Of a DNA stretch of 64,000 nt, positions 1-64,000 are shown piece after piece. The first letter of the stretch is position 1. Each line of letters begins with the position of its first letter. Below the pieces are notes generated by a model. The model was not told the origin of the DNA and searched no databases. It saw nothing but the letters and a program-made list of their open reading frames with translations. Location of the stretch: positions 62,001-126,000 of the forward strand of contig NZ_AJXU01000031.1 in NCBI RefSeq assembly GCF_000264315.1, read 5' to 3'. Made by a program: the position numbers and the translations under genes. The DNA is from Rhodanobacter fulvus Jip2 (lineage in GTDB: Bacteria; Pseudomonadota; Gammaproteobacteria; Xanthomonadales; Rhodanobacteraceae).

Positions 1-105
1 ATGTGCCCGAACAGCCGCAGCCTCAATCTGTCGAATTCGGTGGCCGTGGCGGTCTACGAGGCCTGGCGGCAGCTTGGGTTCGTTGGGGCGGGGAATCGGG
101 AATAG
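1..105 (+). CDS. trmL: TrmL tRNA (cytidine/uridine-2'-O-)-methyltransferase, C-terminal fragment
   Basis: Only the last 34 codons are inside the window, so the gene begins upstream. The fragment reads [24 protein letters not shown], the SPOUT-family knot signature in which the SxNLSN...YE..RQ stretch forms the cofactor-binding and dimer surface. TrmL methylates the 2'-O of the wobble base in tRNA-Leu isoacceptors using S-adenosylmethionine (family knowledge). The stop codon lies inside a GGGAAT-rich repeat, so the last few residues (GNRE) are encoded by repeat sequence. The methionine at base 1 is internal, not the start. Another SpoU-family methylase cannot be fully excluded from so short a piece. 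Confidence 0.8.
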
Positions 106-227
106 AGAATCGGGAATAGGAAAAGCAAAAACCTCGGCACCCGCGGCATCCTTTCCGCCGGCGAAACACCGCTCTTCCAATTCCCCATTCCCCATTCCCC
201 ATTCCCCATTCCCCATTCCCCATTCCC
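91..227. repeat. GGGAAT-type repeat with a heptamer microsatellite
   Basis: The left part (91-120) has three GGGAAT units on the plus strand. The right part has six perfect tandem copies of CCCCATT (183-224) followed by CCC. The two parts are largely complementary and could pair across about 60 bases. The repeat covers the trmL stop codon and ends about 45 bp before ubiJ. A related GGGGATC/GGGAATT patch lies after nrdB near 16634-16665. Confidence 0.85.
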
Positions 228-258
228 GGCAACGCGGGCGACGCAAACGCCGCACAGC

Positions 259-264
259 TACAAT
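259..264 (+). promoter_or_regulatory. Candidate -10 box for leaderless ubiJ mRNA
   Basis: TACAAT matches TATAAT at five of six positions and ends 7 nt before the ubiJ ATG, so transcription would start at or next to the start codon. No Shine-Dalgarno sequence precedes that ATG. No good -35 hexamer is seen at 17 bp spacing, so this is tentative. Confidence 0.35.
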
Positions 265-271
265 CGCCGGG

Positions 272-919
272 ATGAACTCCACGCCCAATACCTGGATGCC
301 GCAACCGCTGCGCAAGCTGGCCGGCCGCGCGCTGCAAACCGCGTTGAACCACACGCTGTCGCTGGACCCGGACACGCAGCAGAAACTGGCCGCATTGAAC
401 GGCCGCAGCGTGCAACTGCACCTGCGCGGACCGGAGCTCGCATTGGCGATCACGGTCGACGACGCCAAGCTGGTGGTGGGTCCGCCACAGGAAAGCAGCC
501 AGCTGCGCGTCGCGGCCACGCCCGGCAGCCTGCTGGCGATGCTGTTTCGCCGCGACGACGACGGCATCGCGCCGGGCAAGGTGGAGATCGCCGGTGATGC
601 GGAACTGGCGCGCCGGCTGGAAAAACTGGCCAGCAAGTTCGCGCCCGATTTCGAGGAAGCATTCGCGCGCAGCTTCGGTGATGTGCTGGGCGTGCCGCTG
701 GCCAAGGCCGTCCGCCGCGGCCTGAGCCACGCCCGCGAAAGTGCCGCGCACCTCACCGAGGACGGCGCCGACTGGCTGCGCGAGGAAGCGCGCGTGGCGC
801 TGGCACCGGGCGAGGTGGAGGACTTCCTCGACGGCGTGGACCATCTGCGCGAGCGCAGCGAGCGGATGGAATCGCGCGTGCAGCGGCTCATCGCGCGGCT
901 GCAAGGCAGCGCCGCATGA
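272..919 (+). CDS. ubiJ: UbiJ ubiquinone biosynthesis accessory factor (SCP2 domain)
   Basis: A 215-residue protein with an N-terminal SCP2-like lipid-binding domain (about residues 10-115) and a charged helical C-terminus ending in a predicted coiled coil. UbiJ binds ubiquinone intermediates and scaffolds the soluble Ubi complex with UbiK (family knowledge). The start chosen is the ATG of MNSTPNTW. An in-frame extension upstream would translate the low-complexity heptamer repeat and is implausible. The stop overlaps the ubiB start (ATGA), so the two are translationally coupled as in other gammaproteobacteria. ubiE, often adjacent in this locus, is not present here. UbiK is encoded separately about 10 kb downstream. 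Confidence 0.88.
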
Positions 920-2565
920 CGCCGCTGGGAGTCGTGCCGCGGCTGCTGCGGGTGGCCTCGGTGTTGCTGGCGTATCGGTTGGACGAACTGGTCGACGCCA
1001 CCCACCTGTACCGTCCGCTGAAACTGTTGCGCCCGTTGCTGGCGCGGCCGCGCGCCAACGTGGCGCAGCTGTCGCGCGGCGAGCGGCTGCGGCTGGCATT
1101 GACCGAGCTGGGCCCGATTTTCGTCAAGGCGGGCCAGGTGCTGTCGACTCGCCGCGACCTCGTCCCTGCCGATATCGCCGACGAGCTGTCGCTGTTGCAG
1201 GACCAGGTCGCGCCGTTCCCCGGCGCCGAGGCCCGCGCCATCGTCGAGCAGCAGTTGAACGCATCGACCGACCAGCTCTACGCGCACTTCGACGAAAGGC
1301 CGCTGGCCTCCGCCTCGATCGCCCAGGTGCACGCGGCTACCTTGCGCGATGGCCGCGAGGTCGTGGTGAAGGTGCTGCGTCCGGGCATCGATGCGCGGAT
1401 CGCCCGCGACGTGAAGCTGTTGCGCTCGCTGGGCGAACTGGCCCAGCGCTGGCACCCGAACGCCGACAAGATCCGGCCGCTGGACGTGGTGGCCGAAGTC
1501 GAGAAGATGCTGGAAAACGAGCTGGACCTGCAGCGCGAAGGCGCCAGCGCCAGCCTGCTGAAGCGCAACTTCGACAGCGGCGTGGATCTCTACGTGCCCG
1601 CCGTGCACTGGGAGCTCACCGCCGCGCGCGTGCTGACACTGGAGCGCGTGCACGGCGTCAGCAGCGACGACATCGCTGCCATCGACGCGGCCGGCATCGA
1701 CCGCAAGGCGCTGGCGGCCAAGGGCGTGCGGGTGTTCTACGAGCAGGTGTTCCGCGACAACTTTTTCCATGCCGATGCGCACCCCGGCAACATCTGGGTG
1801 GACACCGCGCGCACCGGCGAGCCGCGTTTCATCGCGCTGGATTTCGGCATCATGGGTTCGCTACCCGAGGCCGATCAGTACTGGCTGGCGCAGAATTTCA
1901 TCGCCCTGTTCGAGCGCGATTACGCCCGCATCGCGCAACTGCACGTGGCCGCCGGCTGGATGCCCGCCACCCTGCGGCTGGACGAACTGGAAGCGGCGGT
2001 GCGCACCGTATGCGAGCCGTACTTCACCCGCCCGCTGTCGCAGATCTCGCTGGCCGAGTTGGTGGTGAAACTGTTCCAGACCGCGCGCCGCTTCGAGCTG
2101 ACCCTGCAGCCGCAGCTGATCCTGCTGCAGAAGACCCTGCTGAACATCGAAGGCGTGGGCCGCATGCTCGATCCGCAGATCGACATCTGGGCGGTGGCGC
2201 ATCCGGTGCTGAAACGCATCCTGCGCGAGCGCTACAGCCCGCTGCGCACCCTGCGCGACGTGCGCAAACGGCTACCCGAGTGGCTGCACCACGCACCGGA
2301 ATTTCCCGAACTGGTCCGTGACGCGCTGCGCCAGGCCGGCCGCGGCGAACAACGCACGCTGGCCGATCCGCTGGCCCTCGCCCTGCTGCACGACAACGCG
2401 CGGCGCCAGCACAAACTGCTGGCGTGCAGCTTGTTGGGCGCCTCGTTGCTGATCGGCGCCGCCCTGCTGTGGACGCTGGCTCCGCAGCACGGTCCGTGGC
2501 CGCCGCTTGGCGCCGCCGTGGCCGGATTGCTGGCGTTTGCATGCGGCTGGCCCCGCTCGCGCTGA
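916..2565 (+). CDS. ubiB: UbiB, ABC1/ADCK-type kinase-like ubiquinone biosynthesis protein
   Basis: A 549-residue member of the atypical ABC1/ADCK kinase family. The KxGQ motif is KAGQ at residues 71-74. The alanine-rich nucleotide loop ([11 protein letters not shown], 131-141) replaces a glycine-rich loop. A lysine follows in VVVKV (152), then the catalytic-loop motif HADAHPGN (285-292) and DFG (309-311). Two hydrophobic segments (about 496-515 and 525-543) anchor the C-terminus in the inner membrane. UbiB is required for aerobic ubiquinone synthesis and is thought to use ATP hydrolysis to help extract lipid intermediates for the Ubi complex (family knowledge). The gene overlaps ubiJ by 4 nt. 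Confidence 0.95.
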
Positions 2566-2594
2566 CACTCGACACCATCGGCAAGAACGGGATG

Positions 2595-2670
2595 GTGGGA
2601 GCGGCTTCAGCCGCGATGCTCCTGCTTTGGGGTCCAGGAGCAGAAGCATCGCGACTGAAGTCGCTCCCAC
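2595..2670. repeat. REP-like inverted repeat, GTGGGAGCG family
   Basis: Two arms of about 26 bases, GTGGGAGCGgCTTCAGcCGCGATGCT and its near-exact inverse, face each other across about 25 bp between ubiB and truC. Each arm contains a small internal palindrome. The same element recurs at 21241-21309. In RNA it would form a long hairpin and may act as a terminator or mRNA stabiliser for ubiB. Confidence 0.85.
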
Positions 2671-2700
2671 AAGCCCCGCGAACCTTCCGCACGGATTCCC

Positions 2701-3405
2701 ATGCTTGAAATCCTCTACCAGGACGACGCGCTGATCGCGGTGAACAAACCGGCGAATCTCGCCGTGCACCGATCGAAGATGGTCGGCAATGCGGAGGAAT
2801 TCCTGATCGACCAGCTGCGCGAGCAGATCGGCGACAGCGTGTACCTGGCACATCGCCTCGATCGCGCTACCAGCGGCGTGCTGCTGGTGGCGCGATCACG
2901 CGATGTGGCCGCGGCGTTGGGTGAGCAGTTCATGGGTCGCCACGTGCACAAGCATTACCTGGTGGTGGTGCGCGGCTGGCCGGAGCCGGCGGAAGGCGTG
3001 ATCGACTACGCGCTACCCGGTTCGCGCGAAACCGGCCCGCGGCGCGAGGCACGCACGCATTACCAGCGGCTGGCCACGATCGAGGTGCCGATCGCGCTGG
3101 GTCGTTATCCGCAGCAGCGTTACGCCCTTGTGCTGGCGGAGCCGGAAAGCGGCCGCTTCCGCCAGATCCGCAAACACCTGGCGCACATCCATCACCCGGT
3201 GGTGGGCGATTGCCAGCACGGCCGCGGCGATCACAACCGGCTGTACAAGCAGCACTTCGGCTGTCACCGGATGCTGCTGCACGCGTGGCGGATACGCTTT
3301 GCGCACCCCGTCAGCGGCGCGCCGATGCAAGTGGAGGCGCCGCTGGATCGCGCGTTCGCGGACCTGCTGCAGCGCTTCGGCTGGCGCGTGCCCGCCGCTG
3401 AGTAG
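2701..3405 (+). CDS. truC: TruC, tRNA pseudouridine(65) synthase
   Basis: A 234-residue RluA-family pseudouridine synthase without an S4 domain. The N-terminus MLEILYQDD-x-LIAVNKP and the catalytic motif HRLDRATSG (catalytic Asp54) match TruC closely. So do RYPQQRYALV, GRFRQIRKHLAH and the GD..HG..NR block near residues 176-183. TruC isomerises uridine 65 in the acceptor stem of certain tRNAs (family knowledge). The ATG follows 30 bp after a REP-like element. No strong Shine-Dalgarno sequence is seen. The downstream gene is arfB, 53 bp away on the same strand. Confidence 0.9.
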   Translation: MLEILYQDDALIAVNKPANLAVHRSKMVGNAEEFLIDQLREQIGDSVYLAHRLDRATSGVLLVARSRDVAAALGEQFMGRHVHKHYLVVVRGWPEPAEGVIDYALPGSRETGPRREARTHYQRLATIEVPIALGRYPQQRYALVLAEPESGRFRQIRKHLAHIHHPVVGDCQHGRGDHNRLYKQHFGCHRMLLHAWRIRFAHPVSGAPMQVEAPLDRAFADLLQRFGWRVPAAE

Positions 3406-3458
3406 CGGCGCGCGCACCACGCGTGCCTCACTCCGCTTCCCTTACACTTCCCCTCATC

Positions 3459-3881
3459 ATGTTGACCATCAGCCCCAGCCTCGCCCTGCCCGAACCCGAA
3501 CTGGTCGAGCGCTTCCTGCGTGCCGATGGTCCCGGCGGGCAGCATGTGAATCGCACCGAGAGCGCGGTGGAGTTGCGGTTCGACGTCATCAACTCGCCCT
3601 CGCTGCCGGACGAGGTGCGCGAACGGCTGCTGGCTCGGCGCGATCGCCGGCTCACCGCCGAGGGCGTGCTGGTGATCCAGGGGCGCCGCTTTCGTGACCA
3701 GGCGCGCAACCGCGACGACGTGCGCGAACGGTTGGCCGAACTGATCCGCAGCGTGTTGCGGCCACCCAAGAAACGCGTGGCCACCCGCCCCACCCGCGCC
3801 TCCAAGGAACGTCGCCTGGCTGGCAAACAGCAGCGCGGCAAGATCAAGCAGACGCGTTCGCGCGAATGGAGCTCCGAATGA
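3459..3881 (+). CDS. arfB: ArfB, alternative ribosome-rescue peptidyl-tRNA hydrolase
   Basis: A 140-residue protein with the release-factor catalytic motif GGQ at residues 26-28, followed by HVNRTESAVELRFD. The C-terminal tail is basic and disordered (about residue 105 onward, rich in Lys/Arg), as needed to enter the empty mRNA channel of a stalled ribosome. ArfB hydrolyses peptidyl-tRNA on non-stop ribosomes (family knowledge). The ATG giving MLTISPSLALPEPEL aligns with E. coli YaeJ. A GTG 36 bp upstream would add residues absent from the family. The stop overlaps the start of the acyltransferase gene. Confidence 0.93.
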   Translation: MLTISPSLALPEPELVERFLRADGPGGQHVNRTESAVELRFDVINSPSLPDEVRERLLARRDRRLTAEGVLVIQGRRFRDQARNRDDVRERLAELIRSVLRPPKKRVATRPTRASKERRLAGKQQRGKIKQTRSREWSSE

Positions 3882-4471
3882 ACGCACCGATGTTGCCGCC
3901 CACCCCGCCGCTGGCGCCCCACCTCAACAGCCGGTTCTGGCCATGGCTGGCGCGCGTCATCCTGCGCCTCAGCGGCTGGCGGTTGCTGGGTGAACTGCCG
4001 AACCTGCCGAAGCTGATCCTCATCGGCGCGCCGCACTCGTCGTACTGGGATGGCGTGTGGGGATTGGTGATGAAAGTCGCGCTGGGCGTGGACATCAGCA
4101 TCATGATCAAGCGCGAAGTGCTGAACGGCCCGTTCGGCATCATCCTGCGACCGCTGGGCATGATCGGCATCGACCGCCGCGCCGCCGCCAACGTGCCCGC
4201 GCAGATGGTGCAGCGTTTCGCCGAGCGCGAACGGATGTGGCTCGGCATCACGCCCGAGGGCACGCGCAAGCCGGTGCGGCGCTGGAAGCAGGGGTTCCTG
4301 CGCATCGCCCACGGCGCCAACGTGCCGATCCAGACCCTGTTCCTGGATTACCCCACGAAAACCTTCACCCTGGGCCCGCTGGTGCACGCCAGCGGCGATG
4401 TGGACGCGGACATGCCCACGATCCGCGCGTTGTTCAAGCCGTACCGGGGCAAGCATCGCAATACGGAGTGA
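3878..4471 (+). CDS. PlsC-like lysophospholipid acyltransferase
   Basis: A 197-residue protein with the acyltransferase HX4D motif as HSSYWD (His53-Asp58) and the substrate-binding PEGTR motif (126-130). These identify the glycerolipid acyltransferase family, which transfers acyl chains from acyl-ACP or acyl-CoA to a lysophospholipid or related acceptor. A hydrophobic stretch near residues 60-75 suggests membrane association. It is shorter than canonical PlsC (about 240 residues) and resembles the compact acyltransferases often found beside housekeeping genes, so the exact acceptor is unknown. It overlaps arfB by 4 nt and is probably co-transcribed with it. Confidence 0.85.
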   Translation: MNAPMLPPTPPLAPHLNSRFWPWLARVILRLSGWRLLGELPNLPKLILIGAPHSSYWDGVWGLVMKVALGVDISIMIKREVLNGPFGIILRPLGMIGIDRRAAANVPAQMVQRFAERERMWLGITPEGTRKPVRRWKQGFLRIAHGANVPIQTLFLDYPTKTFTLGPLVHASGDVDADMPTIRALFKPYRGKHRNTE

Positions 4472-4582
4472 GCGGCAGGCGCTTCGACCTCTGCGCATGT
4501 GGCGCCCGATGATGCCCGCGTTCGCGGCATGCCTTGGGCGCGGCGCAAACTTTCAACCGCCGCCTTCGTCAGCCTCGAAGGG

Positions 4583-5167
4583 CTACTTCTGCAGCAGCAC
4601 GTACTGGCCATTCTTGCCATAGCGCTGCGGGTTGCTGCCGACTTTCGCGCACAGCGAATCGCCGCAACGGGTAAGGGCGCCACGGTGGGTTGCCTGCAGG
4701 ATGTCCTGGCCGAAATGCGCTTGCGCCACCTCCTGCATGCTGCGGTGGACGATCCACGCGGCCGCCCCCACGCTCAGCAGCGAGCCGATCAGCAAGGCAC
4801 CCAGACCGTTCCAGACCAGCGTGCGCCGCGCAGCGGTCAAGCCCTTGCGCTGCACATCCATCGCTTCCGCCGCTGCCCGGACGCTGCTCGCGCTGTGCTG
4901 CAACTGCTGCCGAAAATCGCCCAGGGCCTGGCCGGCGCCCTGGTGGACCGTCTGCTGCACGTTGCTGCCGATCTGCTGCAACGCCGTGTTGGCAAATCGT
5001 TCGCCATCCGCATTCAGGCGCAGAACCCCCTGATCCAGCGCAGCAACCGCCGCCTCGATCCGCTGCGTGCTCTGCGTATTTCGCGCCTCCAGGCGATCGG
5101 CAATCGCCATCAGCCGGATCAATGCCTGCCGAACCGACTCCACATCCCCGTCGCGGGAGATATCCAT
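4583..5167 (-). CDS. Coiled-coil membrane protein of the DUF2235 cassette
   Basis: A 194-residue protein with no family I can name firmly. Residues 10-110 are helical and rich in Ala, Gln and charged residues, consistent with a coiled coil. One transmembrane helix follows at about 117-138 (LGALLIGSLLSVGAAAWIV). The last 40 residues carry two cysteines (CGDSLCAKVG) and a basic tail. The architecture resembles small mobilisation or relaxation-type accessory proteins, but the resemblance is weak. It is the third gene of a minus-strand operon, 18 bp after the DUF2235 lipase. An accessory, adaptor or second immunity role is inference. Confidence 0.6.
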   Translation of the reverse strand: MDISRDGDVESVRQALIRLMAIADRLEARNTQSTQRIEAAVAALDQGVLRLNADGERFANTALQQIGSNVQQTVHQGAGQALGDFRQQLQHSASSVRAAAEAMDVQRKGLTAARRTLVWNGLGALLIGSLLSVGAAAWIVHRSMQEVAQAHFGQDILQATHRGALTRCGDSLCAKVGSNPQRYGKNGQYVLLQK

Positions 5168-5185
5168 GGCCTCATCCTTGATGGT

Positions 5186-6601
5186 CTAACGGCTGAATCC
5201 CGGTTGCGCCTGTTGCATCAACTGTTGCGCGGCCTGGTGCTGAGCCTGCCATGGCAAGTCCCACGACATGTTCAGGTCGTTGGCCTGTTGCTGGAACTGC
5301 TGACCGTCGGGGGAGCGCAGATAGTCCTGCGCCACATCATGCTGTGCCCGGTCCCAGAACGCGTTGTCCGGATGCTGCGAGGCCGCGTACATGCGGTCGA
5401 TCCATTGGTCGAGTTCGCTGCCAGGCACGTCGTGCCGTGGTTCCGCTGCGGACGGCAGCGGGCCGTTCGGCATCGCCCGACGTTGAAACTGCGCGCTCAG
5501 CGCTTCATCACGCGGCTCCGCGTTGAACGCATCGGCTACATGTTTCGAATCGCGTCGTGATACCTCCAGTTCGTTATAGCCATCTGGCTCGAACCGGCTC
5601 ACCTTGGGCGAGATGCGGAACAGGAACATGCCCTCTTCCGAATGGTGGATCACGTTGAGGCGCGGATCGTCGGGCTCGGCGTACTTTTGCAGACTTGGCT
5701 GGTCGCTGAATCCGTTGATGTAGTCGATCGCGAAGTTGCATGAACGGATCGACAAACCATCCCGGTGATAACCACCGCCCACATCCGAGTGCGCACCGGG
5801 CACATAGATGCCGGCGAACCTCCCATCCGGCGTAATACCGGGATCAATGATGCGGTCGGATTTGAACAGGCTGCGATGCTCATCCATCGCGATGAACTGG
5901 ATGCCGGAAATCACGGACGGCGGCAGCCGCCGGTCCTCATGCATCGCATGACCGGTACCTACCGGATCGAACAACACCACCGCCTGCGCCACCTGATGCG
6001 GCGGCACCAGCGGCGGCTTGGTGTACTCGACGTGCTTGATATGGTGGTGTCGATCATAGGTGTAGTGGGCGCCGGATGGATCCTGAACACCGCGCTCATC
6101 CACCATGCGGGAGAGCAACGCGACCGACTCCCCGCCTCGACTGAAGCCGATGCTGGCGACACGAATCTGCACATCAGGATCGTCGCGCCTCCACAGCTTG
6201 GCCTGCTCGATGAATCGCCTGTACATCTCTTCTGCGCGCTCGTCCACTGAATAGCCGAACGCGTTATCAAATACCCACGCAATTGGACGGTGTTGCTGCG
6301 TCCCGGCGCCCGAAACATACTCGGAGTCGAAGTTTGAACCGCCGCGATCCTGAATTTGGTTGGCAATGAGAGCCACATTGGTTGCGTGCTCGGGATCATG
6401 GATGAAGTCATTGCCGGTGCCATCTAGAGCTGCGAAAAACAGGCGTTCATGCGGATTACTCGCATGGATGAGGATCGGCACCTTAAAAGATTCGAGCTGC
6501 ACACGGTCATCGGCATAGATTGGCAAACGCAAGGTTGCAGGGTCGTTGCGAACTCCATCGCTGAGGATGCCATCCGGATCCATCCTGTCGTGCTCGCTCA
6601 T
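5186..6601 (-). CDS. DUF2235 / Tle1-like phospholipase, probable antibacterial effector
   Basis: A 471-residue alpha/beta hydrolase of the DUF2235 (Tle1) family. Visible motifs are the N-terminal DGTGND (60-65), the nucleophile elbow GFSRG (152-156, Ser154) and HSDVGGGY (271-278), whose Asp is the usual acid. No signal peptide is present, as expected for an effector injected by a contact-dependent system. The last 90 residues are Gln-rich and helical (repeated QQ, ending QQAQPGFSR). Tle1 proteins are type VI phospholipases, and relatives in Xanthomonadales can be type IV secretion effectors (family knowledge). The canonical XVIPCD motif is not evident. The ATG has an AAGGAA Shine-Dalgarno 8 nt upstream. 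A lipoprotein gene precedes it by 13 bp, the typical immunity position. Confidence 0.85.
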   Translation of the reverse strand: MSEHDRMDPDGILSDGVRNDPATLRLPIYADDRVQLESFKVPILIHASNPHERLFFAALDGTGNDFIHDPEHATNVALIANQIQDRGGSNFDSEYVSGAGTQQHRPIAWVFDNAFGYSVDERAEEMYRRFIEQAKLWRRDDPDVQIRVASIGFSRGGESVALLSRMVDERGVQDPSGAHYTYDRHHHIKHVEYTKPPLVPPHQVAQAVVLFDPVGTGHAMHEDRRLPPSVISGIQFIAMDEHRSLFKSDRIIDPGITPDGRFAGIYVPGAHSDVGGGYHRDGLSIRSCNFAIDYINGFSDQPSLQKYAEPDDPRLNVIHHSEEGMFLFRISPKVSRFEPDGYNELEVSRRDSKHVADAFNAEPRDEALSAQFQRRAMPNGPLPSAAEPRHDVPGSELDQWIDRMYAASQHPDNAFWDRAQHDVAQDYLRSPDGQQFQQQANDLNMSWDLPWQAQHQAAQQLMQQAQPGFSR

Positions 6602-6614
6602 GTGACGTTCCTTG

Positions 6615-7214
6615 TCAGTATGTGTGGGTCCAAGCCAGGATCACGTCGTCGCGGAAATTGCTGTCTTTGTTGCCCGGGATCTGCTCAGCTTTGGTCGCAA
6701 TGAACGCCTTCATGTAGACGCTGATCGTGCGATCGTTGATTTCGAGAAATATCCCCGGCTCGCCGCCCCAGGAACCATCCGGAATTTGGTTATCTGGCAC
6801 TTGGTACAGCACGCGTTCGTTCTTGAAAATGGCGCCTATATCGACTTGGGCCGTGTGCGCCACACCATCGAGAGATGTCCAGTTCACCTCGGCGGGCAGT
6901 GGGAAGTTGGGAATGCCGGCATAGGACGCGAAGGGCCAATGATCCCGGTAATCTTCAGATGGTGGAGCTGGCGACGGTCGCTCATCTGCCTTGTAGGGCG
7001 TGAAGTTGAAATCGTTGTAAATGGCGTGGCAGCGAACGGTGTTGTAGCAAAACACCTGGAAAGCATGATTCACGAATCGCAGCGGAAACATGGATGAGGT
7101 CGTTTGATGCTCGGTGGAATCGGGCTTGTTCGACATCGCGGGCGCGCATCCTGTGATCAATAGAAATGCGGCGGCCAAAAGAGCACCGCGCAGGGTGGGA
7201 AAACAGTCACGCAT
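6615..7214 (-). CDS. Lipoprotein, probable immunity protein for the DUF2235 lipase
   Basis: A 199-residue predicted lipoprotein. The start MRDCFPTL leads into a hydrophobic signal peptide and a lipobox ending LLITGC, with the lipidated Cys about 22 residues in. Another ATG 9 bp upstream is possible, but the GAGG sequence sits about 10 nt before the chosen one. I do not recognise a named family in the mature part, which has two Cys near FCYNTVRC and a strand-rich segment (VNWTSLDGVAHTAQVDIG). First position in an operon with a periplasm-acting lipase suggests an envelope-located immunity protein. Periplasmic lipoproteins are the usual immunity partners of such lipases. The function is inferred from context. 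Confidence 0.65.
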   Translation of the reverse strand: MRDCFPTLRGALLAAAFLLITGCAPAMSNKPDSTEHQTTSSMFPLRFVNHAFQVFCYNTVRCHAIYNDFNFTPYKADERPSPAPPSEDYRDHWPFASYAGIPNFPLPAEVNWTSLDGVAHTAQVDIGAIFKNERVLYQVPDNQIPDGSWGGEPGIFLEINDRTISVYMKAFIATKAEQIPGNKDSNFRDDVILAWTHTY

Positions 7215-7617
7215 AAGGAACATGCCTCGATTAATGGCGGCGTCACACACTGCGGCCTTGAGGGTTTGACGGCCCACGACCATTCTGAAGTCCCATCGAA
7301 TAGCCGTCCGCGATGGGAGACCCTTCCCGCAGGGTAATCGAAACACGCAACCCACCACATCAGGGAATTCCCACGCGGGCGTGCGGCATCGCCATGGCTT
7401 CAACGCCACGAATGGTCTGGATCGTCGTGCTCGCGACGGGTCAGCGGGCCGGGGCGGCTTGCGGAACTGAACACCTTACTTCCGCCACCAGACGCACGGC
7501 CTCCGCCTTGCATTCATTGGCACGACTCGGAGTGGACCAGGCTACTCGCGCAGACATGGGTCGACGAGATGAATTCCGATTGCCCGATGACCAGCCGGTA
7601 GCGCCCGGCTCCGGTAC
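7215..7617. other. Intergenic region without recognisable gene
   Basis: About 400 bp between the lipoprotein gene and the end of the antiporter gene. I see no convincing reading frame, RNA gene or strong terminator. It must contain the promoter of the minus-strand lipoprotein-lipase operon, but no clear -35/-10 pair stands out. Base composition is somewhat lower in G+C than in the flanking genes. Confidence 0.5.
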
Positions 7618-9405
7618 CTACACCACCGTCGGCGGCACCAGCGCGATCACGGTCCAGCCCGGCCGCGGCTCCAGCTCGCGCTTGGACGACGCCACCCGCA
7701 GCACACCCTTTTCCTCGATGCCGAACATCAGCACCGTATCGGAGCCGTACTGCTCGATGAAATGCGGCCAGTCGAAGGTGGCGGTGAGCCGGGTCGACTT
7801 CACGCGCCAGCCGTTGGCCAGCATCTCGCCGAAGCGGCCGTGGGTCATGTTTTCGTCGAACAGCGGCGGTGACAGCAGGCCACCGGAGAACGCCGCGCGC
7901 TCGGTGCTTTCCTGCGGTGTCAGGTTGCGCAGGCGATAGACCTTGTCGCGCCCGAACTCCTGCCGGTAATACACGCAGGCCAGCGAGTTGCGTTCGCGGT
8001 TGGTGCTCATGCCCAGCATGCGGCCGATGCCGGCAAGATCCAGGTGGCGCTCCGCATGCGGTGAGGCGGGGTTGCCGAAGAATGTGCTGAGCCCGTCCAT
8101 CCGCGCCTGGCGGATGCCATCCCAGTCGTCATCGGCCAGCACCACGCGGAAACCGGCGTCCTTCAGTGATGTGCCGATCGCGCGCGCCACGTGGTCGGAG
8201 CCGAAGATAAGCACGCCACGCGGCTCCGGCTCGGCCACCTTCAGCCACAGTGCCAATGGCCGCGCGGTGGCGCTTTGCAGCACCACGGTGCCGATGATCA
8301 GGGTGAACACCAGCGGCACCAGGGCGTCGGCGCCGGGCACGCCCAGCGCGTCCAGCCGCAGGGCGAACAGCGCCGATACCGAGGCCGCCACGATCCCGCG
8401 CGGCGCCACCCAGCTGATCAGCGCCCGCTCGCGCCAGGTCAGGCTGCTGCCCATGCTGGACAAGGCTACCGTCACCGGCCGCACCAGCAATTGCGCGATG
8501 ACGAACAGGGCGATGCCCGCGCCCAGCATGCCGTCGGGCAGCGGCCAATGCAGACGCGCCGCCAGCAGAATGAACAGCAGCGACACCAGCACCGTGGTGA
8601 GGCTTTCCTTGAAGTCGAGGATGTCGTCCATGTGCACGTTGCGCATGTTGCCCAGCGCGATGCCCATGATGGTGACCGCCAGCAGGCCGGATTCGTGGGT
8701 CAGCGCATTGGAGACGCTGAAGGCCAGCGGCACCGTCGCCAGTACGGCGTAATTCTGCAGGTACTCGGGAATCATCTGCCGCCGCAGCAGGAAGCCGATC
8801 GCCATGGCCGCCAGCCCGCCGATCACCGCGCCGCAGAGAATCGTGGCCACGAAGATGCCCAGCGTGTGGCCCTCCTGCTGCGACACGATGGCCTCGTAGA
8901 TCAGCACCGCGAACAACGCGCCCAGCGGGTCGATCACGATGCCTTCCCAGCGCAGCGTGTTGGCGATGCGCGCGTTCGGACGCAGCGTGCGCAGCATCGG
9001 CGCGATCACGGTGGGGCCGGTAACGCAGGCCAGCGCGCCGAACAGCAGCGCAATCGGCCAGCTCAGCCCCGCCACCAGATGCGCGGCCAGCGCCAGCAGC
9101 AGCAACGCGGCGACCGCGCCATAGCTGACCAGCCCGCGCACCGCGTTGCCGATGCCCGGCAACTCGTTGAAACGCAGGGTGAGGCTGCCTTCGAACAGGA
9201 TCAGCGCCACCGACAGCGACACGATCGGAAACAGCAGGTCGCCCAGCAGCTTGTCCGGGTTCAGCACGCCGGTGGCCGGCCCCAGAATGATGCCCGCCAA
9301 CAGCAGAAACAGGATCGCCGGCAGCCGCACCCGCCAGGCCAGCCATTGCGCCAGGAAGCCGATCATCAGCATGCCGGCGAGCATCAAGCCGAGCTCGATA
9401 GTCAT
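7618..9405 (-). CDS. CPA1-type Na+(K+)/H+ antiporter with TrkA-N domain
   Basis: A 595-residue inner-membrane protein. Residues 1-390 form about 12 transmembrane helices with CPA1 exchanger features (GPTVIAPMLR and WEGIVIDPLGA carry the conserved Glu and Asp of the ion path). A cytosolic Rossmann-like TrkA-N domain follows (about 400-510). Its usual GxGxxG is altered to GSDHVAR, so NAD binding may be weakened. A C-terminal TrkA-C-like segment ends the protein. The ATG of MTIELGL has AAGGA 6 nt upstream. A longer in-frame extension has no hydrophobic or domain character and was discarded. The physiological cation is not determinable from sequence. Confidence 0.88.
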   Translation of the reverse strand: MTIELGLMLAGMLMIGFLAQWLAWRVRLPAILFLLLAGIILGPATGVLNPDKLLGDLLFPIVSLSVALILFEGSLTLRFNELPGIGNAVRGLVSYGAVAALLLLALAAHLVAGLSWPIALLFGALACVTGPTVIAPMLRTLRPNARIANTLRWEGIVIDPLGALFAVLIYEAIVSQQEGHTLGIFVATILCGAVIGGLAAMAIGFLLRRQMIPEYLQNYAVLATVPLAFSVSNALTHESGLLAVTIMGIALGNMRNVHMDDILDFKESLTTVLVSLLFILLAARLHWPLPDGMLGAGIALFVIAQLLVRPVTVALSSMGSSLTWRERALISWVAPRGIVAASVSALFALRLDALGVPGADALVPLVFTLIIGTVVLQSATARPLALWLKVAEPEPRGVLIFGSDHVARAIGTSLKDAGFRVVLADDDWDGIRQARMDGLSTFFGNPASPHAERHLDLAGIGRMLGMSTNRERNSLACVYYRQEFGRDKVYRLRNLTPQESTERAAFSGGLLSPPLFDENMTHGRFGEMLANGWRVKSTRLTATFDWPHFIEQYGSDTVLMFGIEEKGVLRVASSKRELEPRPGWTVIALVPPTVV

Positions 9406-9481
9406 CGCATTCCTTGGGAATATCAGGGCGCCATCGAACCATGCGCCGGCCGGCGCGTCCAGACAGCGACGGATTGTCGCG

Positions 9482-10996
9482 CTACCGGCCCGGGCTCTGG
9501 ACCCGCCGATATTGCAGCGCTTCGGCCAGGTGCTCGCGCTCAAGCAGAGCGGTGCCGCCGTCCAGATCGGCAATGGTTCGCGCCACCCGCAACACGCGGT
9601 GATAGGCGCGGGCCGACAAGCCCAGGCGCTCCAGTGCGGTCTCGAACCAGCGCCGTTCCGCGGGCCCCAGCGCGCAATCACGCTCCAGCTCGCGCACGCT
9701 GATCTCCGCGTTGGGCCGGCCCGCCCGCATCAGCGATTGCCGCCGTGCGGCCAGCACCCGCGCGCGCACCGTGGCGGAGTCTTCGTCATTTCCGGAACGC
9801 GGCCCGCCCAGGTCCGCCAGCGGTACCTGCGGCACTTCGACGCACAGGTCGATGCGATCAAGCAACGGCCCGGAAATGCGCGAGCGATAGCGCTGGATCT
9901 GGTCCGGCGTGCAATGGCAGCGTTGCGTGGGGTCGCCCGCGTAGCCGCAGGGGCACGGGTTCATCGCACCCACCAGCTGAAACTGGGCGGGAAACATCGA
10001 CTGGCGCGCGGCCCGCGAAATCAGGATCTGGCCCGACTCCATCGGCTCGCGCAGCACCTCCAGCACCTGCCGGCTGAACTCGGGCAACTCATCCAGAAAC
10101 AGCACGCCGTTGTGCGCCAGCGAAATCTCGCCCGGCCGCGGATACGACCCGCCGCCCACCAACGCCACCGCCGAGGCGGTGTGATGCGGCGCCCGGAACG
10201 GCCGCCGGCGCCAGCGCGCCAGATCGATGACCTGCCCCGACACCGACGCCACCGCGCAGGTCTCCAGCGCCTCGGATTCGGACAGCGGCGGCATGATGCC
10301 GGGCAGGCGCTCGGCCAGCATCGTCTTGCCGGTGCCCGGCGGTCCCATCAACAACAGGTGATGGCCGCCCACGGCGGTGATTTCCAACGCCCGGCGCGCC
10401 TGCAATTGACCGCGCACGTCGCGGAGATCGGGGCCGTCATCGGCGCCACCGGTGCTGGGCGTGGCGACCGGCGCGGGAAGCTCCTCCGCCCCGCGCAGCC
10501 AGCCGCACACCTCGGCCAATGTGCGCGCCACCCGCACATCCACATCCGGCACCAGCGCGGCTTCGGCGGAGTTTTCGTAAGGCACCAGCACCCGGCGTCC
10601 GCGCGCACGCGCACGCAGCAAGGCCGGCAGCACGCCCGAGACGCTGCGCAGTGCGCCGGTCAGGGCCAGCTCGCCCAGGAATTCGCAATCATCCAGCTTG
10701 TCGCGCGGCACCTGCCCGCTGGCGGCCAGGATGCCCAGCGCGATGGCCAGGTCGAAGCGGCCGCCATCCTTGGGCAGCTCGGCCGGCGCCAGGTTCACCG
10801 TGACACGGCGGCCGGGGTATTCGAAGGCAGTGTTCTGGATCGCCACGCGTACGCGGTCGCGGGCTTCACGCACCGCGGCCTCGGGCAAACCCACGATATT
10901 GGTAGACGGCAAGCCGCCGGACAGGTGCACCTCGACCATGACCTGCGGCGCGGAGATCCCTTCCTGGGCACGGCTGAGGGTGACGGCGAGGCTCAT
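9482..10996 (-). CDS. comM: ComM / YifB-type AAA+ Mg-chelatase-like helicase
   Basis: A 504-residue protein with an N-terminal ChlI/Lon-like domain (1-165), an AAA+ Mg-chelatase module with Walker A GPPGTGKT (218-225), a Walker B ending FLDELPE, and the zinc-type cluster PCPCGY...C.C. A C-terminal helical domain completes it. ComM is a bidirectional hexameric helicase that promotes branch migration during natural transformation (family knowledge), so this organism may be transformable. The start MSLAVTLSRAQ matches the family. It lies 76 bp upstream of the antiporter gene on the same strand and downstream of ubiK, from which a terminator separates it. Confidence 0.93.
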   Translation of the reverse strand: MSLAVTLSRAQEGISAPQVMVEVHLSGGLPSTNIVGLPEAAVREARDRVRVAIQNTAFEYPGRRVTVNLAPAELPKDGGRFDLAIALGILAASGQVPRDKLDDCEFLGELALTGALRSVSGVLPALLRARARGRRVLVPYENSAEAALVPDVDVRVARTLAEVCGWLRGAEELPAPVATPSTGGADDGPDLRDVRGQLQARRALEITAVGGHHLLLMGPPGTGKTMLAERLPGIMPPLSESEALETCAVASVSGQVIDLARWRRRPFRAPHHTASAVALVGGGSYPRPGEISLAHNGVLFLDELPEFSRQVLEVLREPMESGQILISRAARQSMFPAQFQLVGAMNPCPCGYAGDPTQRCHCTPDQIQRYRSRISGPLLDRIDLCVEVPQVPLADLGGPRSGNDEDSATVRARVLAARRQSLMRAGRPNAEISVRELERDCALGPAERRWFETALERLGLSARAYHRVLRVARTIADLDGGTALLEREHLAEALQYRRVQSPGR

Positions 10997-11060
10997 GCGG
11001 ACACGGGTCGGCGCGGGGAACGATCGCTGACAGGCACGCCGGGCGACTCCATCCGTTGAT

Positions 11061-11110
11061 AAATAACCGCCCCCGATCGTTCTCGGGGTGAGGTGACGGA
11101 TCGGGGGCGG
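11061..11110 (-). terminator. Rho-independent terminator after ubiK
   Basis: A perfect 12-bp stem (CCGCCCCCGATC at 11067-11078 with its complement at 11099-11110) around a 20-nt loop. On the minus strand it is followed by TTATTT. It lies 17 bp downstream of the ubiK stop and before comM. Confidence 0.8.
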
Positions 11111-11126
11111 CTCCCGGGAGCTGGTG

Positions 11127-11387
11127 TTACGGTGTCCCGCGGTGGGCGACGGCAGCCTCCAGTTCGGCCACGCGTTGCTCGAGTTCGTCGATTTTCGCGC
11201 GTGTGCGCGCCAGCACCTGGGTCTGGACGTCGAATTCCTCGCGGGTGACCAGGTCGAGGCGGCGCAGTCCCTGCGCCAGAACATCCTGGAAGTTGGCTCG
11301 CAAATCCTGATGCGCCTGTGCCAGTCCTGGCGGTACCAACGACACAAGCCGCAGGGCAATCTGATCGATATCCTGCCTATCCATCAT
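11127..11387 (-). CDS. ubiK: UbiK (YqiC), ubiquinone biosynthesis accessory factor
   Basis: An 86-residue BMFP-domain protein. The N-terminal half is amphipathic (IDQIALRLVSLVPPG), then comes the family hallmark RLDLVTREEFDVQTQVLARTR and a C-terminal trimeric coiled coil (residues 55-80). UbiK binds UbiJ and lipids and assists the aerobic ubiquinone metabolon (family knowledge). The partner ubiJ is at 272-919. Two adjacent ATG codons start the gene. The first has GAGG 8 nt upstream. It diverges from the PII gene across a 180-bp region. Confidence 0.92.
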   Translation of the reverse strand: MMDRQDIDQIALRLVSLVPPGLAQAHQDLRANFQDVLAQGLRRLDLVTREEFDVQTQVLARTRAKIDELEQRVAELEAAVAHRGTP

Positions 11388-11465
11388 GGACAGCGCCTCG
11401 CACTCGTCGAGGTAAATACTAGGTGAACGGAATTCGGGTACGCCATCGGGATGCTCCGCCAGAAT

Positions 11466-11906
<441 letters not shown>

Positions 11907-11996
11907 GCGGCTTGCGCAGGGCGAAACCCATACGCGGGCACCCGCTCACGTCGCCTCATGACGACGCCTCCACGCGAAAACCTGGTTTTAGCGCGC

Positions 11997-12044
11997 ACAC
12001 AAGTTATTGGGTTGACCGCACCCAACGTACCCGATATGTTGTGT
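11997..12044 (+). promoter_or_regulatory. nrdA promoter with paired NrdR-type boxes
   Basis: Two 16-mers, ACACAAGTTATTGGGT (11997-12012) and ACCCGATATGTTGTGT (12029-12044), each match the published NrdR box acaCwAtATaTwGtgt at 13 of 16 positions. They lie exactly 32 bp apart, about three helical turns, which is the usual NrdR arrangement. A promoter TTGACC (12012-12017), 17 bp, TATGTT (12035-12040) is interleaved, with box 2 covering the -10. Transcription would start near 12047, at the edge of the cobalamin riboswitch. NrdR represses nrd genes when dATP is high (family knowledge). Confidence 0.75.
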
Positions 12045-12046
12045 GC

Positions 12047-12240
12047 GTCGGTGCCCGGCCGACACAACATCGGTCGGGCTTAAAAGGGAATCCGGTGTAA
12101 ATCCGGAACTGCCCCGCAGCGGTAAAGCGGAAACGAACACCTCCACATGCACTGGTCCTCTGCGGCCGGGAAGCGGGGGCAAGTAGGTGGATCGCCGTGA
12201 TCCTCGTCCGCAAGTCCGAAGACCTGCCGGCACATCGGGA
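12047..12240 (+). promoter_or_regulatory. Cobalamin (B12) riboswitch upstream of nrdA
   Basis: All conserved B12-box elements are present in order. They are the 5' GGTGCC of P1, AAAAGGGAATCCGGTG with its partner ATCCGGAACTGCCCCGC, AGCGGTAAA, the GGGGGCAAGTAGGTGG region, and the terminal GCAAGTCCGAAGACCTGCC with the 3' side of P1. The aptamer binds adenosylcobalamin or a related form. It sits about 130 bp before nrdA in a long leader. A small hairpin (CGGGAC/GTCCCG, about 12236-12253) follows directly, but no classical poly-U terminator is seen, so the control mode (translation or Rho) is undecided. B12 should repress this B12-independent reductase. Confidence 0.95.
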
Positions 12241-12369
12241 CGAACATGTCCCGGTGCGTAGTGACGGTTTCCGCGGGGAAGCACGTCGTGGCGCGGGCCT
12301 TTGTCGGGGCCGCGTGCGGCTCCCCCGGCATCCATCGCTTCAGGCCCTGCGCGCGGGAGCAGGTGTTTG

Positions 12370-14844
12370 ATGTCCATGCCGGAGCCACCTGCCATGCAAG
12401 CCCTCGATACCGCCGAACGCGAGCGCGCCATCGCGCCCGCCGAATCCCCTGTCGCCATCGACGAAACATCCGCGGCCGAAACCGCGTTCACCCTGACCCC
12501 GCCGCACAGCGCGGCGTCGATGCACGTCACCAAGCGCAATGGCGGCCAGGAAGCCGTCGACGTCAACAAGATCGTGCGCGCCGTGACGCGCAGTGCCGAA
12601 GGCCTGCACGGCGTCGACCCGCTGCGCGTGGCGCTGAAGACCATCGGCGGCCTGTACGACGGCGCCACCACGCAGGAGCTGGACCAGCTCTCGATCCGTA
12701 CCGCCGCCTCACTGACCGCCGAGGAACCGGAATACGGCCAACTTGCCGCGCGTCTGCTCGGCGCGTACATCGACAAGGAGGTCAGCGGCCAGGAAATCCA
12801 GAGTTTCTCGCAGTCGATCGCGCGCGGCGCCGAGTTGGGCATCCTCAACGACCGCCTGCGCGATTTCGTGGCCACCAACGCGCGCAAGTTGAACGACGCG
12901 ATCGACCCGCTGGCCACGCGCCGCTTCGAGTACTTCGGCCTGCGCACCGTGTACGACCGTTACCTGCTGCGCCATCCGCAACGGCGGCTGGTGATCGAGA
13001 CGCCGCAGCATTTCTTCATGCGCATCGCCTGCGCGCTGGGCGGCAACGAGATCGGCGAGACGCTCGAGCTTTATCGCCTGCTGTCCTCGCTGGAATACAT
13101 TGCCAGTTCACCCACCCTGTTCAACGCCGGCACCTGCCACGAGCAGCTCAGCTCCTGCTACCTGCTGGATTCGCCGGTCGATTCGCTGGAGTCGATCTAC
13201 GACAAGTACGCCGACGTCGCCAAGCTGTCGAAGTTTGCCGGCGGCATCGGCCTGGCCTATTCGCGGGTGCGTTCGCGCGGCTCGCTGATCCGCGGCACCA
13301 ACGGTCATTCCAACGGCTTGCTGCCCTGGTTGAAGACGCTGGACGCCTCGGTGGCCGCCGTGAACCAGGGCGGCAAACGCAAGGGTGCGGCCTGCGTGTA
13401 TCTGGAAACGTGGCACGCCGACATCGAGGATTTCCTGGAGCTGCGCGACAACACCGGCGACGACGCGCGACGCGCGCACAACCTCAACATCGCCAACTGG
13501 ATTCCCGACGAATTCATGCGCCGGGTCGAGAGCGACGGCGACTGGTCGCTGTTCGATCCGAAGGTGGTGCCGCACTTCGTCGACAGCTGGGGCGAGACGT
13601 TCGATGCCGCGTACCGCAAGGCCGAAGCCGATGGCCTGGGCGTAAAAACGGTGAAGGCACGCGAGCTCTACGCCCGCATGATGCGCACGCTGGCGCAGAC
13701 CGGCAACGGCTGGATGACGTTCAAGGACCGCTGCAACGCCACCAGCAATCAGACGGCCAAACTGGAAAACGTGATCCATCTGTCCAACCTGTGCACCGAG
13801 ATTCTCGAAGTCAGCTCGGTCAACGAGACGGCGGTGTGCAACCTGGGCTCGGTGAACCTGTCGCGGCACGTCGTCGATGGCGTGTTCAATTACGACCAGC
13901 TCGCCGCCACCGTGCGCACCGCCGTGCGCCAGCTCAATCGCGTGATCGATCTCAACTACTACCCGATCCCCACGGCACGCACGGCCAACATGAAGTGGCG
14001 ACCCGTCGGCCTCGGCGTGATGGGTTTGCAGGACGTGTTCTTCAAACTGCGCCTGCCGTTCGACTCGACCGAGGCACTGGCGCTGTCCACCCGGATTGCG
14101 GAGGAGATCTACTTCAACGCGTTGTCGCAGTCGTGCGAGCTCGCCGAGGGCGAAGGCATGCATCCCGGCTTCGCTGAAAGCCGCGCCGCAAATGCCGAAT
14201 TGCAGTTCGACTATTGGCCGAACACCACGCCGCATAACACGGCGCGCTGGGACGCCCTGCGCGAAAAGATCAAGCAACACGGCCTGCGCAATTCGCTGCT
14301 GATCGCGATCGCGCCCACGGCCACGATTGCGTCCATCGCCGGCTGCTACGAGTGCATCGAGCCGCAGGTCAGCAACCTGTTCAAGCGCGAAACGCTGTCC
14401 GGCGACTTCCTGCAGGTAAACCGCTACCTCGCCGACGAACTGAAGGCGCTGGGTTTGTGGACGTCCGAAATCCGCGACGCGATCAAGCTGGCCGAGGGCT
14501 CGATCCAGAACATCAACGCGATCCCCGAGCGCCTGCGCGCGATCTACCGCACCGTGTGGGAACTGCCGCAGAAAGCGCTGATCGAACTAGCCGCCGCACG
14601 CGGCGCGTACATCGACCAGAGCCAGTCGCTGAACCTGTTCATGGAAAACCCGAACATCGGCCAGTTGAGCTCGATGTACATGTACGCGTGGAAGGCCGGC
14701 ATCAAGACCACGTATTACCTGCGCTCGCGCCCGGCCACGAAGATCGCCAAGACCACGGTGTCGGCGGCGCCCGACCAGGCGCAGGCCACCGCCGCGGTGT
14801 TTTGTTCACTGGAGAACCCGGAGTATTGCGAAGCCTGCCAGTAG
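12370..14844 (+). CDS. nrdA: NrdA, class Ia ribonucleoside-diphosphate reductase alpha subunit
   Basis: An 824-residue R1 subunit. An unusual N-terminal extension of about 55 residues precedes an ATP-cone (about 58-145, VTKRNGGQEAVDVNKI). The catalytic barrel keeps the redox pair Cys263 (SSC) and Cys490 (AVCNLG), the thiyl-radical Cys475 and Glu477 (NLCTE), and the radical-transfer tyrosines near the C-terminus (SSMYMYAWK). The tail ends in C820/C823, which are reduced by thioredoxin or glutaredoxin. It reduces NDPs to dNDPs with NrdB. The start ATG has AGGTG 6 nt upstream. Further ATGs at 12376 and 12394 are possible. The gene is preceded by NrdR boxes and a B12 riboswitch. Confidence 0.95.
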   Translation: MSMPEPPAMQALDTAERERAIAPAESPVAIDETSAAETAFTLTPPHSAASMHVTKRNGGQEAVDVNKIVRAVTRSAEGLHGVDPLRVALKTIGGLYDGATTQELDQLSIRTAASLTAEEPEYGQLAARLLGAYIDKEVSGQEIQSFSQSIARGAELGILNDRLRDFVATNARKLNDAIDPLATRRFEYFGLRTVYDRYLLRHPQRRLVIETPQHFFMRIACALGGNEIGETLELYRLLSSLEYIASSPTLFNAGTCHEQLSSCYLLDSPVDSLESIYDKYADVAKLSKFAGGIGLAYSRVRSRGSLIRGTNGHSNGLLPWLKTLDASVAAVNQGGKRKGAACVYLETWHADIEDFLELRDNTGDDARRAHNLNIANWIPDEFMRRVESDGDWSLFDPKVVPHFVDSWGETFDAAYRKAEADGLGVKTVKARELYARMMRTLAQTGNGWMTFKDRCNATSNQTAKLENVIHLSNLCTEILEVSSVNETAVCNLGSVNLSRHVVDGVFNYDQLAATVRTAVRQLNRVIDLNYYPIPTARTANMKWRPVGLGVMGLQDVFFKLRLPFDSTEALALSTRIAEEIYFNALSQSCELAEGEGMHPGFAESRAANAELQFDYWPNTTPHNTARWDALREKIKQHGLRNSLLIAIAPTATIASIAGCYECIEPQVSNLFKRETLSGDFLQVNRYLADELKALGLWTSEIRDAIKLAEGSIQNINAIPERLRAIYRTVWELPQKALIELAAARGAYIDQSQSLNLFMENPNIGQLSSMYMYAWKAGIKTTYYLRSRPATKIAKTTVSAAPDQAQATAAVFCSLENPEYCEACQ

Positions 14845-14860
14845 CGCATGAGGTGTCGCG

Positions 14861-15085
14861 ATGAAACGTTACCGGAATCTCGACGGCCACTCCGGTGTCA
14901 CGGCGTACGAATCCGGTGACGGCTTCATCCGCATCCGTTTCGTCAATGGCGATGTTTACGAATACACCGACAAGGCCACCGGCCGCGAACACATCGCGAA
15001 CATGCAAAAACTGGCACAAGCCGGCCTGGGGCTTTCCACCTATGTCAGCCGCTTCGTGCACGACGACTATGCGCGCAAGTTGTAG
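14861..15085 (+). CDS. Small KTSC-like protein between nrdA and nrdB
   Basis: A 74-residue soluble protein starting 16 bp after nrdA with a good GAGGTG Shine-Dalgarno. Its pattern SGVTAYESGDGFIRIRF, then NGDVYEYTDKATG, resembles the KTSC fold (short beta strands followed by a helix), and the C-terminus is helical (HIANMQKLAQAGLGLSTYV). The function is unknown. Position in the nrd operon under the same riboswitch suggests expression with ribonucleotide reductase, but a role there is inference. Confidence 0.7.
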   Translation: MKRYRNLDGHSGVTAYESGDGFIRIRFVNGDVYEYTDKATGREHIANMQKLAQAGLGLSTYVSRFVHDDYARKL

Positions 15086-15094
15086 TGCGTGCCA

Positions 15095-15122
15095 CGTCAT
15101 TCCAGCGTTCGCTGGGATTACG
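15095..15122. repeat. Single REP-like palindrome, GTCATTCCAGCG family
   Basis: CGTCATTCCAGCG, a 2-base loop, CGCTGGGATTACG. It lies 9 bp after the small KTSC-like gene and 9 bp before the GIY-YIG stop codon. It is related to the paired elements at 15455-15553 and in the 42-43 kb triplication. Confidence 0.8.
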
Positions 15123-15130
15123 TGCTGGGT

Positions 15131-15427
15131 TCAGTCGCAAATCTCCGCGTACAAATCACGCCAGTACGGATTGGACTTCTCGATGAGCTCGATCTTCCAG
15201 ATGCGCTTCCATGCCTTGATCGCCTTTTCGCGGGCAATCGCGGATTCCATCGTTTCGTGCAGTTCGAACCAGACGAGGTCGTGTACGTGATGCCGCCTGG
15301 TGAAACCCTCGCCCACGTTGCTTCGATGCTGCCAGATGCGCGCTGGAAGGTTGGAAGTAACCCCGGCGTACAGCGTGCCGTTGCGCCGGCTGGCGAGCAG
15401 GTAGACGCACGGCTGGCGTTCCCTCAT
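15131..15427 (-). CDS. Solo GIY-YIG nuclease-domain protein
   Basis: A 98-residue single-domain GIY-YIG protein of the YhbQ/UPF0213-like group. Core features are VYLL (Tyr9), LYAGVT (Tyr20), the catalytic Arg30 (LPARI), His34, Glu68 (AREKAIK) and Asn86. These are the residues that build the one-metal nuclease active site. Family members are small endonucleases of uncertain role. The gene is antisense to its surroundings, inserted between nrdA/KTSC and nrdB, and bracketed by palindromic repeats of one family. This suggests insertion with the repeats, or mobility linked to them (inference). No Shine-Dalgarno is obvious. Confidence 0.88.
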   Translation of the reverse strand: MRERQPCVYLLASRRNGTLYAGVTSNLPARIWQHRSNVGEGFTRRHHVHDLVWFELHETMESAIAREKAIKAWKRIWKIELIEKSNPYWRDLYAEICD

Positions 15428-15454
15428 CCCGATCTTCTCCGCGCCCCTTCAACC

Positions 15455-15553
15455 CCGTCATTCCAGCGAACGCTGGAATCCAGCGCCCTCGGTTTCTGCC
15501 GTGGCAACGCGTAGGCAGAAGCCACTGGATCCCAGCTTTCGCTGGGATGACGG
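15455..15553. repeat. Paired REP-like element, GTCATTCCAGCG family
   Basis: Two palindromic units facing each other. Unit 1 runs from CCGTCATTCCAGCGAACGCTGGAATCC. Unit 2 runs to ATCCCAGCTTTCGCTGGGATGACGG. About 40 bp lie between them. The whole could fold into a long cruciform or hairpin. It lies between the GIY-YIG start and nrdB. Confidence 0.85.
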
Positions 15554-15605
15554 TCAAGAAAGCGTCCGCGCCTCACCGGTTGCGACCCACCCAAGGAAAA
15601 CACCC

Positions 15606-16631
15606 ATGTCCGCCCAACCCACCCGCAACGCCCACATTCTCGACCCGGGTTTCGAACTCACCCTGCGCCCGATGCGCTACCCCGGTTTCTACGAGATGTA
15701 CCGCAACGCGATCAAGAACACCTGGACCGTCGAGGAAGTGGATTTCTCGATGGACACGAGGGATCTGGACACGAAGATGTCCGCCGCCGACCGCCATCTG
15801 ATCCGCCGCCTGGTGGCCTTCTTCGCCACCGGCGACACCATCGTGTCGAACAACCTGGTGTTGAACCTGTACCAGCACATCAACGCGCCGGAAGCGCGCA
15901 TGTACCTTTCGCGCCAGCTGTACGAGGAGGCGCTGCACGTACAGTTCTACCTGACCCTGCTGGATACCTATATCCCCGATCCGGCCGAGCGCAACGCCGC
16001 GTTTGCGGCGATCGAGACGATTCCGTCGATCCAGCAGAAGGGCGCGTTCTGCTTCAAGTGGATCGACTCGATCCAGGGCCTGCGCCGACTGGAGACGCGC
16101 GCACATCGGCGCCAGTTCCTGCTCAACCTGATCTGCTTTGCCGCCTGCATCGAAGGCCTGTTCTTCTACGCCGCGTTCGCCTACGTGTATTACCTGCGTT
16201 CGCGTGGTTTGCTGCACGGACTGGCGGCCGGCACCAACTGGGTGTTCCGCGACGAGAGCTGCCACATGGCATTCGCCTTCGACGTGGTACGCACCGTGCG
16301 CGAACAGGAGCCGGACCTGTTCGACGCGGACATGCGCGCCCAGGTCGAGCAGATGATGGAGGAGGCGATCGCCTGCGAAACCCAGTTCGCCGAGGACGTG
16401 CTGTCCGGCGGCGTGGCCGGCATGTCGGTGAAGGACATGCGCCAGTATCTCGAGTACTGCGCCGACCAGCGCTTTGCGCAACTCGACATGCCGAAAAAGT
16501 ACGGCGCGAAGAACCCGTTCGACTTCATGGACCTGCAGGACGTGCAGGAGCTGGCCAACTTCTTCGAACGCCGCGTCTCGGCCTACCAGGTCGGTGTACA
16601 GGGCGAGGTGGCGTTCGATATGGCGTTTTGA
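15606..16631 (+). CDS. nrdB: NrdB, class Ia ribonucleoside-diphosphate reductase beta subunit
   Basis: A 341-residue R2 protein. Di-iron ligands and radical site are intact: Asp77, Glu108 and His111 (EALH), radical Tyr115 (HVQFY), Glu183 (CIEG), and Glu217 with His220 (ESCH). NrdB generates and stores the tyrosyl radical used by NrdA and needs oxygen (family knowledge). The ATG of MSAQPTRNAH has AAGGA 8 nt upstream. An in-frame upstream extension is translated repeat and is rejected. About 520 bp and an antisense GIY-YIG gene separate nrdB from the KTSC gene, so it is either read through from nrdA or has an unseen promoter. Confidence 0.95.
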   Translation: MSAQPTRNAHILDPGFELTLRPMRYPGFYEMYRNAIKNTWTVEEVDFSMDTRDLDTKMSAADRHLIRRLVAFFATGDTIVSNNLVLNLYQHINAPEARMYLSRQLYEEALHVQFYLTLLDTYIPDPAERNAAFAAIETIPSIQQKGAFCFKWIDSIQGLRRLETRAHRRQFLLNLICFAACIEGLFFYAAFAYVYYLRSRGLLHGLAAGTNWVFRDESCHMAFAFDVVRTVREQEPDLFDADMRAQVEQMMEEAIACETQFAEDVLSGGVAGMSVKDMRQYLEYCADQRFAQLDMPKKYGAKNPFDFMDLQDVQELANFFERRVSAYQVGVQGEVAFDMAF

Positions 16632-16633
16632 AC

Positions 16634-16665
16634 GGGGATCGGAGATCGGGGATCGGGAATTCGGA
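16634..16665. repeat. GGGGATC/GGGAATT low-complexity patch
   Basis: Three GGGATC/GGAGATC-type units follow the nrdB stop. It is the same kind of sequence as at 91-120 before ubiJ. Confidence 0.6.
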
Positions 16666-16672
16666 AAAGCGC

Positions 16673-16702
16673 CAGAGGCCGGAGCTTTCGCCCCGGCCTC
16701 TG
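16673..16702 (-). terminator. Hairpin between convergent nrdB and S9 peptidase genes
   Basis: A 10-bp stem (CAGAGGCCGG with CCGGCCTCTG) and a 10-nt loop. On the minus strand it is followed by GGCGCTTTT, fitting a terminator for the peptidase gene. It may also stop nrdB transcripts. Confidence 0.65.
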
Positions 16703-16724
16703 TGAACCAGTCAGCCCTTGGCGC

Positions 16725-19061
16725 TCACTTCCACGGCCACGCCTTCAGTTCGTATTCCTTCGGCGGCGTGTTGCCCGCGAGGTACTGCACGAAATAATCC
16801 CAGCGCCGACGGGTGGCGTACGGGGTGGATTCGGCGTAGCCGTGGCGGGCGTTGGGGATCATCAGCAGGTCGAAATCCTTGTTCGCCTTGATCAGCGCAT
16901 CGACCACCAGCAAGGTGTTGGATGGCGGGACGTTGTCGTCCATGGTGCCGTGCACCAGCATCAGGCGACCCTTGAGGTTTTTCGCGAAGCTCTGGTTGGC
17001 CTGGGCGTCGTAGTTGGTCTTGCCGTCCTTGCCGGTCTCCAACAGGCCCTGCCATTTCTCGGCCCAGTCGTCCTCGTAGTTGCGGTTGTCGTGGTTGCCA
17101 CTCTCGGCCCAGCCGACCTTGAAGAAATCGGGGTAATGGAACATCGCGCCTGCGGTGGCATTGCCGCCGCCGGAATGGCCCCACACGCCGACGCGATCGA
17201 GGTCGATCCACGAATGCGCCTTGCCCAGCTGCTTCAGTGCGGTGACCTGGTCAGGCAGCGTGTTGTCTTCGATGTGCTGGAAATAGGCATCGTGGAATGC
17301 CTTGGAGCGCCACGGCGTACCCATGCCGTCGATGGCCACCACGATGAAGCCCAGCTCGGCCATCGCCTGGTGATCGCTGCGTGCGGCCAGGAAGCTGCGC
17401 CCGCGCACCGAACCGGTCTGCGGGCCGGGATAGATGTAGTCGACGATCGGGTATTTCTTCGAGGCGTCGAAGCTGGTGGGCTTGAACATCATGCCGTACA
17501 GATCGGTCTTGCCGTCGCGCGCCTTCACCGTGAACGGGATCGGCGGCACCCACCCGGCCGCCTTCAACCGCGAGATGTCGGCAGTGGCGATGGGCGCCAC
17601 GGTGCGGCCATCATCCGCGCTGCGCAGCGCAGTGACCGGTGGCGCGGTGGGGGTGGACCGGGCATCGACAAACAGACGTCCATCCGGCGACAGCGTGACC
17701 GTGTGGTCGGCCGCTTCCGGGGTCAGCAACACCGGCTTGCCGCCATCCAGGCTGACCTTGAAGAACTGCTGGTAATACGGGTTCACGCCCGCCGTGCGGC
17801 CCACGCCGCGAAACCACACGGTGCGGGTTTTCGGATCGAGCTTGAGCACCTCGGTGACATTGCCTTCGCCCGTGGTGATCGCGTGCTTGAGCTTGCCGTC
17901 GGTGAGGTCGTAGAGATACAGGTTGCCCCAGTTGTTGCGCTCGCTGAACCAGATCGCCTCGTTCGTCTCCGGCAGGTAGCGCCAATTCACCGCGCCATTG
18001 CCGCTCTCGTAATACGTCGGCACCTTTTCCTCGAACACGGTGCGCACCTTGCCGGTGCGCGCGTCGGCGATGCGAAACCATTCGTGTTTGTGGTCGCGCG
18101 AGGTGGAGACGAAGGCCAGCGTCCTGCCGTCGGGCGCCCACTTCACGTCATCCCAGCCGCCATCGGGGCCGCAGCTGACGTCGTCGCACAGGGTGGAGCG
18201 GTGCTGGTCCGGCGGCATCTGCAGGCGCGTGACCTTCTTCGCGGCGACGTCGATGATCACGCGCTCGATCATCGTCACGTCCTTGTCGCCCACCAGCGGA
18301 TATTTCCACTTTTCCAGTTCCGGGTGGCCCACCCTGGTCTTGATCAGGTACATGTCGCCGGTCTTGCGCTGATCCTGCTGGAAGGTGGCGATCTGCTTGG
18401 AATCGGGCGACCACTCGAGGATGGCCTTGTCGGTGTGTTTCCAACCGGCGTTGTCGGTGGCGTAGCCGAAGTTCTCCACGCCGTCGGTGGTGAGCTGGGT
18501 CTCCTCGCCGCTGGCGACATCGCGCAGCCACAGGTTCCAGTCGCGGATGAACGCCTCGCTCTTCTTGTCCGGCGACAGGGCGCCGGGTTCGTCACCGGTT
18601 TTCACCAGCGTGGCGCGATCGACGCAGCTGGCCGTGGCGGCGGCCAGGTCGCACACGTAGTGCTTGCTGCGCACGGCGATGTCGATGCGGCCATCCGCCC
18701 TCGCCTCGTAGCCAGTCACCGGCAGCTTCTTCGTATCGACCGGCTTGCCGCCGGCGTCACTCAGCGCGGCGGCCAGTTTCGCCTGGTCGAACAAGGGCAC
18801 GGTCTTGCCGCTGGTCGCATCCATTCGCACGAAATGATCGCCATTGGCGTCGTGGTCGACATACCAGAAGTGAGCGTCGTCCAGCCAATGAACCTCGGTC
18901 ACCGCGTGATCGACCAGCGGCACGGTGTTGTAGCTCATGAACCGCTCCGCCTGTGCGTAGTCGCTCGCGCCCAGCGTGCGCCCCTGCGCGGCAACACCGC
19001 CGGACAACAAACCCATCACCACCGCGCCAAGCAGGCGTGGCTTGCCGATCATCGAATGCAT
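16725..19061 (-). CDS. S9-family prolyl oligopeptidase / dipeptidyl-peptidase IV-like, secreted
   Basis: A 778-residue protein with a signal peptide (MHSMIGKPRLLGAVVMGLLSGGVAAQG). A beta-propeller of DPP IV N-terminal type follows (about 60-520), then an alpha/beta-hydrolase domain. The nucleophile is Ser630 in GHSGGGN, with the acid in GTMDDNVPP and the histidine in NARHGY (about 740). Such periplasmic enzymes remove N-terminal dipeptides or cleave after proline (family knowledge). The start is supported by GGAGG 6 nt upstream. A second ATG 9 bp further in is possible. It is a single gene, convergent with nrdB and 160 bp downstream of the LysR gene. Confidence 0.9.
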   Translation of the reverse strand: MHSMIGKPRLLGAVVMGLLSGGVAAQGRTLGASDYAQAERFMSYNTVPLVDHAVTEVHWLDDAHFWYVDHDANGDHFVRMDATSGKTVPLFDQAKLAAALSDAGGKPVDTKKLPVTGYEARADGRIDIAVRSKHYVCDLAAATASCVDRATLVKTGDEPGALSPDKKSEAFIRDWNLWLRDVASGEETQLTTDGVENFGYATDNAGWKHTDKAILEWSPDSKQIATFQQDQRKTGDMYLIKTRVGHPELEKWKYPLVGDKDVTMIERVIIDVAAKKVTRLQMPPDQHRSTLCDDVSCGPDGGWDDVKWAPDGRTLAFVSTSRDHKHEWFRIADARTGKVRTVFEEKVPTYYESGNGAVNWRYLPETNEAIWFSERNNWGNLYLYDLTDGKLKHAITTGEGNVTEVLKLDPKTRTVWFRGVGRTAGVNPYYQQFFKVSLDGGKPVLLTPEAADHTVTLSPDGRLFVDARSTPTAPPVTALRSADDGRTVAPIATADISRLKAAGWVPPIPFTVKARDGKTDLYGMMFKPTSFDASKKYPIVDYIYPGPQTGSVRGRSFLAARSDHQAMAELGFIVVAIDGMGTPWRSKAFHDAYFQHIEDNTLPDQVTALKQLGKAHSWIDLDRVGVWGHSGGGNATAGAMFHYPDFFKVGWAESGNHDNRNYEDDWAEKWQGLLETGKDGKTNYDAQANQSFAKNLKGRLMLVHGTMDDNVPPSNTLLVVDALIKANKDFDLLMIPNARHGYAESTPYATRRRWDYFVQYLAGNTPPKEYELKAWPWK

Positions 19062-19220
19062 GCGTTCCTCCACGGACGGATGGTGTGCCGCGCCACGCAC
19101 CGCGCGCACACCTGTCCGCGGGATGCTAACGCATCGCCCATCGGCGGCCCCGTGCCAAAGGTCCATGCATCAAACAGGGTGGATTTCACGTGCCGCAGGC
19201 CCGGGCGGACGACAAGGCCC

Positions 19221-20120
19221 TCAGCACTGCGCTGCGGTCAGCTCCACCAGCCAGTCGATGAAAACCCGCAGGCGTGCCGGCATCTGCCGCTGCTGCGGAT
19301 ACAACACGGTGATGGGCAGCGACGGCGGTGGATACGCGGGCAGGATCTCGCGCAGACGGCCCGTCTTGAACCCCTCCGCGATGCGCTGGCGCGTCATCTG
19401 GGCGATGCCCAGGCCCGCTTCGCAGCAGCCGAGGTAGGCATCCATGCCGCTGACGCTGACACATCCGGGCAGCGTGACCTCGCGACGGCGGCGGCCCACC
19501 ATGAACTCCAGCGGCTCGGCGCGACGGGTGTTGGGCGATACCCAGTTCACCGCGACATGGCCATCCTGCAGCGCGGCCAGTGACTCGGGCAGGCCGTGCC
19601 GGCGCACGTAATCGGCGCTGGCCACGGTGGCCTGTTGCAACATCCCCACCCGTCGGCCGACCATGCCCGAATCACCCAGATGGCCGATCCGCAGCACGCA
19701 ATCCACGCCTTCGCGTACCAGATCCACGAAGCGGTCGCCGGTGCCGATGTCCAGCTCGATCTGCGGAAAGCGTGCGAAGAAAGTGGGCAAGGCGGGGATC
19801 ACCAATAGCCACCCCAGCGAGGCAGGAAGATCGATCCGCAGCCGGCCTTTGGGCTGTATCGCGGCCTCGCGAAAGTCCGCCTCGACCTCGTCCATGTCGG
19901 CCAGCAGACGGCGGCAATGGCCGTAATAGGTATCGCCGTCGCCGGTGGGGCGCACGCGGCGGGTGGTTCGCTGCAGCAACTGTGCGCCCAGCCGCGTCTC
20001 CAGCCGCTTGATCGCGTGGGTGACAGTGGCGCGCGGCAGGTTGAGGTCATCCGCCGCGGCGGTGAAACTGCCCAGCTCCACGATGCGCGTGTACAGCCGC
20101 ATGGCTTCGAGACGGTCCAT
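19221..20120 (-). CDS. LysR-family transcriptional regulator
   Basis: A 299-residue LTTR. The N-terminal winged helix-turn-helix (residues 1-60, ELGSFTAAADDLNLPRATVTHAIKRLE) and the two-lobed effector-binding domain (90-299) are typical. It is divergent from the aldo/keto reductase gene, with about 100 bp between the start codons. The classic LTTR arrangement suggests that it controls that reductase and itself. The inducer is unknown. Two or three TGACCA/TGGTCA half-sites lie between the genes. Confidence 0.92.
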   Translation of the reverse strand: MDRLEAMRLYTRIVELGSFTAAADDLNLPRATVTHAIKRLETRLGAQLLQRTTRRVRPTGDGDTYYGHCRRLLADMDEVEADFREAAIQPKGRLRIDLPASLGWLLVIPALPTFFARFPQIELDIGTGDRFVDLVREGVDCVLRIGHLGDSGMVGRRVGMLQQATVASADYVRRHGLPESLAALQDGHVAVNWVSPNTRRAEPLEFMVGRRRREVTLPGCVSVSGMDAYLGCCEAGLGIAQMTRQRIAEGFKTGRLREILPAYPPPSLPITVLYPQQRQMPARLRVFIDWLVELTAAQC

Positions 20121-20130
20121 GGCGATTGTT

Positions 20131-20167
20131 GGTCATTTTGGAATGGTGATGACCATTATTGACCATT
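20131..20167. promoter_or_regulatory. Candidate operator between LysR and aldo/keto reductase genes
   Basis: The region contains AATGGT-GATG-ACCATT (20142-20157), a perfect 6-bp inverted repeat. It also has flanking GGTCATT (20131) and GACCATT (20161) half-sites. Repeated half-sites between divergent LysR and target genes are the usual LTTR layout. Confidence 0.5.
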
Positions 20168-20224
20168 TATCCGGCCACCGTGGCGGCGCATCATGCCTCC
20201 ACCCTTCCACTACGGAGCCCCGCC

Positions 20225-21217
20225 ATGCAGACCCGCCTCCTCGGCCGCAACGGCCCGCAAGTCTCCGCCCTCGGCCTCGGCTGCATGGGCATGAGCGCGT
20301 TCTATGGCGCGCATGACGACGCCGAATCGATCGCCACCATCCACCACGCGCTGGAGCGCGGCCTCAACCTGCTCGACACCGCCGACATGTACGGCCCGCA
20401 CACCAACGAGGTGCTGGTGGGCAAGGCGATCAAGGGGCGCCGCGAGCAGGCGTTCGTTGCCACCAAGTTCGGCATCGTGCTCGACCCGGGCAACCCGCAG
20501 GCACGCGGCATAGACGGCCGGCCCGACTACGTGCGCGCCGCCTGCGATGCCAGCCTGAAGCGGCTGGGCATCGACACCATCGATCTGTACTACCAGCACC
20601 GCGTCGATCCGAGCGTGCCGATCGAGGACACGGTGGGCGCGATGGCGGAGCTGGTGACTGCGGGCAAGGTGCGTTACCTGGGTTTGAGCGAAGCATCTGG
20701 CGCCACGCTGGAGCGCGCCTGCAAGGTGCATCCGATCGCCGCGCTGCAAAGCGAGTTCTCGCTGTGGACGCGCGATCCGCAGGAAAACGGCATGCTCGCC
20801 GCCTGCCGCAGGCTCGGCGTCAGCCTGGTCGCCTATTCGCCGCTGGGCCGCGGCTTTCTCACCGGTGCGATCCGCACCCCCGACGATTTCGAGGCCGACG
20901 ACTACCGCCGCCACAGCCCCCGTTTCATGGGCGACAACTTCGACCGCAACCTGCAGCTGGTGGAGAAGGTGAAGACGCTGGCCGCGGACAAGGGCTGCTC
21001 GCCGGCACAACTGGCGCTGGCCTGGGTACTGGCGCAGGGCGACGACGTGCTGGCGATTCCCGGCACCCGCAAGCGCAGTCGGCTGGACGAGAACCTGGGC
21101 GCGCTGCAGGTAAGGCTCCGCGACGATGAGCTGACCGCGATTGACGCCGTTTTTTCGCCCGGGGCCGTGGCCGGCCAGCGCTACACCGGAGCAGGAATGC
21201 ACATGGTGAACGTCTAG
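20225..21217 (+). CDS. Aldo/keto reductase
   Basis: A 330-residue TIM-barrel NADPH-dependent reductase (AKR13/YajO-type group). The catalytic tetrad is visible as Asp51 and Tyr56 (DTADMYGP), Lys81 (ATKFG) and His125 (YYQHRVD). The cofactor-binding C-terminal motif is [16 protein letters not shown]. These enzymes reduce aldehydes and ketones, with broad substrates. The ATG of [10 protein letters not shown] has GGAG 8 nt upstream. It is divergent from the LysR gene, its probable regulator. The following aldehyde dehydrogenase, 110 bp away past a REP-like element, may act in the same detoxification context. Confidence 0.93.
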
Positions 21218-21240
21218 GCGGCTTTCGCGCTCCTGCATCC

Positions 21241-21309
21241 GTGGGAGCGACTTCAGTCGCGATGCTTCTGCCTTCGTCCTAAAAGGATCGCGGCTGAAGC
21301 CGCTTTCAC
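21241..21309. repeat. REP-like inverted repeat, GTGGGAGCG family
   Basis: The second copy of the element seen at 2595-2670. The left arm is GTGGGAGCGACTTCAGTCGCGATGC. The right arm is diverged (GATCGCGGCTGAAGCCGCTTTCAC). It lies between the aldo/keto reductase and aldehyde dehydrogenase genes. Confidence 0.8.
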
Positions 21310-21327
21310 AGAGGCTCAGCGGATAAG

Positions 21328-22770
21328 GTGGGCAACACCCACGTTGCCGCCGAGAACGCCTTGACTGATCCGCTCGCATTGAACGAAACGCTGCAGCGCA
21401 TGCGCCACGCGCAAAGCGGCAATCCCCTGCCCGCATGGCCGGTGCGGGCGGGCCGGTTGCGCGCGCTGCGCACGCTGCTGCATGACCATCGCGCGGCGCT
21501 GGCGGCCGCCATCGACGCCGATTTCGGCTGCAGGCCAGCGCAGGAAACCGACCTGCTGGAGCTGTTTCCCAGCCTCTCGGCGATCAGCCATGCACTGCGC
21601 CACGGGCGGCGCTGGATGACGCCACGACGACGCCTGGCCGGCGTATTGTTCCTGCCCGCGCGCATCGAGCTGCGGCCGCAGCCGCGGGGCGTGGTGGGCA
21701 TCATCGTGCCGTGGAATTACCCGCTGTACCTCGCCGTGGGGCCGCTGGTCGATGCGCTGGCCGCGGGCAACCGCGTGATGCTGAAGATGAGCGAATTCAC
21801 CCCGCGTTTCTCGGCCCTGTTCGCCGCGCTGGTGGCGCGCTATTTCCATGCCGACGACGTGGTCGTGGTCACCGGCGCGGCGGACGTGGCGCAGGCATTT
21901 TCCGCGCTGCCGTTCGACCACTTGCTGTTCACCGGCTCGACCGCGGTGGGGCATCAGGTGATGCACACGGCAGCGGCCAACCTCACACCGGTGACGCTGG
22001 AGCTGGGCGGGAAATCACCGGCGATCATCGGCCCGGGCGCACGCTTCGAGCACGCGGTGGAACGCATCGTGTTCGGCAAGCTGGTCAATGCCGGGCAAAC
22101 CTGCATCGCGCCGGATTACGTGCTGTTGCCGCGCGAACGCATGGACGACTTCGTGGCCGAGGCACGGCGTGTGATGGCGCGGATGTATCCACAACTGGCG
22201 CAGAACGGGCAGTACGCCAGCATCGCGTCCGACCGCCAGTACCAGCGGCTGATCGCCCTGCTCGATGACGCGCGCGGCCGCGGTGCCCACGTGCATCCGC
22301 TGGGTGACGCCGCGGCGGATGCCACGCGCCGACTGCTCACGCCGCAGCTGCTCAGCCATGTTGACGACAGCATGACGGTGATGCGCGAGGAGATCTTCGG
22401 TCCGCTGCTGCCGCTGCTGCCCTACGACACCATCGACGAGGCCATCGCCCGTGTGGCGGCGCGTCCGCATCCGCTGGCGCTGTACCTGTTCGAGAGCGAC
22501 AAGGCACTGATCGAACGCGTGCTGTCACGCACGACCGCCGGCGGCGTTTCGGTCAACGACACGCTGTACCACATCGCCCAGCACGGCCTGCCGTTCGGCG
22601 GCGTGGGCGCATCGGGCATGGGCGGTTATCACGGCGAAGCGGGGTTCCGCACGTTCTCGCACCTGAAGCCGGTTTTTCACCAGGCGCGGTTCAACGGCAC
22701 CAGCCTGTTCAATCCGCCCTATGGCGAGCGGTTTCGCCGCCTGCTCGACCTGCTGCTGCGCCGCGGCTGA
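21328..22770 (+). CDS. Aldehyde dehydrogenase (coniferyl-aldehyde dehydrogenase-like)
   Basis: About 480 residues of the NAD(P)-dependent ALDH superfamily. Visible are the cofactor motif VPWNYP, the general-base segment LELGGKSP, the nucleophile Cys259 in NAGQTC, and the C-terminal [19 protein letters not shown]. It belongs to the membrane-associated or coniferyl-aldehyde group (fatty-aldehyde and aromatic-aldehyde oxidation). The start is uncertain: GTG at 21328 is used, TTG at 21361 is an alternative, and neither has a good Shine-Dalgarno. The C-terminal basic tail [12 protein letters not shown] could be membrane-associated. Confidence 0.88.
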
Positions 22771-22812
22771 ACCGCAGCCACGGGGCGACGAGACACCTGC
22801 GCCGCGTATCAA

Positions 22813-22818
22813 TAGACT
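22813..22818 (+). promoter_or_regulatory. Candidate -10 box for leaderless queF mRNA
   Basis: TAGACT ends 7 nt before the queF ATG. A -35-like GAGACA lies 17 bp upstream (22790-22795). No Shine-Dalgarno sequence precedes the ATG. Confidence 0.35.
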
Positions 22819-22825
22819 TCCCGGC

Positions 22826-23650
22826 ATGAATTCTCCCGAACATTCCCCGCTGGGCAAGGAAACGCCGTACGCCAACCGCTACGACCCTGCACTGCTGTTT
22901 CCCATCCCGCGCGACAGCAACCGGGCAGCACTGGGCCTGGCCGAGCCCCTGCCGTTCCACGGGGTGGACATCTGGAACGCGTATGAATTGTCGTGGCTGG
23001 ACATGCGCGGCAAACCGGTGGCGGCGCTGGCCGAATTCCGTGTGCCGGCGACGTCGCCGCAGTTGATCGAATCGAAATCGTTCAAGCTGTATTTGAACGG
23101 CTTCGCCGGCGAGCGCATCGCGGACGCGGCCACCCTCACCAGCACGCTGGTGCGCGATCTCTCGACGGCGGCCGGCGCGGTGGTCGGCGTGCAGCTGAGC
23201 GACGCCCGCGCGGCGGTTTACCCGGTCAGCGATATGGACGGCCATCTGCTGGATCACCAGGCCATCGATATCGACGATTACGGCCCGCCGAACGCCGATT
23301 TCCTGCGGGCCGACCGCAACGCCACGCCGGTGGCCGAGACGCTGGTGTCGCACCTGCTGCGCTCGAACTGCCCGGTGACCGGCCAGCCGGACTGGGGCAG
23401 CGTGCAGATCGCCTATCGCGGCGCGCCGATCGACCACGCGGGACTGCTGCGTTACCTGGTGTCGTTCCGCAATCACAACGAGTTCCACGAGCATTGCGTG
23501 GAGCGCATCTTCGTCGACCTCGGCCGCTGCTGCGAACCGCAGCAACTGAGCGTGTACGCGCGCTACACGCGACGCGGCGGGCTGGATATCAACCCGTTCC
23601 GCAGCAGCACGCCGGTCACTCCACCCAACCTGCGGACGGTGCGGCAATGA
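22826..23650 (+). CDS. queF: QueF, NADPH-dependent 7-cyano-7-deazaguanine reductase
   Basis: A 274-residue two-domain (E. coli/YqcD-type) QueF. The QueF motif [10 protein letters not shown] (82-91), the catalytic Cys182 in [11 protein letters not shown] with Asp189, and [10 protein letters not shown] are present. It reduces the nitrile preQ0 to preQ1 in queuosine synthesis (family knowledge). The length fits the long subfamily. No Shine-Dalgarno precedes the ATG, but a -10-like hexamer sits 7 nt upstream. The stop overlaps the next ATG (ATGA), so the lipoprotein that follows is translationally coupled. Confidence 0.95.
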
Positions 23651-24213
23651 AGAACGATCGGGCCAGTTTCCGGGCGGCAACCATCGCATGCCAGGCGCTG
23701 TGGCTGCTGGCACTGGGCGGCTGCGGCAAACCCGACACGCCGGCAACCACACCAGCACCGGCCCCCACCCGCACGGTGCAAGCACCCGCCAGCGTGGCGC
23801 GGGTGGTTCCCGCGCCGGTGTCCTCCACTGCGGCGACGCCCGCGCCGGCGACAAGTGTCGCAGCCACCGCCGCGATCAAGGTGATGCAGCTCACGTTGGG
23901 GACGAACGTCGATGACGCCCACAAGATCACCGCACCCGGCACGCACTTCGCGCCGGACGCCAAAACGCTGTACGCCAGTGTGGATACGCGTGGCCAGACC
24001 GCCAAGTCCACGCTCAACGCGCGTTGGCGCTATCTGGAGGGCGATGGCCAGTTGATCAGCAGCATCAGCCAGTCGATCGCCGCCGACGGCCCTGCCACCA
24101 CCACGTTCACGCTGCACAATCCCGATCTGTGGCCCGAGGGGAAATACCGGATCGAGATTTTCCTCGACGGCGCGCCGGTGATCCAACGCGACTTCGAGAT
24201 CGCGAAACCCTGA
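23647..24213 (+). CDS. Hypothetical lipoprotein coupled to queF
   Basis: A 188-residue protein with a signal peptide and lipobox LALGGC (Cys about 26). A Pro/Ala/Thr-rich linker follows (28-75). The compact domain has strands such as [25 protein letters not shown] and [15 protein letters not shown]. The domain resembles small beta-sandwich modules found in exported proteins, but I do not recognise a named family. Its 4-nt overlap with queF suggests co-expression with no obvious functional link. Confidence 0.7.
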
Positions 24214-24223
24214 CGGTGCCGGG

Positions 24224-24793
24224 TCAGCCGGCCCGTCCGCCGTTCTCCCGCGCCACCGGGCCAGCAAGGTAGCGGTACTGATCGGGCGGCAGGTACAGCG
24301 GAAACAGGGTCGACTCCTCCTGTCGCAACAGCCGGCCCAGCAGGCTTGCCGCGCGCGCCACATCGGGCACGAAGCGGCGGCGGCAGGTGGCGTCCCAGGG
24401 AGCTCCGAGATATTCCACCAGAATCGCCTCGATGCGCAGCACGTGTCGTTGGGCCTCGGTCTGCACTTCGTTGAAGTGCATCATCGCCATCGTGTCGTGC
24501 TCGAGCGCGCAACGCAGGTAGGGATAGAACTGCACGCTCTTGATCAGCGCCGTGCGCCGAAAGCCATCGGCAAAATCCTGCAGACAGGCAATTTGCGTGC
24601 TTTCGTCGGAACCGCGGCAGGCGTCGAGCAGGGCGCGCATCAAGCCCCTTGCGGTCGCTGCATCGAGCTTGAGTTCGGCGACCAGGCGCTGCCGGTAACG
24701 GACCGGAAACAGCGAGCCGCCTTCGCCGGAACTGGCCGTGGATTGGCCCTCCGAAGCAGACGCCCGTTCAAGAATGCCGCGCAACAAACGCAT
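24224..24793 (-). CDS. Hemerythrin-like (HHE-type) domain protein
   Basis: A 189-residue, mostly helical protein. The central part has spaced histidines and acids (His99, His106, Glu109, His117) and ends EESTLFPLYLPPDQY (Glu159/160), the pattern of hemerythrin-like HHE domains. The ligand set is not perfect, so diiron binding is uncertain. A Ser/Glu-rich N-terminal 30 residues is unlike the family. It is convergent with the lipoprotein gene (10 bp gap). A role in oxygen, NO or redox sensing would be typical of the family but is not shown here. Confidence 0.6.
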   Translation of the reverse strand: MRLLRGILERASASEGQSTASSGEGGSLFPVRYRQRLVAELKLDAATARGLMRALLDACRGSDESTQIACLQDFADGFRRTALIKSVQFYPYLRCALEHDTMAMMHFNEVQTEAQRHVLRIEAILVEYLGAPWDATCRRRFVPDVARAASLLGRLLRQEESTLFPLYLPPDQYRYLAGPVARENGGRAG

Positions 24794-24980
24794 CGAACCC
24801 CCCGTCCCTGTACACCGGCCTCGCCATAGCGTCAGCGCCGGGTCGAACCGGAGTCTAGATTATTTCGGGGTCATTCGACGAAATCGTGCGCTGGCGCACG
24901 GAAATTTCCGTCCGGAGATGTTTGAAACGGCTGACCCTGCCGGCGGCGGTTCGACGCCCTGCCACACCGTTTCCGCGACG

Positions 24981-25020
24981 GAAAAAACGAATCGGATGCG
25001 GCGGCATCACGCACGCCGCA
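24981..25020 (-). terminator. Possible terminator after the HU-like gene
   Basis: A 6-bp stem (TGCGGC/GCCGCA) followed on the minus strand by a GTTTTTT run about 9 nt later. The wide gap between stem and T-run makes this weak. Confidence 0.3.
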
Positions 25021-25034
25021 CCCAGGGTCCGACG

Positions 25035-25418
25035 TCAGGCAGCGGCGTCTTTCAGCTTCTTCAGCGGACGCACCTTGATCTTGACCGAGGCAGGCTTGGC
25101 GGCAAACACCTGCTCCTGCTTGGTGAACGGGTTGATGCCCTTGCGCTTCGGCTTGGCCGGCACCTTGACGGCGGTGACCTTCAGCAGGCCCGGCAAGGTG
25201 AACTCGCCAGCACCTTTCTTGTTGACGGAGGCGGTGACGGCGCCTTCCAGCGCGGCCAGCACGGCGCGCACATCTTTCGCAGCCACGCCGCTGCTCTCGA
25301 CCAGGTGCGCAAGCAGCCCGGACTTGTTCAACGGTTCCTTGATCGGTTTCGGAGCAGCGGCAGGTTTGGCCACTGCTTTGGGTGCTGCGCCCTTCGTCTT
25401 GTTCGTCGTCTTGGCCAT
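25035..25418 (-). CDS. HU/IHF-family DNA-binding protein with basic N-terminal tail
   Basis: A 127-residue protein. The core (about 29-120) follows the HU fold: NKSGLLAHLVESSGV, then FTLPGLLKVTAVKV, and the DNA-intercalating arm with the Asn-Pro pair in GINPFTKQ. An N-terminal extension of about 28 residues rich in Lys, Ala and Pro is absent from ordinary HU (90 residues) and resembles histone H1-like tails. It probably binds DNA with little specificity and shapes the nucleoid. It is a single gene with its own promoter upstream. Confidence 0.85.
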   Translation of the reverse strand: MAKTTNKTKGAAPKAVAKPAAAPKPIKEPLNKSGLLAHLVESSGVAAKDVRAVLAALEGAVTASVNKKGAGEFTLPGLLKVTAVKVPAKPKRKGINPFTKQEQVFAAKPASVKIKVRPLKKLKDAAA

Positions 25419-25484
25419 GGATTAATTCCGTGTATTCGATGATGGATGGTGGGTTTGCCGCGAAAACCCCTCTCGGCAATGTGG

Positions 25485-25513
25485 AATGTAGGGCAAGCGT
25501 GTTGGCTCGCCAA
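25485..25513 (-). promoter_or_regulatory. Predicted promoter of the HU-like gene
   Basis: On the minus strand, TTGGCG, 17 bp, TACATT (each 4 of 6 to consensus), about 65 bp before the ATG. Confidence 0.45.
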
Positions 25514-25746
25514 GTCATGGTGCACGCAAAAAAGCGCTACATGTCGCACCGCGACGGCAAGGACGACTCAAGCCAGGGTCTTTCGCGCCGATGTTTCAGT
25601 GTCTGCGCGGGCGTGTTTTACTGCATGCGGCAGGCGAGGACGGTTGGATTCCCGGGCGGCTTTCCGGGGTCCATCGCTGCCGTTGCACTTGCAAGGCATG
25701 CCTTGGAGCGTTGCGGGCGGCATGATGGAGTCATCAGGGGGATGAC

Positions 25747-28700
25747 ATGACTGACGCCAGGCGGCATTTGCGGTTTCCGGTGACCGGCGCGCTGCTGGTG
25801 CCCGCGCTCGCGCTGCTGGATGCCTGCGGCGCGATGCTCGCCGGACCCTTTTCGATGGAACGCGTGGCGCTGGATGCGTTGCTGGCGGTGCTGGCTTTGT
25901 CGGCCTGGTCGACGGCGCGCGGGCGGGGGCGTGCCGGGCTGGTGCTCGCCCTGTGTGTCACGGCGTGGGCGGCGCTGCTGATCAGCGCCGGGTATGTGCC
26001 CGAAGCCAGGCTGCCGCTCTGGTACGTCACGCTGCTGATGGTGCCGGCCGCCATCTGCGCCACCGTCACCCCTTCCGCCGCCGTGCGTGCAGCGGCACGT
26101 GGCATCGCCATGGCCGCCGTGTTTGCGGGACTGGCCTACCTGCTGCGGGCGTGGAGCGAACCGCACACGGCCACGAGCCTGTTGCTCAACGCACTGCAGA
26201 TGCTGGCGCTCAGTTGCACCGGGTGGCTGTTCGCTTCGTTGCTGGAGGAACCCGCGCGGCCTGCGGCCATCGCGCCGGCCGCGTTGTCCGGCATGGGCTG
26301 GATGGGTTTGCTGGGCTGGATGGTGCAGGCCACCGCGCTGGTGCAGGGCGGAACGTTCCTGGTGCCGATCGCGTTCAACACGGCGCTGGCCTTCGTGTTG
26401 CTGGGCCATGCCCTGTGGCTGCTGGGCAGCGGGCGCACGCTGGCGGCGTGGTGCCTGGGCGTGCTGTGCATACCGCTGGCGGTGTCGCCATTGCTGGCGG
26501 AGTACCTCGACCGGGTCGACGTCGTCGGCGAACTGTTGTGGCGGCAGCAGGCGATCCAGGCCGAGAGCGCGATCCCCGGCCGGCTGGCGCCCAACACGGC
26601 GTTGTCGTTGCTGCTAGCCACCGGCGGATTGACGTGTGCGCTGTTCGCGCGGCGAAACCCGGCCTGGTGGAGCGCCACCTGGGCCTGCGGCCTGCTGGTT
26701 TCGCTGGCCGGCGTGCTGGCGTTGGTCGGCTACGTCTTCGCGCTGCCGGGGATGCGCACGCTGGGCCCGCATACGCCGATGTCGCTGCCTGTGGCGCTGG
26801 GCATGCTGATGCTGGGGATCGGGCTGGCCACCAGCAATCCGCGCCCGCCATCGCAACACCACTACCGCACCGTGCTCTTCCCGGCGGTCATATGCCTGCT
26901 GACGGTAGCGTCGTCGCTGCTGTTGTGGCGGTCGCTGGAACAGCAGCAAAGTCGGCTGGAATGGGATGCGCTGCAAGGCCGGCGCGACAACGTCGCCAAC
27001 CTGCTGCACGGGGGCATGAGTTCGCGGATGGAGGCCTTCGAACGGCTGGCGTCGCGCCTGGCCGGCATGCCCGCCGTTTTGCGCGAGCCGCTTTTTTCGC
27101 GTGACGCGGCGAACTACCTTCACGACATGGATGGTCTGCGCGCGGTGGGATATGCCGACGCCAGCCACGTCATGCGGCAGACCCTGGTACGGCCATCCGC
27201 GTCCAACCCTGGAGCCGCCGGTCAGTTGTTTGCGCCGGCGCGCATCTTCGATCAGGTCGACGCCGGCGAAAGCGCCGTGCTCAGCGCGCCGCTGACGCTG
27301 CTCAACGGCAAGCAGGGCCAACTGCTCGTGGTGCCGGTGCGGGCCGACAACGCGACACAGGGCTACGTCGTGGGGGCGTTCCAGTTCGACCGGCTTTTTC
27401 CGAGCCTGCTGGAAGCCATGCCCCGGTTGCACGGCCTGCTGATCACCCAGCAAGGCCAGACGCTGTACGCGCAGGGTGACAACGGCACGGCGCACGTCCC
27501 CGCCAGCATGGATCTGCAGCTGTACGGCCAATGGTTGAGCGTGAGCGTCTACCCCGGCACGGGCGGCGAGCATGGCCGCATACCGCAACTGGTGTTGCTG
27601 CTGGGCTTTGCCCTTGGCGGCCTGCTGGCGGTTGCCTTGCGGTTGTCGGCACTGGCGCGTGAGCGCACGCAACGGGCGGAGGCCGACAGTGCACGGCTGG
27701 GCGAACAGGGCCGCGAACTGGAGCGCGCGCTGGAGGCCTCGCGACTGGTGATGGACAGCGCGCCGGACGTGATCTGCGTGCTGGATCGCGAGGGCCGTTT
27801 CCTGCAACTCAGCGCCGCGGCGCAGCGACGTTGGGGTTTTGCGCCGGAGTCGCTGCTGGGCAGGCCGCTCACGGAGGTGGTGCACCCGGAGGATCACGAA
27901 AGCACCATCGAGGCGGCGGTGCGGGTGCAACAGGGTGCGCCCAACCCCAACTTCCGCAACCGCATCGTGAGCCAACAGGGACACGTGCTGTACATGCAAT
28001 GGTCCGCCGTGTGGTCGGGGGCATCGCACTGCATGTACCTGGTCGGCCGCGACCACACCGAGCTCCATCGCGCGGAGGATCTGGAGCGGCGCCAGCGGCA
28101 GATCCTCACCGCCATCGCTCGCGGCCATGCCTTGCCGCAGGTGCTGGAATCGATCGTGGCCGCGTACGAAACGGCGCACCACGACGCGACCTGCTCGATC
28201 CTGCTGTTGCGCGAAGGCCGGTTGCACCACGGTGCCGCGCCCGGGCTGCCGGCCGGGTTCCGCCACGGCATCGACGGCTCGCCGATCGGTCCGGCGGCCG
28301 GCTCCTGTGGTACCGCGGCGTGGCGCGGCGAGCGCGTGGTGGTGACCGACATCGCCAGCGATCCGCTGTGGCGCGATTACGCCGCGCTGGCCCTGGCGCA
28401 CGACCTGCGCGCGTGCTGGTCGACGCCGGTACTGGCCCGCGACGGCGCGGTGCTGGGCACGTTCGCGGTGTACTACAACGCGCCGCACGATCCGTCCGCC
28501 GCGGAGATGAGCGGCATCGACACGCTGGCGGCGCTGACCGGTGTGGCCATCGAGCACGCCGAGGCATTCACCCGGCTGAGCGAGAGCGAGCAGCGTTTCC
28601 GCTCGCTGTTCGAGCACCACCCCGACGGCGTGCTGGCGCTGGACCTGGACGGCAGGGTGGTACGCCGCAACCCGGCGGCCAATGCCCTGCTCGGGCTGGA

Positions 28701-30453
28701 CCGGCCGCAACGGCTGGCCTTCGTGCACAGCTTTGCGCCGGTCGACGGCGCGCGCGTGCAAGCCGCGCTGGACAGCGCCACGCGCGGCGAGTCCGCGCGA
28801 CTGGACGTGGCCGCGCTGGACGCGAACGACCAGCGCTTCGCGGCGCATCTGGTCAACATCCCGATCATCGTGCAGGGCGAACCGCGCGGCGTCTTCGCCG
28901 TGTTGCAGGATCACCGCGAACTGCGCCACGCGCAGCAGGCGCAAGCCAGCCAGCTGGCGCTGATCTACGCCATCGCCGAAAGCGTGGGCGAAGGCCTGGT
29001 GGCGGTCGATGCCGACGGCCAGCCGACCTTCCTCAACCGCACGGCCTCGCGCACGCTGAAGCTGCCGGCCGAACGCCTGCCGAGCGGCGACGAACTCCCC
29101 GACGGCATGCGCGACACGCTGCAAAAAATACTCGGCGGCGTGGCCCATGCCTCCGACGACGACGCCGCGTTCAGGCTGACCGACGGCAGCGTGCTGGACG
29201 TGGCCTACCTCGCCACCCCGTTGATCATCCGCAACCAGCTGGCCGGCGCGGTGATGGCGTTCCGCGACATCGGTGGGGTCAAGGCGGCCCGGCGCGTGCT
29301 GCAGCAGCGCAACCAGTTCTTCGAGATGTCGCAGGAGGTGTTCTGCATCGCCGACCCACGCAGCGGCACCTTCCTGCAGGCCAACCCGGCCTATGCGCGG
29401 CTGCTGGGCCTGGACGAGTCCGAGATGCTGGCCACGCCCTTCCTCGACCTGCTGCATCCGCTGGACAAGACACCCACGCGGCTGGCGATCCAGCGCCAGA
29501 TCGATGGCGTGGAATCGATCAGCGGCCTGCTGACCCGGATGCGCTGCGCCGACGGCAGTTATCGCTGGCTGGAGTGGGTGTCGATCAGCGCCGCCGATGG
29601 CCTGCTCTACGGAGCCGCGCGCGACGTGACCGCGCGGCAGCAGGCCGACGTGGCGCTGGCGCGCGCGATGGACGACCTGCGCATCCGCAACCGCGAGCTG
29701 CAGGATTTCGCCTATGTCGCCTCGCATGACCTGCAGGAGCCATTGCGCAAGATCCAGTCGTTCTCCGACCGCCTGCTGTCACGGCTGTCCGCCACGCTGG
29801 ACGAGTCATCCAGCGACTACCTGCAGCGCATGGCCCACGCGGCCCATCGGATGCAGGCGCTGATCGACGACCTGCTGACCTATTCGCGGGTGGCCACGCG
29901 CACCGTGGCGGTCAGCGCCGTCGACCTTTCGACCATCCTCAGCGCCGTCATGGACGACCTGGAGACGCGCATCACCGAGGCGCAGGCCGCGATCGAGGTG
30001 GATGCGCTGCCGGTGATCCAGGCCGACCCGACCCAGATGCGCCAGCTGCTGCAGAACCTGCTGGCCAACGCGCTGAAATTCCGCGCCGCCGACCGCCCCT
30101 GCCGCATCAGCGTCACCGCTGCCCGGATCGAAAATGCCGATGCCCGCGGTACCACGCGCTGGGAATTGCGCGTGACCGACAACGGCATCGGCTTCGAGAG
30201 CAGCTACGCCGAGCGCATCTTCGCCCCGTTCCAGCGCCTGCACCCGCGCAATGTCTATGAAGGCACCGGCATCGGCCTGGCCATCGTGCGGCGTATCGTG
30301 GAGCGCCACGGCGGCTCGGTACGCGCCGAGGCGCAGGCTGGACAGGGGGCCAGCTTCATCGTCATGCTGCCCGGGTCGGCCAGCGCGCCAGAACCGGCCG
30401 ATCCGCAGGATGCCCCATTCATCGATGGAAAGTTTCTGGGAGTGGATTCATGA
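25747..30453 (+). CDS. Multi-PAS membrane histidine kinase (MASE-like/CHASE/PAS/GAF/HisKA)
   Basis: A 1568-residue sensor kinase. In order: about ten hydrophobic helices (1-390), an extracytoplasmic CHASE domain (about 415-560), a transmembrane helix (611-632), PAS (660-772), GAF (786-940), three more PAS domains (946-1060, 1071-1177, 1186-1297), HisKA with phospho-acceptor His1327 in ASHDLQEPLRK, and HATPase_c with DNGIGF and GTGIGLAI. The HisKA type is that of phytochrome-like kinases, which usually pair with single-domain Rcp1-like regulators. Such a regulator is the next gene, overlapping by 4 nt. The Shine-Dalgarno GGGGGA is 5 nt before the ATG. The signal is unknown, and a periplasmic ligand through CHASE is likely. 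Confidence 0.92.
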   Translation: MTDARRHLRFPVTGALLVPALALLDACGAMLAGPFSMERVALDALLAVLALSAWSTARGRGRAGLVLALCVTAWAALLISAGYVPEARLPLWYVTLLMVPAAICATVTPSAAVRAAARGIAMAAVFAGLAYLLRAWSEPHTATSLLLNALQMLALSCTGWLFASLLEEPARPAAIAPAALSGMGWMGLLGWMVQATALVQGGTFLVPIAFNTALAFVLLGHALWLLGSGRTLAAWCLGVLCIPLAVSPLLAEYLDRVDVVGELLWRQQAIQAESAIPGRLAPNTALSLLLATGGLTCALFARRNPAWWSATWACGLLVSLAGVLALVGYVFALPGMRTLGPHTPMSLPVALGMLMLGIGLATSNPRPPSQHHYRTVLFPAVICLLTVASSLLLWRSLEQQQSRLEWDALQGRRDNVANLLHGGMSSRMEAFERLASRLAGMPAVLREPLFSRDAANYLHDMDGLRAVGYADASHVMRQTLVRPSASNPGAAGQLFAPARIFDQVDAGESAVLSAPLTLLNGKQGQLLVVPVRADNATQGYVVGAFQFDRLFPSLLEAMPRLHGLLITQQGQTLYAQGDNGTAHVPASMDLQLYGQWLSVSVYPGTGGEHGRIPQLVLLLGFALGGLLAVALRLSALARERTQRAEADSARLGEQGRELERALEASRLVMDSAPDVICVLDREGRFLQLSAAAQRRWGFAPESLLGRPLTEVVHPEDHESTIEAAVRVQQGAPNPNFRNRIVSQQGHVLYMQWSAVWSGASHCMYLVGRDHTELHRAEDLERRQRQILTAIARGHALPQVLESIVAAYETAHHDATCSILLLREGRLHHGAAPGLPAGFRHGIDGSPIGPAAGSCGTAAWRGERVVVTDIASDPLWRDYAALALAHDLRACWSTPVLARDGAVLGTFAVYYNAPHDPSAAEMSGIDTLAALTGVAIEHAEAFTRLSESEQRFRSLFEHHPDGVLALDLDGRVVRRNPAANALLGLDRPQRLAFVHSFAPVDGARVQAALDSATRGESARLDVAALDANDQRFAAHLVNIPIIVQGEPRGVFAVLQDHRELRHAQQAQASQLALIYAIAESVGEGLVAVDADGQPTFLNRTASRTLKLPAERLPSGDELPDGMRDTLQKILGGVAHASDDDAAFRLTDGSVLDVAYLATPLIIRNQLAGAVMAFRDIGGVKAARRVLQQRNQFFEMSQEVFCIADPRSGTFLQANPAYARLLGLDESEMLATPFLDLLHPLDKTPTRLAIQRQIDGVESISGLLTRMRCADGSYRWLEWVSISAADGLLYGAARDVTARQQADVALARAMDDLRIRNRELQDFAYVASHDLQEPLRKIQSFSDRLLSRLSATLDESSSDYLQRMAHAAHRMQALIDDLLTYSRVATRTVAVSAVDLSTILSAVMDDLETRITEAQAAIEVDALPVIQADPTQMRQLLQNLLANALKFRAADRPCRISVTAARIENADARGTTRWELRVTDNGIGFESSYAERIFAPFQRLHPRNVYEGTGIGLAIVRRIVERHGGSVRAEAQAGQGASFIVMLPGSASAPEPADPQDAPFIDGKFLGVDS

Positions 30454-30908
30454 GTCAAGTCCGTGCCGCGCTGTCCATCCTCATGGCCGAGGACGATGCC
30501 GACGATCGCGTCCTGATGCGCGACGCGTTTCGCGACAGCGGCGTCGAGGTGGAACTGGAATTCGTGCCGGACGGCGTGGAACTGATGGCGCGCCTGAATG
30601 CGCTGATCGACGCGCCCGACGGCGAACTTCCCGACCTGCTGCTGCTTGATCTCAACATGCCGCGCATGGACGGCCGCGAGGCCTTGCATGCGATACGCGA
30701 GCACGACGGGCTGAAACACCTGCCGGTGATCATCCTCACCACCTCGCGCGCGCGGCTCGACATCCTGGCCAGCTACCAGCTTGGCGCCAACTCGTTCGTG
30801 ACCAAGCCGAGCCGCTTCGAGGAACTGATCGCGGTGCTGCGCTCGCTGGAACGCTACTGGACCGACATCGTGCAGCTCCCGACCGAGAAACAGGGGAGCG
30901 ACGAATGA
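30450..30908 (+). CDS. Rcp1-like single-domain response regulator
   Basis: A 152-residue receiver domain with no output domain. The acidic pocket is EDDADD (14-19), the phospho-acceptor Asp67 is in LLLDLNMPRMDG, the Thr is in ILTTSR and Lys119 is in FVTKP. Its long loop before Asp67 is typical of Rcp1, the partner of phytochrome-type kinases. It overlaps the kinase and the downstream EAL protein by 4 nt each, so all three are translated together. It may shuttle phosphate from the kinase to other targets. Confidence 0.92.
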   Translation: MSQVRAALSILMAEDDADDRVLMRDAFRDSGVEVELEFVPDGVELMARLNALIDAPDGELPDLLLLDLNMPRMDGREALHAIREHDGLKHLPVIILTTSRARLDILASYQLGANSFVTKPSRFEELIAVLRSLERYWTDIVQLPTEKQGSDE

Positions 30909-33346
30909 ATGCGGCGCCGCTGCGGGTTCTCGTGGTCGATGACGACGAGGACGATTTCGTCCTCATCCGCGACCTGCTCAACGATGCCCCCGGCAGCCAC
31001 TACGCTTTCGACTGGTGCGCCACGCCGCAACAGGGCCTGGAGGAATTGCGCAAGGGCGCGCACGACGTCTACCTGGTGGACTACCTGCTGGGGCCGTCCA
31101 GCGGGCTGGACCTGATCGAAGCGGTAAGCCGCGAAGGCCTGTCGCGCGCCTTCATCGTGCTGACCGGGCGCGGCAACCACGCGGTGGACGTGGCCGCGAT
31201 GGAGGCCGGCGCCAGCGATTACCTGGTGAAGGGAACGATCGATGCCGAGCGGCTGGACCGCAGCATCCGCTACGCCGTCGACCGCATGCATTTCATGGAG
31301 GCGCTGCGCGACAGCGAGGCGCAGCACCGGCTGCTGTTCGAGCAGAGTCCGGTGCCGCTGCTGGTGTTCGACCGCAGCACCCACGCCATCCTCAACGCGA
31401 ACGCCGCCGCGCACGTGCAATACGGCTGGTCGCCCCTGCACCTGTTCGGGCAGAACATCGACTCCGTGCTGGCCCCGGAGGAGCGCCCCCGCTTCCTGGC
31501 GGACCTGGAGAGCGGCGAGCTGTTTTCCGCCACCGCGCAACCCTGGGACATCCGGCACAGCGATGGCCGGCAGTTGCAGGTCGAGGGCCTGTTTCATCCG
31601 CTGACCTACCACCGCGTCAACGCGGTGCTGGCGCACCTGCAGGACATCACCGAGCGCCGCCGGGTCGAGGCGCAGCTGCGGCTGCTTGAGCGCGCCATCC
31701 AGTCCACCGGCAACGGCGTGGTGATTGCCGACGCACGCGAACCGGGCGCGCCGGTGACCTTCATCAACCACGCGTTCGAACACATCACCGGCTACAACGC
31801 CGCGGAAGTGATCGGCCAAAGCTGCCGCCAGCTGGGTTTCGAGGACAGCGGCGAAAGCGAGCGCGCGATGGTGCGCCGGGCGCTGGCCGAACAGCGCGAC
31901 TGCAACACGGTGCTGCGCGACCAGCGCAAGGACGGCACGCCGTTCTGGAACCAGCTTTATTTCGCACCGGTGCGCGAACCCGGCGGCGAAACCTCGCATT
32001 ACATCGGCATCCTCAGCGACATCACCGAACATCGCGACACCGAGGCGCGGCTGGCCTACGCGGCCACCCACGACGTGGCCACCGGCCTGGCCCGCTTTCC
32101 GGTCATCGAGACAATGCTGCAGGAACACGCCGAGCAGCGGGCGGACGAACCCTTCAGCCTGGTGTTCGCCGACATCGATCGCTTCCACGCCGTCAACGAG
32201 GCGATGGGCTACGAAGTGGGCGACCGGGTCATCACCGAGCTGGCGCAGCGCCTGAGTGCCCATGTCGGAACGCGCGGCCGCGTGGCCCGCTTCACCGGCA
32301 ACGAGTTCGTGGTCGCCCTGCCCTACATCGATCGCGAAGAGGCGACGGTGCTGGCCGAGCAACTGCGCCGCGCCGTGGCCGAGCCGGTGACGCTGGGTGA
32401 TGGCGAGGTGCGCGTCACCATCAGCGTGGGCGTGGCCACCTACCCCGGCCGCGTGCACGACATCAACGACCTGCTGCGCCGCGCCGAGGCCTCCATGTCG
32501 CGCGCGAAACAGCTGGGCCGCGACCTGGTCTGCGAATATTCCACCGACGACATGCGCCGCATGGAAGACCGCCGCATGCTGGGCATCCGCCTGCGCCACG
32601 CCATGCAGCACGACGAGCTGCACCTGGTGTACCAGCCGGAAATCCGCAGCAGCGATCGCGCCGTGATCGGTTTCGAGGCGCTGCTGCGCTGGAACAGCCC
32701 CGAGATGGGTCTGGTGATGCCCGAACGTTTCATTCCGGTGGCCGAAGGCCTGGGCCTGATGCCCGAGCTTGGCGGCTGGGTGCTCGATCACGCCTGCGCC
32801 CAGTCGCGCGCGTGGATGGATGCCGGCCTGGGCGATTTCTTCGTGGCGGTGAACGTGTCGGCGCAACAGATCCAGCGCGGCAACTTCGCCGAACAGGTGG
32901 CCGAGACGCTGCGCCGCCACGGCCTGCCCGCCGACCGGCTGGAACTGGAATTGACCGAAAGCGCCCTGCTGGAAAACGTCGACCGCGCACTGCATTCGAT
33001 GCAGCAACTGTCCGCCCTGGGCGTGCATCTTTCCTTCGACGACTTCGGCACCGGCTATTCCAGCCTGTCCTACCTGCGCCAGTTCCATGTCGACAAGCTG
33101 AAGATCGACAAGTCCTTCGTCTGCGACATCCCGCGGGACGCCAGCAGCGTCGCCATCGCCCATACCGTGGTGGCAATCGGCCATCAACTGCACATGACGG
33201 TGATCGCCGAAGGCGTCGAAACCGCCGAGCAGGCGCAGCTCCTGATCGAGATGGGCTGCGACGCATTGCAGGGTTACCTGTTCAGCCGCCCCATGAAGGG
33301 ACCGGCCGTTGCCGAGTGGCTGGCGGATTATCAGGTCGAGGCGTGA
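30905..33346 (+). CDS. Receiver-PAS-LOV-like-GGDEF-EAL c-di-GMP protein
   Basis: An 813-residue protein with a receiver (1-120; phospho-acceptor Asp59, Lys109), PAS (about 136-250), a second PAS resembling a LOV domain (262-377) with Cys307 in [13 protein letters not shown] (385-545), and EAL (560-810). The GGDEF active-site motif is changed to TGNEF (464-468), so cyclase activity is probably lost, although the nucleotide-binding part may remain. The EAL domain keeps EALLRW (591), [10 protein letters not shown] and AEGVET, so c-di-GMP phosphodiesterase activity is likely. It is the third gene of the kinase operon and probably its output to c-di-GMP. Confidence 0.93.
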
Positions 33347-33429
33347 GCGGCACCGGCTGGCGCGGGTAACAGCGCAAGGCCATCGAACCGCAACGGCATG
33401 GCCGATCGCGCAAACGGAAGGAGTCGAGG

Positions 33430-33506
33430 TGGTGCGCCCGGCGGGATTCGAACCCACGACCACCGCCTTCGGAGGGCGGTACTCTATCCAGCTGAGCTAC
33501 GGACGC
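33430..33506 (-). tRNA. tRNA-Arg(CCG)
   Basis: A 77-nt cloverleaf on the minus strand. The acceptor stem GCGTCCG pairs with CGGGCGC. The D-arm is TAGCTCAGCTGGAT. The anticodon stem CCGCC/GGCGG holds loop CTCCGAA with anticodon CCG (codon CGG). The T-arm is GTGGGTTCGAATCCCGC. Discriminator A is followed by an encoded CCA. Confidence 0.97.
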
Positions 33507-33664
33507 ATGCATTGATGGCCGGCCGTTCCATGCAAGGCGCATGGCGGCGGACGCGCAGTATAGCCGAGTTGTCTACGTGCGCACATTGGATGCGCGCCAT
33601 GTACGGATAGCTCGCGAGGACGCCGGGCGGCTGCCCCGTGGCGCCACATCGCGACGCGCCCCAT

Positions 33665-33698
33665 GAAACGAAAAGCCTCCCCGTTCACACGGGGAGGC
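33665..33698 (-). terminator. Rho-independent terminator after fadL
   Basis: An 8-bp stem (GCCTCCCC/GGGGAGGC) with an 8-nt loop, followed on the minus strand by TTTTCGTTTC. It lies about 30 bp after the fadL stop. Confidence 0.88.
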
Positions 33699-33727
33699 CT
33701 GGGTCGTGACTCGGGTTTGTCGGGGAA

Positions 33728-35224
33728 TCAGAACTTGTACGTGGCCGACACGCCGAGCAGGTTGCCGTAGTCCTCGAAATTGCCCGCCAGCCGGTTGCCG
33801 GTGGAGTCGATGGTATCGACGTGCGCGTTGTTGACGAAGATATGCGCGTACGAGGCGTTGATCTCGAAGTTGTCGCTGGCCTGATAGCTCAGGCCTACCG
33901 TGGCCAGCTTGCGGGTGGAATCGGGCACACGCGCGCTGCGGGTGGCCAGATAGGTCGGCGTGCTGTCGACGGCAATGCCGGCGCGCACGGTCAGCTTGTC
34001 GTTGACGTTGTAATCGCCGCCCACCGACGCATACCAGGTGTTGCGCCAGTTGTAGTGCTCCGACGTCGACGGCTGGCTGTTGCCGTAGTTCACGGTCAAA
34101 TCCTGGAACGCGCTCCACTTGGTCCAGGCCAGATCGATGCCGAGGCCGAAGCGTTCGGCCTGATGCCAGTAGCTGGCGCTGGCCACGGCCGGGGTGGTGA
34201 AGTCCGCGGTGCCGGTGGTGTGCTGGAACGGCGGGATGGAGGCGGCCAGCTGCGGGTTGGCGAGCAACGCGTCGTAGCCGGCGGTGGTGGTGAAGTTGCC
34301 GGTGCCTTCCAGGGTGTGGCTGATCTTGGAGCGGTAGTTCAGCGCCAGCTTGTCGTTGGGGCTCAGCTTCCAGTAGCCGCCCAACTGCCAGCCGTAGGCC
34401 CAGTCATCACCCTTGATGCGGGCGAAGCCGTCACCACCGACCGGCGTGGCGGCAGCCACACCGGCTGCGGCTGCCTGGGCTTCCTGCATGGCAGCCTGAA
34501 TCATCGCCTGGGCGGTCTGCGCCGAAAGCTGGCCGGCGGCAGCGGCCGCCTGGATCTTCGCCACACCGGCGGCGGCATTCGCGCCGATGCCTTGCTGGAT
34601 GCTCAGGCCGACCGCGTTGTAGTTGATGGCGCTGGTCAACTCGGCCGATGTCTTCTGCGCGATCACGCTAGCGCCAAGGCTGAAGTTGTCGGTGACGTCG
34701 AACGAGGCGGACAAGGTGGCGTCCATCGACTGGAACTTGGATTTGACCGCACCGTAGCGGCCCTTCCAGTTGCGGTCGTATTCGGTCTGGAAGCCGAACG
34801 GCACGGAGAAGCCGAAGCCCAGATGCATGCGGTCGCTGACCTGGGTGGCGAAGAACAGCGCCGGCACCGGCAGCGTGGTGCCGCCATCGCCGCCGTTGCC
34901 GCCCTCGATCGGACGTCCCAAGGCGTCGGTCGCCGTGCCGCTGAACTTGGTGCTGAAGTTGATCGCGGTGACGTCGGCCTGCAGATAGGTGCCCTTGAGG
35001 TCGCTCATCGCGGCGGGGTTGTTGACCACCACCGAGACGTCGCCGCCGGCGGTAGCCGAGCCGGCATAGGCGCGGCCCATGGCCTTGGCGCTGTTTTCCT
35101 TCAACTGGAAGGCGCTGGCATCGGCATTGGAGGGCGCAACCAAGGCACCCACGATGGCCAGGCTCAACGCGGCGAGCGTGAGCGGCCGGGCAGTGCCGGA
35201 AAGGATACGGAATGAAGTTTGCAT
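33728..35224 (-). CDS. fadL: FadL/OmpP1/TodX-family outer-membrane transporter
   Basis: A 498-residue outer-membrane beta barrel. It has a signal peptide (cleavage near residue 37, ADASA/FQL), the N-terminal hatch motif NNPAAM (68-73), and a C-terminal Phe (SATYKF) for BAM recognition. FadL proteins take up long-chain fatty acids or aromatic hydrocarbons by lateral diffusion. An Ala/Gln-rich stretch at about 216-262 interrupts the barrel and is predicted to be helical, unusual for this family. AGGAGC lies 7 nt before the ATG. It is a single gene with a terminator. A palindrome sits about 50 bp upstream. Confidence 0.9.
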   Translation of the reverse strand: MQTSFRILSGTARPLTLAALSLAIVGALVAPSNADASAFQLKENSAKAMGRAYAGSATAGGDVSVVVNNPAAMSDLKGTYLQADVTAINFSTKFSGTATDALGRPIEGGNGGDGGTTLPVPALFFATQVSDRMHLGFGFSVPFGFQTEYDRNWKGRYGAVKSKFQSMDATLSASFDVTDNFSLGASVIAQKTSAELTSAINYNAVGLSIQQGIGANAAAGVAKIQAAAAAGQLSAQTAQAMIQAAMQEAQAAAAGVAAATPVGGDGFARIKGDDWAYGWQLGGYWKLSPNDKLALNYRSKISHTLEGTGNFTTTAGYDALLANPQLAASIPPFQHTTGTADFTTPAVASASYWHQAERFGLGIDLAWTKWSAFQDLTVNYGNSQPSTSEHYNWRNTWYASVGGDYNVNDKLTVRAGIAVDSTPTYLATRSARVPDSTRKLATVGLSYQASDNFEINASYAHIFVNNAHVDTIDSTGNRLAGNFEDYGNLLGVSATYKF

Positions 35225-35274
35225 CGCTTGCTCCTGCTTTTGTTCGTACGGGGCTCGGTTCGGGGTGGTAGTTC

Positions 35275-35290
35275 TGTATGAATTAATACA
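35275..35290. promoter_or_regulatory. Palindrome upstream of fadL
   Basis: TGTAT-GAATTA-ATACA, arms of 5 bp, centred about 58 bp before the fadL ATG in AT-rich sequence. It is a candidate operator or promoter-overlapping site. No regulator can be named. Confidence 0.35.
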
Positions 35291-35477
35291 ATCGTTTGAA
35301 CGACCTTTGGGCACTTTGCACACTCTGCCAAGCAGTTGCAAGTGTGGCAGCAGCAATGTCCACGGCCCGCCAACGCGGTTTCTCGGACAAACGGGGCCGC
35401 GCCTGTCGCAGAGGGCCAGGCTGGCAGGTTCAGGTGGTACCGTGGAGAATCGTCGCACCCCCTTCCGGATGCCCGCC

Positions 35478-35771
35478 ATGCCCTGTTTTGTCTACGCCAG
35501 CCTGCGCAAACATGACAGCTACGTGTGGCTGGCCGAGCGCGACGCGTTCGACGTATTGCCCGAATCGCTGATGCTGTTGCTGGGCGAATTGCGTTTCGTG
35601 ATGGAGGTGCAACTGGACGAGCAGCGCAAGCTGCCGAACGAGGACACCTTGCAGGTACTCGATCACCTGCGCACCCAAGGCTGGCATCTGCAAGTACCGC
35701 CGCAGGAAACCCTGGCCGCCGCCAACCACCCGGCCTACCGGCGCGAACTCCACGGCGATCGCGACGATTGA
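35478..35771 (+). CDS. YcgL-domain protein
   Basis: A 97-residue protein of the YcgL family (MPCFVYASLRKHDSYVWLAERDAFDVLPESL ... LQVPPQETL). This is a small conserved gammaproteobacterial protein of unknown biochemical role, often found near RNase D (not present here). A second ATG 9 bp upstream would add MPA. The chosen start agrees with the family. It lies divergent from fadL and 91 bp before the ankyrin gene. Confidence 0.88.
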   Translation: MPCFVYASLRKHDSYVWLAERDAFDVLPESLMLLLGELRFVMEVQLDEQRKLPNEDTLQVLDHLRTQGWHLQVPPQETLAAANHPAYRRELHGDRDD

Positions 35772-35850
35772 AGATCGCCGGCGCATGCGTGGCCGGGAGG
35801 GCCCGCGTGGGCGTTAACGCTGGGTTATCGTCTGGATTCGTCACGGTTTC

Positions 35851-35856
35851 TATACT
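35851..35856 (+). promoter_or_regulatory. -10 box for a probable leaderless ankyrin mRNA
   Basis: TATACT (5 of 6) ends 6 nt before the ATG at 35863, placing the transcription start at the start codon. No Shine-Dalgarno is present. The -35 region is weak. Confidence 0.45.
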
Positions 35857-35862
35857 GTCGAC

Positions 35863-38800
35863 ATGACCCTGCCCAAATCGCGACGCCGCCCGCCCCTCCC
35901 GCATGCCCTTGCCTGGTTCATTCCGGGGCTGCTCGCCGTCGCCGCCGCCGGCCTGGCCACCCACCCGCTGACGCTGATACCGCTGTTGCTGGCCAACGCG
36001 CTGACGATGGCCGCCATCTGCCACGCGATCGGCTTCGACCCGGAACCCCGCTTCGTGCGTACGGTGTTGCGCCGGGGCGCGGCGCACCTGGTGATGTTCA
36101 CCGGCTACACCGCGCTGGTGTTCGTGCTGGTGGCGTGGCCGATGCTGCAACTGAACCTGTCACACGGGCTCAGCGCCGCGCTGGCGCTGGCGGCCACCTG
36201 CGTGATTGCGCTGGCGGTGCTGTGGCGGCTGTGGCCGGCGTTCGGGCTGGTTTTCGTATGGGATGACGCCTACCCGCAGCAAAGCGATGGCTCGTGGATT
36301 TTCACCGCCACCTTGCGCAGCCTGGCGTTCGGTCGCCACCTGTCCAGCGAGGAACGTTTTTTCAGCCACTTCCTGCCGGCGGCCTTTTCGCTGCTGGTGA
36401 TGGCGTTCGTGGCCATCGCGCTCACCGGTTTGTACGGCGTGCTGCCTTCGGAACTGCGCATCGCCGCACTCGCCATCTACGGCGTGGTGGTGTTGCCGCT
36501 GGGCTGCCTGGTGGTGGCCAACCGCACCTTGCGCGCCCTGCTCTGCACACGCAGCGGCAAACGTCGCAAGCAGCCTCTGCTGGCGGACGATGTGGAAAAT
36601 CCATCGCGCCCGGCACCGCTGCCGTTGAACGAACAGGAGCGCATCGCCGGCACGCCCGAGCAGGCCCAGGCCTTGCTGGCGGCGACCCGCGACGGCGACA
36701 TCGAGCGGGCACTGGCGCTGATCGAGGCCGGTGCCGATCCGGATACCGCGCCCGATCCCGCCGATCGCGACCAACGTCCCGTGCTGATGCTGGCGGCGCT
36801 GCTGCCGGACACGCGCCTGCTGCGCGCGCTGATCACCCGCGGTGCCGACGTCAATCGCGCCTCCGGCGGGCTGACGCCGCTGCTGGCCGCCACCCGCGAC
36901 AGCCGCCACGGCCGGCCCGAGGCGGTACTCACGCTGCTGGCCAACGGCGCCAGCCCGACCGTCACGGACGCCGAAGGCAACACACCGCTGCATGGCGCCG
37001 CGTTGAGTGCCGAGCCCGGTGTCGCGGCGATGCTGCTGGATGCCGCCGCGCCGATCAACGCGCTGAACAAGGCCGGCATCAGCCCGCTGGCCGGCGCCTG
37101 CCGCGCCGCCAACTGGCCGCTGGCCAAATTCCTGCTGGAACACGGCGCCAAACCCGCTCCCGCCGATGGCGAACCGGCGCTGGTCGCGGCGGCGGGCATC
37201 GCCGACGACGACGTGGCCGGGGTGAAACTGCTGCTCAAGCATCGCGCGGCGATCAACGCGGTCGATGCCCGCCACCGCAGCGCGCTGCAAGCCGCCGCCG
37301 CGGAAGGCCACGAACAGATCGCCCGCGCACTGCGCGCCGCCGGCGCCGACGTCAACCTGGTCGACCAGCATGGCAGCACGGCGCTGATGGAAGCAGCCCG
37401 CGCCGGCGCCGGCGGCGTGGTGCAACTGCTGGCCGAGGCGCAACCGGACGCACGCCAGCGCGACGAACACGGGCGCGACGCGCTGACCCTGGCCTGCCAG
37501 TCGCCACACGCCCACGCCGAAACCGTCCGCGCGCTGCTGGCGCTCGGCGCCGAACCCAAGCGCCCCGGCGGTGATGGTCGCAGCGCGCTCGACCATGCCA
37601 CCGCCGCCGGCCGCTGGGATCTGGTGGCACTGCTGGACCCGGAAACACCGCTGCCGGCCAACCTCAGCCACGACACGCTGGCCGAGGGTTCCGACACACC
37701 GGCGCATCTGCTCGATGCGCTGCGCTTCGGCCATTGGGCCGTGGTTTCCGGCTTTGCCGAGCGCGTGCGGCAATGGCCGCCAGCCGAGCTGGCGCAGCTG
37801 TATCTGCAACTGGCCACTCCCGGCCTGCGCCATGCGCGGTGCTGGCTGCTGGACCACGGCCTCGACGCCGAAGCGCGCCTGCCCACGCAGCAACTGGACG
37901 ACGCCGAAACCGATGCCGGTGATCCGGCCGAAACCGCTTTTTCACCGCTGGGGCGGCGGCTGTTCGACGCCCTGCTGCAGCGACTCCCGGGTTCGGCCGA
38001 GGCGGTCGGGGAATTACTGCAGGCCGGCGCAAGCCCGGCCGGTGCCGGACTGCTGGCGCAGACCCTGGTGCGGCTGCACGGCACCACCGACTTCAACGCG
38101 CTGCCGCTGGAGATGCTGGAGCGCGGCGCGGACCCGTTCGGCCCCGATGTGCGCGAACGTTCGCCGCTGCACCTCGCCGTGGTCAACGCGCAAACCGACG
38201 TACTGCAGGCGCTGCTGGCGCGCGGCTGCGACCCGAACACGCGCGACCGCGAAGGCCGCACGCCGCTGTTTGCCGCACTCGAGCACGGCCCGCAAGCCCT
38301 GCCGCTGGTGCGCCTGCTGATCGCCCACGGCGGCAACCCCGAGGCCGCCGACGCCAACGGCGAAACCCCGCTGGGCCTGGCACTGGAAGACCCCGCCATC
38401 GAGCGCTGGCTGAACTGGGCCGACTGGCGCCTGCCGCGACGCCCGCTGCGCGCCGGCGACCTGCCGCTGGCCGCGGCCGCCGGTGCCACCGCAGCAGTGC
38501 AGCGGCTGCTGGAACTCGGCTTTGCCGTGGACACGCCCGACCCGCACGGCGCCACCGCGCTGCTGCACGCCTGCGGCGCCGGCCATCGCGACATCGCCAG
38601 CCACCTGCTCGATGCCGGCGCGAATGCCACGCTGGCCGCCAGCAACGGCGTGACGCCGCTGGGCGCCGCCGTGGCGGCGCGCCGCGAAGCCCTCGTCAAC
38701 CTGCTGCTGCAACGCGACGTCACGGTCGACCAGCGCCTGCCCAATGAAGCGACCGCGCTGATGGTGGCCGCCGCGATGGGCTACCCGGAGATCGTCGAAA

Positions 38801-39327
38801 CGCTGCTGGAGGCGGGCGCCGAACTCGGCGCCGTCGACGCCCGCGGTCGTGGCGCGCTGCATGCGGCGGCGCAGTTCGGTTTCGAGCACAACGACAGCTT
38901 GCGCGCACGGCGCCTGTTCGACGTGCTGCTCAAGCATGGCGCCGATATCAACCAGGCCGACGGCGAAGGCATGACGCCGCTGCTGTTGCTGCTGGGTGCG
39001 CAGTTGCGGCCGGGCAGCGCCTGCGACGCCACCCACATCGGCGCGCTGGTGCCGGTGCTGCTGGAAGCCGGCGCGCGCGCCGGGCATGCCGACCAGCGCG
39101 GCGTCACCGCCCTGCACGCCTGCGCGATGCATGCCCTGCTGCCGCCCGCCCGCGTGCTGCTGTCACGCGGTGCCGACCGCAATGCGGCCGACGCGTTCGG
39201 CCGCACCGCCGCCGACGTGGCGCGGCAACTGGGCTACGTCGACATCGCCCACGAACTGGCCGCCCGCGCCAGCGCCATCCCCAGCGTGCGGCAGACCTTG
39301 CGCCAGCCGGCGCAACCGGCCGACTGA
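35863..39327 (+). CDS. Large membrane-anchored ankyrin-repeat protein
   Basis: An 1154-residue protein. Residues 1-235 contain about six hydrophobic helices. A basic linker follows (240-255, SGKRRKQ). Then about 20 ankyrin repeats run from residue 265 to the end, with the recurrent pattern DxxGxTPLHxAxxxGxxxxVxxLLxxGAxxN (for example around 370, 540, 760 and 860). The repeats face the cytosol if the N-terminus is a membrane anchor. No enzyme domain is seen. Ankyrin domains mediate protein binding, and the partner is unknown. No Shine-Dalgarno is present, and the mRNA is probably leaderless. It is flanked by a repeat cluster at its 3' end. Confidence 0.85.
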   Translation: MTLPKSRRRPPLPHALAWFIPGLLAVAAAGLATHPLTLIPLLLANALTMAAICHAIGFDPEPRFVRTVLRRGAAHLVMFTGYTALVFVLVAWPMLQLNLSHGLSAALALAATCVIALAVLWRLWPAFGLVFVWDDAYPQQSDGSWIFTATLRSLAFGRHLSSEERFFSHFLPAAFSLLVMAFVAIALTGLYGVLPSELRIAALAIYGVVVLPLGCLVVANRTLRALLCTRSGKRRKQPLLADDVENPSRPAPLPLNEQERIAGTPEQAQALLAATRDGDIERALALIEAGADPDTAPDPADRDQRPVLMLAALLPDTRLLRALITRGADVNRASGGLTPLLAATRDSRHGRPEAVLTLLANGASPTVTDAEGNTPLHGAALSAEPGVAAMLLDAAAPINALNKAGISPLAGACRAANWPLAKFLLEHGAKPAPADGEPALVAAAGIADDDVAGVKLLLKHRAAINAVDARHRSALQAAAAEGHEQIARALRAAGADVNLVDQHGSTALMEAARAGAGGVVQLLAEAQPDARQRDEHGRDALTLACQSPHAHAETVRALLALGAEPKRPGGDGRSALDHATAAGRWDLVALLDPETPLPANLSHDTLAEGSDTPAHLLDALRFGHWAVVSGFAERVRQWPPAELAQLYLQLATPGLRHARCWLLDHGLDAEARLPTQQLDDAETDAGDPAETAFSPLGRRLFDALLQRLPGSAEAVGELLQAGASPAGAGLLAQTLVRLHGTTDFNALPLEMLERGADPFGPDVRERSPLHLAVVNAQTDVLQALLARGCDPNTRDREGRTPLFAALEHGPQALPLVRLLIAHGGNPEAADANGETPLGLALEDPAIERWLNWADWRLPRRPLRAGDLPLAAAAGATAAVQRLLELGFAVDTPDPHGATALLHACGAGHRDIASHLLDAGANATLAASNGVTPLGAAVAARREALVNLLLQRDVTVDQRLPNEATALMVAAAMGYPEIVETLLEAGAELGAVDARGRGALHAAAQFGFEHNDSLRARRLFDVLLKHGADINQADGEGMTPLLLLLGAQLRPGSACDATHIGALVPVLLEAGARAGHADQRGVTALHACAMHALLPPARVLLSRGADRNAADAFGRTAADVARQLGYVDIAHELAARASAIPSVRQTLRQPAQPAD

Positions 39328-39377
39328 TGCTTCATCTTGAGCCTCACGAAGAGCGCCCCCATCAGCCCTCCGGGCAG

Positions 39378-39504
39378 CTTCCCCCGCAAGCGGGGGAAGC
39401 AACATGGGTGGCACTGAGGTTGGACCGCTTTATTCCCCGCTTGCGGGAAGCAACATCGGGGCGCTGAGGCTGGATCGCTTCCTTCCCCCGCTTGCGGGGG
39501 AAGG
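39378..39504. repeat. Tandem palindromic repeat cluster, CTTCCCCCGC family
   Basis: Three palindromic units built on TTCCCCCGC-AA/TT-GCGGGGGAA (39378-39399, 39433-39449, 39481-39504). They lie in a roughly 52-bp direct repeat with the shared spacer pattern GCAACATgggG-gcGCTGAGGcTGGAtCGCTT. The cluster sits between the convergent ankyrin and antiporter genes, so the hairpins may also end both transcripts. Confidence 0.8.
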
Positions 39505-39577
39505 TGCTGAAGGCGGATGGAGGCGCTCTTGATCCAGGCGCCATTCAGGCGTCCAAACGCCGCCACCGCATCCAGCC

Positions 39578-41401
39578 TCAGGATTCCTCAGGCTTCACTG
39601 CGCCCTTTTCGCGCTCCCGCTCCGCACCAGGCTCCGCATCCGCCTCGAACAGCTTCTGCAAGTCGACCAGCGCATCGCGCGTGCTCTGTATCAGCTTGGT
39701 TTCGTCGTCGTAGACCAGCGCCTGTTTCTTCAGCAGATCCTCGTCGTAGCGACGAAACCGCTCGACCCGGTCGGCCGCGTAATCGTGCGGCAGGCCCAGC
39801 GCCTCCAGCGTCATGCGGGTCATCTTGAGGCTGGAGTGGAAGGTCTCGCGGATCGGCTCGTCCACGCCCATGTCCATCAGCCGGAACACGTGCTGGCGAT
39901 TGCGGGCGCGGGCGATGATCTTCAGGTGTGGATACTGCCGCTTCACCAGCCGCGCCGTGCGCAGGTTCGCCTCCGGGTCGTCAGTGGCCAGCACGAACAC
40001 CTCGGCCTTTTCCGCCTGCGCCGCGCGCAACAGCTCCGGCCGCGCGGGGTCGCCGAAAAACAGGTTGATGGTGCCGAAGCGGCGCGAGACATCGACCTGC
40101 TCGGCCGAATGCTCCAGCGCCACGAACGGAATGCCCTGCGCGCGCAGCACGCGGGCAATGATCTGACCCATGCGGCCGAAGCCGGCGATGATCACCCGCG
40201 GCGTGTCGGTATCAATCGCATCGAACTCGCGCGAGGGCTTTTTCGGCCCGCGCTGCAGGCCCCGCGACGCCAGCACCACCAGCAGCGGCGTCAGTGCCAT
40301 GGTCAGCGTGATCGTCAGCACCAAGGCGTCGCGTTGGGCCACGGCGATCAGGTGCTCCTCCGCCGCCAGGCGCAGCACCACGAACGCAAATTCACCGCCG
40401 CAGGCCAGCAGCACCACCAGACGCAGCGTGTCGGAGCGGTTGAGCCCGCCCAGCAAACGACCCAGCGGCCACAGCAGCAGGCCCTTCAGCACCAGCAGCG
40501 CCGCGACCAGGCCGAAGATCAGGCCGGGCCGTTTCAGCAGCAGCGACAAATCCATCGACATGCCCACGCTGATGAAGAACAGCCCCAGCAGCAGGCCTTT
40601 GAACGGCTCGATGTTGGATTCCATCTCGTGCCGGTATTCCGAGTCCGCCAGCAGCATGCCGGCCAGGAACGCACCCAGCGTGGCCGACAGCCCCGCCAGC
40701 TCCATCAGAAAGGCCACGCCCATCACCACCAGCAAGGCGGTGGCGGTGAATACCTCCACTGAATCGGCGCGCGCCACGAAACGGAACACCAGCCGCAACA
40801 GGTAGCGACCACCCACCCCCACCGCCACGATCACCGCCACCGTGCGACCGATCGCCAGCAGATCGAAGCTCTGCGCCGTCGACGACGCCAGCAACGGCAC
40901 CGCGGCGATCAGCGGGATCGCGGCCAGATCCTGAAACAGCAGGATCGAGAAAACCTGGCGCCCGTACGCTGAGCCGGCCTCCTTGCGCTCGGCCAGTATC
41001 TGCAGGCCGAACGCGGTGGAGGACAGCGCCAGACTGCCGCCCACGATCACCGCCGCCTTGCCGGTAAGGCCAAACAGGTAATACGCCACCGCGCCGATCG
41101 CCATGCTGGTGGCGACCACCTGCAGCAAGCCAGTGCCGAACACCGCGCGCCGCATCACCCACAGCCGCTGCGGCGACAACTCCAGGCCGATCACGAACAG
41201 CATCAGCACCACGCCGAACTCGGAGATCGTGGCCACGCCTTCGGTATCGCTGACCAGTCCCAGCAACGGCGGCCCGATCACCACGCCGGCCAGCAGATAG
41301 CCCAGCACCGAACCCAGCCGGAAGCGCTTGGTCAGGGGCACGGCAATGACCGTGGCCAGCAGAAAGACCACCGCCGTCTGCAAGAATTGGTGACTTTCCA
41401 C
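39578..41401 (-). CDS. KefB/KefC-type monovalent cation:proton antiporter (CPA2)
   Basis: A 607-residue protein. Residues 1-385 form about 12 transmembrane helices with the CPA2 motifs GVVLMLFVIGLELSP and QDLAAIPLI (Gln-Asp ion site). A cytosolic RCK/TrkA-N domain follows (about 410-520) with IAGFGRMGQ as the dinucleotide loop, then a charged tail rich in Glu. Kef systems export K+ and are gated by glutathione adducts (family knowledge). Without the ancillary kefF/kefG gene, glutathione gating is unproven. The start is the GTG giving MESHQFLQ, matching KefB length. The upstream ATG extension has no family match. Confidence 0.88.
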   Translation of the reverse strand: MESHQFLQTAVVFLLATVIAVPLTKRFRLGSVLGYLLAGVVIGPPLLGLVSDTEGVATISEFGVVLMLFVIGLELSPQRLWVMRRAVFGTGLLQVVATSMAIGAVAYYLFGLTGKAAVIVGGSLALSSTAFGLQILAERKEAGSAYGRQVFSILLFQDLAAIPLIAAVPLLASSTAQSFDLLAIGRTVAVIVAVGVGGRYLLRLVFRFVARADSVEVFTATALLVVMGVAFLMELAGLSATLGAFLAGMLLADSEYRHEMESNIEPFKGLLLGLFFISVGMSMDLSLLLKRPGLIFGLVAALLVLKGLLLWPLGRLLGGLNRSDTLRLVVLLACGGEFAFVVLRLAAEEHLIAVAQRDALVLTITLTMALTPLLVVLASRGLQRGPKKPSREFDAIDTDTPRVIIAGFGRMGQIIARVLRAQGIPFVALEHSAEQVDVSRRFGTINLFFGDPARPELLRAAQAEKAEVFVLATDDPEANLRTARLVKRQYPHLKIIARARNRQHVFRLMDMGVDEPIRETFHSSLKMTRMTLEALGLPHDYAADRVERFRRYDEDLLKKQALVYDDETKLIQSTRDALVDLQKLFEADAEPGAEREREKGAVKPEES

Positions 41402-41504
41402 GCGTATCCCGGCTTCGTCGCAAGCCTCGATTATTCCATGCGCCGCGCCGGCCCGGGTGACTCGCCGTCGACACACCGGCACGCGGCTCCGGCATCATGA
41501 CGCC

Positions 41505-42296
41505 ATGAAACGATTCGCCATGGTTCTCGCCTTCCTGGCCGCCTCCCTCGCCTGCGCAACGGCCGCCGCCAGCGATGTACCGGTTTACGGTTACACCGTG
41601 ACGCACACCTGGCCGCACGACACCCACGCCTACACCGAGGGCCTGTTCTATCTGGACGGCTATCTGTACGAGGGCACCGGCAACGTGGGGCACTCGTTCG
41701 TGCGCAAGGTGGACCTGCAAAGCGGCAAGGTGCTGCAGCAGGTAGCCACGCCGGGGCCGGGGTTCTTCGGCGAAGGCATCGTCGCGTGGAAGGACCGCCT
41801 GATCGAACTCACCTGGCGCGGTCAGCAAGGCTTCGTCTTCGACCTGGCCACGCTGAAACCGCTGGCGCGCTTCAGCTACCCCGGCGAAGGCTGGGGCCTC
41901 ACCACCGACGGCAAGCATCTGCTGATGAGCGACGGCACCCCGACCCTGCGCCTGCTCGATCCGGAAACCCTGCAGCAGGTCGGCCACATCGACGTCACCG
42001 CCGATGGCGAGCCGCTGGCCAACCTCAACGAACTCGAATGGGTGCATGGCCAGATCTACGCCAACGTCTGGCTGACCCAGCGCATCGCCCGCATCGACCC
42101 GGCCAGCGGCAAGGTGGTCGGCTGGATCGACCTGACCGGACTGGCGCCACGCGCCGAAGACACACCCGACCCGGCCAACGACGTGCTCAACGGCATCGCC
42201 TACGACGCCGCGAAGGATCGCCTGTTCGTCACCGGCAAGCGTTGGCCCCATGTGTATGAGATTCGCCTCACCGGGCCGCGCAGTGGCCAGCGATAA
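41505..42296 (+). CDS. Glutaminyl-peptide cyclotransferase (beta-propeller type), exported
   Basis: A 263-residue protein with a signal peptide (MKRFAMVLAFLAASLACATAAAS). A five-bladed beta-propeller of plant/bacterial QC type follows, with hallmarks THAYTEGLFYLDGYLYEGTG and GEGIVAWKDRLIELTW, then LNELEWVHGQIYANVWLTQRIARIDP and NGIAYD. QC converts N-terminal Gln to pyroglutamate in exported proteins (family knowledge). No Shine-Dalgarno precedes the ATG, and a CATCAT hexamer lies 6 nt upstream. The last 14 codons fall inside a 305-bp tandem triplication, so two further copies of its 3' end lie downstream. Confidence 0.92.
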   Translation: MKRFAMVLAFLAASLACATAAASDVPVYGYTVTHTWPHDTHAYTEGLFYLDGYLYEGTGNVGHSFVRKVDLQSGKVLQQVATPGPGFFGEGIVAWKDRLIELTWRGQQGFVFDLATLKPLARFSYPGEGWGLTTDGKHLLMSDGTPTLRLLDPETLQQVGHIDVTADGEPLANLNELEWVHGQIYANVWLTQRIARIDPASGKVVGWIDLTGLAPRAEDTPDPANDVLNGIAYDAAKDRLFVTGKRWPHVYEIRLTGPRSGQR

Positions 42297-42355
42297 CTCC
42301 GCGACCTGCCCATGGAAAGGGCGGTCTGTTTCCCGCATGGAGGGACGCTCAAGCT

Positions 42356-42434
42356 CGTCATCCCTGCGAAAGCGGGGATCCAGCGCCTTTGGCAGGCTGA
42401 AGTCACTGGATTCCTGCTTTCGCAGGAATGACGG
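42356..42434. repeat. Paired REP-like element, copy 1
   Basis: CGTCATCCCTGCGAAAGCGGGGATCC faces GGATTCCTGCTTTCGCAGGAATGACGG. It is the same family as 15455-15553. Its translations give the familiar FLRKQESS/DPRFRGDD pseudo-peptides. Confidence 0.85.
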
Positions 42435-42478
42435 AAATGAAGTTTCGCGCTTGAGGCAGTGCCATTCGATCCTGGTCG

Positions 42479-42602
42479 CTATTCCCCCCGCAACCACCGG
42501 GCCGCATCGATTGCGTAATAGGTGAGAATCGCATCCGCCCCGGCCCGCTTCATCGCCGTCTATGAGATTCGCCTGACCGAACCGCGCAGTGGCCAGCGAT
42601 AA
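42479..42602. pseudogene. Chimeric junction 1: hemB 3' fragment joined to QC 3' fragment
   Basis: Bases 42479-42560 repeat the final codons of hemB (minus strand, stop included). Bases 42561-42602 repeat the last 14 codons of QC (plus strand, stop included). Neither fragment can make the protein. They are by-products of the tandem duplication. Confidence 0.9.
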
Positions 42603-42660
42603 CTCCGCGACCTGCCATGGAAAGAGCGGTCTGTTTCCCGCATGGAGGGACGCTCAAGCT

Positions 42661-42739
42661 CGTCATCCCCGCGAAAGCGGGGATCCAGCGCCTTTGGCAG
42701 GCTGAAGTCACTGGATTCCTGCTTTCGCAGGAATGACGG
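42661..42739. repeat. Paired REP-like element, copy 2
   Basis: Same as 42356-42434 except CCCCGCG for CCCTGCG, which restores a perfect unit palindrome. Confidence 0.85.
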
Positions 42740-42783
42740 AAATGAAGTTTCGCGCTTGAGGCAGTGCCATTCGATCCTGGTCG

Positions 42784-42907
42784 CTATTCCCCCCGCAACC
42801 ACCGGGCCGCATCGATTGCGTAATAGGTGAGAATCGCATCCGCCCCGGCCCGCTTCATCGCCGTCTATGAGATTCGCCTGACCGAACCGCGCAGTGGCCA
42901 GCGATAA
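42784..42907. pseudogene. Chimeric junction 2: hemB 3' fragment joined to QC 3' fragment
   Basis: Same structure as junction 1. Bases 42784-42865 are a hemB end and 42866-42907 a QC end. It is identical to junction 1 in the parts compared by eye. Confidence 0.9.
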
Positions 42908-42965
42908 CTCCGCGACCTGCCATGGAAAGAGCGGTCTGTTTCCCGCATGGAGGGACGCTCAAGCT

Positions 42966-43044
42966 CGTCATCCCCGCGAAAGCGGGGATCCAGCGCCTTT
43001 GGCAGGCTGAAGTCACTGGATTCCTGCTTTCGCAGGAATGACGG
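42966..43044. repeat. Paired REP-like element, copy 3
   Basis: Identical to copy 2. It lies 45 bp from the functional hemB stop codon. Confidence 0.85.
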
Positions 43045-43088
43045 AAATGAAGTTTCGCGCTTGAGGCAGTGCCATTCGATCCTGGTCG

Positions 43089-44114
<1,026 letters not shown>

Positions 44115-44259
44115 TTAGCGCCTGGGCGCAAAACGGCACCCCGGAAACGGCGACGGGAAGGCCTTGAAGGCCCATTCCACCACGTATGGTTGGGCAAAAC
44201 ACTGGACGAACAGCCGCCGCAACGTGCACGCTAGGGGTTTTCCCGTCGTCAGGAAGATC

Positions 44260-45285
44260 ATGAGTCAGCCCAGCCGTACCCCGACCTTGCTCGCCGATCT
44301 CGGTGGTACCAACGTGCGTTTCGCACTGGCGGACACCGATCTGACCGCGCCGCTGCTGACCGACAGCATCCGCCGCTACCGGGTAAAGGATTTTGACACC
44401 CTGGCCGAGGCGATCCGGCAGTATTTCGCGGACACCGGCTTCAGCGCGAAGCACGCGATCATCGCCGCCGCCGGGCGCATCGCCGACGGCGAGACGGTGC
44501 AGATCACCAACAACCCCTGGGCGGTTTCGGCGCAGCTGCTGCGCGACAAGCTGGACATGAATTCCGTGCGGCTGGTGAACGACTTCGCCGCCCAGAGCAT
44601 GGCCGTGACCCTGCTGACCCCGAAAGACCTGGTGACCGTGGGCGCGCCGCCGCTGCCCCGGCTGGGCAGTCATGCATCGCAGACGTTCGTGGTGATGGGG
44701 CCGGGTACCGGTCTGGGCGTGGGCGGATTGCTGCTGCGCGACGGCAATTGCAGCGTGCTGGAAAGCGAGGGCGGCCATGCCGGTTTTGCCGCGCACACCG
44801 CCGAAGACGTGGAGATCCTGCACCGGCTCAACCAGCGCTTCGGTCGCGTCTCCAACGAACGCATGATTTGCGGCAACGGCCTGGTCAACCTTTACCTCGC
44901 ACTGGCCGACATCGCCGGCCAGCCGGTCGAGGAACTGACGCCGGAAAACATCACCGCCCGCGCCGTCTCCGGCGAGGATCCGCTGTGCGTGCGCACGGTG
45001 GAGACGCTGGCCGGCATTTTCGGCAGCGTGGCCGGCGACCTGGTGCTGACCATGGGTGGCTGGGACGGCGTCTATCTCACCGGCGGCGTGCTGCCGAGCT
45101 TGCTGCCGTGGCTGCAGCACGGCGGTTTCCGCGAACGCTTCGAGGCCAAGGGCCGCTTCCGCGACACCATGGAACAGGTGCCCACGGTGGCGATCACCCA
45201 TCCGGAACCGGGCCTGCTGGGCGCCGCCGCGCTGGCGATGCAGGAGACGGGGCACGCCCTGTGGGCTTCTCCAGGGCAAAATTGA
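44260..45285 (+). CDS. glk: Glucokinase
   Basis: A 341-residue ROK-unrelated bacterial glucokinase (Glk family). The N-terminal phosphate motif is LLADLGGTNVRFAL (10-23). Then come the sugar-binding segment LVNDFAAQ and the GPGTGLGVGGL adenosine motif. LESEGGHAGFA and YLTGGVLPSLL complete the set. It phosphorylates glucose to glucose-6-phosphate with ATP. AGGAAG lies 5 nt before the ATG of MSQPSRTP. A longer in-frame start 96 bp upstream lacks family similarity. Confidence 0.95.
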   Translation: MSQPSRTPTLLADLGGTNVRFALADTDLTAPLLTDSIRRYRVKDFDTLAEAIRQYFADTGFSAKHAIIAAAGRIADGETVQITNNPWAVSAQLLRDKLDMNSVRLVNDFAAQSMAVTLLTPKDLVTVGAPPLPRLGSHASQTFVVMGPGTGLGVGGLLLRDGNCSVLESEGGHAGFAAHTAEDVEILHRLNQRFGRVSNERMICGNGLVNLYLALADIAGQPVEELTPENITARAVSGEDPLCVRTVETLAGIFGSVAGDLVLTMGGWDGVYLTGGVLPSLLPWLQHGGFRERFEAKGRFRDTMEQVPTVAITHPEPGLLGAAALAMQETGHALWASPGQN

Positions 45286-45464
45286 CAGCGCTATCAGGAC
45301 CTCGCCGGACGCACTGAAACCACGTTGATGGCGAGCTCAGGGCCGGCATCGACTCGCGACCATCGGTCCGTCTGGACGGCCAATCGCGTTCGCACGCGCC
45401 TTGTTGTCACCGCGCTCATCGCCTGACCGTCATACTGGCGTCGACTACTCACTGGAGAACCCCG

Positions 45465-46148
45465 ATGCCACGCAGCGACACTGCTTTCCTGTTCGATCTC
45501 GACGGTACGCTGGTCGACAGCGTCTACCAGCATGTGCTGGCCTGGAAGGAAGCGCTGGAGCGCGAAGGCGTGGAGCTGGCGGTGTGGCGCATCCACCGCA
45601 AGATCGGCATGAGCGGCGGCCTGTTCGCCAACATCCTGTTGCGCGAAACCGGGCTGGAGATCACCGAGGAACGCCTCGCACGACTGCGGAAGTGGCACGC
45701 CGAGGCCTACAACCGCCAGCACGCGGCAAGCGCCATCCGCCCGCTGCCGGGCGCGCGCGAATTGCTGGATTACCTCACCGCCCAGGACATCCCCTGGGCC
45801 ATCGCCACCAGCGGCCGCATGGCGACCGCCGCGGCCAATCTGGAGGCGCTGGGCGTCGACCCGGCCAAGGTGCATGTGGTGACCCGCGACCAGGTACGCC
45901 ACGCCAAGCCGGACCCGGACCTGTTCCTGACCGCCGCACGCCGCCTGGGCGTGGACATCCACCAGTCGCTGGTCATCGGCGACAGCGTGTGGGACATGCT
46001 GGCGGCCCAGCGCGCGCGTTCGCTGGGCGTGGGCGTGTTGTCCGGCGGTTACGGCCGCGGCGAGTTGCAGGAATCGGGCGCGTTCCGCGTCTACGACGAT
46101 CCGGCCGACTTGTTGCGGCACATCGACGAGGTGGCGGCGCGCAACTGA
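45465..46148 (+). CDS. HAD-superfamily phosphatase (phosphoglycolate/beta-phosphoglucomutase-like)
   Basis: A 227-residue HAD hydrolase. Motif I is FLFDLDGTLVDS (nucleophile Asp11, Asp13). A C1 helical cap follows (15-90), then motif II ATSGR, motif III Lys in HAKPDPD, and motif IV GDSVWD. Substrates of this group include phosphoglycolate and sugar phosphates. Position 180 bp after glk hints at sugar-phosphate metabolism but proves nothing. The Shine-Dalgarno GGAGA is 6 nt before the ATG. Confidence 0.88.
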   Translation: MPRSDTAFLFDLDGTLVDSVYQHVLAWKEALEREGVELAVWRIHRKIGMSGGLFANILLRETGLEITEERLARLRKWHAEAYNRQHAASAIRPLPGARELLDYLTAQDIPWAIATSGRMATAAANLEALGVDPAKVHVVTRDQVRHAKPDPDLFLTAARRLGVDIHQSLVIGDSVWDMLAAQRARSLGVGVLSGGYGRGELQESGAFRVYDDPADLLRHIDEVAARN

Positions 46149-46239
46149 ACCGCAGCAGTAACCGCGCCTTGATGAAAAATTAATTCACTGCGCGGGCCGC
46201 GCGGTTACGCTGCGGAATCATCCGCAATCAGGAATGGCC

Positions 46240-46578
46240 ATGCGTCGATACACCGTCGTCATCCCTTTCGCGCTGCTACTGGCGGCGTGTTCGCCCTCAC
46301 CTACGGCCGATGCGCCCGGCGCGACGGCCGCGCAGCCACGCCCGGGCAGTTCGGCGCCGGCTGACGCCACCCTGGGTTCGCCGGCCTGGTATGCCTGGAT
46401 CGATCGCACGCTGGGCATCACCGACAATGGCCACGGCCCCGACCAGGGCTCCGCCGAATGGAACCAGGCGGTGCAGCGCAAACTGGGCCAGGAGGCGCCG
46501 CAATCCGTACCCGGTTCGCCGGAATGGCAACAGTCGGTGGACGCGTTGGTGCGCACCCGTACATCCGTCACGCATTGA
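46240..46578 (+). CDS. Small hypothetical lipoprotein
   Basis: A 112-residue lipoprotein. The signal peptide and lipobox LLAAC are followed by a Pro/Ala-rich linker and a conserved-looking C-terminal part with two similar motifs, GSPAWYAWIDRTLG and GSPEWQQSVDALV, plus GSAEWNQAVQRKLG between them (a three-fold GSxxW repeat). No family is recognised. The second of two ATGs is chosen because AGGA lies 6 nt upstream of it and only directly abuts the first. Confidence 0.72.
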   Translation: MRRYTVVIPFALLLAACSPSPTADAPGATAAQPRPGSSAPADATLGSPAWYAWIDRTLGITDNGHGPDQGSAEWNQAVQRKLGQEAPQSVPGSPEWQQSVDALVRTRTSVTH

Positions 46579-46701
46579 TCCAGACCGCTCCTGCGTTTGC
46601 GTTTCCCAGGAGGTAGAGCGACGTTGCGCGTCTTCGCCTGACGTTCATGCCAGACTATTCCGGCCCACCGTTGGGGGTGGCGAGACGCACAGGACGAGCA
46701 G

Positions 46702-49413
46702 ATGCCTTTCGTTTGGGGAATGGTGGGGCTGGTGGTGTTTGCCATCGCCGGCATGATCGGCGGCGCCGGGTCGGGCGGCGTGTTTTTCGGCATGGTGACG
46801 GGTGCCGTGCTTGGCGTGCTTTGGGGTCGGCAAGCGAAATTGCGCAGCGAACTGGTGCAGGTACGCGCGCTGCTTGAGCGTTCACTGACGCGGCAGGCCG
46901 CGGCGCAGGCGCCGGCGTCCGCGCCGGCAACGAAGAAACCCATCGCCCCGTTGGCGACGGAATCGCGCCTGGATGCGGCGTATGCCGATGCACCGACACC
47001 CGCCGCGCCGCCACCGTTACCCGCATCGCTGCCGCGCCCGAGCATCATTGCGCCGGTGGCGCCCCACGCGCCCGTGCAGCCCGATGCCGCCACCGTCCTG
47101 ACCTCGCGCATCACGCGCTGGTTCACCGAAGGCAATGTGCCGGTGAAGATCGGCATGCTGGTGTTGTTTGCCGGCGTGGCCGCCTTGCTCAAGTACGCCG
47201 CCGACGCCGGCATGCTGCACGTGCCCATCGCGTTGCGGCTGAGCGCGGTGGCGGTGGCGGCGGTTGCGGCGTTGATCTTCGGCTGGCGTCAGCGCGATAC
47301 GCGCCGGGGCTTCGCGCTGTCGCTGCAAGGTGGCGCCATCGGCGTGCTGCTGATCACCGTGTTCGCCGCGTTCCGACTGTATGCGCTGTTGCCGCCACAG
47401 GCGGCCTTCGTCGTGCTGCTGGTGCTGGTGGCCGGAGTCGGTGTGCTGGCGGTGCTGCAGGACGCCCTGGCGCTGGCGGTGCTGGCGCTGCTGGCAGGTT
47501 TCCTCGCACCGATCCTCACCTCGACCGGCCAGGGCAGCCATGTCGCGCTTTTCAGTTACTACGCCGTGCTCAACCTGGCCATTTTCGGAGTCGCCTGGAG
47601 GCGCTCGTGGCGGGTGCTGAACCTGCTGGGCTTCGTGGCGACGTTCGGCATCGGTACCGCCTGGGGCGTGCTGCAATACCGGCCGGAACTGTTCGCCAGT
47701 ACCGAGCCGTTCCTGCTGCTGAATTTCCTGTTTTACCTGGCGATTCCACTGCTCTATCTGCGCCACGCCGAAGCGGAGCGCAGCAAGGTGATCGACGGCT
47801 GCCTGGTCTTCGGCACTCCGCTGGTCAGCCTGTTGCTGCAAGGAGCGTTGCTGCAGTGGCAGGCGCAACCGCTGGCATTTTCCGCGCTGGCAGCAGCAGT
47901 CATCTACGTGGCCGTGGCGTGGAGCGTGCGCGGTCGTGAACACCTCGGCATCCTGCGCGATGCATGGGCGGCGCTGGCGATCGCTTTGGCCACCCTGGCG
48001 GTGCCGCTCGCACTGAGCGCCAGCCTGACCGGCAGCGTCTTCGCGCTGGAAGGAGCGGGGCTGGTCTGGCTCGGATTTCGCCAGCAACGCTGGCTGTCAC
48101 GCTGGGCCGGTGTGGCGCTGCAGGGGGCCGCTGCGTTCGCCGTGGTGATCGGCTATGGCTTTCATTATTTTGACCACGCGCCGGCGACGGTCGTGAGCTG
48201 GCTCGATCGCGACTTCCTCAGCGCGCTGATACTGGTGATCGCCGCTTTCGCCAGCGCGTCGTTCTACGCGCGGATGGGCAACGATGGCATCGCCCAACGC
48301 CGCACGGCGGTGCTGCTGTATGGCTGGGGTCTGTGCTGGTGGCTGGGTGACTGCGTTGTCGCAATCGGTCGGCACATCAGCTACGCCAGCGAGCCGGCAG
48401 CCTTGATGCTGCTGCTGATCGTCACCGCATGGGCCTGCGCCGAGGTCGCCCGACATCACCCGCGCTTTGAGTTGGGCACGATGGTGGCGTGGACCGCGCC
48501 GGCGCTGTTCGTCGTCATCGGCCAGATGGCGCTGGGCCAGCTGGCTGATGGCACGCAACCGCTGCTGGGCTGGAATTTGCTGGCTACCGTGGTGGGTGCA
48601 TTGTTGGGCTGGCGCACACTGACGTGCTTGCGCGAGTGGGCGCCGCAGGCCGTGCTAGGCCAATGGAGTTGGCTGTGGCGCTGGACGGTAATTGCCAGTG
48701 CCGCGATCAAGGTCGCGTTGCCGGTGGGTGGCGACTGGCGGCTATTGCTGGTGATGTTGCCGCCGTGTGCGCTGGCTTGGCTCGCGCTGGCGCGACCGCG
48801 CTGGATCGCACTGCCGCTGCCGGCGCTGATGCCGCGCCTGCGCGGGCCACTGCTGTATTCGGCTTTTCTGGTGCTGGGCATTTACGGGTTCACCGGCCTG
48901 TTCATGGCTGGCGACACGGCGCCGATGCCGTACCTGCCGCTGCTCAACCCGCTGGAACTGCTGCTGATCGTCATCCTGCTGCTGGGCGCGCGCTGGCTGG
49001 GTGATGCATCCGCGCCTGCCACTTGGCGCTCGCGTCGGGCCGTCATTCTGGGAGCCGTCGGCATGGCCTTCGTTACCAGTGCCACCTTGCGCGCGGCGCA
49101 CCAGCTGGGCGGCGTGCCGTGGAGCGAGGACGCGCTGTTCCATTCAAGCCTGGCGCAGATGGCGCTCACTCTAGTGTGGAGCGTGTTTGGTCTTTTCGCC
49201 TGGGTGTGGGGTTCGCGTCGCGGCCAGCGCTGGGTGTGGCTGGCCGGCGCGGTGGCGATGGGCGTGGTGCTGGCCAAGCTGCTGCTGATCGACCGCGGCC
49301 ATCTGGGCAACCTGTTCGGCATCGCGTCGTTTATCGCCTACGGCCTGTTGTGCACGGTGATCGGCTACCTGGCGCCGGCGCCGCCGCGTCAGCTCGCGGC
49401 GGCGGAGAGCTGA
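46702..49413 (+). CDS. DUF2339 polytopic membrane protein
   Basis: A 903-residue protein. The N-terminal helices are MPFVWGMVGLVVFAIAGMIGG and GGVFFGMVTGAVLGVL. A short coiled coil follows (around 45-70, ELVQVRALLERSL), then a Pro-rich linker (70-125) and over 20 transmembrane helices from about 145. This is the DUF2339 family, a proteobacterial envelope protein of unknown function. It precedes a DUF3999 gene by 1 bp, a recurrent pair in Proteobacteria that suggests a shared envelope complex. AGGACG lies 6 nt before the ATG. Confidence 0.9.
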   Translation: MPFVWGMVGLVVFAIAGMIGGAGSGGVFFGMVTGAVLGVLWGRQAKLRSELVQVRALLERSLTRQAAAQAPASAPATKKPIAPLATESRLDAAYADAPTPAAPPPLPASLPRPSIIAPVAPHAPVQPDAATVLTSRITRWFTEGNVPVKIGMLVLFAGVAALLKYAADAGMLHVPIALRLSAVAVAAVAALIFGWRQRDTRRGFALSLQGGAIGVLLITVFAAFRLYALLPPQAAFVVLLVLVAGVGVLAVLQDALALAVLALLAGFLAPILTSTGQGSHVALFSYYAVLNLAIFGVAWRRSWRVLNLLGFVATFGIGTAWGVLQYRPELFASTEPFLLLNFLFYLAIPLLYLRHAEAERSKVIDGCLVFGTPLVSLLLQGALLQWQAQPLAFSALAAAVIYVAVAWSVRGREHLGILRDAWAALAIALATLAVPLALSASLTGSVFALEGAGLVWLGFRQQRWLSRWAGVALQGAAAFAVVIGYGFHYFDHAPATVVSWLDRDFLSALILVIAAFASASFYARMGNDGIAQRRTAVLLYGWGLCWWLGDCVVAIGRHISYASEPAALMLLLIVTAWACAEVARHHPRFELGTMVAWTAPALFVVIGQMALGQLADGTQPLLGWNLLATVVGALLGWRTLTCLREWAPQAVLGQWSWLWRWTVIASAAIKVALPVGGDWRLLLVMLPPCALAWLALARPRWIALPLPALMPRLRGPLLYSAFLVLGIYGFTGLFMAGDTAPMPYLPLLNPLELLLIVILLLGARWLGDASAPATWRSRRAVILGAVGMAFVTSATLRAAHQLGGVPWSEDALFHSSLAQMALTLVWSVFGLFAWVWGSRRGQRWVWLAGAVAMGVVLAKLLLIDRGHLGNLFGIASFIAYGLLCTVIGYLAPAPPRQLAAAES

Positions 49414-49414
49414 C

Positions 49415-50806
49415 ATGTCGCGCAGCTCACGCCCATCGAAACGCCGTGGATGCTGGCTGCTCGCCTTGTGCTTTCCGTTGGCCATCCAGGCGGCCATACC
49501 CGACGACTTCGCTTACCGTTTTGCGCTGACGACCGATGGCAGCAGTGCCGCCTGGCGCGTCGAACTGAGCCCGGCCATCTATGCGGTGTCGCCGCCGGCC
49601 CACCGCTTGCGCGACATCATCGTGGTGAACGCGCAAGGTCGGCAGGTGCCGTTCGGGCCGCTGCCGCCGACAGCTCCGCGCGCGCAGGCGTTCATGCTGA
49701 AAACCGTCCTGTTGCCGCTGCCGTCGAATGATCCGGGCCACAACGACAGCGTGCGCATTCAGCGCAACAGCGATGGCGCCATCGTGATCGAGCAGCCATC
49801 CACATCAGCGATAGCCGCTCGACCAGGGCAATGGCTGCTGGACGCCGGCCGCCCGGTGAACCTGGCGCGCATCGAAATCACTGCGGCGGCGCTGGCGGGC
49901 GACGCGCGTTTTCATCTGTCGGTGCAGGCCAGCAACGACCTGCAGCACTGGGACACGCGCAGCGACGAGAATGAAATCGTCAGCGTGCGGCGCGGCACGG
50001 AGGCATTTGCACAACGCTCGATCACCCTCGATATCGACACGCCGGCGCGCTACTACCGGCTGAGCCTGCGCGATGGTGACCACGCACCGTGGGACAGCAC
50101 GCAGACGCCAGACGTCGAGCTGCACGGCAACACCGTCGACACCAACGCCAGCGAGGCGGCACGCCAATGGCTGGACGCACCCACGCCGGTGGCATCCACG
50201 GCGACCGACGGAACCGACTACGACTACACCCTGCCCGCGTCACTGCCGCTGGAAGCGGCACGGATCACCCTGGTCGGCAGCAACACGCTGGCAAGCTACC
50301 GTCTGCTCGACCATGACGGCCCCGGCGATCGACTGCTGGCCGCCGGTACCGCCGTGCAGATCGGCACCGATGCTGACGCGAGTGCACCGATCACCTTCGC
50401 ACCGGTGCGCATCCAGCATCTTCGTCTGCACACCGATACGCCGCTGGCGCAACCGCCCACATTGCACGTGGCATGGCGACCCGACGTGTTCGTGTTTCTC
50501 GCCGAAGGCGGCGGCCCGTACAGCCTGCTCGCCGGCAGCCACGCGGCGCGGCGCGGCGACTACCCGCTGCAGGCGGCGCTGGATCGTATCCGCCCCACCG
50601 ACGCCGGACCCGCATGGCAACTTCCGCAAGCCCGGCTCGGCCCTCCCACCACCGCGGCGGGACCGGCCGCGCTGCTGGCGCCCAAGCCACCGTTCGACTG
50701 GACCCGCCTGCTGTTGTGGCTGGTGCTGACCGGCGGCGCGCTGGCCGTGGTCGCGATGGCCTGGAGCCTGTTGCGGCAATCGCGGCGCGACGGCGAAAAG
50801 CATTGA
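49415..50806 (+). CDS. DUF3999 exported membrane-anchored protein
   Basis: A 463-residue protein with a signal peptide (MSRSSRPSKRRGCWLLALCFPLAIQAA). Residues 30-430 form a periplasmic region of beta-sandwich type (DUF3999). A C-terminal transmembrane helix (about 435-455, LLLWLVLTGGALAVVAMAWSLL) ends in a short basic tail. It is translationally linked to the DUF2339 gene. The two are probably co-functional. The role is unknown. Confidence 0.88.
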   Translation: MSRSSRPSKRRGCWLLALCFPLAIQAAIPDDFAYRFALTTDGSSAAWRVELSPAIYAVSPPAHRLRDIIVVNAQGRQVPFGPLPPTAPRAQAFMLKTVLLPLPSNDPGHNDSVRIQRNSDGAIVIEQPSTSAIAARPGQWLLDAGRPVNLARIEITAAALAGDARFHLSVQASNDLQHWDTRSDENEIVSVRRGTEAFAQRSITLDIDTPARYYRLSLRDGDHAPWDSTQTPDVELHGNTVDTNASEAARQWLDAPTPVASTATDGTDYDYTLPASLPLEAARITLVGSNTLASYRLLDHDGPGDRLLAAGTAVQIGTDADASAPITFAPVRIQHLRLHTDTPLAQPPTLHVAWRPDVFVFLAEGGGPYSLLAGSHAARRGDYPLQAALDRIRPTDAGPAWQLPQARLGPPTTAAGPAALLAPKPPFDWTRLLLWLVLTGGALAVVAMAWSLLRQSRRDGEKH

Positions 50807-51046
50807 TCGCGCAAGAAACAGTGCCGGCACGAGCCTTCCGAAACAACGGCCTGGCTGACTGCGCACGCGGGCGTCGCCGCGTCCCCAAGCCGGGCGGAGC
50901 CCTTCATTCACGCCACGCCGCGCCGCTCAGGAACAGACTCCTGGATATCCCAATGGCGTAGGTGCGATGAAATCGCCGGCCGGTCACTTGCCGCGGCAGC
51001 CCCGCTCCAGGCAGCTGTCATTACCGCGAGATCACAAGGAGGTTCC

Positions 51047-51802
51047 ATGGAAAAGTACCGCTCCAGCATGCTGGCTCTGGTTCTGGTGATGGCGGTGTTC
51101 ATACCCGCCATGGCGCGGAGCGCCAGCGGGGGCAACGCCCCCGCCGCGGAAAATCCTGCTGCTACGGCCACGAATCAGCGCATCTATTGCATGAGCGGCT
51201 GGGAACGCTTCCTGCCCGGGGATTACTACGCCTGCCGCGCGCGATATCACCTGCAGCGGCAGCACCCCCACCAGGCCATCCACATGCTCAAGACCGCTGC
51301 CTACTGGGCGAACAAGGACGCGCAGCATGCGCTGGGCCTGGCGTACATCAATGGCGACATCCCCGGTATTGCGGCCAATCGCGCGTTGGGCATCGCATGG
51401 CTGGCGCTGGCGGCGGAGCGCAAGAATGCGGACTATGTGCGCGACTACTCGACCGCCGTCCTGCGAAGCTCACCGGGCGAGCTTTCGGACGCGTCGAAAC
51501 TTTACGTAAAGCTGGGCAAGACCTATGGCGACCGTGTCGCCGGGAAACGGGCGACCGACCGTTTCGTGCGGGAGGTGAAGCCGTTGGACGATGCCGCCGC
51601 CATGGGCGGCAACACTGCCTACATCAGCGGGCTGACGCCGTTTCCGCAGGCGGCTTTTTCCCTGTCCAGGAAAGTCCACCAGCACGCCGAAAAGACCTTC
51701 GAGGGGTTGCAGGGCACGGTAACCGTCGGCGTGCTCGAACGCATCCATGCCCCTACGCCAGCGTTGCGGGAGCGATACGAGGCCGGATCGCCCAGCAAAT
51801 AG
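51047..51802 (+). CDS. Secreted Sel1/TPR-like hypothetical protein
   Basis: A 251-residue protein with a signal peptide ending near AMARSA. Residues 75-125 carry two Sel1-like helical hairpins (HPHQAIHMLKTAAYWANKDAQHALGLAYING and ALGIAWLALAAERKN). The rest is unassigned, with two Cys near CMSGWERFLPGDYYAC that could form a disulfide. It has a strong AAGGAGG Shine-Dalgarno. The 240 bp upstream hold nothing I recognise beyond the presumed promoter. Function unknown. Confidence 0.78.
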   Translation: MEKYRSSMLALVLVMAVFIPAMARSASGGNAPAAENPAATATNQRIYCMSGWERFLPGDYYACRARYHLQRQHPHQAIHMLKTAAYWANKDAQHALGLAYINGDIPGIAANRALGIAWLALAAERKNADYVRDYSTAVLRSSPGELSDASKLYVKLGKTYGDRVAGKRATDRFVREVKPLDDAAAMGGNTAYISGLTPFPQAAFSLSRKVHQHAEKTFEGLQGTVTVGVLERIHAPTPALRERYEAGSPSK

Positions 51803-51844
51803 ATCTTGCGTTTGGCCGCCCGCGCTATCGGACCGGGACGCGGC

Positions 51845-54800
51845 TCAGCCCGCCGGCGCCAGCAAGGTATCCAGATCGAGCTGGTCGAAGCTGAGCTTTT
51901 CGCGGGTGCCGCCGCCTTCCAGCACGGCGTCGGCCAGTTCGGCCTTGCGTGCCTTCAGTTCCTCGATGCGCTCCTCCACCGTGCCGCTGGTGATCAGGCG
52001 GAACACGAACACCGGCTTGTCCTGGCCGATGCGGTGCGCGCGGTCGCTGGCCTGCGCTTCGGCGGCGGGGTTCCACCACGGGTCGTAGTGGATCACGGTG
52101 TCGGCGGCGGTGAGGTTGAGGCCCACGCCGCCGGCTTTCAGGGACAGCAGGAACAGCGGCACTTCACCATTCTGGAACCGCTGCACCGGCTCGGCGCGGT
52201 CGCGGGTGTCGCCGGTGAGGGTGACGTAGGGAATGTGGCGACGGTCGAGCTCGGCGGCGATCAGCTTGAGCATGCCGGTGAACTGCGAAAACAGCAGCAC
52301 CTTGCGGCCTTCGTCGATCAATGCCGGCAGCATGTCCATCAGCAGTTCGAACTTGGCCGACTCGTGCACGCCTTGCGCCGCCTCCAGCTTCACCAGCCGC
52401 GGGTCGCAGCAGACCTGGCGCAGTTTCAGTAGCGCATCCAGCACCACGATGCCGGAATGGGCGATGCCGCGCTGGGCGATCACCTCGCGCAGTTCCTCGG
52501 TCAGCGCCAGACGCAGGCCTTCGTACAGGTCGCGCTGGCGGCCTTCCATCACCACGCGGCGGGTGATCTCGGTCTTGGGCGGCAGCTCGGTGGCCACCTG
52601 CGCCTTGGTACGGCGCAGGATGAACGGCGCCAGCCGCAGGTTCAGCCGCTGCTGGCATTCCTCGTCGCGCTGTTTCTCGATCGGCACGCGGTAGTGACGG
52701 CGGAACGCGCCCTCGTCACCCAGCAGGCCGGGCACGGCCAGGTCGATCTGCGACCATAGTTCGCCCAGGTGATTTTCCAGCGGCGTGCCGGTAAGGCACA
52801 CGAAGCGCGGCGCGCGCAGGCTCAGCAACGCGCGGCGCGCCTGGGTGCGGGGGTTTTTCACCTGCTGCGCCTCGTCCAGCACGATCAGCGCAAAGGCCTG
52901 CTTTCGCAGCGCGACCACATCGCGCGGCAGCAAGGCGTAACTGGTCAGCACAATGTCCTGGTCGCCGAGTTGGGTGAACTCCTCGGCGCGCTGCGGCCCG
53001 TGCAGGGTCAGCACGCGCAGCATCGGCGCGAAGCGGGCGATTTCCGATTGCCAGTTCGGGATCAGGCTGGTCGGCACCACCACCAGCGCCGGTTGGGTCA
53101 GCGCGCCGTGCTGCTTCAGCGACAACAGGTGGGTGATCAGCTGCAGCGTCTTGCCCAGGCCCATGTCGTCGGCCAGCACGCCGCCCACGCCGGCTTCGGC
53201 CAGTGCATTCAACCAGCGCAAGCCTTCGCGCTGGTAGGGGCGCAGCTCCACCGTGAGCCCCTCGGGGACGACATCGCTGGCGCGCTCGGCGGCATCGCGC
53301 AGGCGCGCGGCGAAACCGAACAGCGGCTCGGCCGCATCCAGCGTGCCGCCACCGGGCATGGCGGCGGCCAGCTCTTCCAGCCGGCCGGCCTGCACCTTGG
53401 GCAGGTGCAGTTTCTGGCGCGGTTTTTCCAGGTATTCGGCCAGCGGCGCCAGCAGGCCGCGCAGCTCCTTCAGCCGCACGGGCACGCGGCGGCGGGCATC
53501 GACTGGCGCGTACCACACCGCATCCTCCGGCTCGTTCGGCGCGGGGCTGAGGTTCAACTGGTGCTCGGCCAGTGCCTGCGCCACGGCAGGCAGCAGGCTG
53601 TGGCGCTCGCCGTCCAGCTCGATGCCGACCTCCAGGTCGAAGGCGTGGTCATCGGCATCCTCCACCGCCTGGCCGTACCAGCGCACCGGGCCTTCGAGCA
53701 CCTCGAACGGGAAGCTGGGCGCGTATTCCAGCTGGAAGTTTTCCTCCTCCAGCCGGGGCCGCAGCGCCAGCCAGCGCGCGGGCGTGTTGACCTCCAGCGC
53801 GCCGGCGTGACCGGTGCCGGGAAACAGCCAGGCGTCCTCGGGCAGGGTCTCGGCCACGTCCCAGGGCAGGCCCTCGGTATCCACGCCCGGCGTGAGGCCG
53901 GCGCGTTCGAGTTGCTCCATGGCGGAGAGTTCTTCCGCGCGGCGGCGGGTGATCTCCACCAGCTGGCCGTCGCGCACGCGCCGCACCAGCGGCTCACCGC
54001 CGCGGCCGGGGAGCCGCTCGCCGGCGTAGTCGAACGCCAGCCGCGCATAGGCCAGCGGCGGCGTGCCGGCGGCCAGGCGCGCATGGCGGGTCAGCGCGTG
54101 CAGGGTCAATACCGGTTTGGGCGCCAGTTCGGACCGGCGCATCTCGCCGAAAACCTGCGGCGGCGGCAGCCGCGTGGCCAGCCGGCTGGCCGGCAGCAGG
54201 TCGCGCAGGCGATGTCCGTCCTCCGGTTTCAGCGGCGGCAATTCCAGCCAGCGGGTTTCCTCTGACGCGGCGTCCAGCAAACCCAGCGCCGCGTGTTCGG
54301 CGTCGAGATACCACAACGCGTCGATGCGCAGCAGACGCTGGCTGTTGGGCAGCAGCGGCAGCAGGCGCTGGCTGCCGTCGGGCGCCATCGACCAATGCCA
54401 GTTCAAGGGATGCGGCCGGCTGCGCGACAGCCGCAAGCCGCCCAGGCCGCCCAGGAAACAGGGCGCGGTGTCCAGCATCTCGGCCAGCAGGGTGTCGCCC
54501 ACGTGGCCGCTGAGCCGCGCATAGCTGCGTCCCTTGCGCACGCTCTGCGGCAAACCCAGCACGGTGGCGGCCAGACGCTGTTCGTGCGGCGCCAGTGTCA
54601 CCTGCACCAGATGGCGGCTATCCAAAGGAACCGGGCGCGCGTATCGGCCGTGTTCGGCAACGGTGAGCAACACCGGCGCCGCATCCATGCAGGCGAAGGA
54701 CGCGCTGTCCTGCGGTATCACTTCGAGGAAAAAGCCGAGCACGGCCGGCTCGTCGGCCGCCGCCACGCGCGGCTTGGCCAGCAGTCGTCGCCACGCTTGC

Positions 54801-54880
54801 GGAAGCGTGTCGTCAGCGTTGGCTGACGCGCCGCCGGCGCGCTGTTTCCCGTCCGGTTGCTGCATGCGCATGCGATCCAT
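51845..54880 (-). CDS. SNF2-family DEAD/DEAH helicase
   Basis: About 1011 residues. The N-terminal half (1-520) is the bacterial SNF2-associated region without known enzymatic motifs. The helicase core has Walker A DDMGLGKT (about 570), motif II DEAQ (about 665), then LTGTPLENHL and the C-terminal RecA lobe with LLFSQFTGML, SLKAGGVGLNLT and DRAHRIGQ. It is an ATP-driven double-stranded DNA translocase, not necessarily a strand-separating helicase (family knowledge). The start is uncertain. ATGs at 54940, 54880, 54871 and 54865 are in frame and none has a clear Shine-Dalgarno. Confidence 0.9.
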   Translation of the reverse strand: MDRMRMQQPDGKQRAGGASANADDTLPQAWRRLLAKPRVAAADEPAVLGFFLEVIPQDSASFACMDAAPVLLTVAEHGRYARPVPLDSRHLVQVTLAPHEQRLAATVLGLPQSVRKGRSYARLSGHVGDTLLAEMLDTAPCFLGGLGGLRLSRSRPHPLNWHWSMAPDGSQRLLPLLPNSQRLLRIDALWYLDAEHAALGLLDAASEETRWLELPPLKPEDGHRLRDLLPASRLATRLPPPQVFGEMRRSELAPKPVLTLHALTRHARLAAGTPPLAYARLAFDYAGERLPGRGGEPLVRRVRDGQLVEITRRRAEELSAMEQLERAGLTPGVDTEGLPWDVAETLPEDAWLFPGTGHAGALEVNTPARWLALRPRLEEENFQLEYAPSFPFEVLEGPVRWYGQAVEDADDHAFDLEVGIELDGERHSLLPAVAQALAEHQLNLSPAPNEPEDAVWYAPVDARRRVPVRLKELRGLLAPLAEYLEKPRQKLHLPKVQAGRLEELAAAMPGGGTLDAAEPLFGFAARLRDAAERASDVVPEGLTVELRPYQREGLRWLNALAEAGVGGVLADDMGLGKTLQLITHLLSLKQHGALTQPALVVVPTSLIPNWQSEIARFAPMLRVLTLHGPQRAEEFTQLGDQDIVLTSYALLPRDVVALRKQAFALIVLDEAQQVKNPRTQARRALLSLRAPRFVCLTGTPLENHLGELWSQIDLAVPGLLGDEGAFRRHYRVPIEKQRDEECQQRLNLRLAPFILRRTKAQVATELPPKTEITRRVVMEGRQRDLYEGLRLALTEELREVIAQRGIAHSGIVVLDALLKLRQVCCDPRLVKLEAAQGVHESAKFELLMDMLPALIDEGRKVLLFSQFTGMLKLIAAELDRRHIPYVTLTGDTRDRAEPVQRFQNGEVPLFLLSLKAGGVGLNLTAADTVIHYDPWWNPAAEAQASDRAHRIGQDKPVFVFRLITSGTVEERIEELKARKAELADAVLEGGGTREKLSFDQLDLDTLLAPAG

Positions 54881-55015
54881 GGCGACAAGCAAAACGTTGA
54901 GCTTAGCAGGCACGCCACGCATTGGCGGCACCCTTGCCACTCACCGGGAACGGGGTTGGCCAGTGCGCGCACGCCGCGCGTTTTCGCGCTAACGTGGCGG
55001 GTTGGCCGGGTTCGA

Positions 55016-56041
55016 TCAGTTGGTGCGGAACAGGCCCGGCGGGTATTCCGCCTTCTGTTCGCGCGCCATCAACCGGCGCAAGGCGTCCACCGGAGTGACC
55101 TCGCCGTGCAGCACCGCGTGCACGGCGGCACTGATGGGAAGATCCAGCCCGTGCTTGAGCGCCAGGCGGTTCACTTCGTCGGCGGTGAGGACGCTTTCCA
55201 CCACCTGGCCGATCTGGCGCAAGGCCTCGTCGATCGCCACGCCGCGGCCCAGCGCCAGGCCGAGACGGCGATTGCGCGACAGGTCGCCGGTACAGGTGAG
55301 CACAAGATCGCCCAGGCCGGACAGGCCGATCAGCGTTTCCGGGCGCGCACCCAGGGCCATGCCCAGGCGCAGCATCTCGTTCATGCCGCGGGTGATCAGG
55401 CCGGCGCGGGCGTTCAGGCCCAGCTCCATGCCGTCGGCGATGCCGGTGGCCACGGCCAGCACGTTCTTCATGGCGCCGCCGAGCTCGCCACCGAGCACGT
55501 CGCTGCCCGAATACGCGCGCAGGTTCGGCGCGTGCAGCAGGCCGGCCAGTTGCCGCGCGAAGGCCTCGTCTTCCGAATGCACGGTGACGGCACTGGGCAG
55601 GCCAGCGGCCACCTCGCGCGCAAACGACGGGCCGGTGACCACCGCGGTGGCACGGCCCGGCAAATGTTCCGCCACCAGCTCGTGCAGGAAGCGACCCGTG
55701 CCCGGCTCGAAACCCTTGGTGGCCCAGGCGATCGCGCTGTCCGCATCCAGCAGCGGCTCCAGCTCGGCCAGCATGGAGGCGAAGGCGTGGCTGGGCACCG
55801 CGATCAGCACGATGTCCGCGCCACGCAAAGCGGTGGCCAGGTCGCTCTCGCAGCGCAGGTCCGGCGGCAGCTCCACATCCGGCAGGTAACGCTGGTTGCG
55901 ATGGGTTTGCGCGATCGCGGCCAGCGCGGCGGCGTCGCGGCCCCACAGGCGGGTAGGCACGCCGTTGCGGGCACTCAGCGCGGCCAGCGCGGTGCCCCAG
56001 GAGCCGGCGCCCAGCACGACCATGGTCGGGAGATCAGCCAT
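55016..56041 (-). CDS. gpsA: GpsA, NAD(P)H-dependent glycerol-3-phosphate dehydrogenase
   Basis: A 341-residue protein. The N-terminal Rossmann loop is [10 protein letters not shown] (11-20). The catalytic domain contains [17 protein letters not shown] (active-site Lys) and [14 protein letters not shown]. It reduces dihydroxyacetone phosphate to glycerol-3-phosphate for phospholipid synthesis. It follows secB with a 7-bp gap on the minus strand, the conserved secB-gpsA order of proteobacteria. The ATG of MADLPTM is used. An upstream ATG in frame would read into secB sequence. Confidence 0.95.
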
Positions 56042-56048
56042 CTTCGAC

Positions 56049-56558
56049 TCAGCTGTTGAGCGTGGCCGGGGCCTCGTCGCCGCCCTGCAGGCGGCGCTGC
56101 TGTTCGCCATAAAGCGCGTCGAAATTGATCGGCTGCAGCAGGAACGGCGGGAAGCCGCCTTCCAGCACCAGCGACGAAATCACCTGGCGCGCGTACGGGA
56201 ACAACAGGTTCGGGCAGTAGCTGCCGATGATGCCGGCGTGCTCTTCCTCGCTGAAGCCGGCGATACCGAACAGGCCAGCCTGCTCCACCTCGGCCAGGTA
56301 CGCGGTGCGGTCGCCCAGCGTGCAGGTCAGGGTGAGGCTGAGCGCCACTTCGTACAGGTCGTTGCCCAGGTCGGTGGCCTTCTGGCCCACGTTGAGCTGG
56401 ATCTGCGGCTGCAGTTGCTCGTTCTCGCCCATGGCCTGGAAGATCTGCGGCGCGTTGGGTGCCTCGAACGAGACATCCTTCACGTAGATCTTCTGCAACA
56501 TCAGTTGCGGCTGGCTGCCCTGGCCATTGACCTGGCCGTTGTTGACTACTTCTGCCAT
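56049..56558 (-). CDS. secB: SecB protein-export chaperone
   Basis: A 169-residue acidic, tetramer-forming chaperone. Typical segments are [50 protein letters not shown], and [36 protein letters not shown]. It holds preproteins unfolded and delivers them to SecA (family knowledge). AAGGGA lies 7 nt before the ATG. It is the first gene of the secB-gpsA operon. Confidence 0.97.
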
Positions 56559-56649
56559 CGGAAATCCCTTGGAACGCGCTTGCGTCGATTCAAAGGGGCT
56601 GATTGTTCCATACATCCCCCACTCGCGCACGCGCATTGCTCACCGATGA

Positions 56650-56679
56650 TTGCGCATTGCCCTGTTTTTCTGGGAGAAT
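56650..56679 (+). promoter_or_regulatory. Possible promoter of rpmB-rpmG
   Basis: TTGCGC, 18 bp, GAGAAT about 175 bp upstream of rpmB, in an otherwise empty 296-bp region between the divergent secB and rpmB genes. The matches are moderate (4 of 6 each). Confidence 0.3.
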
Positions 56680-56854
56680 ACGCGGCTCGCCACGTCGACC
56701 TGATGCTTTGGGCCATCCGCCACGCGATGCGGATTCACGACATGCGACAGCACCACCCTCCAGCATCGCGGGGCGCGCAGGCGCCGCTGGGCCGATGCTG
56801 CCCTGGCCAACGGGCGGCAAATCAGGCTTCAAAAGCCCTTCAACGGAGGTCGTC

Positions 56855-57091
56855 ATGGCCCGTGTATGTCAAGTCACCGGAAAGGGTGTGCAGAGCGGCA
56901 ACAACGTCTCGCACGCCAACAACAAGACCCGTCGCCGCTGGTTGCCCAACCTGCATGAGCGTCGCTTCTGGGTCCCCGGCGAGAATCGCTGGATCAAACT
57001 GCGCGTTTCCAACCATGCGTTGCGCACGATCGACAAGAATGGCATCGAAGCCGTGATTGCCGAAATGCGCGCCCGCGGCGAAAAGGTCTGA
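56855..57091 (+). CDS. rpmB: Ribosomal protein bL28
   Basis: A 78-residue L28 ([28 protein letters not shown], then [28 protein letters not shown]). It is part of the 50S subunit and precedes rpmG by 10 bp, the conserved rpmBG order. ACGGAGG lies 5-8 nt before the ATG. Confidence 0.98.
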
Positions 57092-57101
57092 GGATTGAAT
57101 C

Positions 57102-57269
57102 ATGGCTAGCAAATCACAAGACAAGATCCGCATGATCTCCTCGGCCGGCACCGGCCATTTCTACACCACGCGCAAGAACAAGAAGAACACGCCGGAAAAG
57201 TTCGAGTTCAAGAAGTACGATCCGGTGGTGCGCAAGCACGTGATCTACAAGGAAGGCAAGATCAAGTGA
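57102..57269 (+). CDS. rpmG: Ribosomal protein bL33
   Basis: A 55-residue L33 ([23 protein letters not shown], then [32 protein letters not shown]). It lacks the four zinc-binding cysteines of the C+ form, so it is the zinc-independent paralogue. It is co-transcribed with rpmB and followed by a strong terminator. Confidence 0.98.
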
Positions 57270-57340
57270 TGTTCTGACCCGCTTGCGCATTGCGCGAGTG
57301 GCTTCGTCAGAATATCAGCGCCTCGTTCTTCGCCTTGCGC

Positions 57341-57376
57341 GAAAAAGAAAACCCGCCACCCGGCGGGTTTTCTTTT
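57341..57376 (+). terminator. Rho-independent terminator after rpmG
   Basis: A 10-bp stem AAAACCCGCC/GGCGGGTTTT (57348-57357 and 57362-57371), 4-nt loop, then TCTTTT. It is nearly symmetric, so it can act on both strands. Confidence 0.92.
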
Positions 57377-57403
57377 GCCCGACGCCCGCCCATCCCGCAT
57401 CAT
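57375..57403 (+). promoter_or_regulatory. Predicted promoter for leaderless DUF4166 mRNA
   Basis: TTGCCC (57375-57380), 17 bp, CATCAT (57398-57403), then 6 nt to the ATG at 57410. No Shine-Dalgarno is present. The -35 overlaps the T-tail of the rpmG terminator. Confidence 0.45.
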
Positions 57404-57409
57404 CTCCGA

Positions 57410-57961
57410 ATGACCTCCGTAGCCCTGTTCCCCAACCTGCTCGGCGACAACGCCTGGCGCTCGTTGCCCGCCGCCGTGCGAGCGATGCACGGAGCTGCGC
57501 CGATACTCCATGCGAACGGTCTGGCTGATGTCGCGGGTGCCGGTCATTTCCCCGCACGCTGGCTACGCCACCTGCTGGGCCTGCCTGCACCGGGCCCGCA
57601 GCAGGCACTGGCGCTGACGATCCAACGCAATGGCACGCGCGAAGTGTGGATCCGCCGTTTCACCGGTCGGCGCATGCAATCGGTGCTCGATCGCAACCCG
57701 GGTTCACCCTTGCTGTACGAACGGCTGGGCCCGGCCACGCTGGGTTTCGCGTTGCACCGCGACGGTGACGCGATCGACTGGCAACTGTGCAGCCTGCATG
57801 TCTTCGGCGTGCCCATGCCGCGCATCCTGCATGGCCAGGTGCTTTCACGCAGCGGCATGCGCGACGGCCGCTACCACTTCAGCGTCGACGTGCGGCTGCC
57901 CGTGCTGGGGCAGCTGATCGCCTACGAAGGCTGGCTGGAGCCGCTGCCCGATGGGCACTGA
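57410..57961 (+). CDS. DUF4166-domain protein
   Basis: A 183-residue protein of the DUF4166 family (PARWLRHLLGLPAPGPQQALALTIQRNG, ending YHFSVDVRLPVLGQLIAYEGWLEP). Elsewhere DUF4166 is often fused to, or adjacent to, a saccharopine-dehydrogenase-like oxidoreductase. Such a gene lies just downstream (58357-59469), convergent. The function is unknown, and a role in lipid or cell-surface metabolism is guesswork. The start MTSVALFPNLLG is chosen because earlier in-frame codons translate the terminator region. Confidence 0.82.
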   Translation: MTSVALFPNLLGDNAWRSLPAAVRAMHGAAPILHANGLADVAGAGHFPARWLRHLLGLPAPGPQQALALTIQRNGTREVWIRRFTGRRMQSVLDRNPGSPLLYERLGPATLGFALHRDGDAIDWQLCSLHVFGVPMPRILHGQVLSRSGMRDGRYHFSVDVRLPVLGQLIAYEGWLEPLPDGH

Positions 57962-58346
57962 ATATCCGCGGTCCGTGATCGTGTTCGACGGCGTCTGCCT
58001 GTTGTGCAGCCGCTGGGTGCGTTTCCTGCTGAAGCACGACCACGCCGCGCGCTACCACTTCGCCGCGATGCAGTCGGACAGCGGCCGTGCGCTGCTGCTG
58101 GCGCACGGACTGGACCCGGCTTCGCCGCTGTCCTTCCTGCTGGTGGAAGACGGCCGCGGCTACACCGACAGTGACGCCATTGCCCGCGTGCTGCACGGAC
58201 TGGGTCGCCGCCGCTGGCGCTGGCTGAGCCGCGCGATGCGGCGGGTGCCGCGTTCGCTGCGCGATCCGACGTATCGCTTTATCGCCCGGCACCGCTACCG
58301 CATTTTCGGGCAGAGTCGCCGCTGTTTCCTGCCCACGCCGGAGTAG
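57951..58346 (+). CDS. DCC-family thiol-disulfide oxidoreductase-like protein (DUF393)
   Basis: A 131-residue protein with the eponymous motif DGVCLLC (Asp13, Cys16, Cys19) at the start of a thioredoxin-like fold and a basic C-terminal helix (RRRWRWLSRAMRRVPRSLRDPTYRFIARHRYRIFG). The redox role is inferred for the family, but the partner is unknown. It overlaps the DUF4166 gene by 11 nt, so the two are co-translated. Confidence 0.9.
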   Translation: MGTEYPRSVIVFDGVCLLCSRWVRFLLKHDHAARYHFAAMQSDSGRALLLAHGLDPASPLSFLLVEDGRGYTDSDAIARVLHGLGRRRWRWLSRAMRRVPRSLRDPTYRFIARHRYRIFGQSRRCFLPTPE

Positions 58347-58356
58347 CGCGCACGCT

Positions 58357-59469
58357 TCATGCGGTAATGCTTTCCAGGCCGGTATCGATCGCAAAACCGG
58401 CGAGTGCCGCCAACGCCTCGTCCAGCGTGAACAGGCCCATGCACGGCATCGCTCCGCGCAACGGCAGCTCGCCATCGGCCAGCTTGCGCGCCAGCACCAC
58501 CGCGGGCGTGGCGGGAATCTGCGGACCATCGCCAGCGGCAGCACTCAGCGACCAGCGCAGGCGCAGCGGCTGGCCGTGCGCATCGCGGCCGGACAACTCC
58601 ACCACCATGCCGCCGACATCGCTGCCGGCATCGATAAACCACTCGCTGAGCCGACGCAGCCGCGGCGCGTGGCGGGCGAGATCGCGGACCAGGCCCAGCC
58701 GCACCAGCCATGCCGCGGCCAGAGTGCCGAAATGCAGCCGCCGGAGTTCCAGCCCCGCACGGAACAGCACGCTTTGCACGCCGGGATAGCGCGCCGGGAA
58801 CAGCTCCAGATCCGGCACCTCGCACAGCCCGACCCAGCGCAGACCAAATGGGAATTGCTGATGCCGGGTCAGCATCCAGCCGTGACCGTGCTGCCAGCGG
58901 CCGTCGCGCCACAACCGCACCGGACGGCCGCAATAGCCGAGGATCGCCGCCACCGTCGCGTCGCCGCGCGGCGTGCGGTTGCCGGGACTGATCGCGTGCT
59001 CGATGCTCTCCAGCACGCCGAAACGCGGCAACAGCGCATCCACCACCGCGCTGCTGAACGCCGGCACGGTCGAGGCGCCGCTGACCAGCAGCCGTCCGGC
59101 CGCCTTGGCCTGGCCGTCCAGACGTCCGATGCCACTGACGAAGTCACGGCCATCGGCAAGATCGACATAGTCGCTGCCGCAGGCCAGGCAAGCCTCGGCC
59201 ACCCGATAATCCTGTTGCTGGAACGGACCGGCTGCGTGGATCACCAATTGCGGTCGCAACGACGCGATAGTGGCTGGCAATGCCACCGCACCGATGTCGA
59301 GCGCCGCCACCTGTACCGACGGATCGCCCAGACTCTCGCGCAACCGCTGCAGGCTGGACCGCTGCCGACCGGCGAGGGTCAGCGCAAAGCGCGGGTCATG
59401 CGCCAGTTCGCGGGCGATCCGCGAACCGAACACGCCGCTGGCGCCCATCAGCAACACACGCAAAGCCAT
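58357..59469 (-). CDS. Saccharopine-dehydrogenase-like NAD(P)-binding oxidoreductase
   Basis: A 370-residue protein with an N-terminal Rossmann fold (GASGVFG at 9-15). A C-terminal region resembles saccharopine dehydrogenase or trans-acting enoyl reductases, including HAAGPFQQQ and DYVDLADGRDF. The true reaction is unknown. Enzymes of this group modify lipids or polyketides as well as lysine. It is convergent with the DCC gene, with 10 bp between stops. Confidence 0.85.
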   Translation of the reverse strand: MALRVLLMGASGVFGSRIARELAHDPRFALTLAGRQRSSLQRLRESLGDPSVQVAALDIGAVALPATIASLRPQLVIHAAGPFQQQDYRVAEACLACGSDYVDLADGRDFVSGIGRLDGQAKAAGRLLVSGASTVPAFSSAVVDALLPRFGVLESIEHAISPGNRTPRGDATVAAILGYCGRPVRLWRDGRWQHGHGWMLTRHQQFPFGLRWVGLCEVPDLELFPARYPGVQSVLFRAGLELRRLHFGTLAAAWLVRLGLVRDLARHAPRLRRLSEWFIDAGSDVGGMVVELSGRDAHGQPLRLRWSLSAAAGDGPQIPATPAVVLARKLADGELPLRGAMPCMGLFTLDEALAALAGFAIDTGLESITA

Positions 59470-59495
59470 GCGTCTCCCCTCCGTCGCGGCCTCTC

Positions 59496-59526
59496 AAAAA
59501 CAAAACCCGCCGGAGGGCGGGTTTTG
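59496..59526 (-). terminator. Rho-independent terminator after the desaturase gene
   Basis: An 11-bp stem CAAAACCCGCC/GGCGGGTTTTG with a 4-nt loop. On the minus strand it ends in GTTTTGTTTTTG. It lies between the desaturase stop and the start of the oxidoreductase. Confidence 0.92.
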
Positions 59527-59549
59527 CTGGAACAAATCGGTCGAAGCGC

Positions 59550-60746
59550 TCAGGCGGCGTTGGCAACCGTATAGCCCTTCAGCCGCTGGGCGAAGTCCTG
59601 CAGGGCGCGGATGCCGCTTTCCTCGGCTTCGTGGATCCATTGCTGCAGACCCTTCAACGCCTGCTCGGCGCCGCGCTGTTCCATCAGCGCCGCGAGGCGG
59701 TTGCGGAAGTCGCAGACGGTTTGCAGGGTGGGACGACGGGCCAGTACGGCCTGCAGTTTTGCGCTGCTGTCCTGGTCCAGCCAGCGGCCGCCGTCGGCCA
59801 GCGCGCGGCGCATGCGGCGCGGCATCGATTTGATGTTGTCGCCGGCGTGGGTCGCTTCTTCGCGCAAGGTGGGCACGATCACGCCGCGGTAGTAGTCGGT
59901 CATGGCCTGGAAGCGGTGGGTCAGCACGGCCTTCAGGGTATCGGCGTCAGGCAGGCGCACGTTGGGACGCACGTCCAGCGATGGCGCCACGCGCAGTACC
60001 TTGGCCAGGCCCACGGCGCGCAGGCCGCAGATCGCCGCCCAGCCGATGTCGAATTCCCACTTGCGCAGCGCGAACTTGGCCGAGCTGGGGAAGGCGTGGT
60101 GGTTGTTGTGCAGCTCTTCACCGCCGATCCAGAACGCCCACGGGATCAGGTTGCGCGCGGTGTCGGCGCTCTCGAAGTTGCGGTAGCCGGCCCAGTGGCC
60201 GATGCCGTTGACGAAGCCGGCGGCCCAGAACGGGATCCACACCATCTGCAGCGCCCACATCGCGGCGCCGATCACGCCGAACAGCGCCACGCTGATCACC
60301 AGCATCAGCGCCGGGCCCCAGTACGGGTGCGCGCCATAGAGCTTGTGCTCGACCCAGTCGTCCGGCGTGCCGCGACCGTACTGCACCATGTCCTGCTTGT
60401 TCTCGCAGGCGTCGCGGTACAGCGAGACGCCGTCCCAGAACACCTTCTTGATGCCGTAGATCATCGGGCTGTGCGGGTCTTCCACCGTCTCGACCTTGGC
60501 GTGGTGCTTGCGATGCACCGCCACCCACTCGCGCGTGACCATGCCGGTGGTGAGCCAGCCCCAAAAACGGAAGAAATGCGCCAGCGCGGGGTGGAAATCC
60601 ACGCCGCGATGGGTCTGGCTGCGATGCAGGTACAGCGTCACCGTGAAGATGGTGAGCTGGGTGACGATCAGCAGATAGACGAGCTTCTGCACCCAGCTGG
60701 CGCCGGTGAGGCCGTCATTGAGGAAATTGAGTACCGCGTCGAGCAT
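59550..60746 (-). CDS. Membrane fatty-acid desaturase (acyl-CoA delta-9 type)
   Basis: A 398-residue protein with the three histidine boxes of the membrane di-iron desaturases: HRSQTH (41-46), HRKHH (78-82) and HNNHH (213-217). Two pairs of transmembrane helices lie at about 20-40 / 53-70 and 143-165 / 168-188. It introduces a cis double bond into acyl chains with oxygen and an electron donor (family knowledge). The C-terminal 150 residues form a helical, unassigned extension. The start MLDAVLNFLND is chosen. Codons further upstream fall in AT-rich promoter DNA. It is divergent from the ABC operon. Confidence 0.92.
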   Translation of the reverse strand: MLDAVLNFLNDGLTGASWVQKLVYLLIVTQLTIFTVTLYLHRSQTHRGVDFHPALAHFFRFWGWLTTGMVTREWVAVHRKHHAKVETVEDPHSPMIYGIKKVFWDGVSLYRDACENKQDMVQYGRGTPDDWVEHKLYGAHPYWGPALMLVISVALFGVIGAAMWALQMVWIPFWAAGFVNGIGHWAGYRNFESADTARNLIPWAFWIGGEELHNNHHAFPSSAKFALRKWEFDIGWAAICGLRAVGLAKVLRVAPSLDVRPNVRLPDADTLKAVLTHRFQAMTDYYRGVIVPTLREEATHAGDNIKSMPRRMRRALADGGRWLDQDSSAKLQAVLARRPTLQTVCDFRNRLAALMEQRGAEQALKGLQQWIHEAEESGIRALQDFAQRLKGYTVANAA

Positions 60747-60841
60747 GGAAAAAATACCGGGAAGTGGATGGAGCAACGCGCGCGAGAACTGGCAACGCGC
60801 CAGCGCGAAACACAATGATACCAGTCGGTCAAGCGGGAAAC

Positions 60842-60858
60842 GCTAACCGGCCGTTAGC
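60842..60858. promoter_or_regulatory. Palindromic candidate operator between desaturase and ABC genes
   Basis: GCTAAC-CGGCC-GTTAGC, perfect 6-bp arms, in the 168-bp divergent region. The size suits a TetR-type dimer. No regulator gene is nearby. Confidence 0.4.
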
Positions 60859-60879
60859 TCTGGATGCATCCATGCCCTG

Positions 60880-60908
60880 TTGTCTAACAGTGGGGGCGCC
60901 GTGACAAT
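60880..60908 (+). promoter_or_regulatory. Predicted promoter for leaderless ABC operon mRNA
   Basis: TTGTCT (60880-60885), 17 bp, GACAAT (60903-60908), then 6 nt to the ATG at 60915. No Shine-Dalgarno precedes the ATG. Confidence 0.45.
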
Positions 60909-60914
60909 CACGCA

Positions 60915-61676
60915 ATGACCACGATCATCCCCTCCTCGCCGCCGGTCGTCCTGCAACTGGACCGACTCAGCCGCCGCCGCGCCGGCCGGCACGCCGTACG
61001 GGACCTCGACCTGTCGCTGCACGCCGGTCAGGTGCTGGGCTTGCTGGGCGTCAACGGGGCGGGCAAATCGACCACCTTGTCGATGATCGCCGGCGCCCTG
61101 CGGCCCGACAGCGGCGGCATCCGGTTGTGTGGCGAGGATTTCCTGGAACACCCGGAACTGGCCCGCAGCCGCATCGGCTGGCTGCCCGAACGCGCGCCGG
61201 TGTGGGCGGAACTCAGCGTCAGCGAGCATCTCGACGCGCACGGGCGACTGCGCGGCCTGAAAGGCGGCACCTTGCGTGCCGCCCGCGAACGCGTGCTGGA
61301 CCGCCTCGACCTGCAGCCGCTGGCCCGCCGCCTGGCCGGCGTGCTGTCGCAGGGCCAGCGCCAGCGGTTGGGGCTGGCCTGCGCCCTGCTTCACCGGCCC
61401 GGGCTGCTGGTGCTGGACGAGCCGGCCAACGCGCTCGATCCGGTGCAGGCCGTGGCCTTGCGCGGGCTGATCCGCGAACAGGCCGCAGCCGGCACGGCGG
61501 TGATCCTGTCCACCCACCTGCTGGCCGAAGTCACCGCCGTCTGCGATCGCGTGGCGATCCTGCACGACGGCTGCCTGCGCCATGACGGCCCGGTGCAGGC
61601 GGACGATCACCAGGCGCTGGAACGCACGTTCTTCGAGATCGCGATGCACGGCGACGCCGCGGCGCGCGCCGCATGA
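60915..61676 (+). CDS. ABC transporter ATP-binding protein (GldA/CcmA-like)
   Basis: A 253-residue ABC ATPase. Walker A is GVNGAGKST (45-53). The signature is LSQGQRQR, Walker B is LLVLDEPANALDP, and the H-loop is STHLL. It is the energising subunit of a four-gene set (ATPase, permease, GldG-like, DUF4340) related to the Gld/Nos-type export systems. In non-gliding bacteria its substrate is unknown. It overlaps the permease gene by 4 nt. Confidence 0.92.
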   Translation: MTTIIPSSPPVVLQLDRLSRRRAGRHAVRDLDLSLHAGQVLGLLGVNGAGKSTTLSMIAGALRPDSGGIRLCGEDFLEHPELARSRIGWLPERAPVWAELSVSEHLDAHGRLRGLKGGTLRAARERVLDRLDLQPLARRLAGVLSQGQRQRLGLACALLHRPGLLVLDEPANALDPVQAVALRGLIREQAAAGTAVILSTHLLAEVTAVCDRVAILHDGCLRHDGPVQADDHQALERTFFEIAMHGDAAARAA

Positions 61677-62443
61677 GCGGCGTCGTGGCGGGTACGTTCG
61701 CGGTGGCACGGCTGGAATGGCGACGCATGCTGGTGCGCCCGCTGGCCTGGGTGCTGGCGGCGCTGACGCTGGCCTGGCTGGCGTGGAATTTCACCCTGTT
61801 GCTGGGCGGTTTCCTGGCCGGGCAGGTGCAGCGTGCCGCCTCGCCGGACGGGCCGGGTTTCACCGATCTGGTTGCGGTGCCGCTGCTGGGCCAGCTGGCG
61901 CAGCTGTCCTTCCTGGTGGTGCCGTTGCTGGGCATGTCAGTGATCGCCGGCGAGCGCCGCAACGGCACCCTGCCCCTGCTGTTTGCCGCGGGCCTGCCCG
62001 CCTCACGCATCGTGCTGGGCAAATACCTGGCGCTGCTGGGCTGGCTGCTGTCGTGGCTGGCGTTGACGCTGGCGATGCCGCTGGCCTTGGCGCACGCCAC
62101 CGATCTGGACGGGGGCAAGCTGGCGGCCGCGACGCTGGGCCTGGCGCTGATGCTGGCCGCGCTGGCGGCGTTGGGTGTGGCCTGCTCCGCCTTCGCCTCG
62201 CATCCGGCGATCGCCGCCGCGGCCGCGCTGATCCTCGCGCTGGCGCTGTGGAGCGTGAACGTGGGCGCACAGATGGCCGGCATCAACGGCGGCGTACTGA
62301 ACTGGCTGGCGATGAGTACGCATGAGCAACCGCTGCTGCGCGGGCTGGTTTCCACTACCGACCTGGCCTGGTTTGCGCTGCTGATCGTGGTGACGCTGGC
62401 ACTGGCGTCGCGACGGCTCGACAACGAGCGGGAGCGCGGCTGA
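61673..62443 (+). CDS. ABC-2 type permease (GldF-like)
   Basis: A 256-residue permease with six transmembrane helices (about 21-40, 65-85, 112-135, 143-165, 175-195, 226-245). It has the ABC-2 pattern VIAGERRNGTLPLLFAAGLPASRIVLGKYLALL (coupling-helix region). It pairs with the preceding ATPase. The 1-nt overlap with the next gene keeps the set translationally coupled. Confidence 0.9.
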   Translation: MSGVVAGTFAVARLEWRRMLVRPLAWVLAALTLAWLAWNFTLLLGGFLAGQVQRAASPDGPGFTDLVAVPLLGQLAQLSFLVVPLLGMSVIAGERRNGTLPLLFAAGLPASRIVLGKYLALLGWLLSWLALTLAMPLALAHATDLDGGKLAAATLGLALMLAALAALGVACSAFASHPAIAAAAALILALALWSVNVGAQMAGINGGVLNWLAMSTHEQPLLRGLVSTTDLAWFALLIVVTLALASRRLDNERERG

Positions 62444-63798
62444 TGCGCGCACTGTTCAGACGTCTGGACGGCTGGTTGTTCGCCGTGATGTTGCTGCTGG
62501 CCGCCGCTGCGCTGGGTTTTCTCAGCACGCGTTTCGCCCACGTCTCGGACTGGACCGCGGGTGGCCGCACCAGCCTGTCGGCGCAAAGCCGCGCGGTACT
62601 GGCAAGGCTGGATGGCCCGGTGGAAATCACCAGCTACGCCAGCCCGCAAAGCGACCTGCGCCAGACCGTGGCCGGCTTCCTGCAGCGCTACCAGGCGGTG
62701 AAACCCGACCTGCGGCTGCGCTTCGTCGATCCGCAGCAGGACCCGGCCGCGATGCGCAAGCTGGGCATCACCGTGGATGGCGCGCTGATCATCCGCTACG
62801 GCCAGCGCGAGCAGCGGCTGGACGAACTCTCCGAGCGCAGCCTCACCAACGCGCTGGAACGCCTGATCCGCGGCAGCGACCGCATGGTGGCCTTCGTCAC
62901 CGGCGACGGCGAGCGGCGCGCCGACGGCAAGGCGAACGCCGACATGGGCACCTTCATGGCGCAGCTGGAAAGCCGCGGCATGCGCGCGGTGCCGCTGAAT
63001 TTCAGCCAGGTCAGCGCGGTGCCCGAGCACACCGACCTGGTGGTGCTGGCCAGCCCCACGGTGGCGCTGCCGCCCGGCGCGGCGCAGGCCCTGGTCGATT
63101 ACGTGCAGCGCGGCGGCAACCTGTTGTGGCTGACCGAGCCGGCGAACGACACGCTGGGCCTCGATCCGCTGGCCAGCGCGCTGGGCGTCCACGTGCTGCC
63201 CGGCGTGCTGGTCGACGGTTCCGGCGCCGCCCTGGGCCTGCACGATCCGCGCATCATCACGCGCGGCGACTACCCGGCGCAGGCGATCACCCACGGCTTC
63301 ACCTTCACCACGCTGTTTCCGCAGGCGTCGGCGCTGGCGCAGGTCAGCCAGCGCGACTGGGCGGTGGCGCCGTTCCTGCGCTCGGGCCCGCAAAGCTGGA
63401 CCGAGTTCCAGCCGATCGCCAACGATGCCACGTCGGATATCCGCTTCGATGCGGCCGCTGGCGAGTTGAAGGGGCCGCTGGATTTCGGGCTGGCGTTGAG
63501 CCGGCTTTCGCCCAGTCCGGACAAGAGCGAGCAGCGCGCGGTGGTGATCGGCGACGGCGATTTCCTCTCCAACACGTTCCTGGGCAACGGTGGCAACCGC
63601 GCGCTGGGCGAGCGTGTGTTCGACTGGCTGCTGGGCGACGACAAGCTGGTCGACCTGCCGCCGCGCGGCGCACCGGACCGGCTGGTGCAGATCTCGCAAG
63701 GCGGGCTCAACGCGATCAGCGTGGGCTTCCTGGTCGTGCTGCCGCTGCTGTTGCTGCTGATCGGCGGCACCATCGTGTGGCGTCGGCGGCGGCGCTGA
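62443..63798 (+). CDS. GldG-like ABC-type auxiliary protein
   Basis: A 451-residue protein with an N-terminal transmembrane helix (12-31), an extracytoplasmic region of GldG/DUF4350-like type (about 45-400) and a C-terminal helix (FLVVLPLLLLLIGGTIVW) ending RRRRR. GldG-like proteins accompany GldF/GldA ABC systems. In this clade the complex has no known gliding role. It overlaps its neighbours by 1 nt on both sides. Confidence 0.9.
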   Translation: MRALFRRLDGWLFAVMLLLAAAALGFLSTRFAHVSDWTAGGRTSLSAQSRAVLARLDGPVEITSYASPQSDLRQTVAGFLQRYQAVKPDLRLRFVDPQQDPAAMRKLGITVDGALIIRYGQREQRLDELSERSLTNALERLIRGSDRMVAFVTGDGERRADGKANADMGTFMAQLESRGMRAVPLNFSQVSAVPEHTDLVVLASPTVALPPGAAQALVDYVQRGGNLLWLTEPANDTLGLDPLASALGVHVLPGVLVDGSGAALGLHDPRIITRGDYPAQAITHGFTFTTLFPQASALAQVSQRDWAVAPFLRSGPQSWTEFQPIANDATSDIRFDAAAGELKGPLDFGLALSRLSPSPDKSEQRAVVIGDGDFLSNTFLGNGGNRALGERVFDWLLGDDKLVDLPPRGAPDRLVQISQGGLNAISVGFLVVLPLLLLLIGGTIVWRRRRR

Positions 63799-64000
63799 TG
63801 ACGCGCGCCAGCCGCCGTCGCCTTACCCTGCTGGCCGCGGTGGTCGCACTGCTGGCCGCGGCGGGATGGCAATGGCAGCGCGACGCGCAGGCCGCACCCG
63901 GCAGCTTGCTGGCGCTGGACCCGGCCTCGGTCGATCGCATCGCACTGGCCATTTCGGGCGCGCCAGCGGTGCACTACGAAAAGCGCGACGGCCACTGGTG
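63798..64000 (+). CDS. DUF4340-domain protein, N-terminal fragment
   Basis: The first 67 codons of a gene cut by the window edge. A transmembrane helix (about 9-23, LTLLAAVVALLAAAG) is followed by LLALDPASVDRIALAISG, the start of the DUF4340 beta-sandwich repeat. DUF4340 proteins are the usual fourth component of GldA/F/G-like operons, fitting the preceding genes. Start and stop overlap as TGATG. Confidence 0.85.
   Translation, partial: MTRASRRRLTLLAAVVALLAAAGWQWQRDAQAAPGSLLALDPASVDRIALAISGAPAVHYEKRDGHW

What the first reader, a model, noticed from the sequence alone, without database searches (positions are those of the whole stretch)
11997..12370. Dual NrdR and cobalamin control of class Ia nrdAB
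The sequence shows two NrdR-like boxes exactly 32 bp apart interleaved with TTGACC-17-TATGTT, and directly after the predicted start a complete B12 riboswitch in front of nrdA. A B12 riboswitch before a B12-independent reductase is known in a few lineages (for example the Streptomyces nrdABS operon). It implies that the genome also has a B12-dependent class II reductase (nrdJ). Having both controls packed within about 250 bp gives an OR-type shutoff by dATP and by cobalamin. The expression platform has no poly-U terminator, so the mode is open.
Basis: partly seen in the sequence, partly recalled or inferred. Interest (0 to 1): 0.75.

Follow-up and report, generated by a model that had tools for sequence, protein, structure and literature searches.

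The report
Vitamin B12 and dATP switches before nrdA
The gene for a B12-independent DNA-building-block enzyme sits behind two likely off-switches, a repressor site that answers to dATP and an RNA that senses vitamin B12, in a bacterium that also has the B12-dependent version of the enzyme; this is a well-preserved example of a known arrangement with some new detail in the RNA.

Summary
Window 11997-12394 carries two NrdR boxes 32 bp apart over a sigma-70-like promoter, then a full cobalamin riboswitch (RF00174, 115.7 bits) in front of class Ia nrdA. The box pair outscores all 60 shuffles. The genome encodes NrdJ (class II, with an intein), NrdR, MetH, and two further cobalamin riboswitches, before btuB and metE; CobQ gave no match. 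Correction: nrdA starts at ATG 12394. The promoter and 32-bp register persist in 22 of 22 aligned leaders; 49 of 80 nrdA loci carry the riboswitch. It co-occurs with nrdJ in gammaproteobacteria (41/3/1/11 of 56), but the tree offers too few independent changes. Both elements at nrdAB are in print for Propionibacterium and, from two papers, Streptomyces. I found no description of the leader anatomy: a P13/L13 hairpin complementary to L5, and a second covarying CGNGGG-apex hairpin some 70-95 nt downstream in 53 of 81 nrdA leaders; two such hairpins occur in 4 of 9 metE and 0 of 23 btuB leaders. Translational OFF is the likeliest mode, unproven.

The parts
11997..12012 (+). NrdR box 1 (ACACAAGTTATTGGGT); its last base is the first base of the -35
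   Evidence: 13/16 to consensus; pair score above all 60 shuffles; same 32-bp register in 22 of 22 leaders, though box 1 of L022 scores under 11 of 16
12012..12040 (+). Promoter TTGACC-17-TATGTT
   Evidence: consensus scan; TTGAC and 4 of 6 bases of the -10 invariant in 22 sequences
12029..12044 (+). NrdR box 2 (ACCCGATATGTTGTGT), covers the -10
12032..12245 (+). Cobalamin riboswitch aptamer (RF00174); the RNA itself probably starts near 12046-12048 (inference)
   Evidence: 115.7 bits; own covariance model finds it in relatives
12112..12117 (+). L5 loop CCCCGC of the aptamer, kissing half
   Evidence: sequence; CTGCCCCGCA found in all 50 leaders listed
12263..12287 (+). Hairpin A, taken as P13/L13: apex GCGGGG complementary to L5
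   Evidence: pair counts are biased, since A was picked by its pairing
12317..12330 (+). Candidate anti-SD strand (GGCTCCCCCGGC region), can pair with the SD or with the 3' arm of hairpin A
   Evidence: duplex energies -18.7 and -17.8 kcal/mol; the A-B segment is the main SD partner in only 1 of the 7 Dyella leaders
12340..12370 (+). Hairpin B (core CCTGCGCGCGGGAGCAGG 12346-12363), second CGNGGG-apex hairpin
   Evidence: covarying stem across 12 distinct sequences; enrichment over shuffles
12381..12384 (+). Shine-Dalgarno GGAG of nrdA
   Evidence: GG.G invariant in 22 of 22
12394..14844 (+). nrdA, class Ia ribonucleotide reductase large subunit with ATP-cone (816 aa)
   Evidence: TIGR02506 719.3 bits over cut-off 341.05, scanned as 12370-14844; PF02867, PF00317, PF03477
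15606..16631 (+). nrdB, small subunit
   Evidence: PF00268 275 bits, scanned as 15567-16631; start codon chosen by eye

Best explanation
This is the control region of the B12-independent class Ia reductase in a probably B12-scavenging, Rhodanobacter-like bacterium that also has the B12-dependent class II enzyme. Step 1 (sites shown, action inferred): when dATP is high, NrdR binds the two helix-phased boxes covering -35 and -10 and blocks transcription initiation. Step 2 (structure shown, action inferred): transcripts that do start begin at or next to the aptamer's P1. When adenosylcobalamin binds, L5 kisses L13 of hairpin A, P13 is held, and the downstream anti-SD strand is free to pair with the nrdA Shine-Dalgarno, so translation is off. 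Without B12 the 3' arm of hairpin A can take the anti-SD strand and release the SD. Either signal alone lowers nrdA. With B12 present the cell relies on NrdJ. The confidence given is for the two-sensor OFF control; the translational step alone I put near 0.55.
For: Riboswitch, boxes and promoter. A 15-17 bp spacer between NrdR boxes represses in a reporter test (PMC12051234, passages); here it is 16. NrdJ, NrdR, a BtuB-like receptor, MetE and MetH found; NRDD and CobQ gave no match in the genome. The three cobalamin riboswitches found sit before btuB, metE and nrdA. Conservation: 22 leaders; 49 of 80 loci. L5/L13 complementarity. Competing duplexes in the window leader: P13 -14.7, anti-SD:SD -18.7, hairpin A 3' arm:anti-SD -17.8 kcal/mol. 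Riboswitch with nrdJ: 41 both, 3 riboswitch only, 1 nrdJ only, 11 neither in 56 gammaproteobacterial genomes.
Against: No expression or binding data. Forcing hairpin A on or off does not change computed SD accessibility in the window (0.05 both ways), nor in a consistent direction over 22 leaders. With hairpin A forced, the A-B segment is the main SD partner (mass 0.5 or more) in 7 of 18 leaders only. The 180-nt platform is not more stable than shuffles (z 0.47). Outside the gammaproteobacteria, 11 of 18 genomes have nrdJ without an nrdA riboswitch. On the NrdA tree only 2 independent pairs on starred branches are available, so the nrdJ link is not significant after phylogeny. A Rho-dependent step is not excluded.
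Confidence: 0.8

Rival explanations
1. Same two sensors, but the riboswitch works mainly by Rho-dependent termination in the 150-nt platform rather than by hiding the Shine-Dalgarno.
For: No anti-SD shared by all relatives and no consistent change of SD accessibility with hairpin A; no terminator with a good U run, only a weak terminator-like score on hairpin B.
Against: No Rho site was tested here; the window leader itself has a strong anti-SD duplex.
Confidence: 0.3
2. The riboswitch is a relic that no longer controls nrdA in this strain.
For: Three MAGs have the riboswitch without an NrdJ hit over the cut-off (L031, L036, L059).
Against: Full-length 115.7-bit aptamer, invariant core over 22 leaders, open NrdJ and BtuB frames. 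L036 has a partial NrdJ hit (386 bits, model 209-604, just under the cut-off of 400).
Confidence: 0.04
3. The NrdR boxes are chance resemblances around a promoter.
For: Each box departs from the recalled consensus at 3 of 16 positions.
Against: Pair score 26 against a maximum of 21 in 60 shuffles; no other pair with both boxes at 10 or more at 30-33 bp in the window; same register in 22 of 22 leaders; nrdR in the genome.
Confidence: 0.02

Closest known systems
Streptomyces coelicolor nrdABS leader (B12 riboswitch, Borovok et al. 2006; NrdR boxes)
   Same: Class Ia operon with a B12 riboswitch (described in PMC4991794, passages) and NrdR boxes at the nrdAB promoter (PMC9110341, passages); class II NrdJ in the same genome.
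   Different: Actinomycete; operon with nrdS. The 2006 paper was not held, so its platform was not compared.
Propionibacterium acnes nrdAB (PMC3848588)
   Same: NrdR box over the nrdAB promoter plus an annotated cobalamin riboswitch in the 5' UTR, with nrdRJ elsewhere (passages).
   Different: One NrdR box at nrdAB rather than a pair; much nrdAB transcription appears to end before the gene; nrdR is next to nrdJ there.
Delta-proteobacterial nrdDG B12-elements (PMC545781)
   Same: B12-independent reductase under a B12-element in genomes with NrdJ (passages).
   Different: Class III nrdDG; no NrdR layer in the passages seen.
E. coli btuB-type translational cobalamin riboswitch
   Same: L5-L13 kissing loop stabilises P13 and promotes an RBS hairpin (summarised in PMC10653944, passages).
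   Different: Here P13 ends about 93 nt before the SD, and a second L13-like hairpin B lies between. The E. coli leader itself was not compared here.

Membership tests
Cobalamin riboswitch (RF00174) | Score over Rfam gathering threshold along the full model | tested here: met
   115.7 bits against 31.5, full length
Cobalamin riboswitch (RF00174) | L13 hairpin downstream, complementary to L5 | tested here: met
   GCGGGG apex against CCCCGC; L5 invariant, so no covariation test of the kissing pair
Cobalamin riboswitch (RF00174) | Binds adenosylcobalamin and changes expression | not testable with these tools
   needs in-line probing or reporters
NrdR regulon promoter | Two palindromic boxes about three helix turns apart over the RNAP site | tested here: met
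   C4 and G13 present in both boxes by eye
NrdR regulon promoter | nrdR gene in the genome | tested here: met
   TIGR00244 201.4 bits over 124.65; PF22811 and PF03477
NrdR regulon promoter | NrdR binds with ATP plus dATP | not testable with these tools
   -
B12-independent isozyme controlled by a B12 riboswitch | B12-dependent counterpart in the same genome | tested here: met
   NrdJ TIGR02504 565.7 bits over 399.95; likewise MetH for riboswitch-led MetE
B12-independent isozyme controlled by a B12 riboswitch | Riboswitch tracks nrdJ across genomes | tested here: inconclusive
   Raw association in 56 gammaproteobacteria, Fisher p 2.8e-8, but too few independent changes, and 11 of 18 other genomes have nrdJ without it
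Translational OFF platform | Ligand state changes SD accessibility | tested here: inconclusive

The most novel reading that the evidence does not exclude
The nrdA leader, and some metE leaders of this family, carry a two-stage platform: hairpins A and B both show an apex (CGNGGG) that can pair at least in part with the single L5 loop, so one aptamer could act twice, early through A (on transcription, or on P13) and later through B, nearer the start codon. This would be an expression platform with two alternative kissing partners, found at B12-independent isozyme genes and not at the uptake gene btuB.
Probability: 0.15. Interest if true: 0.6.

Novelty: new member of a known kind. Interest (0 to 1): 0.36.

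Why it matters
It suggests that combined dATP and B12 control of the class Ia reductase, in print for actinomycetes, is also a strongly conserved trait of Xanthomonadales-type bacteria. In this genome the cobalamin riboswitches found cover only uptake plus two isozymes, so it is a clean, testable case of cofactor-driven isozyme choice. The second L13-like hairpin gives a concrete feature to mutate in the platform.

Tried and rejected
1. Leader peptide after hairpins A or B: SD-like purines followed by start codons were looked at by eye in the leaders; no shared start codon was seen, so not adopted. 2. CsrA-type sites at the loops: several hairpin B apices have no GGA, so not adopted (by eye). 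3. Pairing of the P1 3' strand with the SD, proposed by the alignment fold: mostly invariant columns, and the wrong sign for an OFF switch; not adopted. 4. Forced P13 on/off folding: no consistent effect; reported as a negative. 5. Phylogenetic pair test: too few pairs. 6. NrdR boxes elsewhere: one box of 13/16 at L120:4524-4539 before nrdJ, no other non-overlapping site at 10 or more in L120:4201-4760; none at 10 or more in L123:2401-2700, upstream of nrdR. 7. The strict CGNGGG rule misses hairpins with variant loops, so 'none' or 'one' is a lower bound; btuB platforms are also shorter than most nrdA ones, which lowers their chance of a hit.

Full report
What is there. The window lies in a genome of 3.88 Mb in 130 contigs, 99.94% complete. 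Its closest named NrdA relatives are Rhodanobacter sp. 67-28 (92% in the best segment) and FW104-R8 (91%), so it is taken as Rhodanobacter-like (inference). Between a P-II gene (11568-11906) and nrdA lie two NrdR boxes, a promoter, a cobalamin riboswitch and a platform of about 150 nt.

Is it more than chance. RF00174 scores 115.7 bits (E 2.7e-28). The box pair (13+13 of 16) is the best pair in the 64 kb; in 60 Markov shuffles of the window the best pair scored 17 to 21. In 22 aligned leaders (window plus 21 of the 80 fetched loci, chosen from Rhodanobacteraceae-type relatives) there is no gap between the boxes, TTGAC of the -35 and 4 of 6 bases of the -10 are invariant, and the aptamer follows at once. 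Box letters vary; box 1 of L022 scores under 11 of 16. The nrdA start shared by these is ATG 12394.

Genome context. One further large-subunit reductase was found, NrdJ. Its open frame holds an intein with splicing and LAGLIDADG domains. NRDD gave no match, so no class III enzyme of that family was found. The ATP-cone was found twice, in NrdR and in NrdA. NrdR is L123:2668-3180. Three cobalamin riboswitches were found: before nrdA, before a BtuB-like receptor (TIGR01779 594.4 bits, just under its cut-off 599.7) and before MetE (36.4 bits). MetH is present as two adjacent frames. CobQ gave no match. So the riboswitch set seen here is uptake plus two B12-independent isozymes, as expected for a scavenger (inference). 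One good NrdR box (13/16) lies about 190 bp upstream of nrdJ.

Distribution. A covariance model built from 20 leaders finds the riboswitch upstream of nrdA in 49 of 80 loci; 19 of the 49 were in the training set, 30 were not. Of the 31 loci without a hit, 26 were given to Rfam and none matched; 5 were not tested. Six loci with little or no upstream DNA were dropped before the nrdJ count. In the remaining 74 genomes: riboswitch and nrdJ 46, riboswitch only 3, nrdJ only 12, neither 13. Within 56 gammaproteobacterial genomes: 41, 3, 1, 11 (Fisher p 2.8e-8); in the 18 others: 5, 0, 11, 2. The three riboswitch-only genomes are MAGs, and one of them (L036) has a partial NrdJ hit of 386 bits, just under the cut-off. 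On the NrdA tree there are 5 changes of the riboswitch trait and 8 of nrdJ, and only 2 independent pairs on starred branches, so the raw association is not proof. Of 97 sampled genomes of the family, 96 have some cobalamin riboswitch.

Platform. Hairpin A (12263-12287) has an apex GCGGGG complementary to L5 CCCCGC; the 50 leaders listed share this L5. Hairpins with a CGNGGG apex number 91 in 50 nrdA platforms against 7.2 +/- 2.7 (maximum 15) in shuffles; 35 of 50 leaders have at least two against 0.55 (maximum 3) (a few overlapping motifs are counted twice). In 72 riboswitches (3 own, 29 best and 40 picked by me from the list), two or more such hairpins occur in 32 of 35 nrdA, 4 of 9 metE, 0 of 23 btuB and 0 of 5 other leaders; one occurs in 3, 5, 3 and 1. 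By the looser rule, 81 of 84 nrdA leaders have A, and 53 of these have a CGNGGG motif 70-95 nt downstream; for metE 9 of 9 and 4, for btuB 5 of 23 and 0. The 84 may include a species twice. Hairpin B has 12 distinct sequences: pairs 2, 3 and 5 are kept in 12 of 12 through changes on both sides, pair 4 in 12 of 12 with a one-sided change only, pair 1 in 11 of 12, pair 6 in 6 of 12; slid registers pair less (36/72, 25/72, 21/60, 28/48). L5 does not vary, so kissing by A or B cannot be tested by covariation.

Mode. The scan found no strong terminator after the aptamer; hairpin B scores weakly as one. In the window leader, P13, anti-SD:SD and hairpin A arm:anti-SD are competing duplexes of similar strength, as in the E. 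coli btuB scheme summarised in PMC10653944 (passages). Against it, constrained folding does not show SD release, the anti-SD partner lies between A and B (mass at least 0.5) in 7 of 18 leaders only, and the platform is no more stable than shuffles. I therefore give translational OFF as most likely, with Rho-dependent termination as the main rival.

Prior art. NrdR box plus cobalamin riboswitch at nrdAB is in print for P. acnes (PMC3848588, passages), and for Streptomyces from two papers together (PMC4991794 and PMC9110341, passages). B12-elements before a B12-independent reductase in genomes with NrdJ were reported in 2004 (PMC545781, passages), and isozymes of B12-dependent enzymes are a recognised class of cobalamin-riboswitch targets (PMC3766115, passages). 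The library searches listed no paper that by title or abstract start deals with this leader in Rhodanobacteraceae or with a second L13-like hairpin; two searches listed 20 of 35 and 20 of 64 papers, and most subscription papers are not held, so this is weak evidence of absence.

Noticed in passing
L120:4730-8014 (G000:C48): nrdJ holds an intein (about residues 345-716 of P0001) with a LAGLIDADG domain; by eye its last residue before the downstream Cys is Gln, not the usual Asn. Five of 74 relatives searched (G097, G098, G111, G122, G167) show NrdJ pieces about 1.1 kb apart in one frame, as here.
   Followed up: partly
window 14845-15605: nrdA and nrdB are about 760 bp apart, with a small frame after nrdA and a reversed GIY-YIG gene (15131-15427, PF01541) flanked, by eye, by palindromic repeats. 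Of 79 relatives with nrdB, 5 (L012, L017, L025, L031, L032) have a GIY-YIG homologue in the same gap.
   Followed up: partly
L120:4524-4539: One NrdR box (CCACAACATCTTGTGT) about 190 bp before nrdJ, without a good partner box.
   Followed up: partly
L032:3077-3373 and L059:3144-3385 (- strand): Back-to-back cobalamin riboswitches: a second one on the opposite strand just upstream of the nrdA riboswitch.
   Followed up: no
L064, L074, L076, L080, L083: The nrdA riboswitch also occurs in loci named as Myxococcota and Acidobacteria, while the Myxococcus and Corallococcus loci L067, L071 and L077 keep NrdR-like boxes but have no riboswitch.
   Followed up: partly
L066: A record named Comamonas sp. 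KCTC 72670 has a 9.0 Mb genome and an NrdA that groups with Myxococcus vastator; the name looks wrong.
   Followed up: no
G000:C4:18023-21893: MetH is encoded as two adjacent frames.
   Followed up: no
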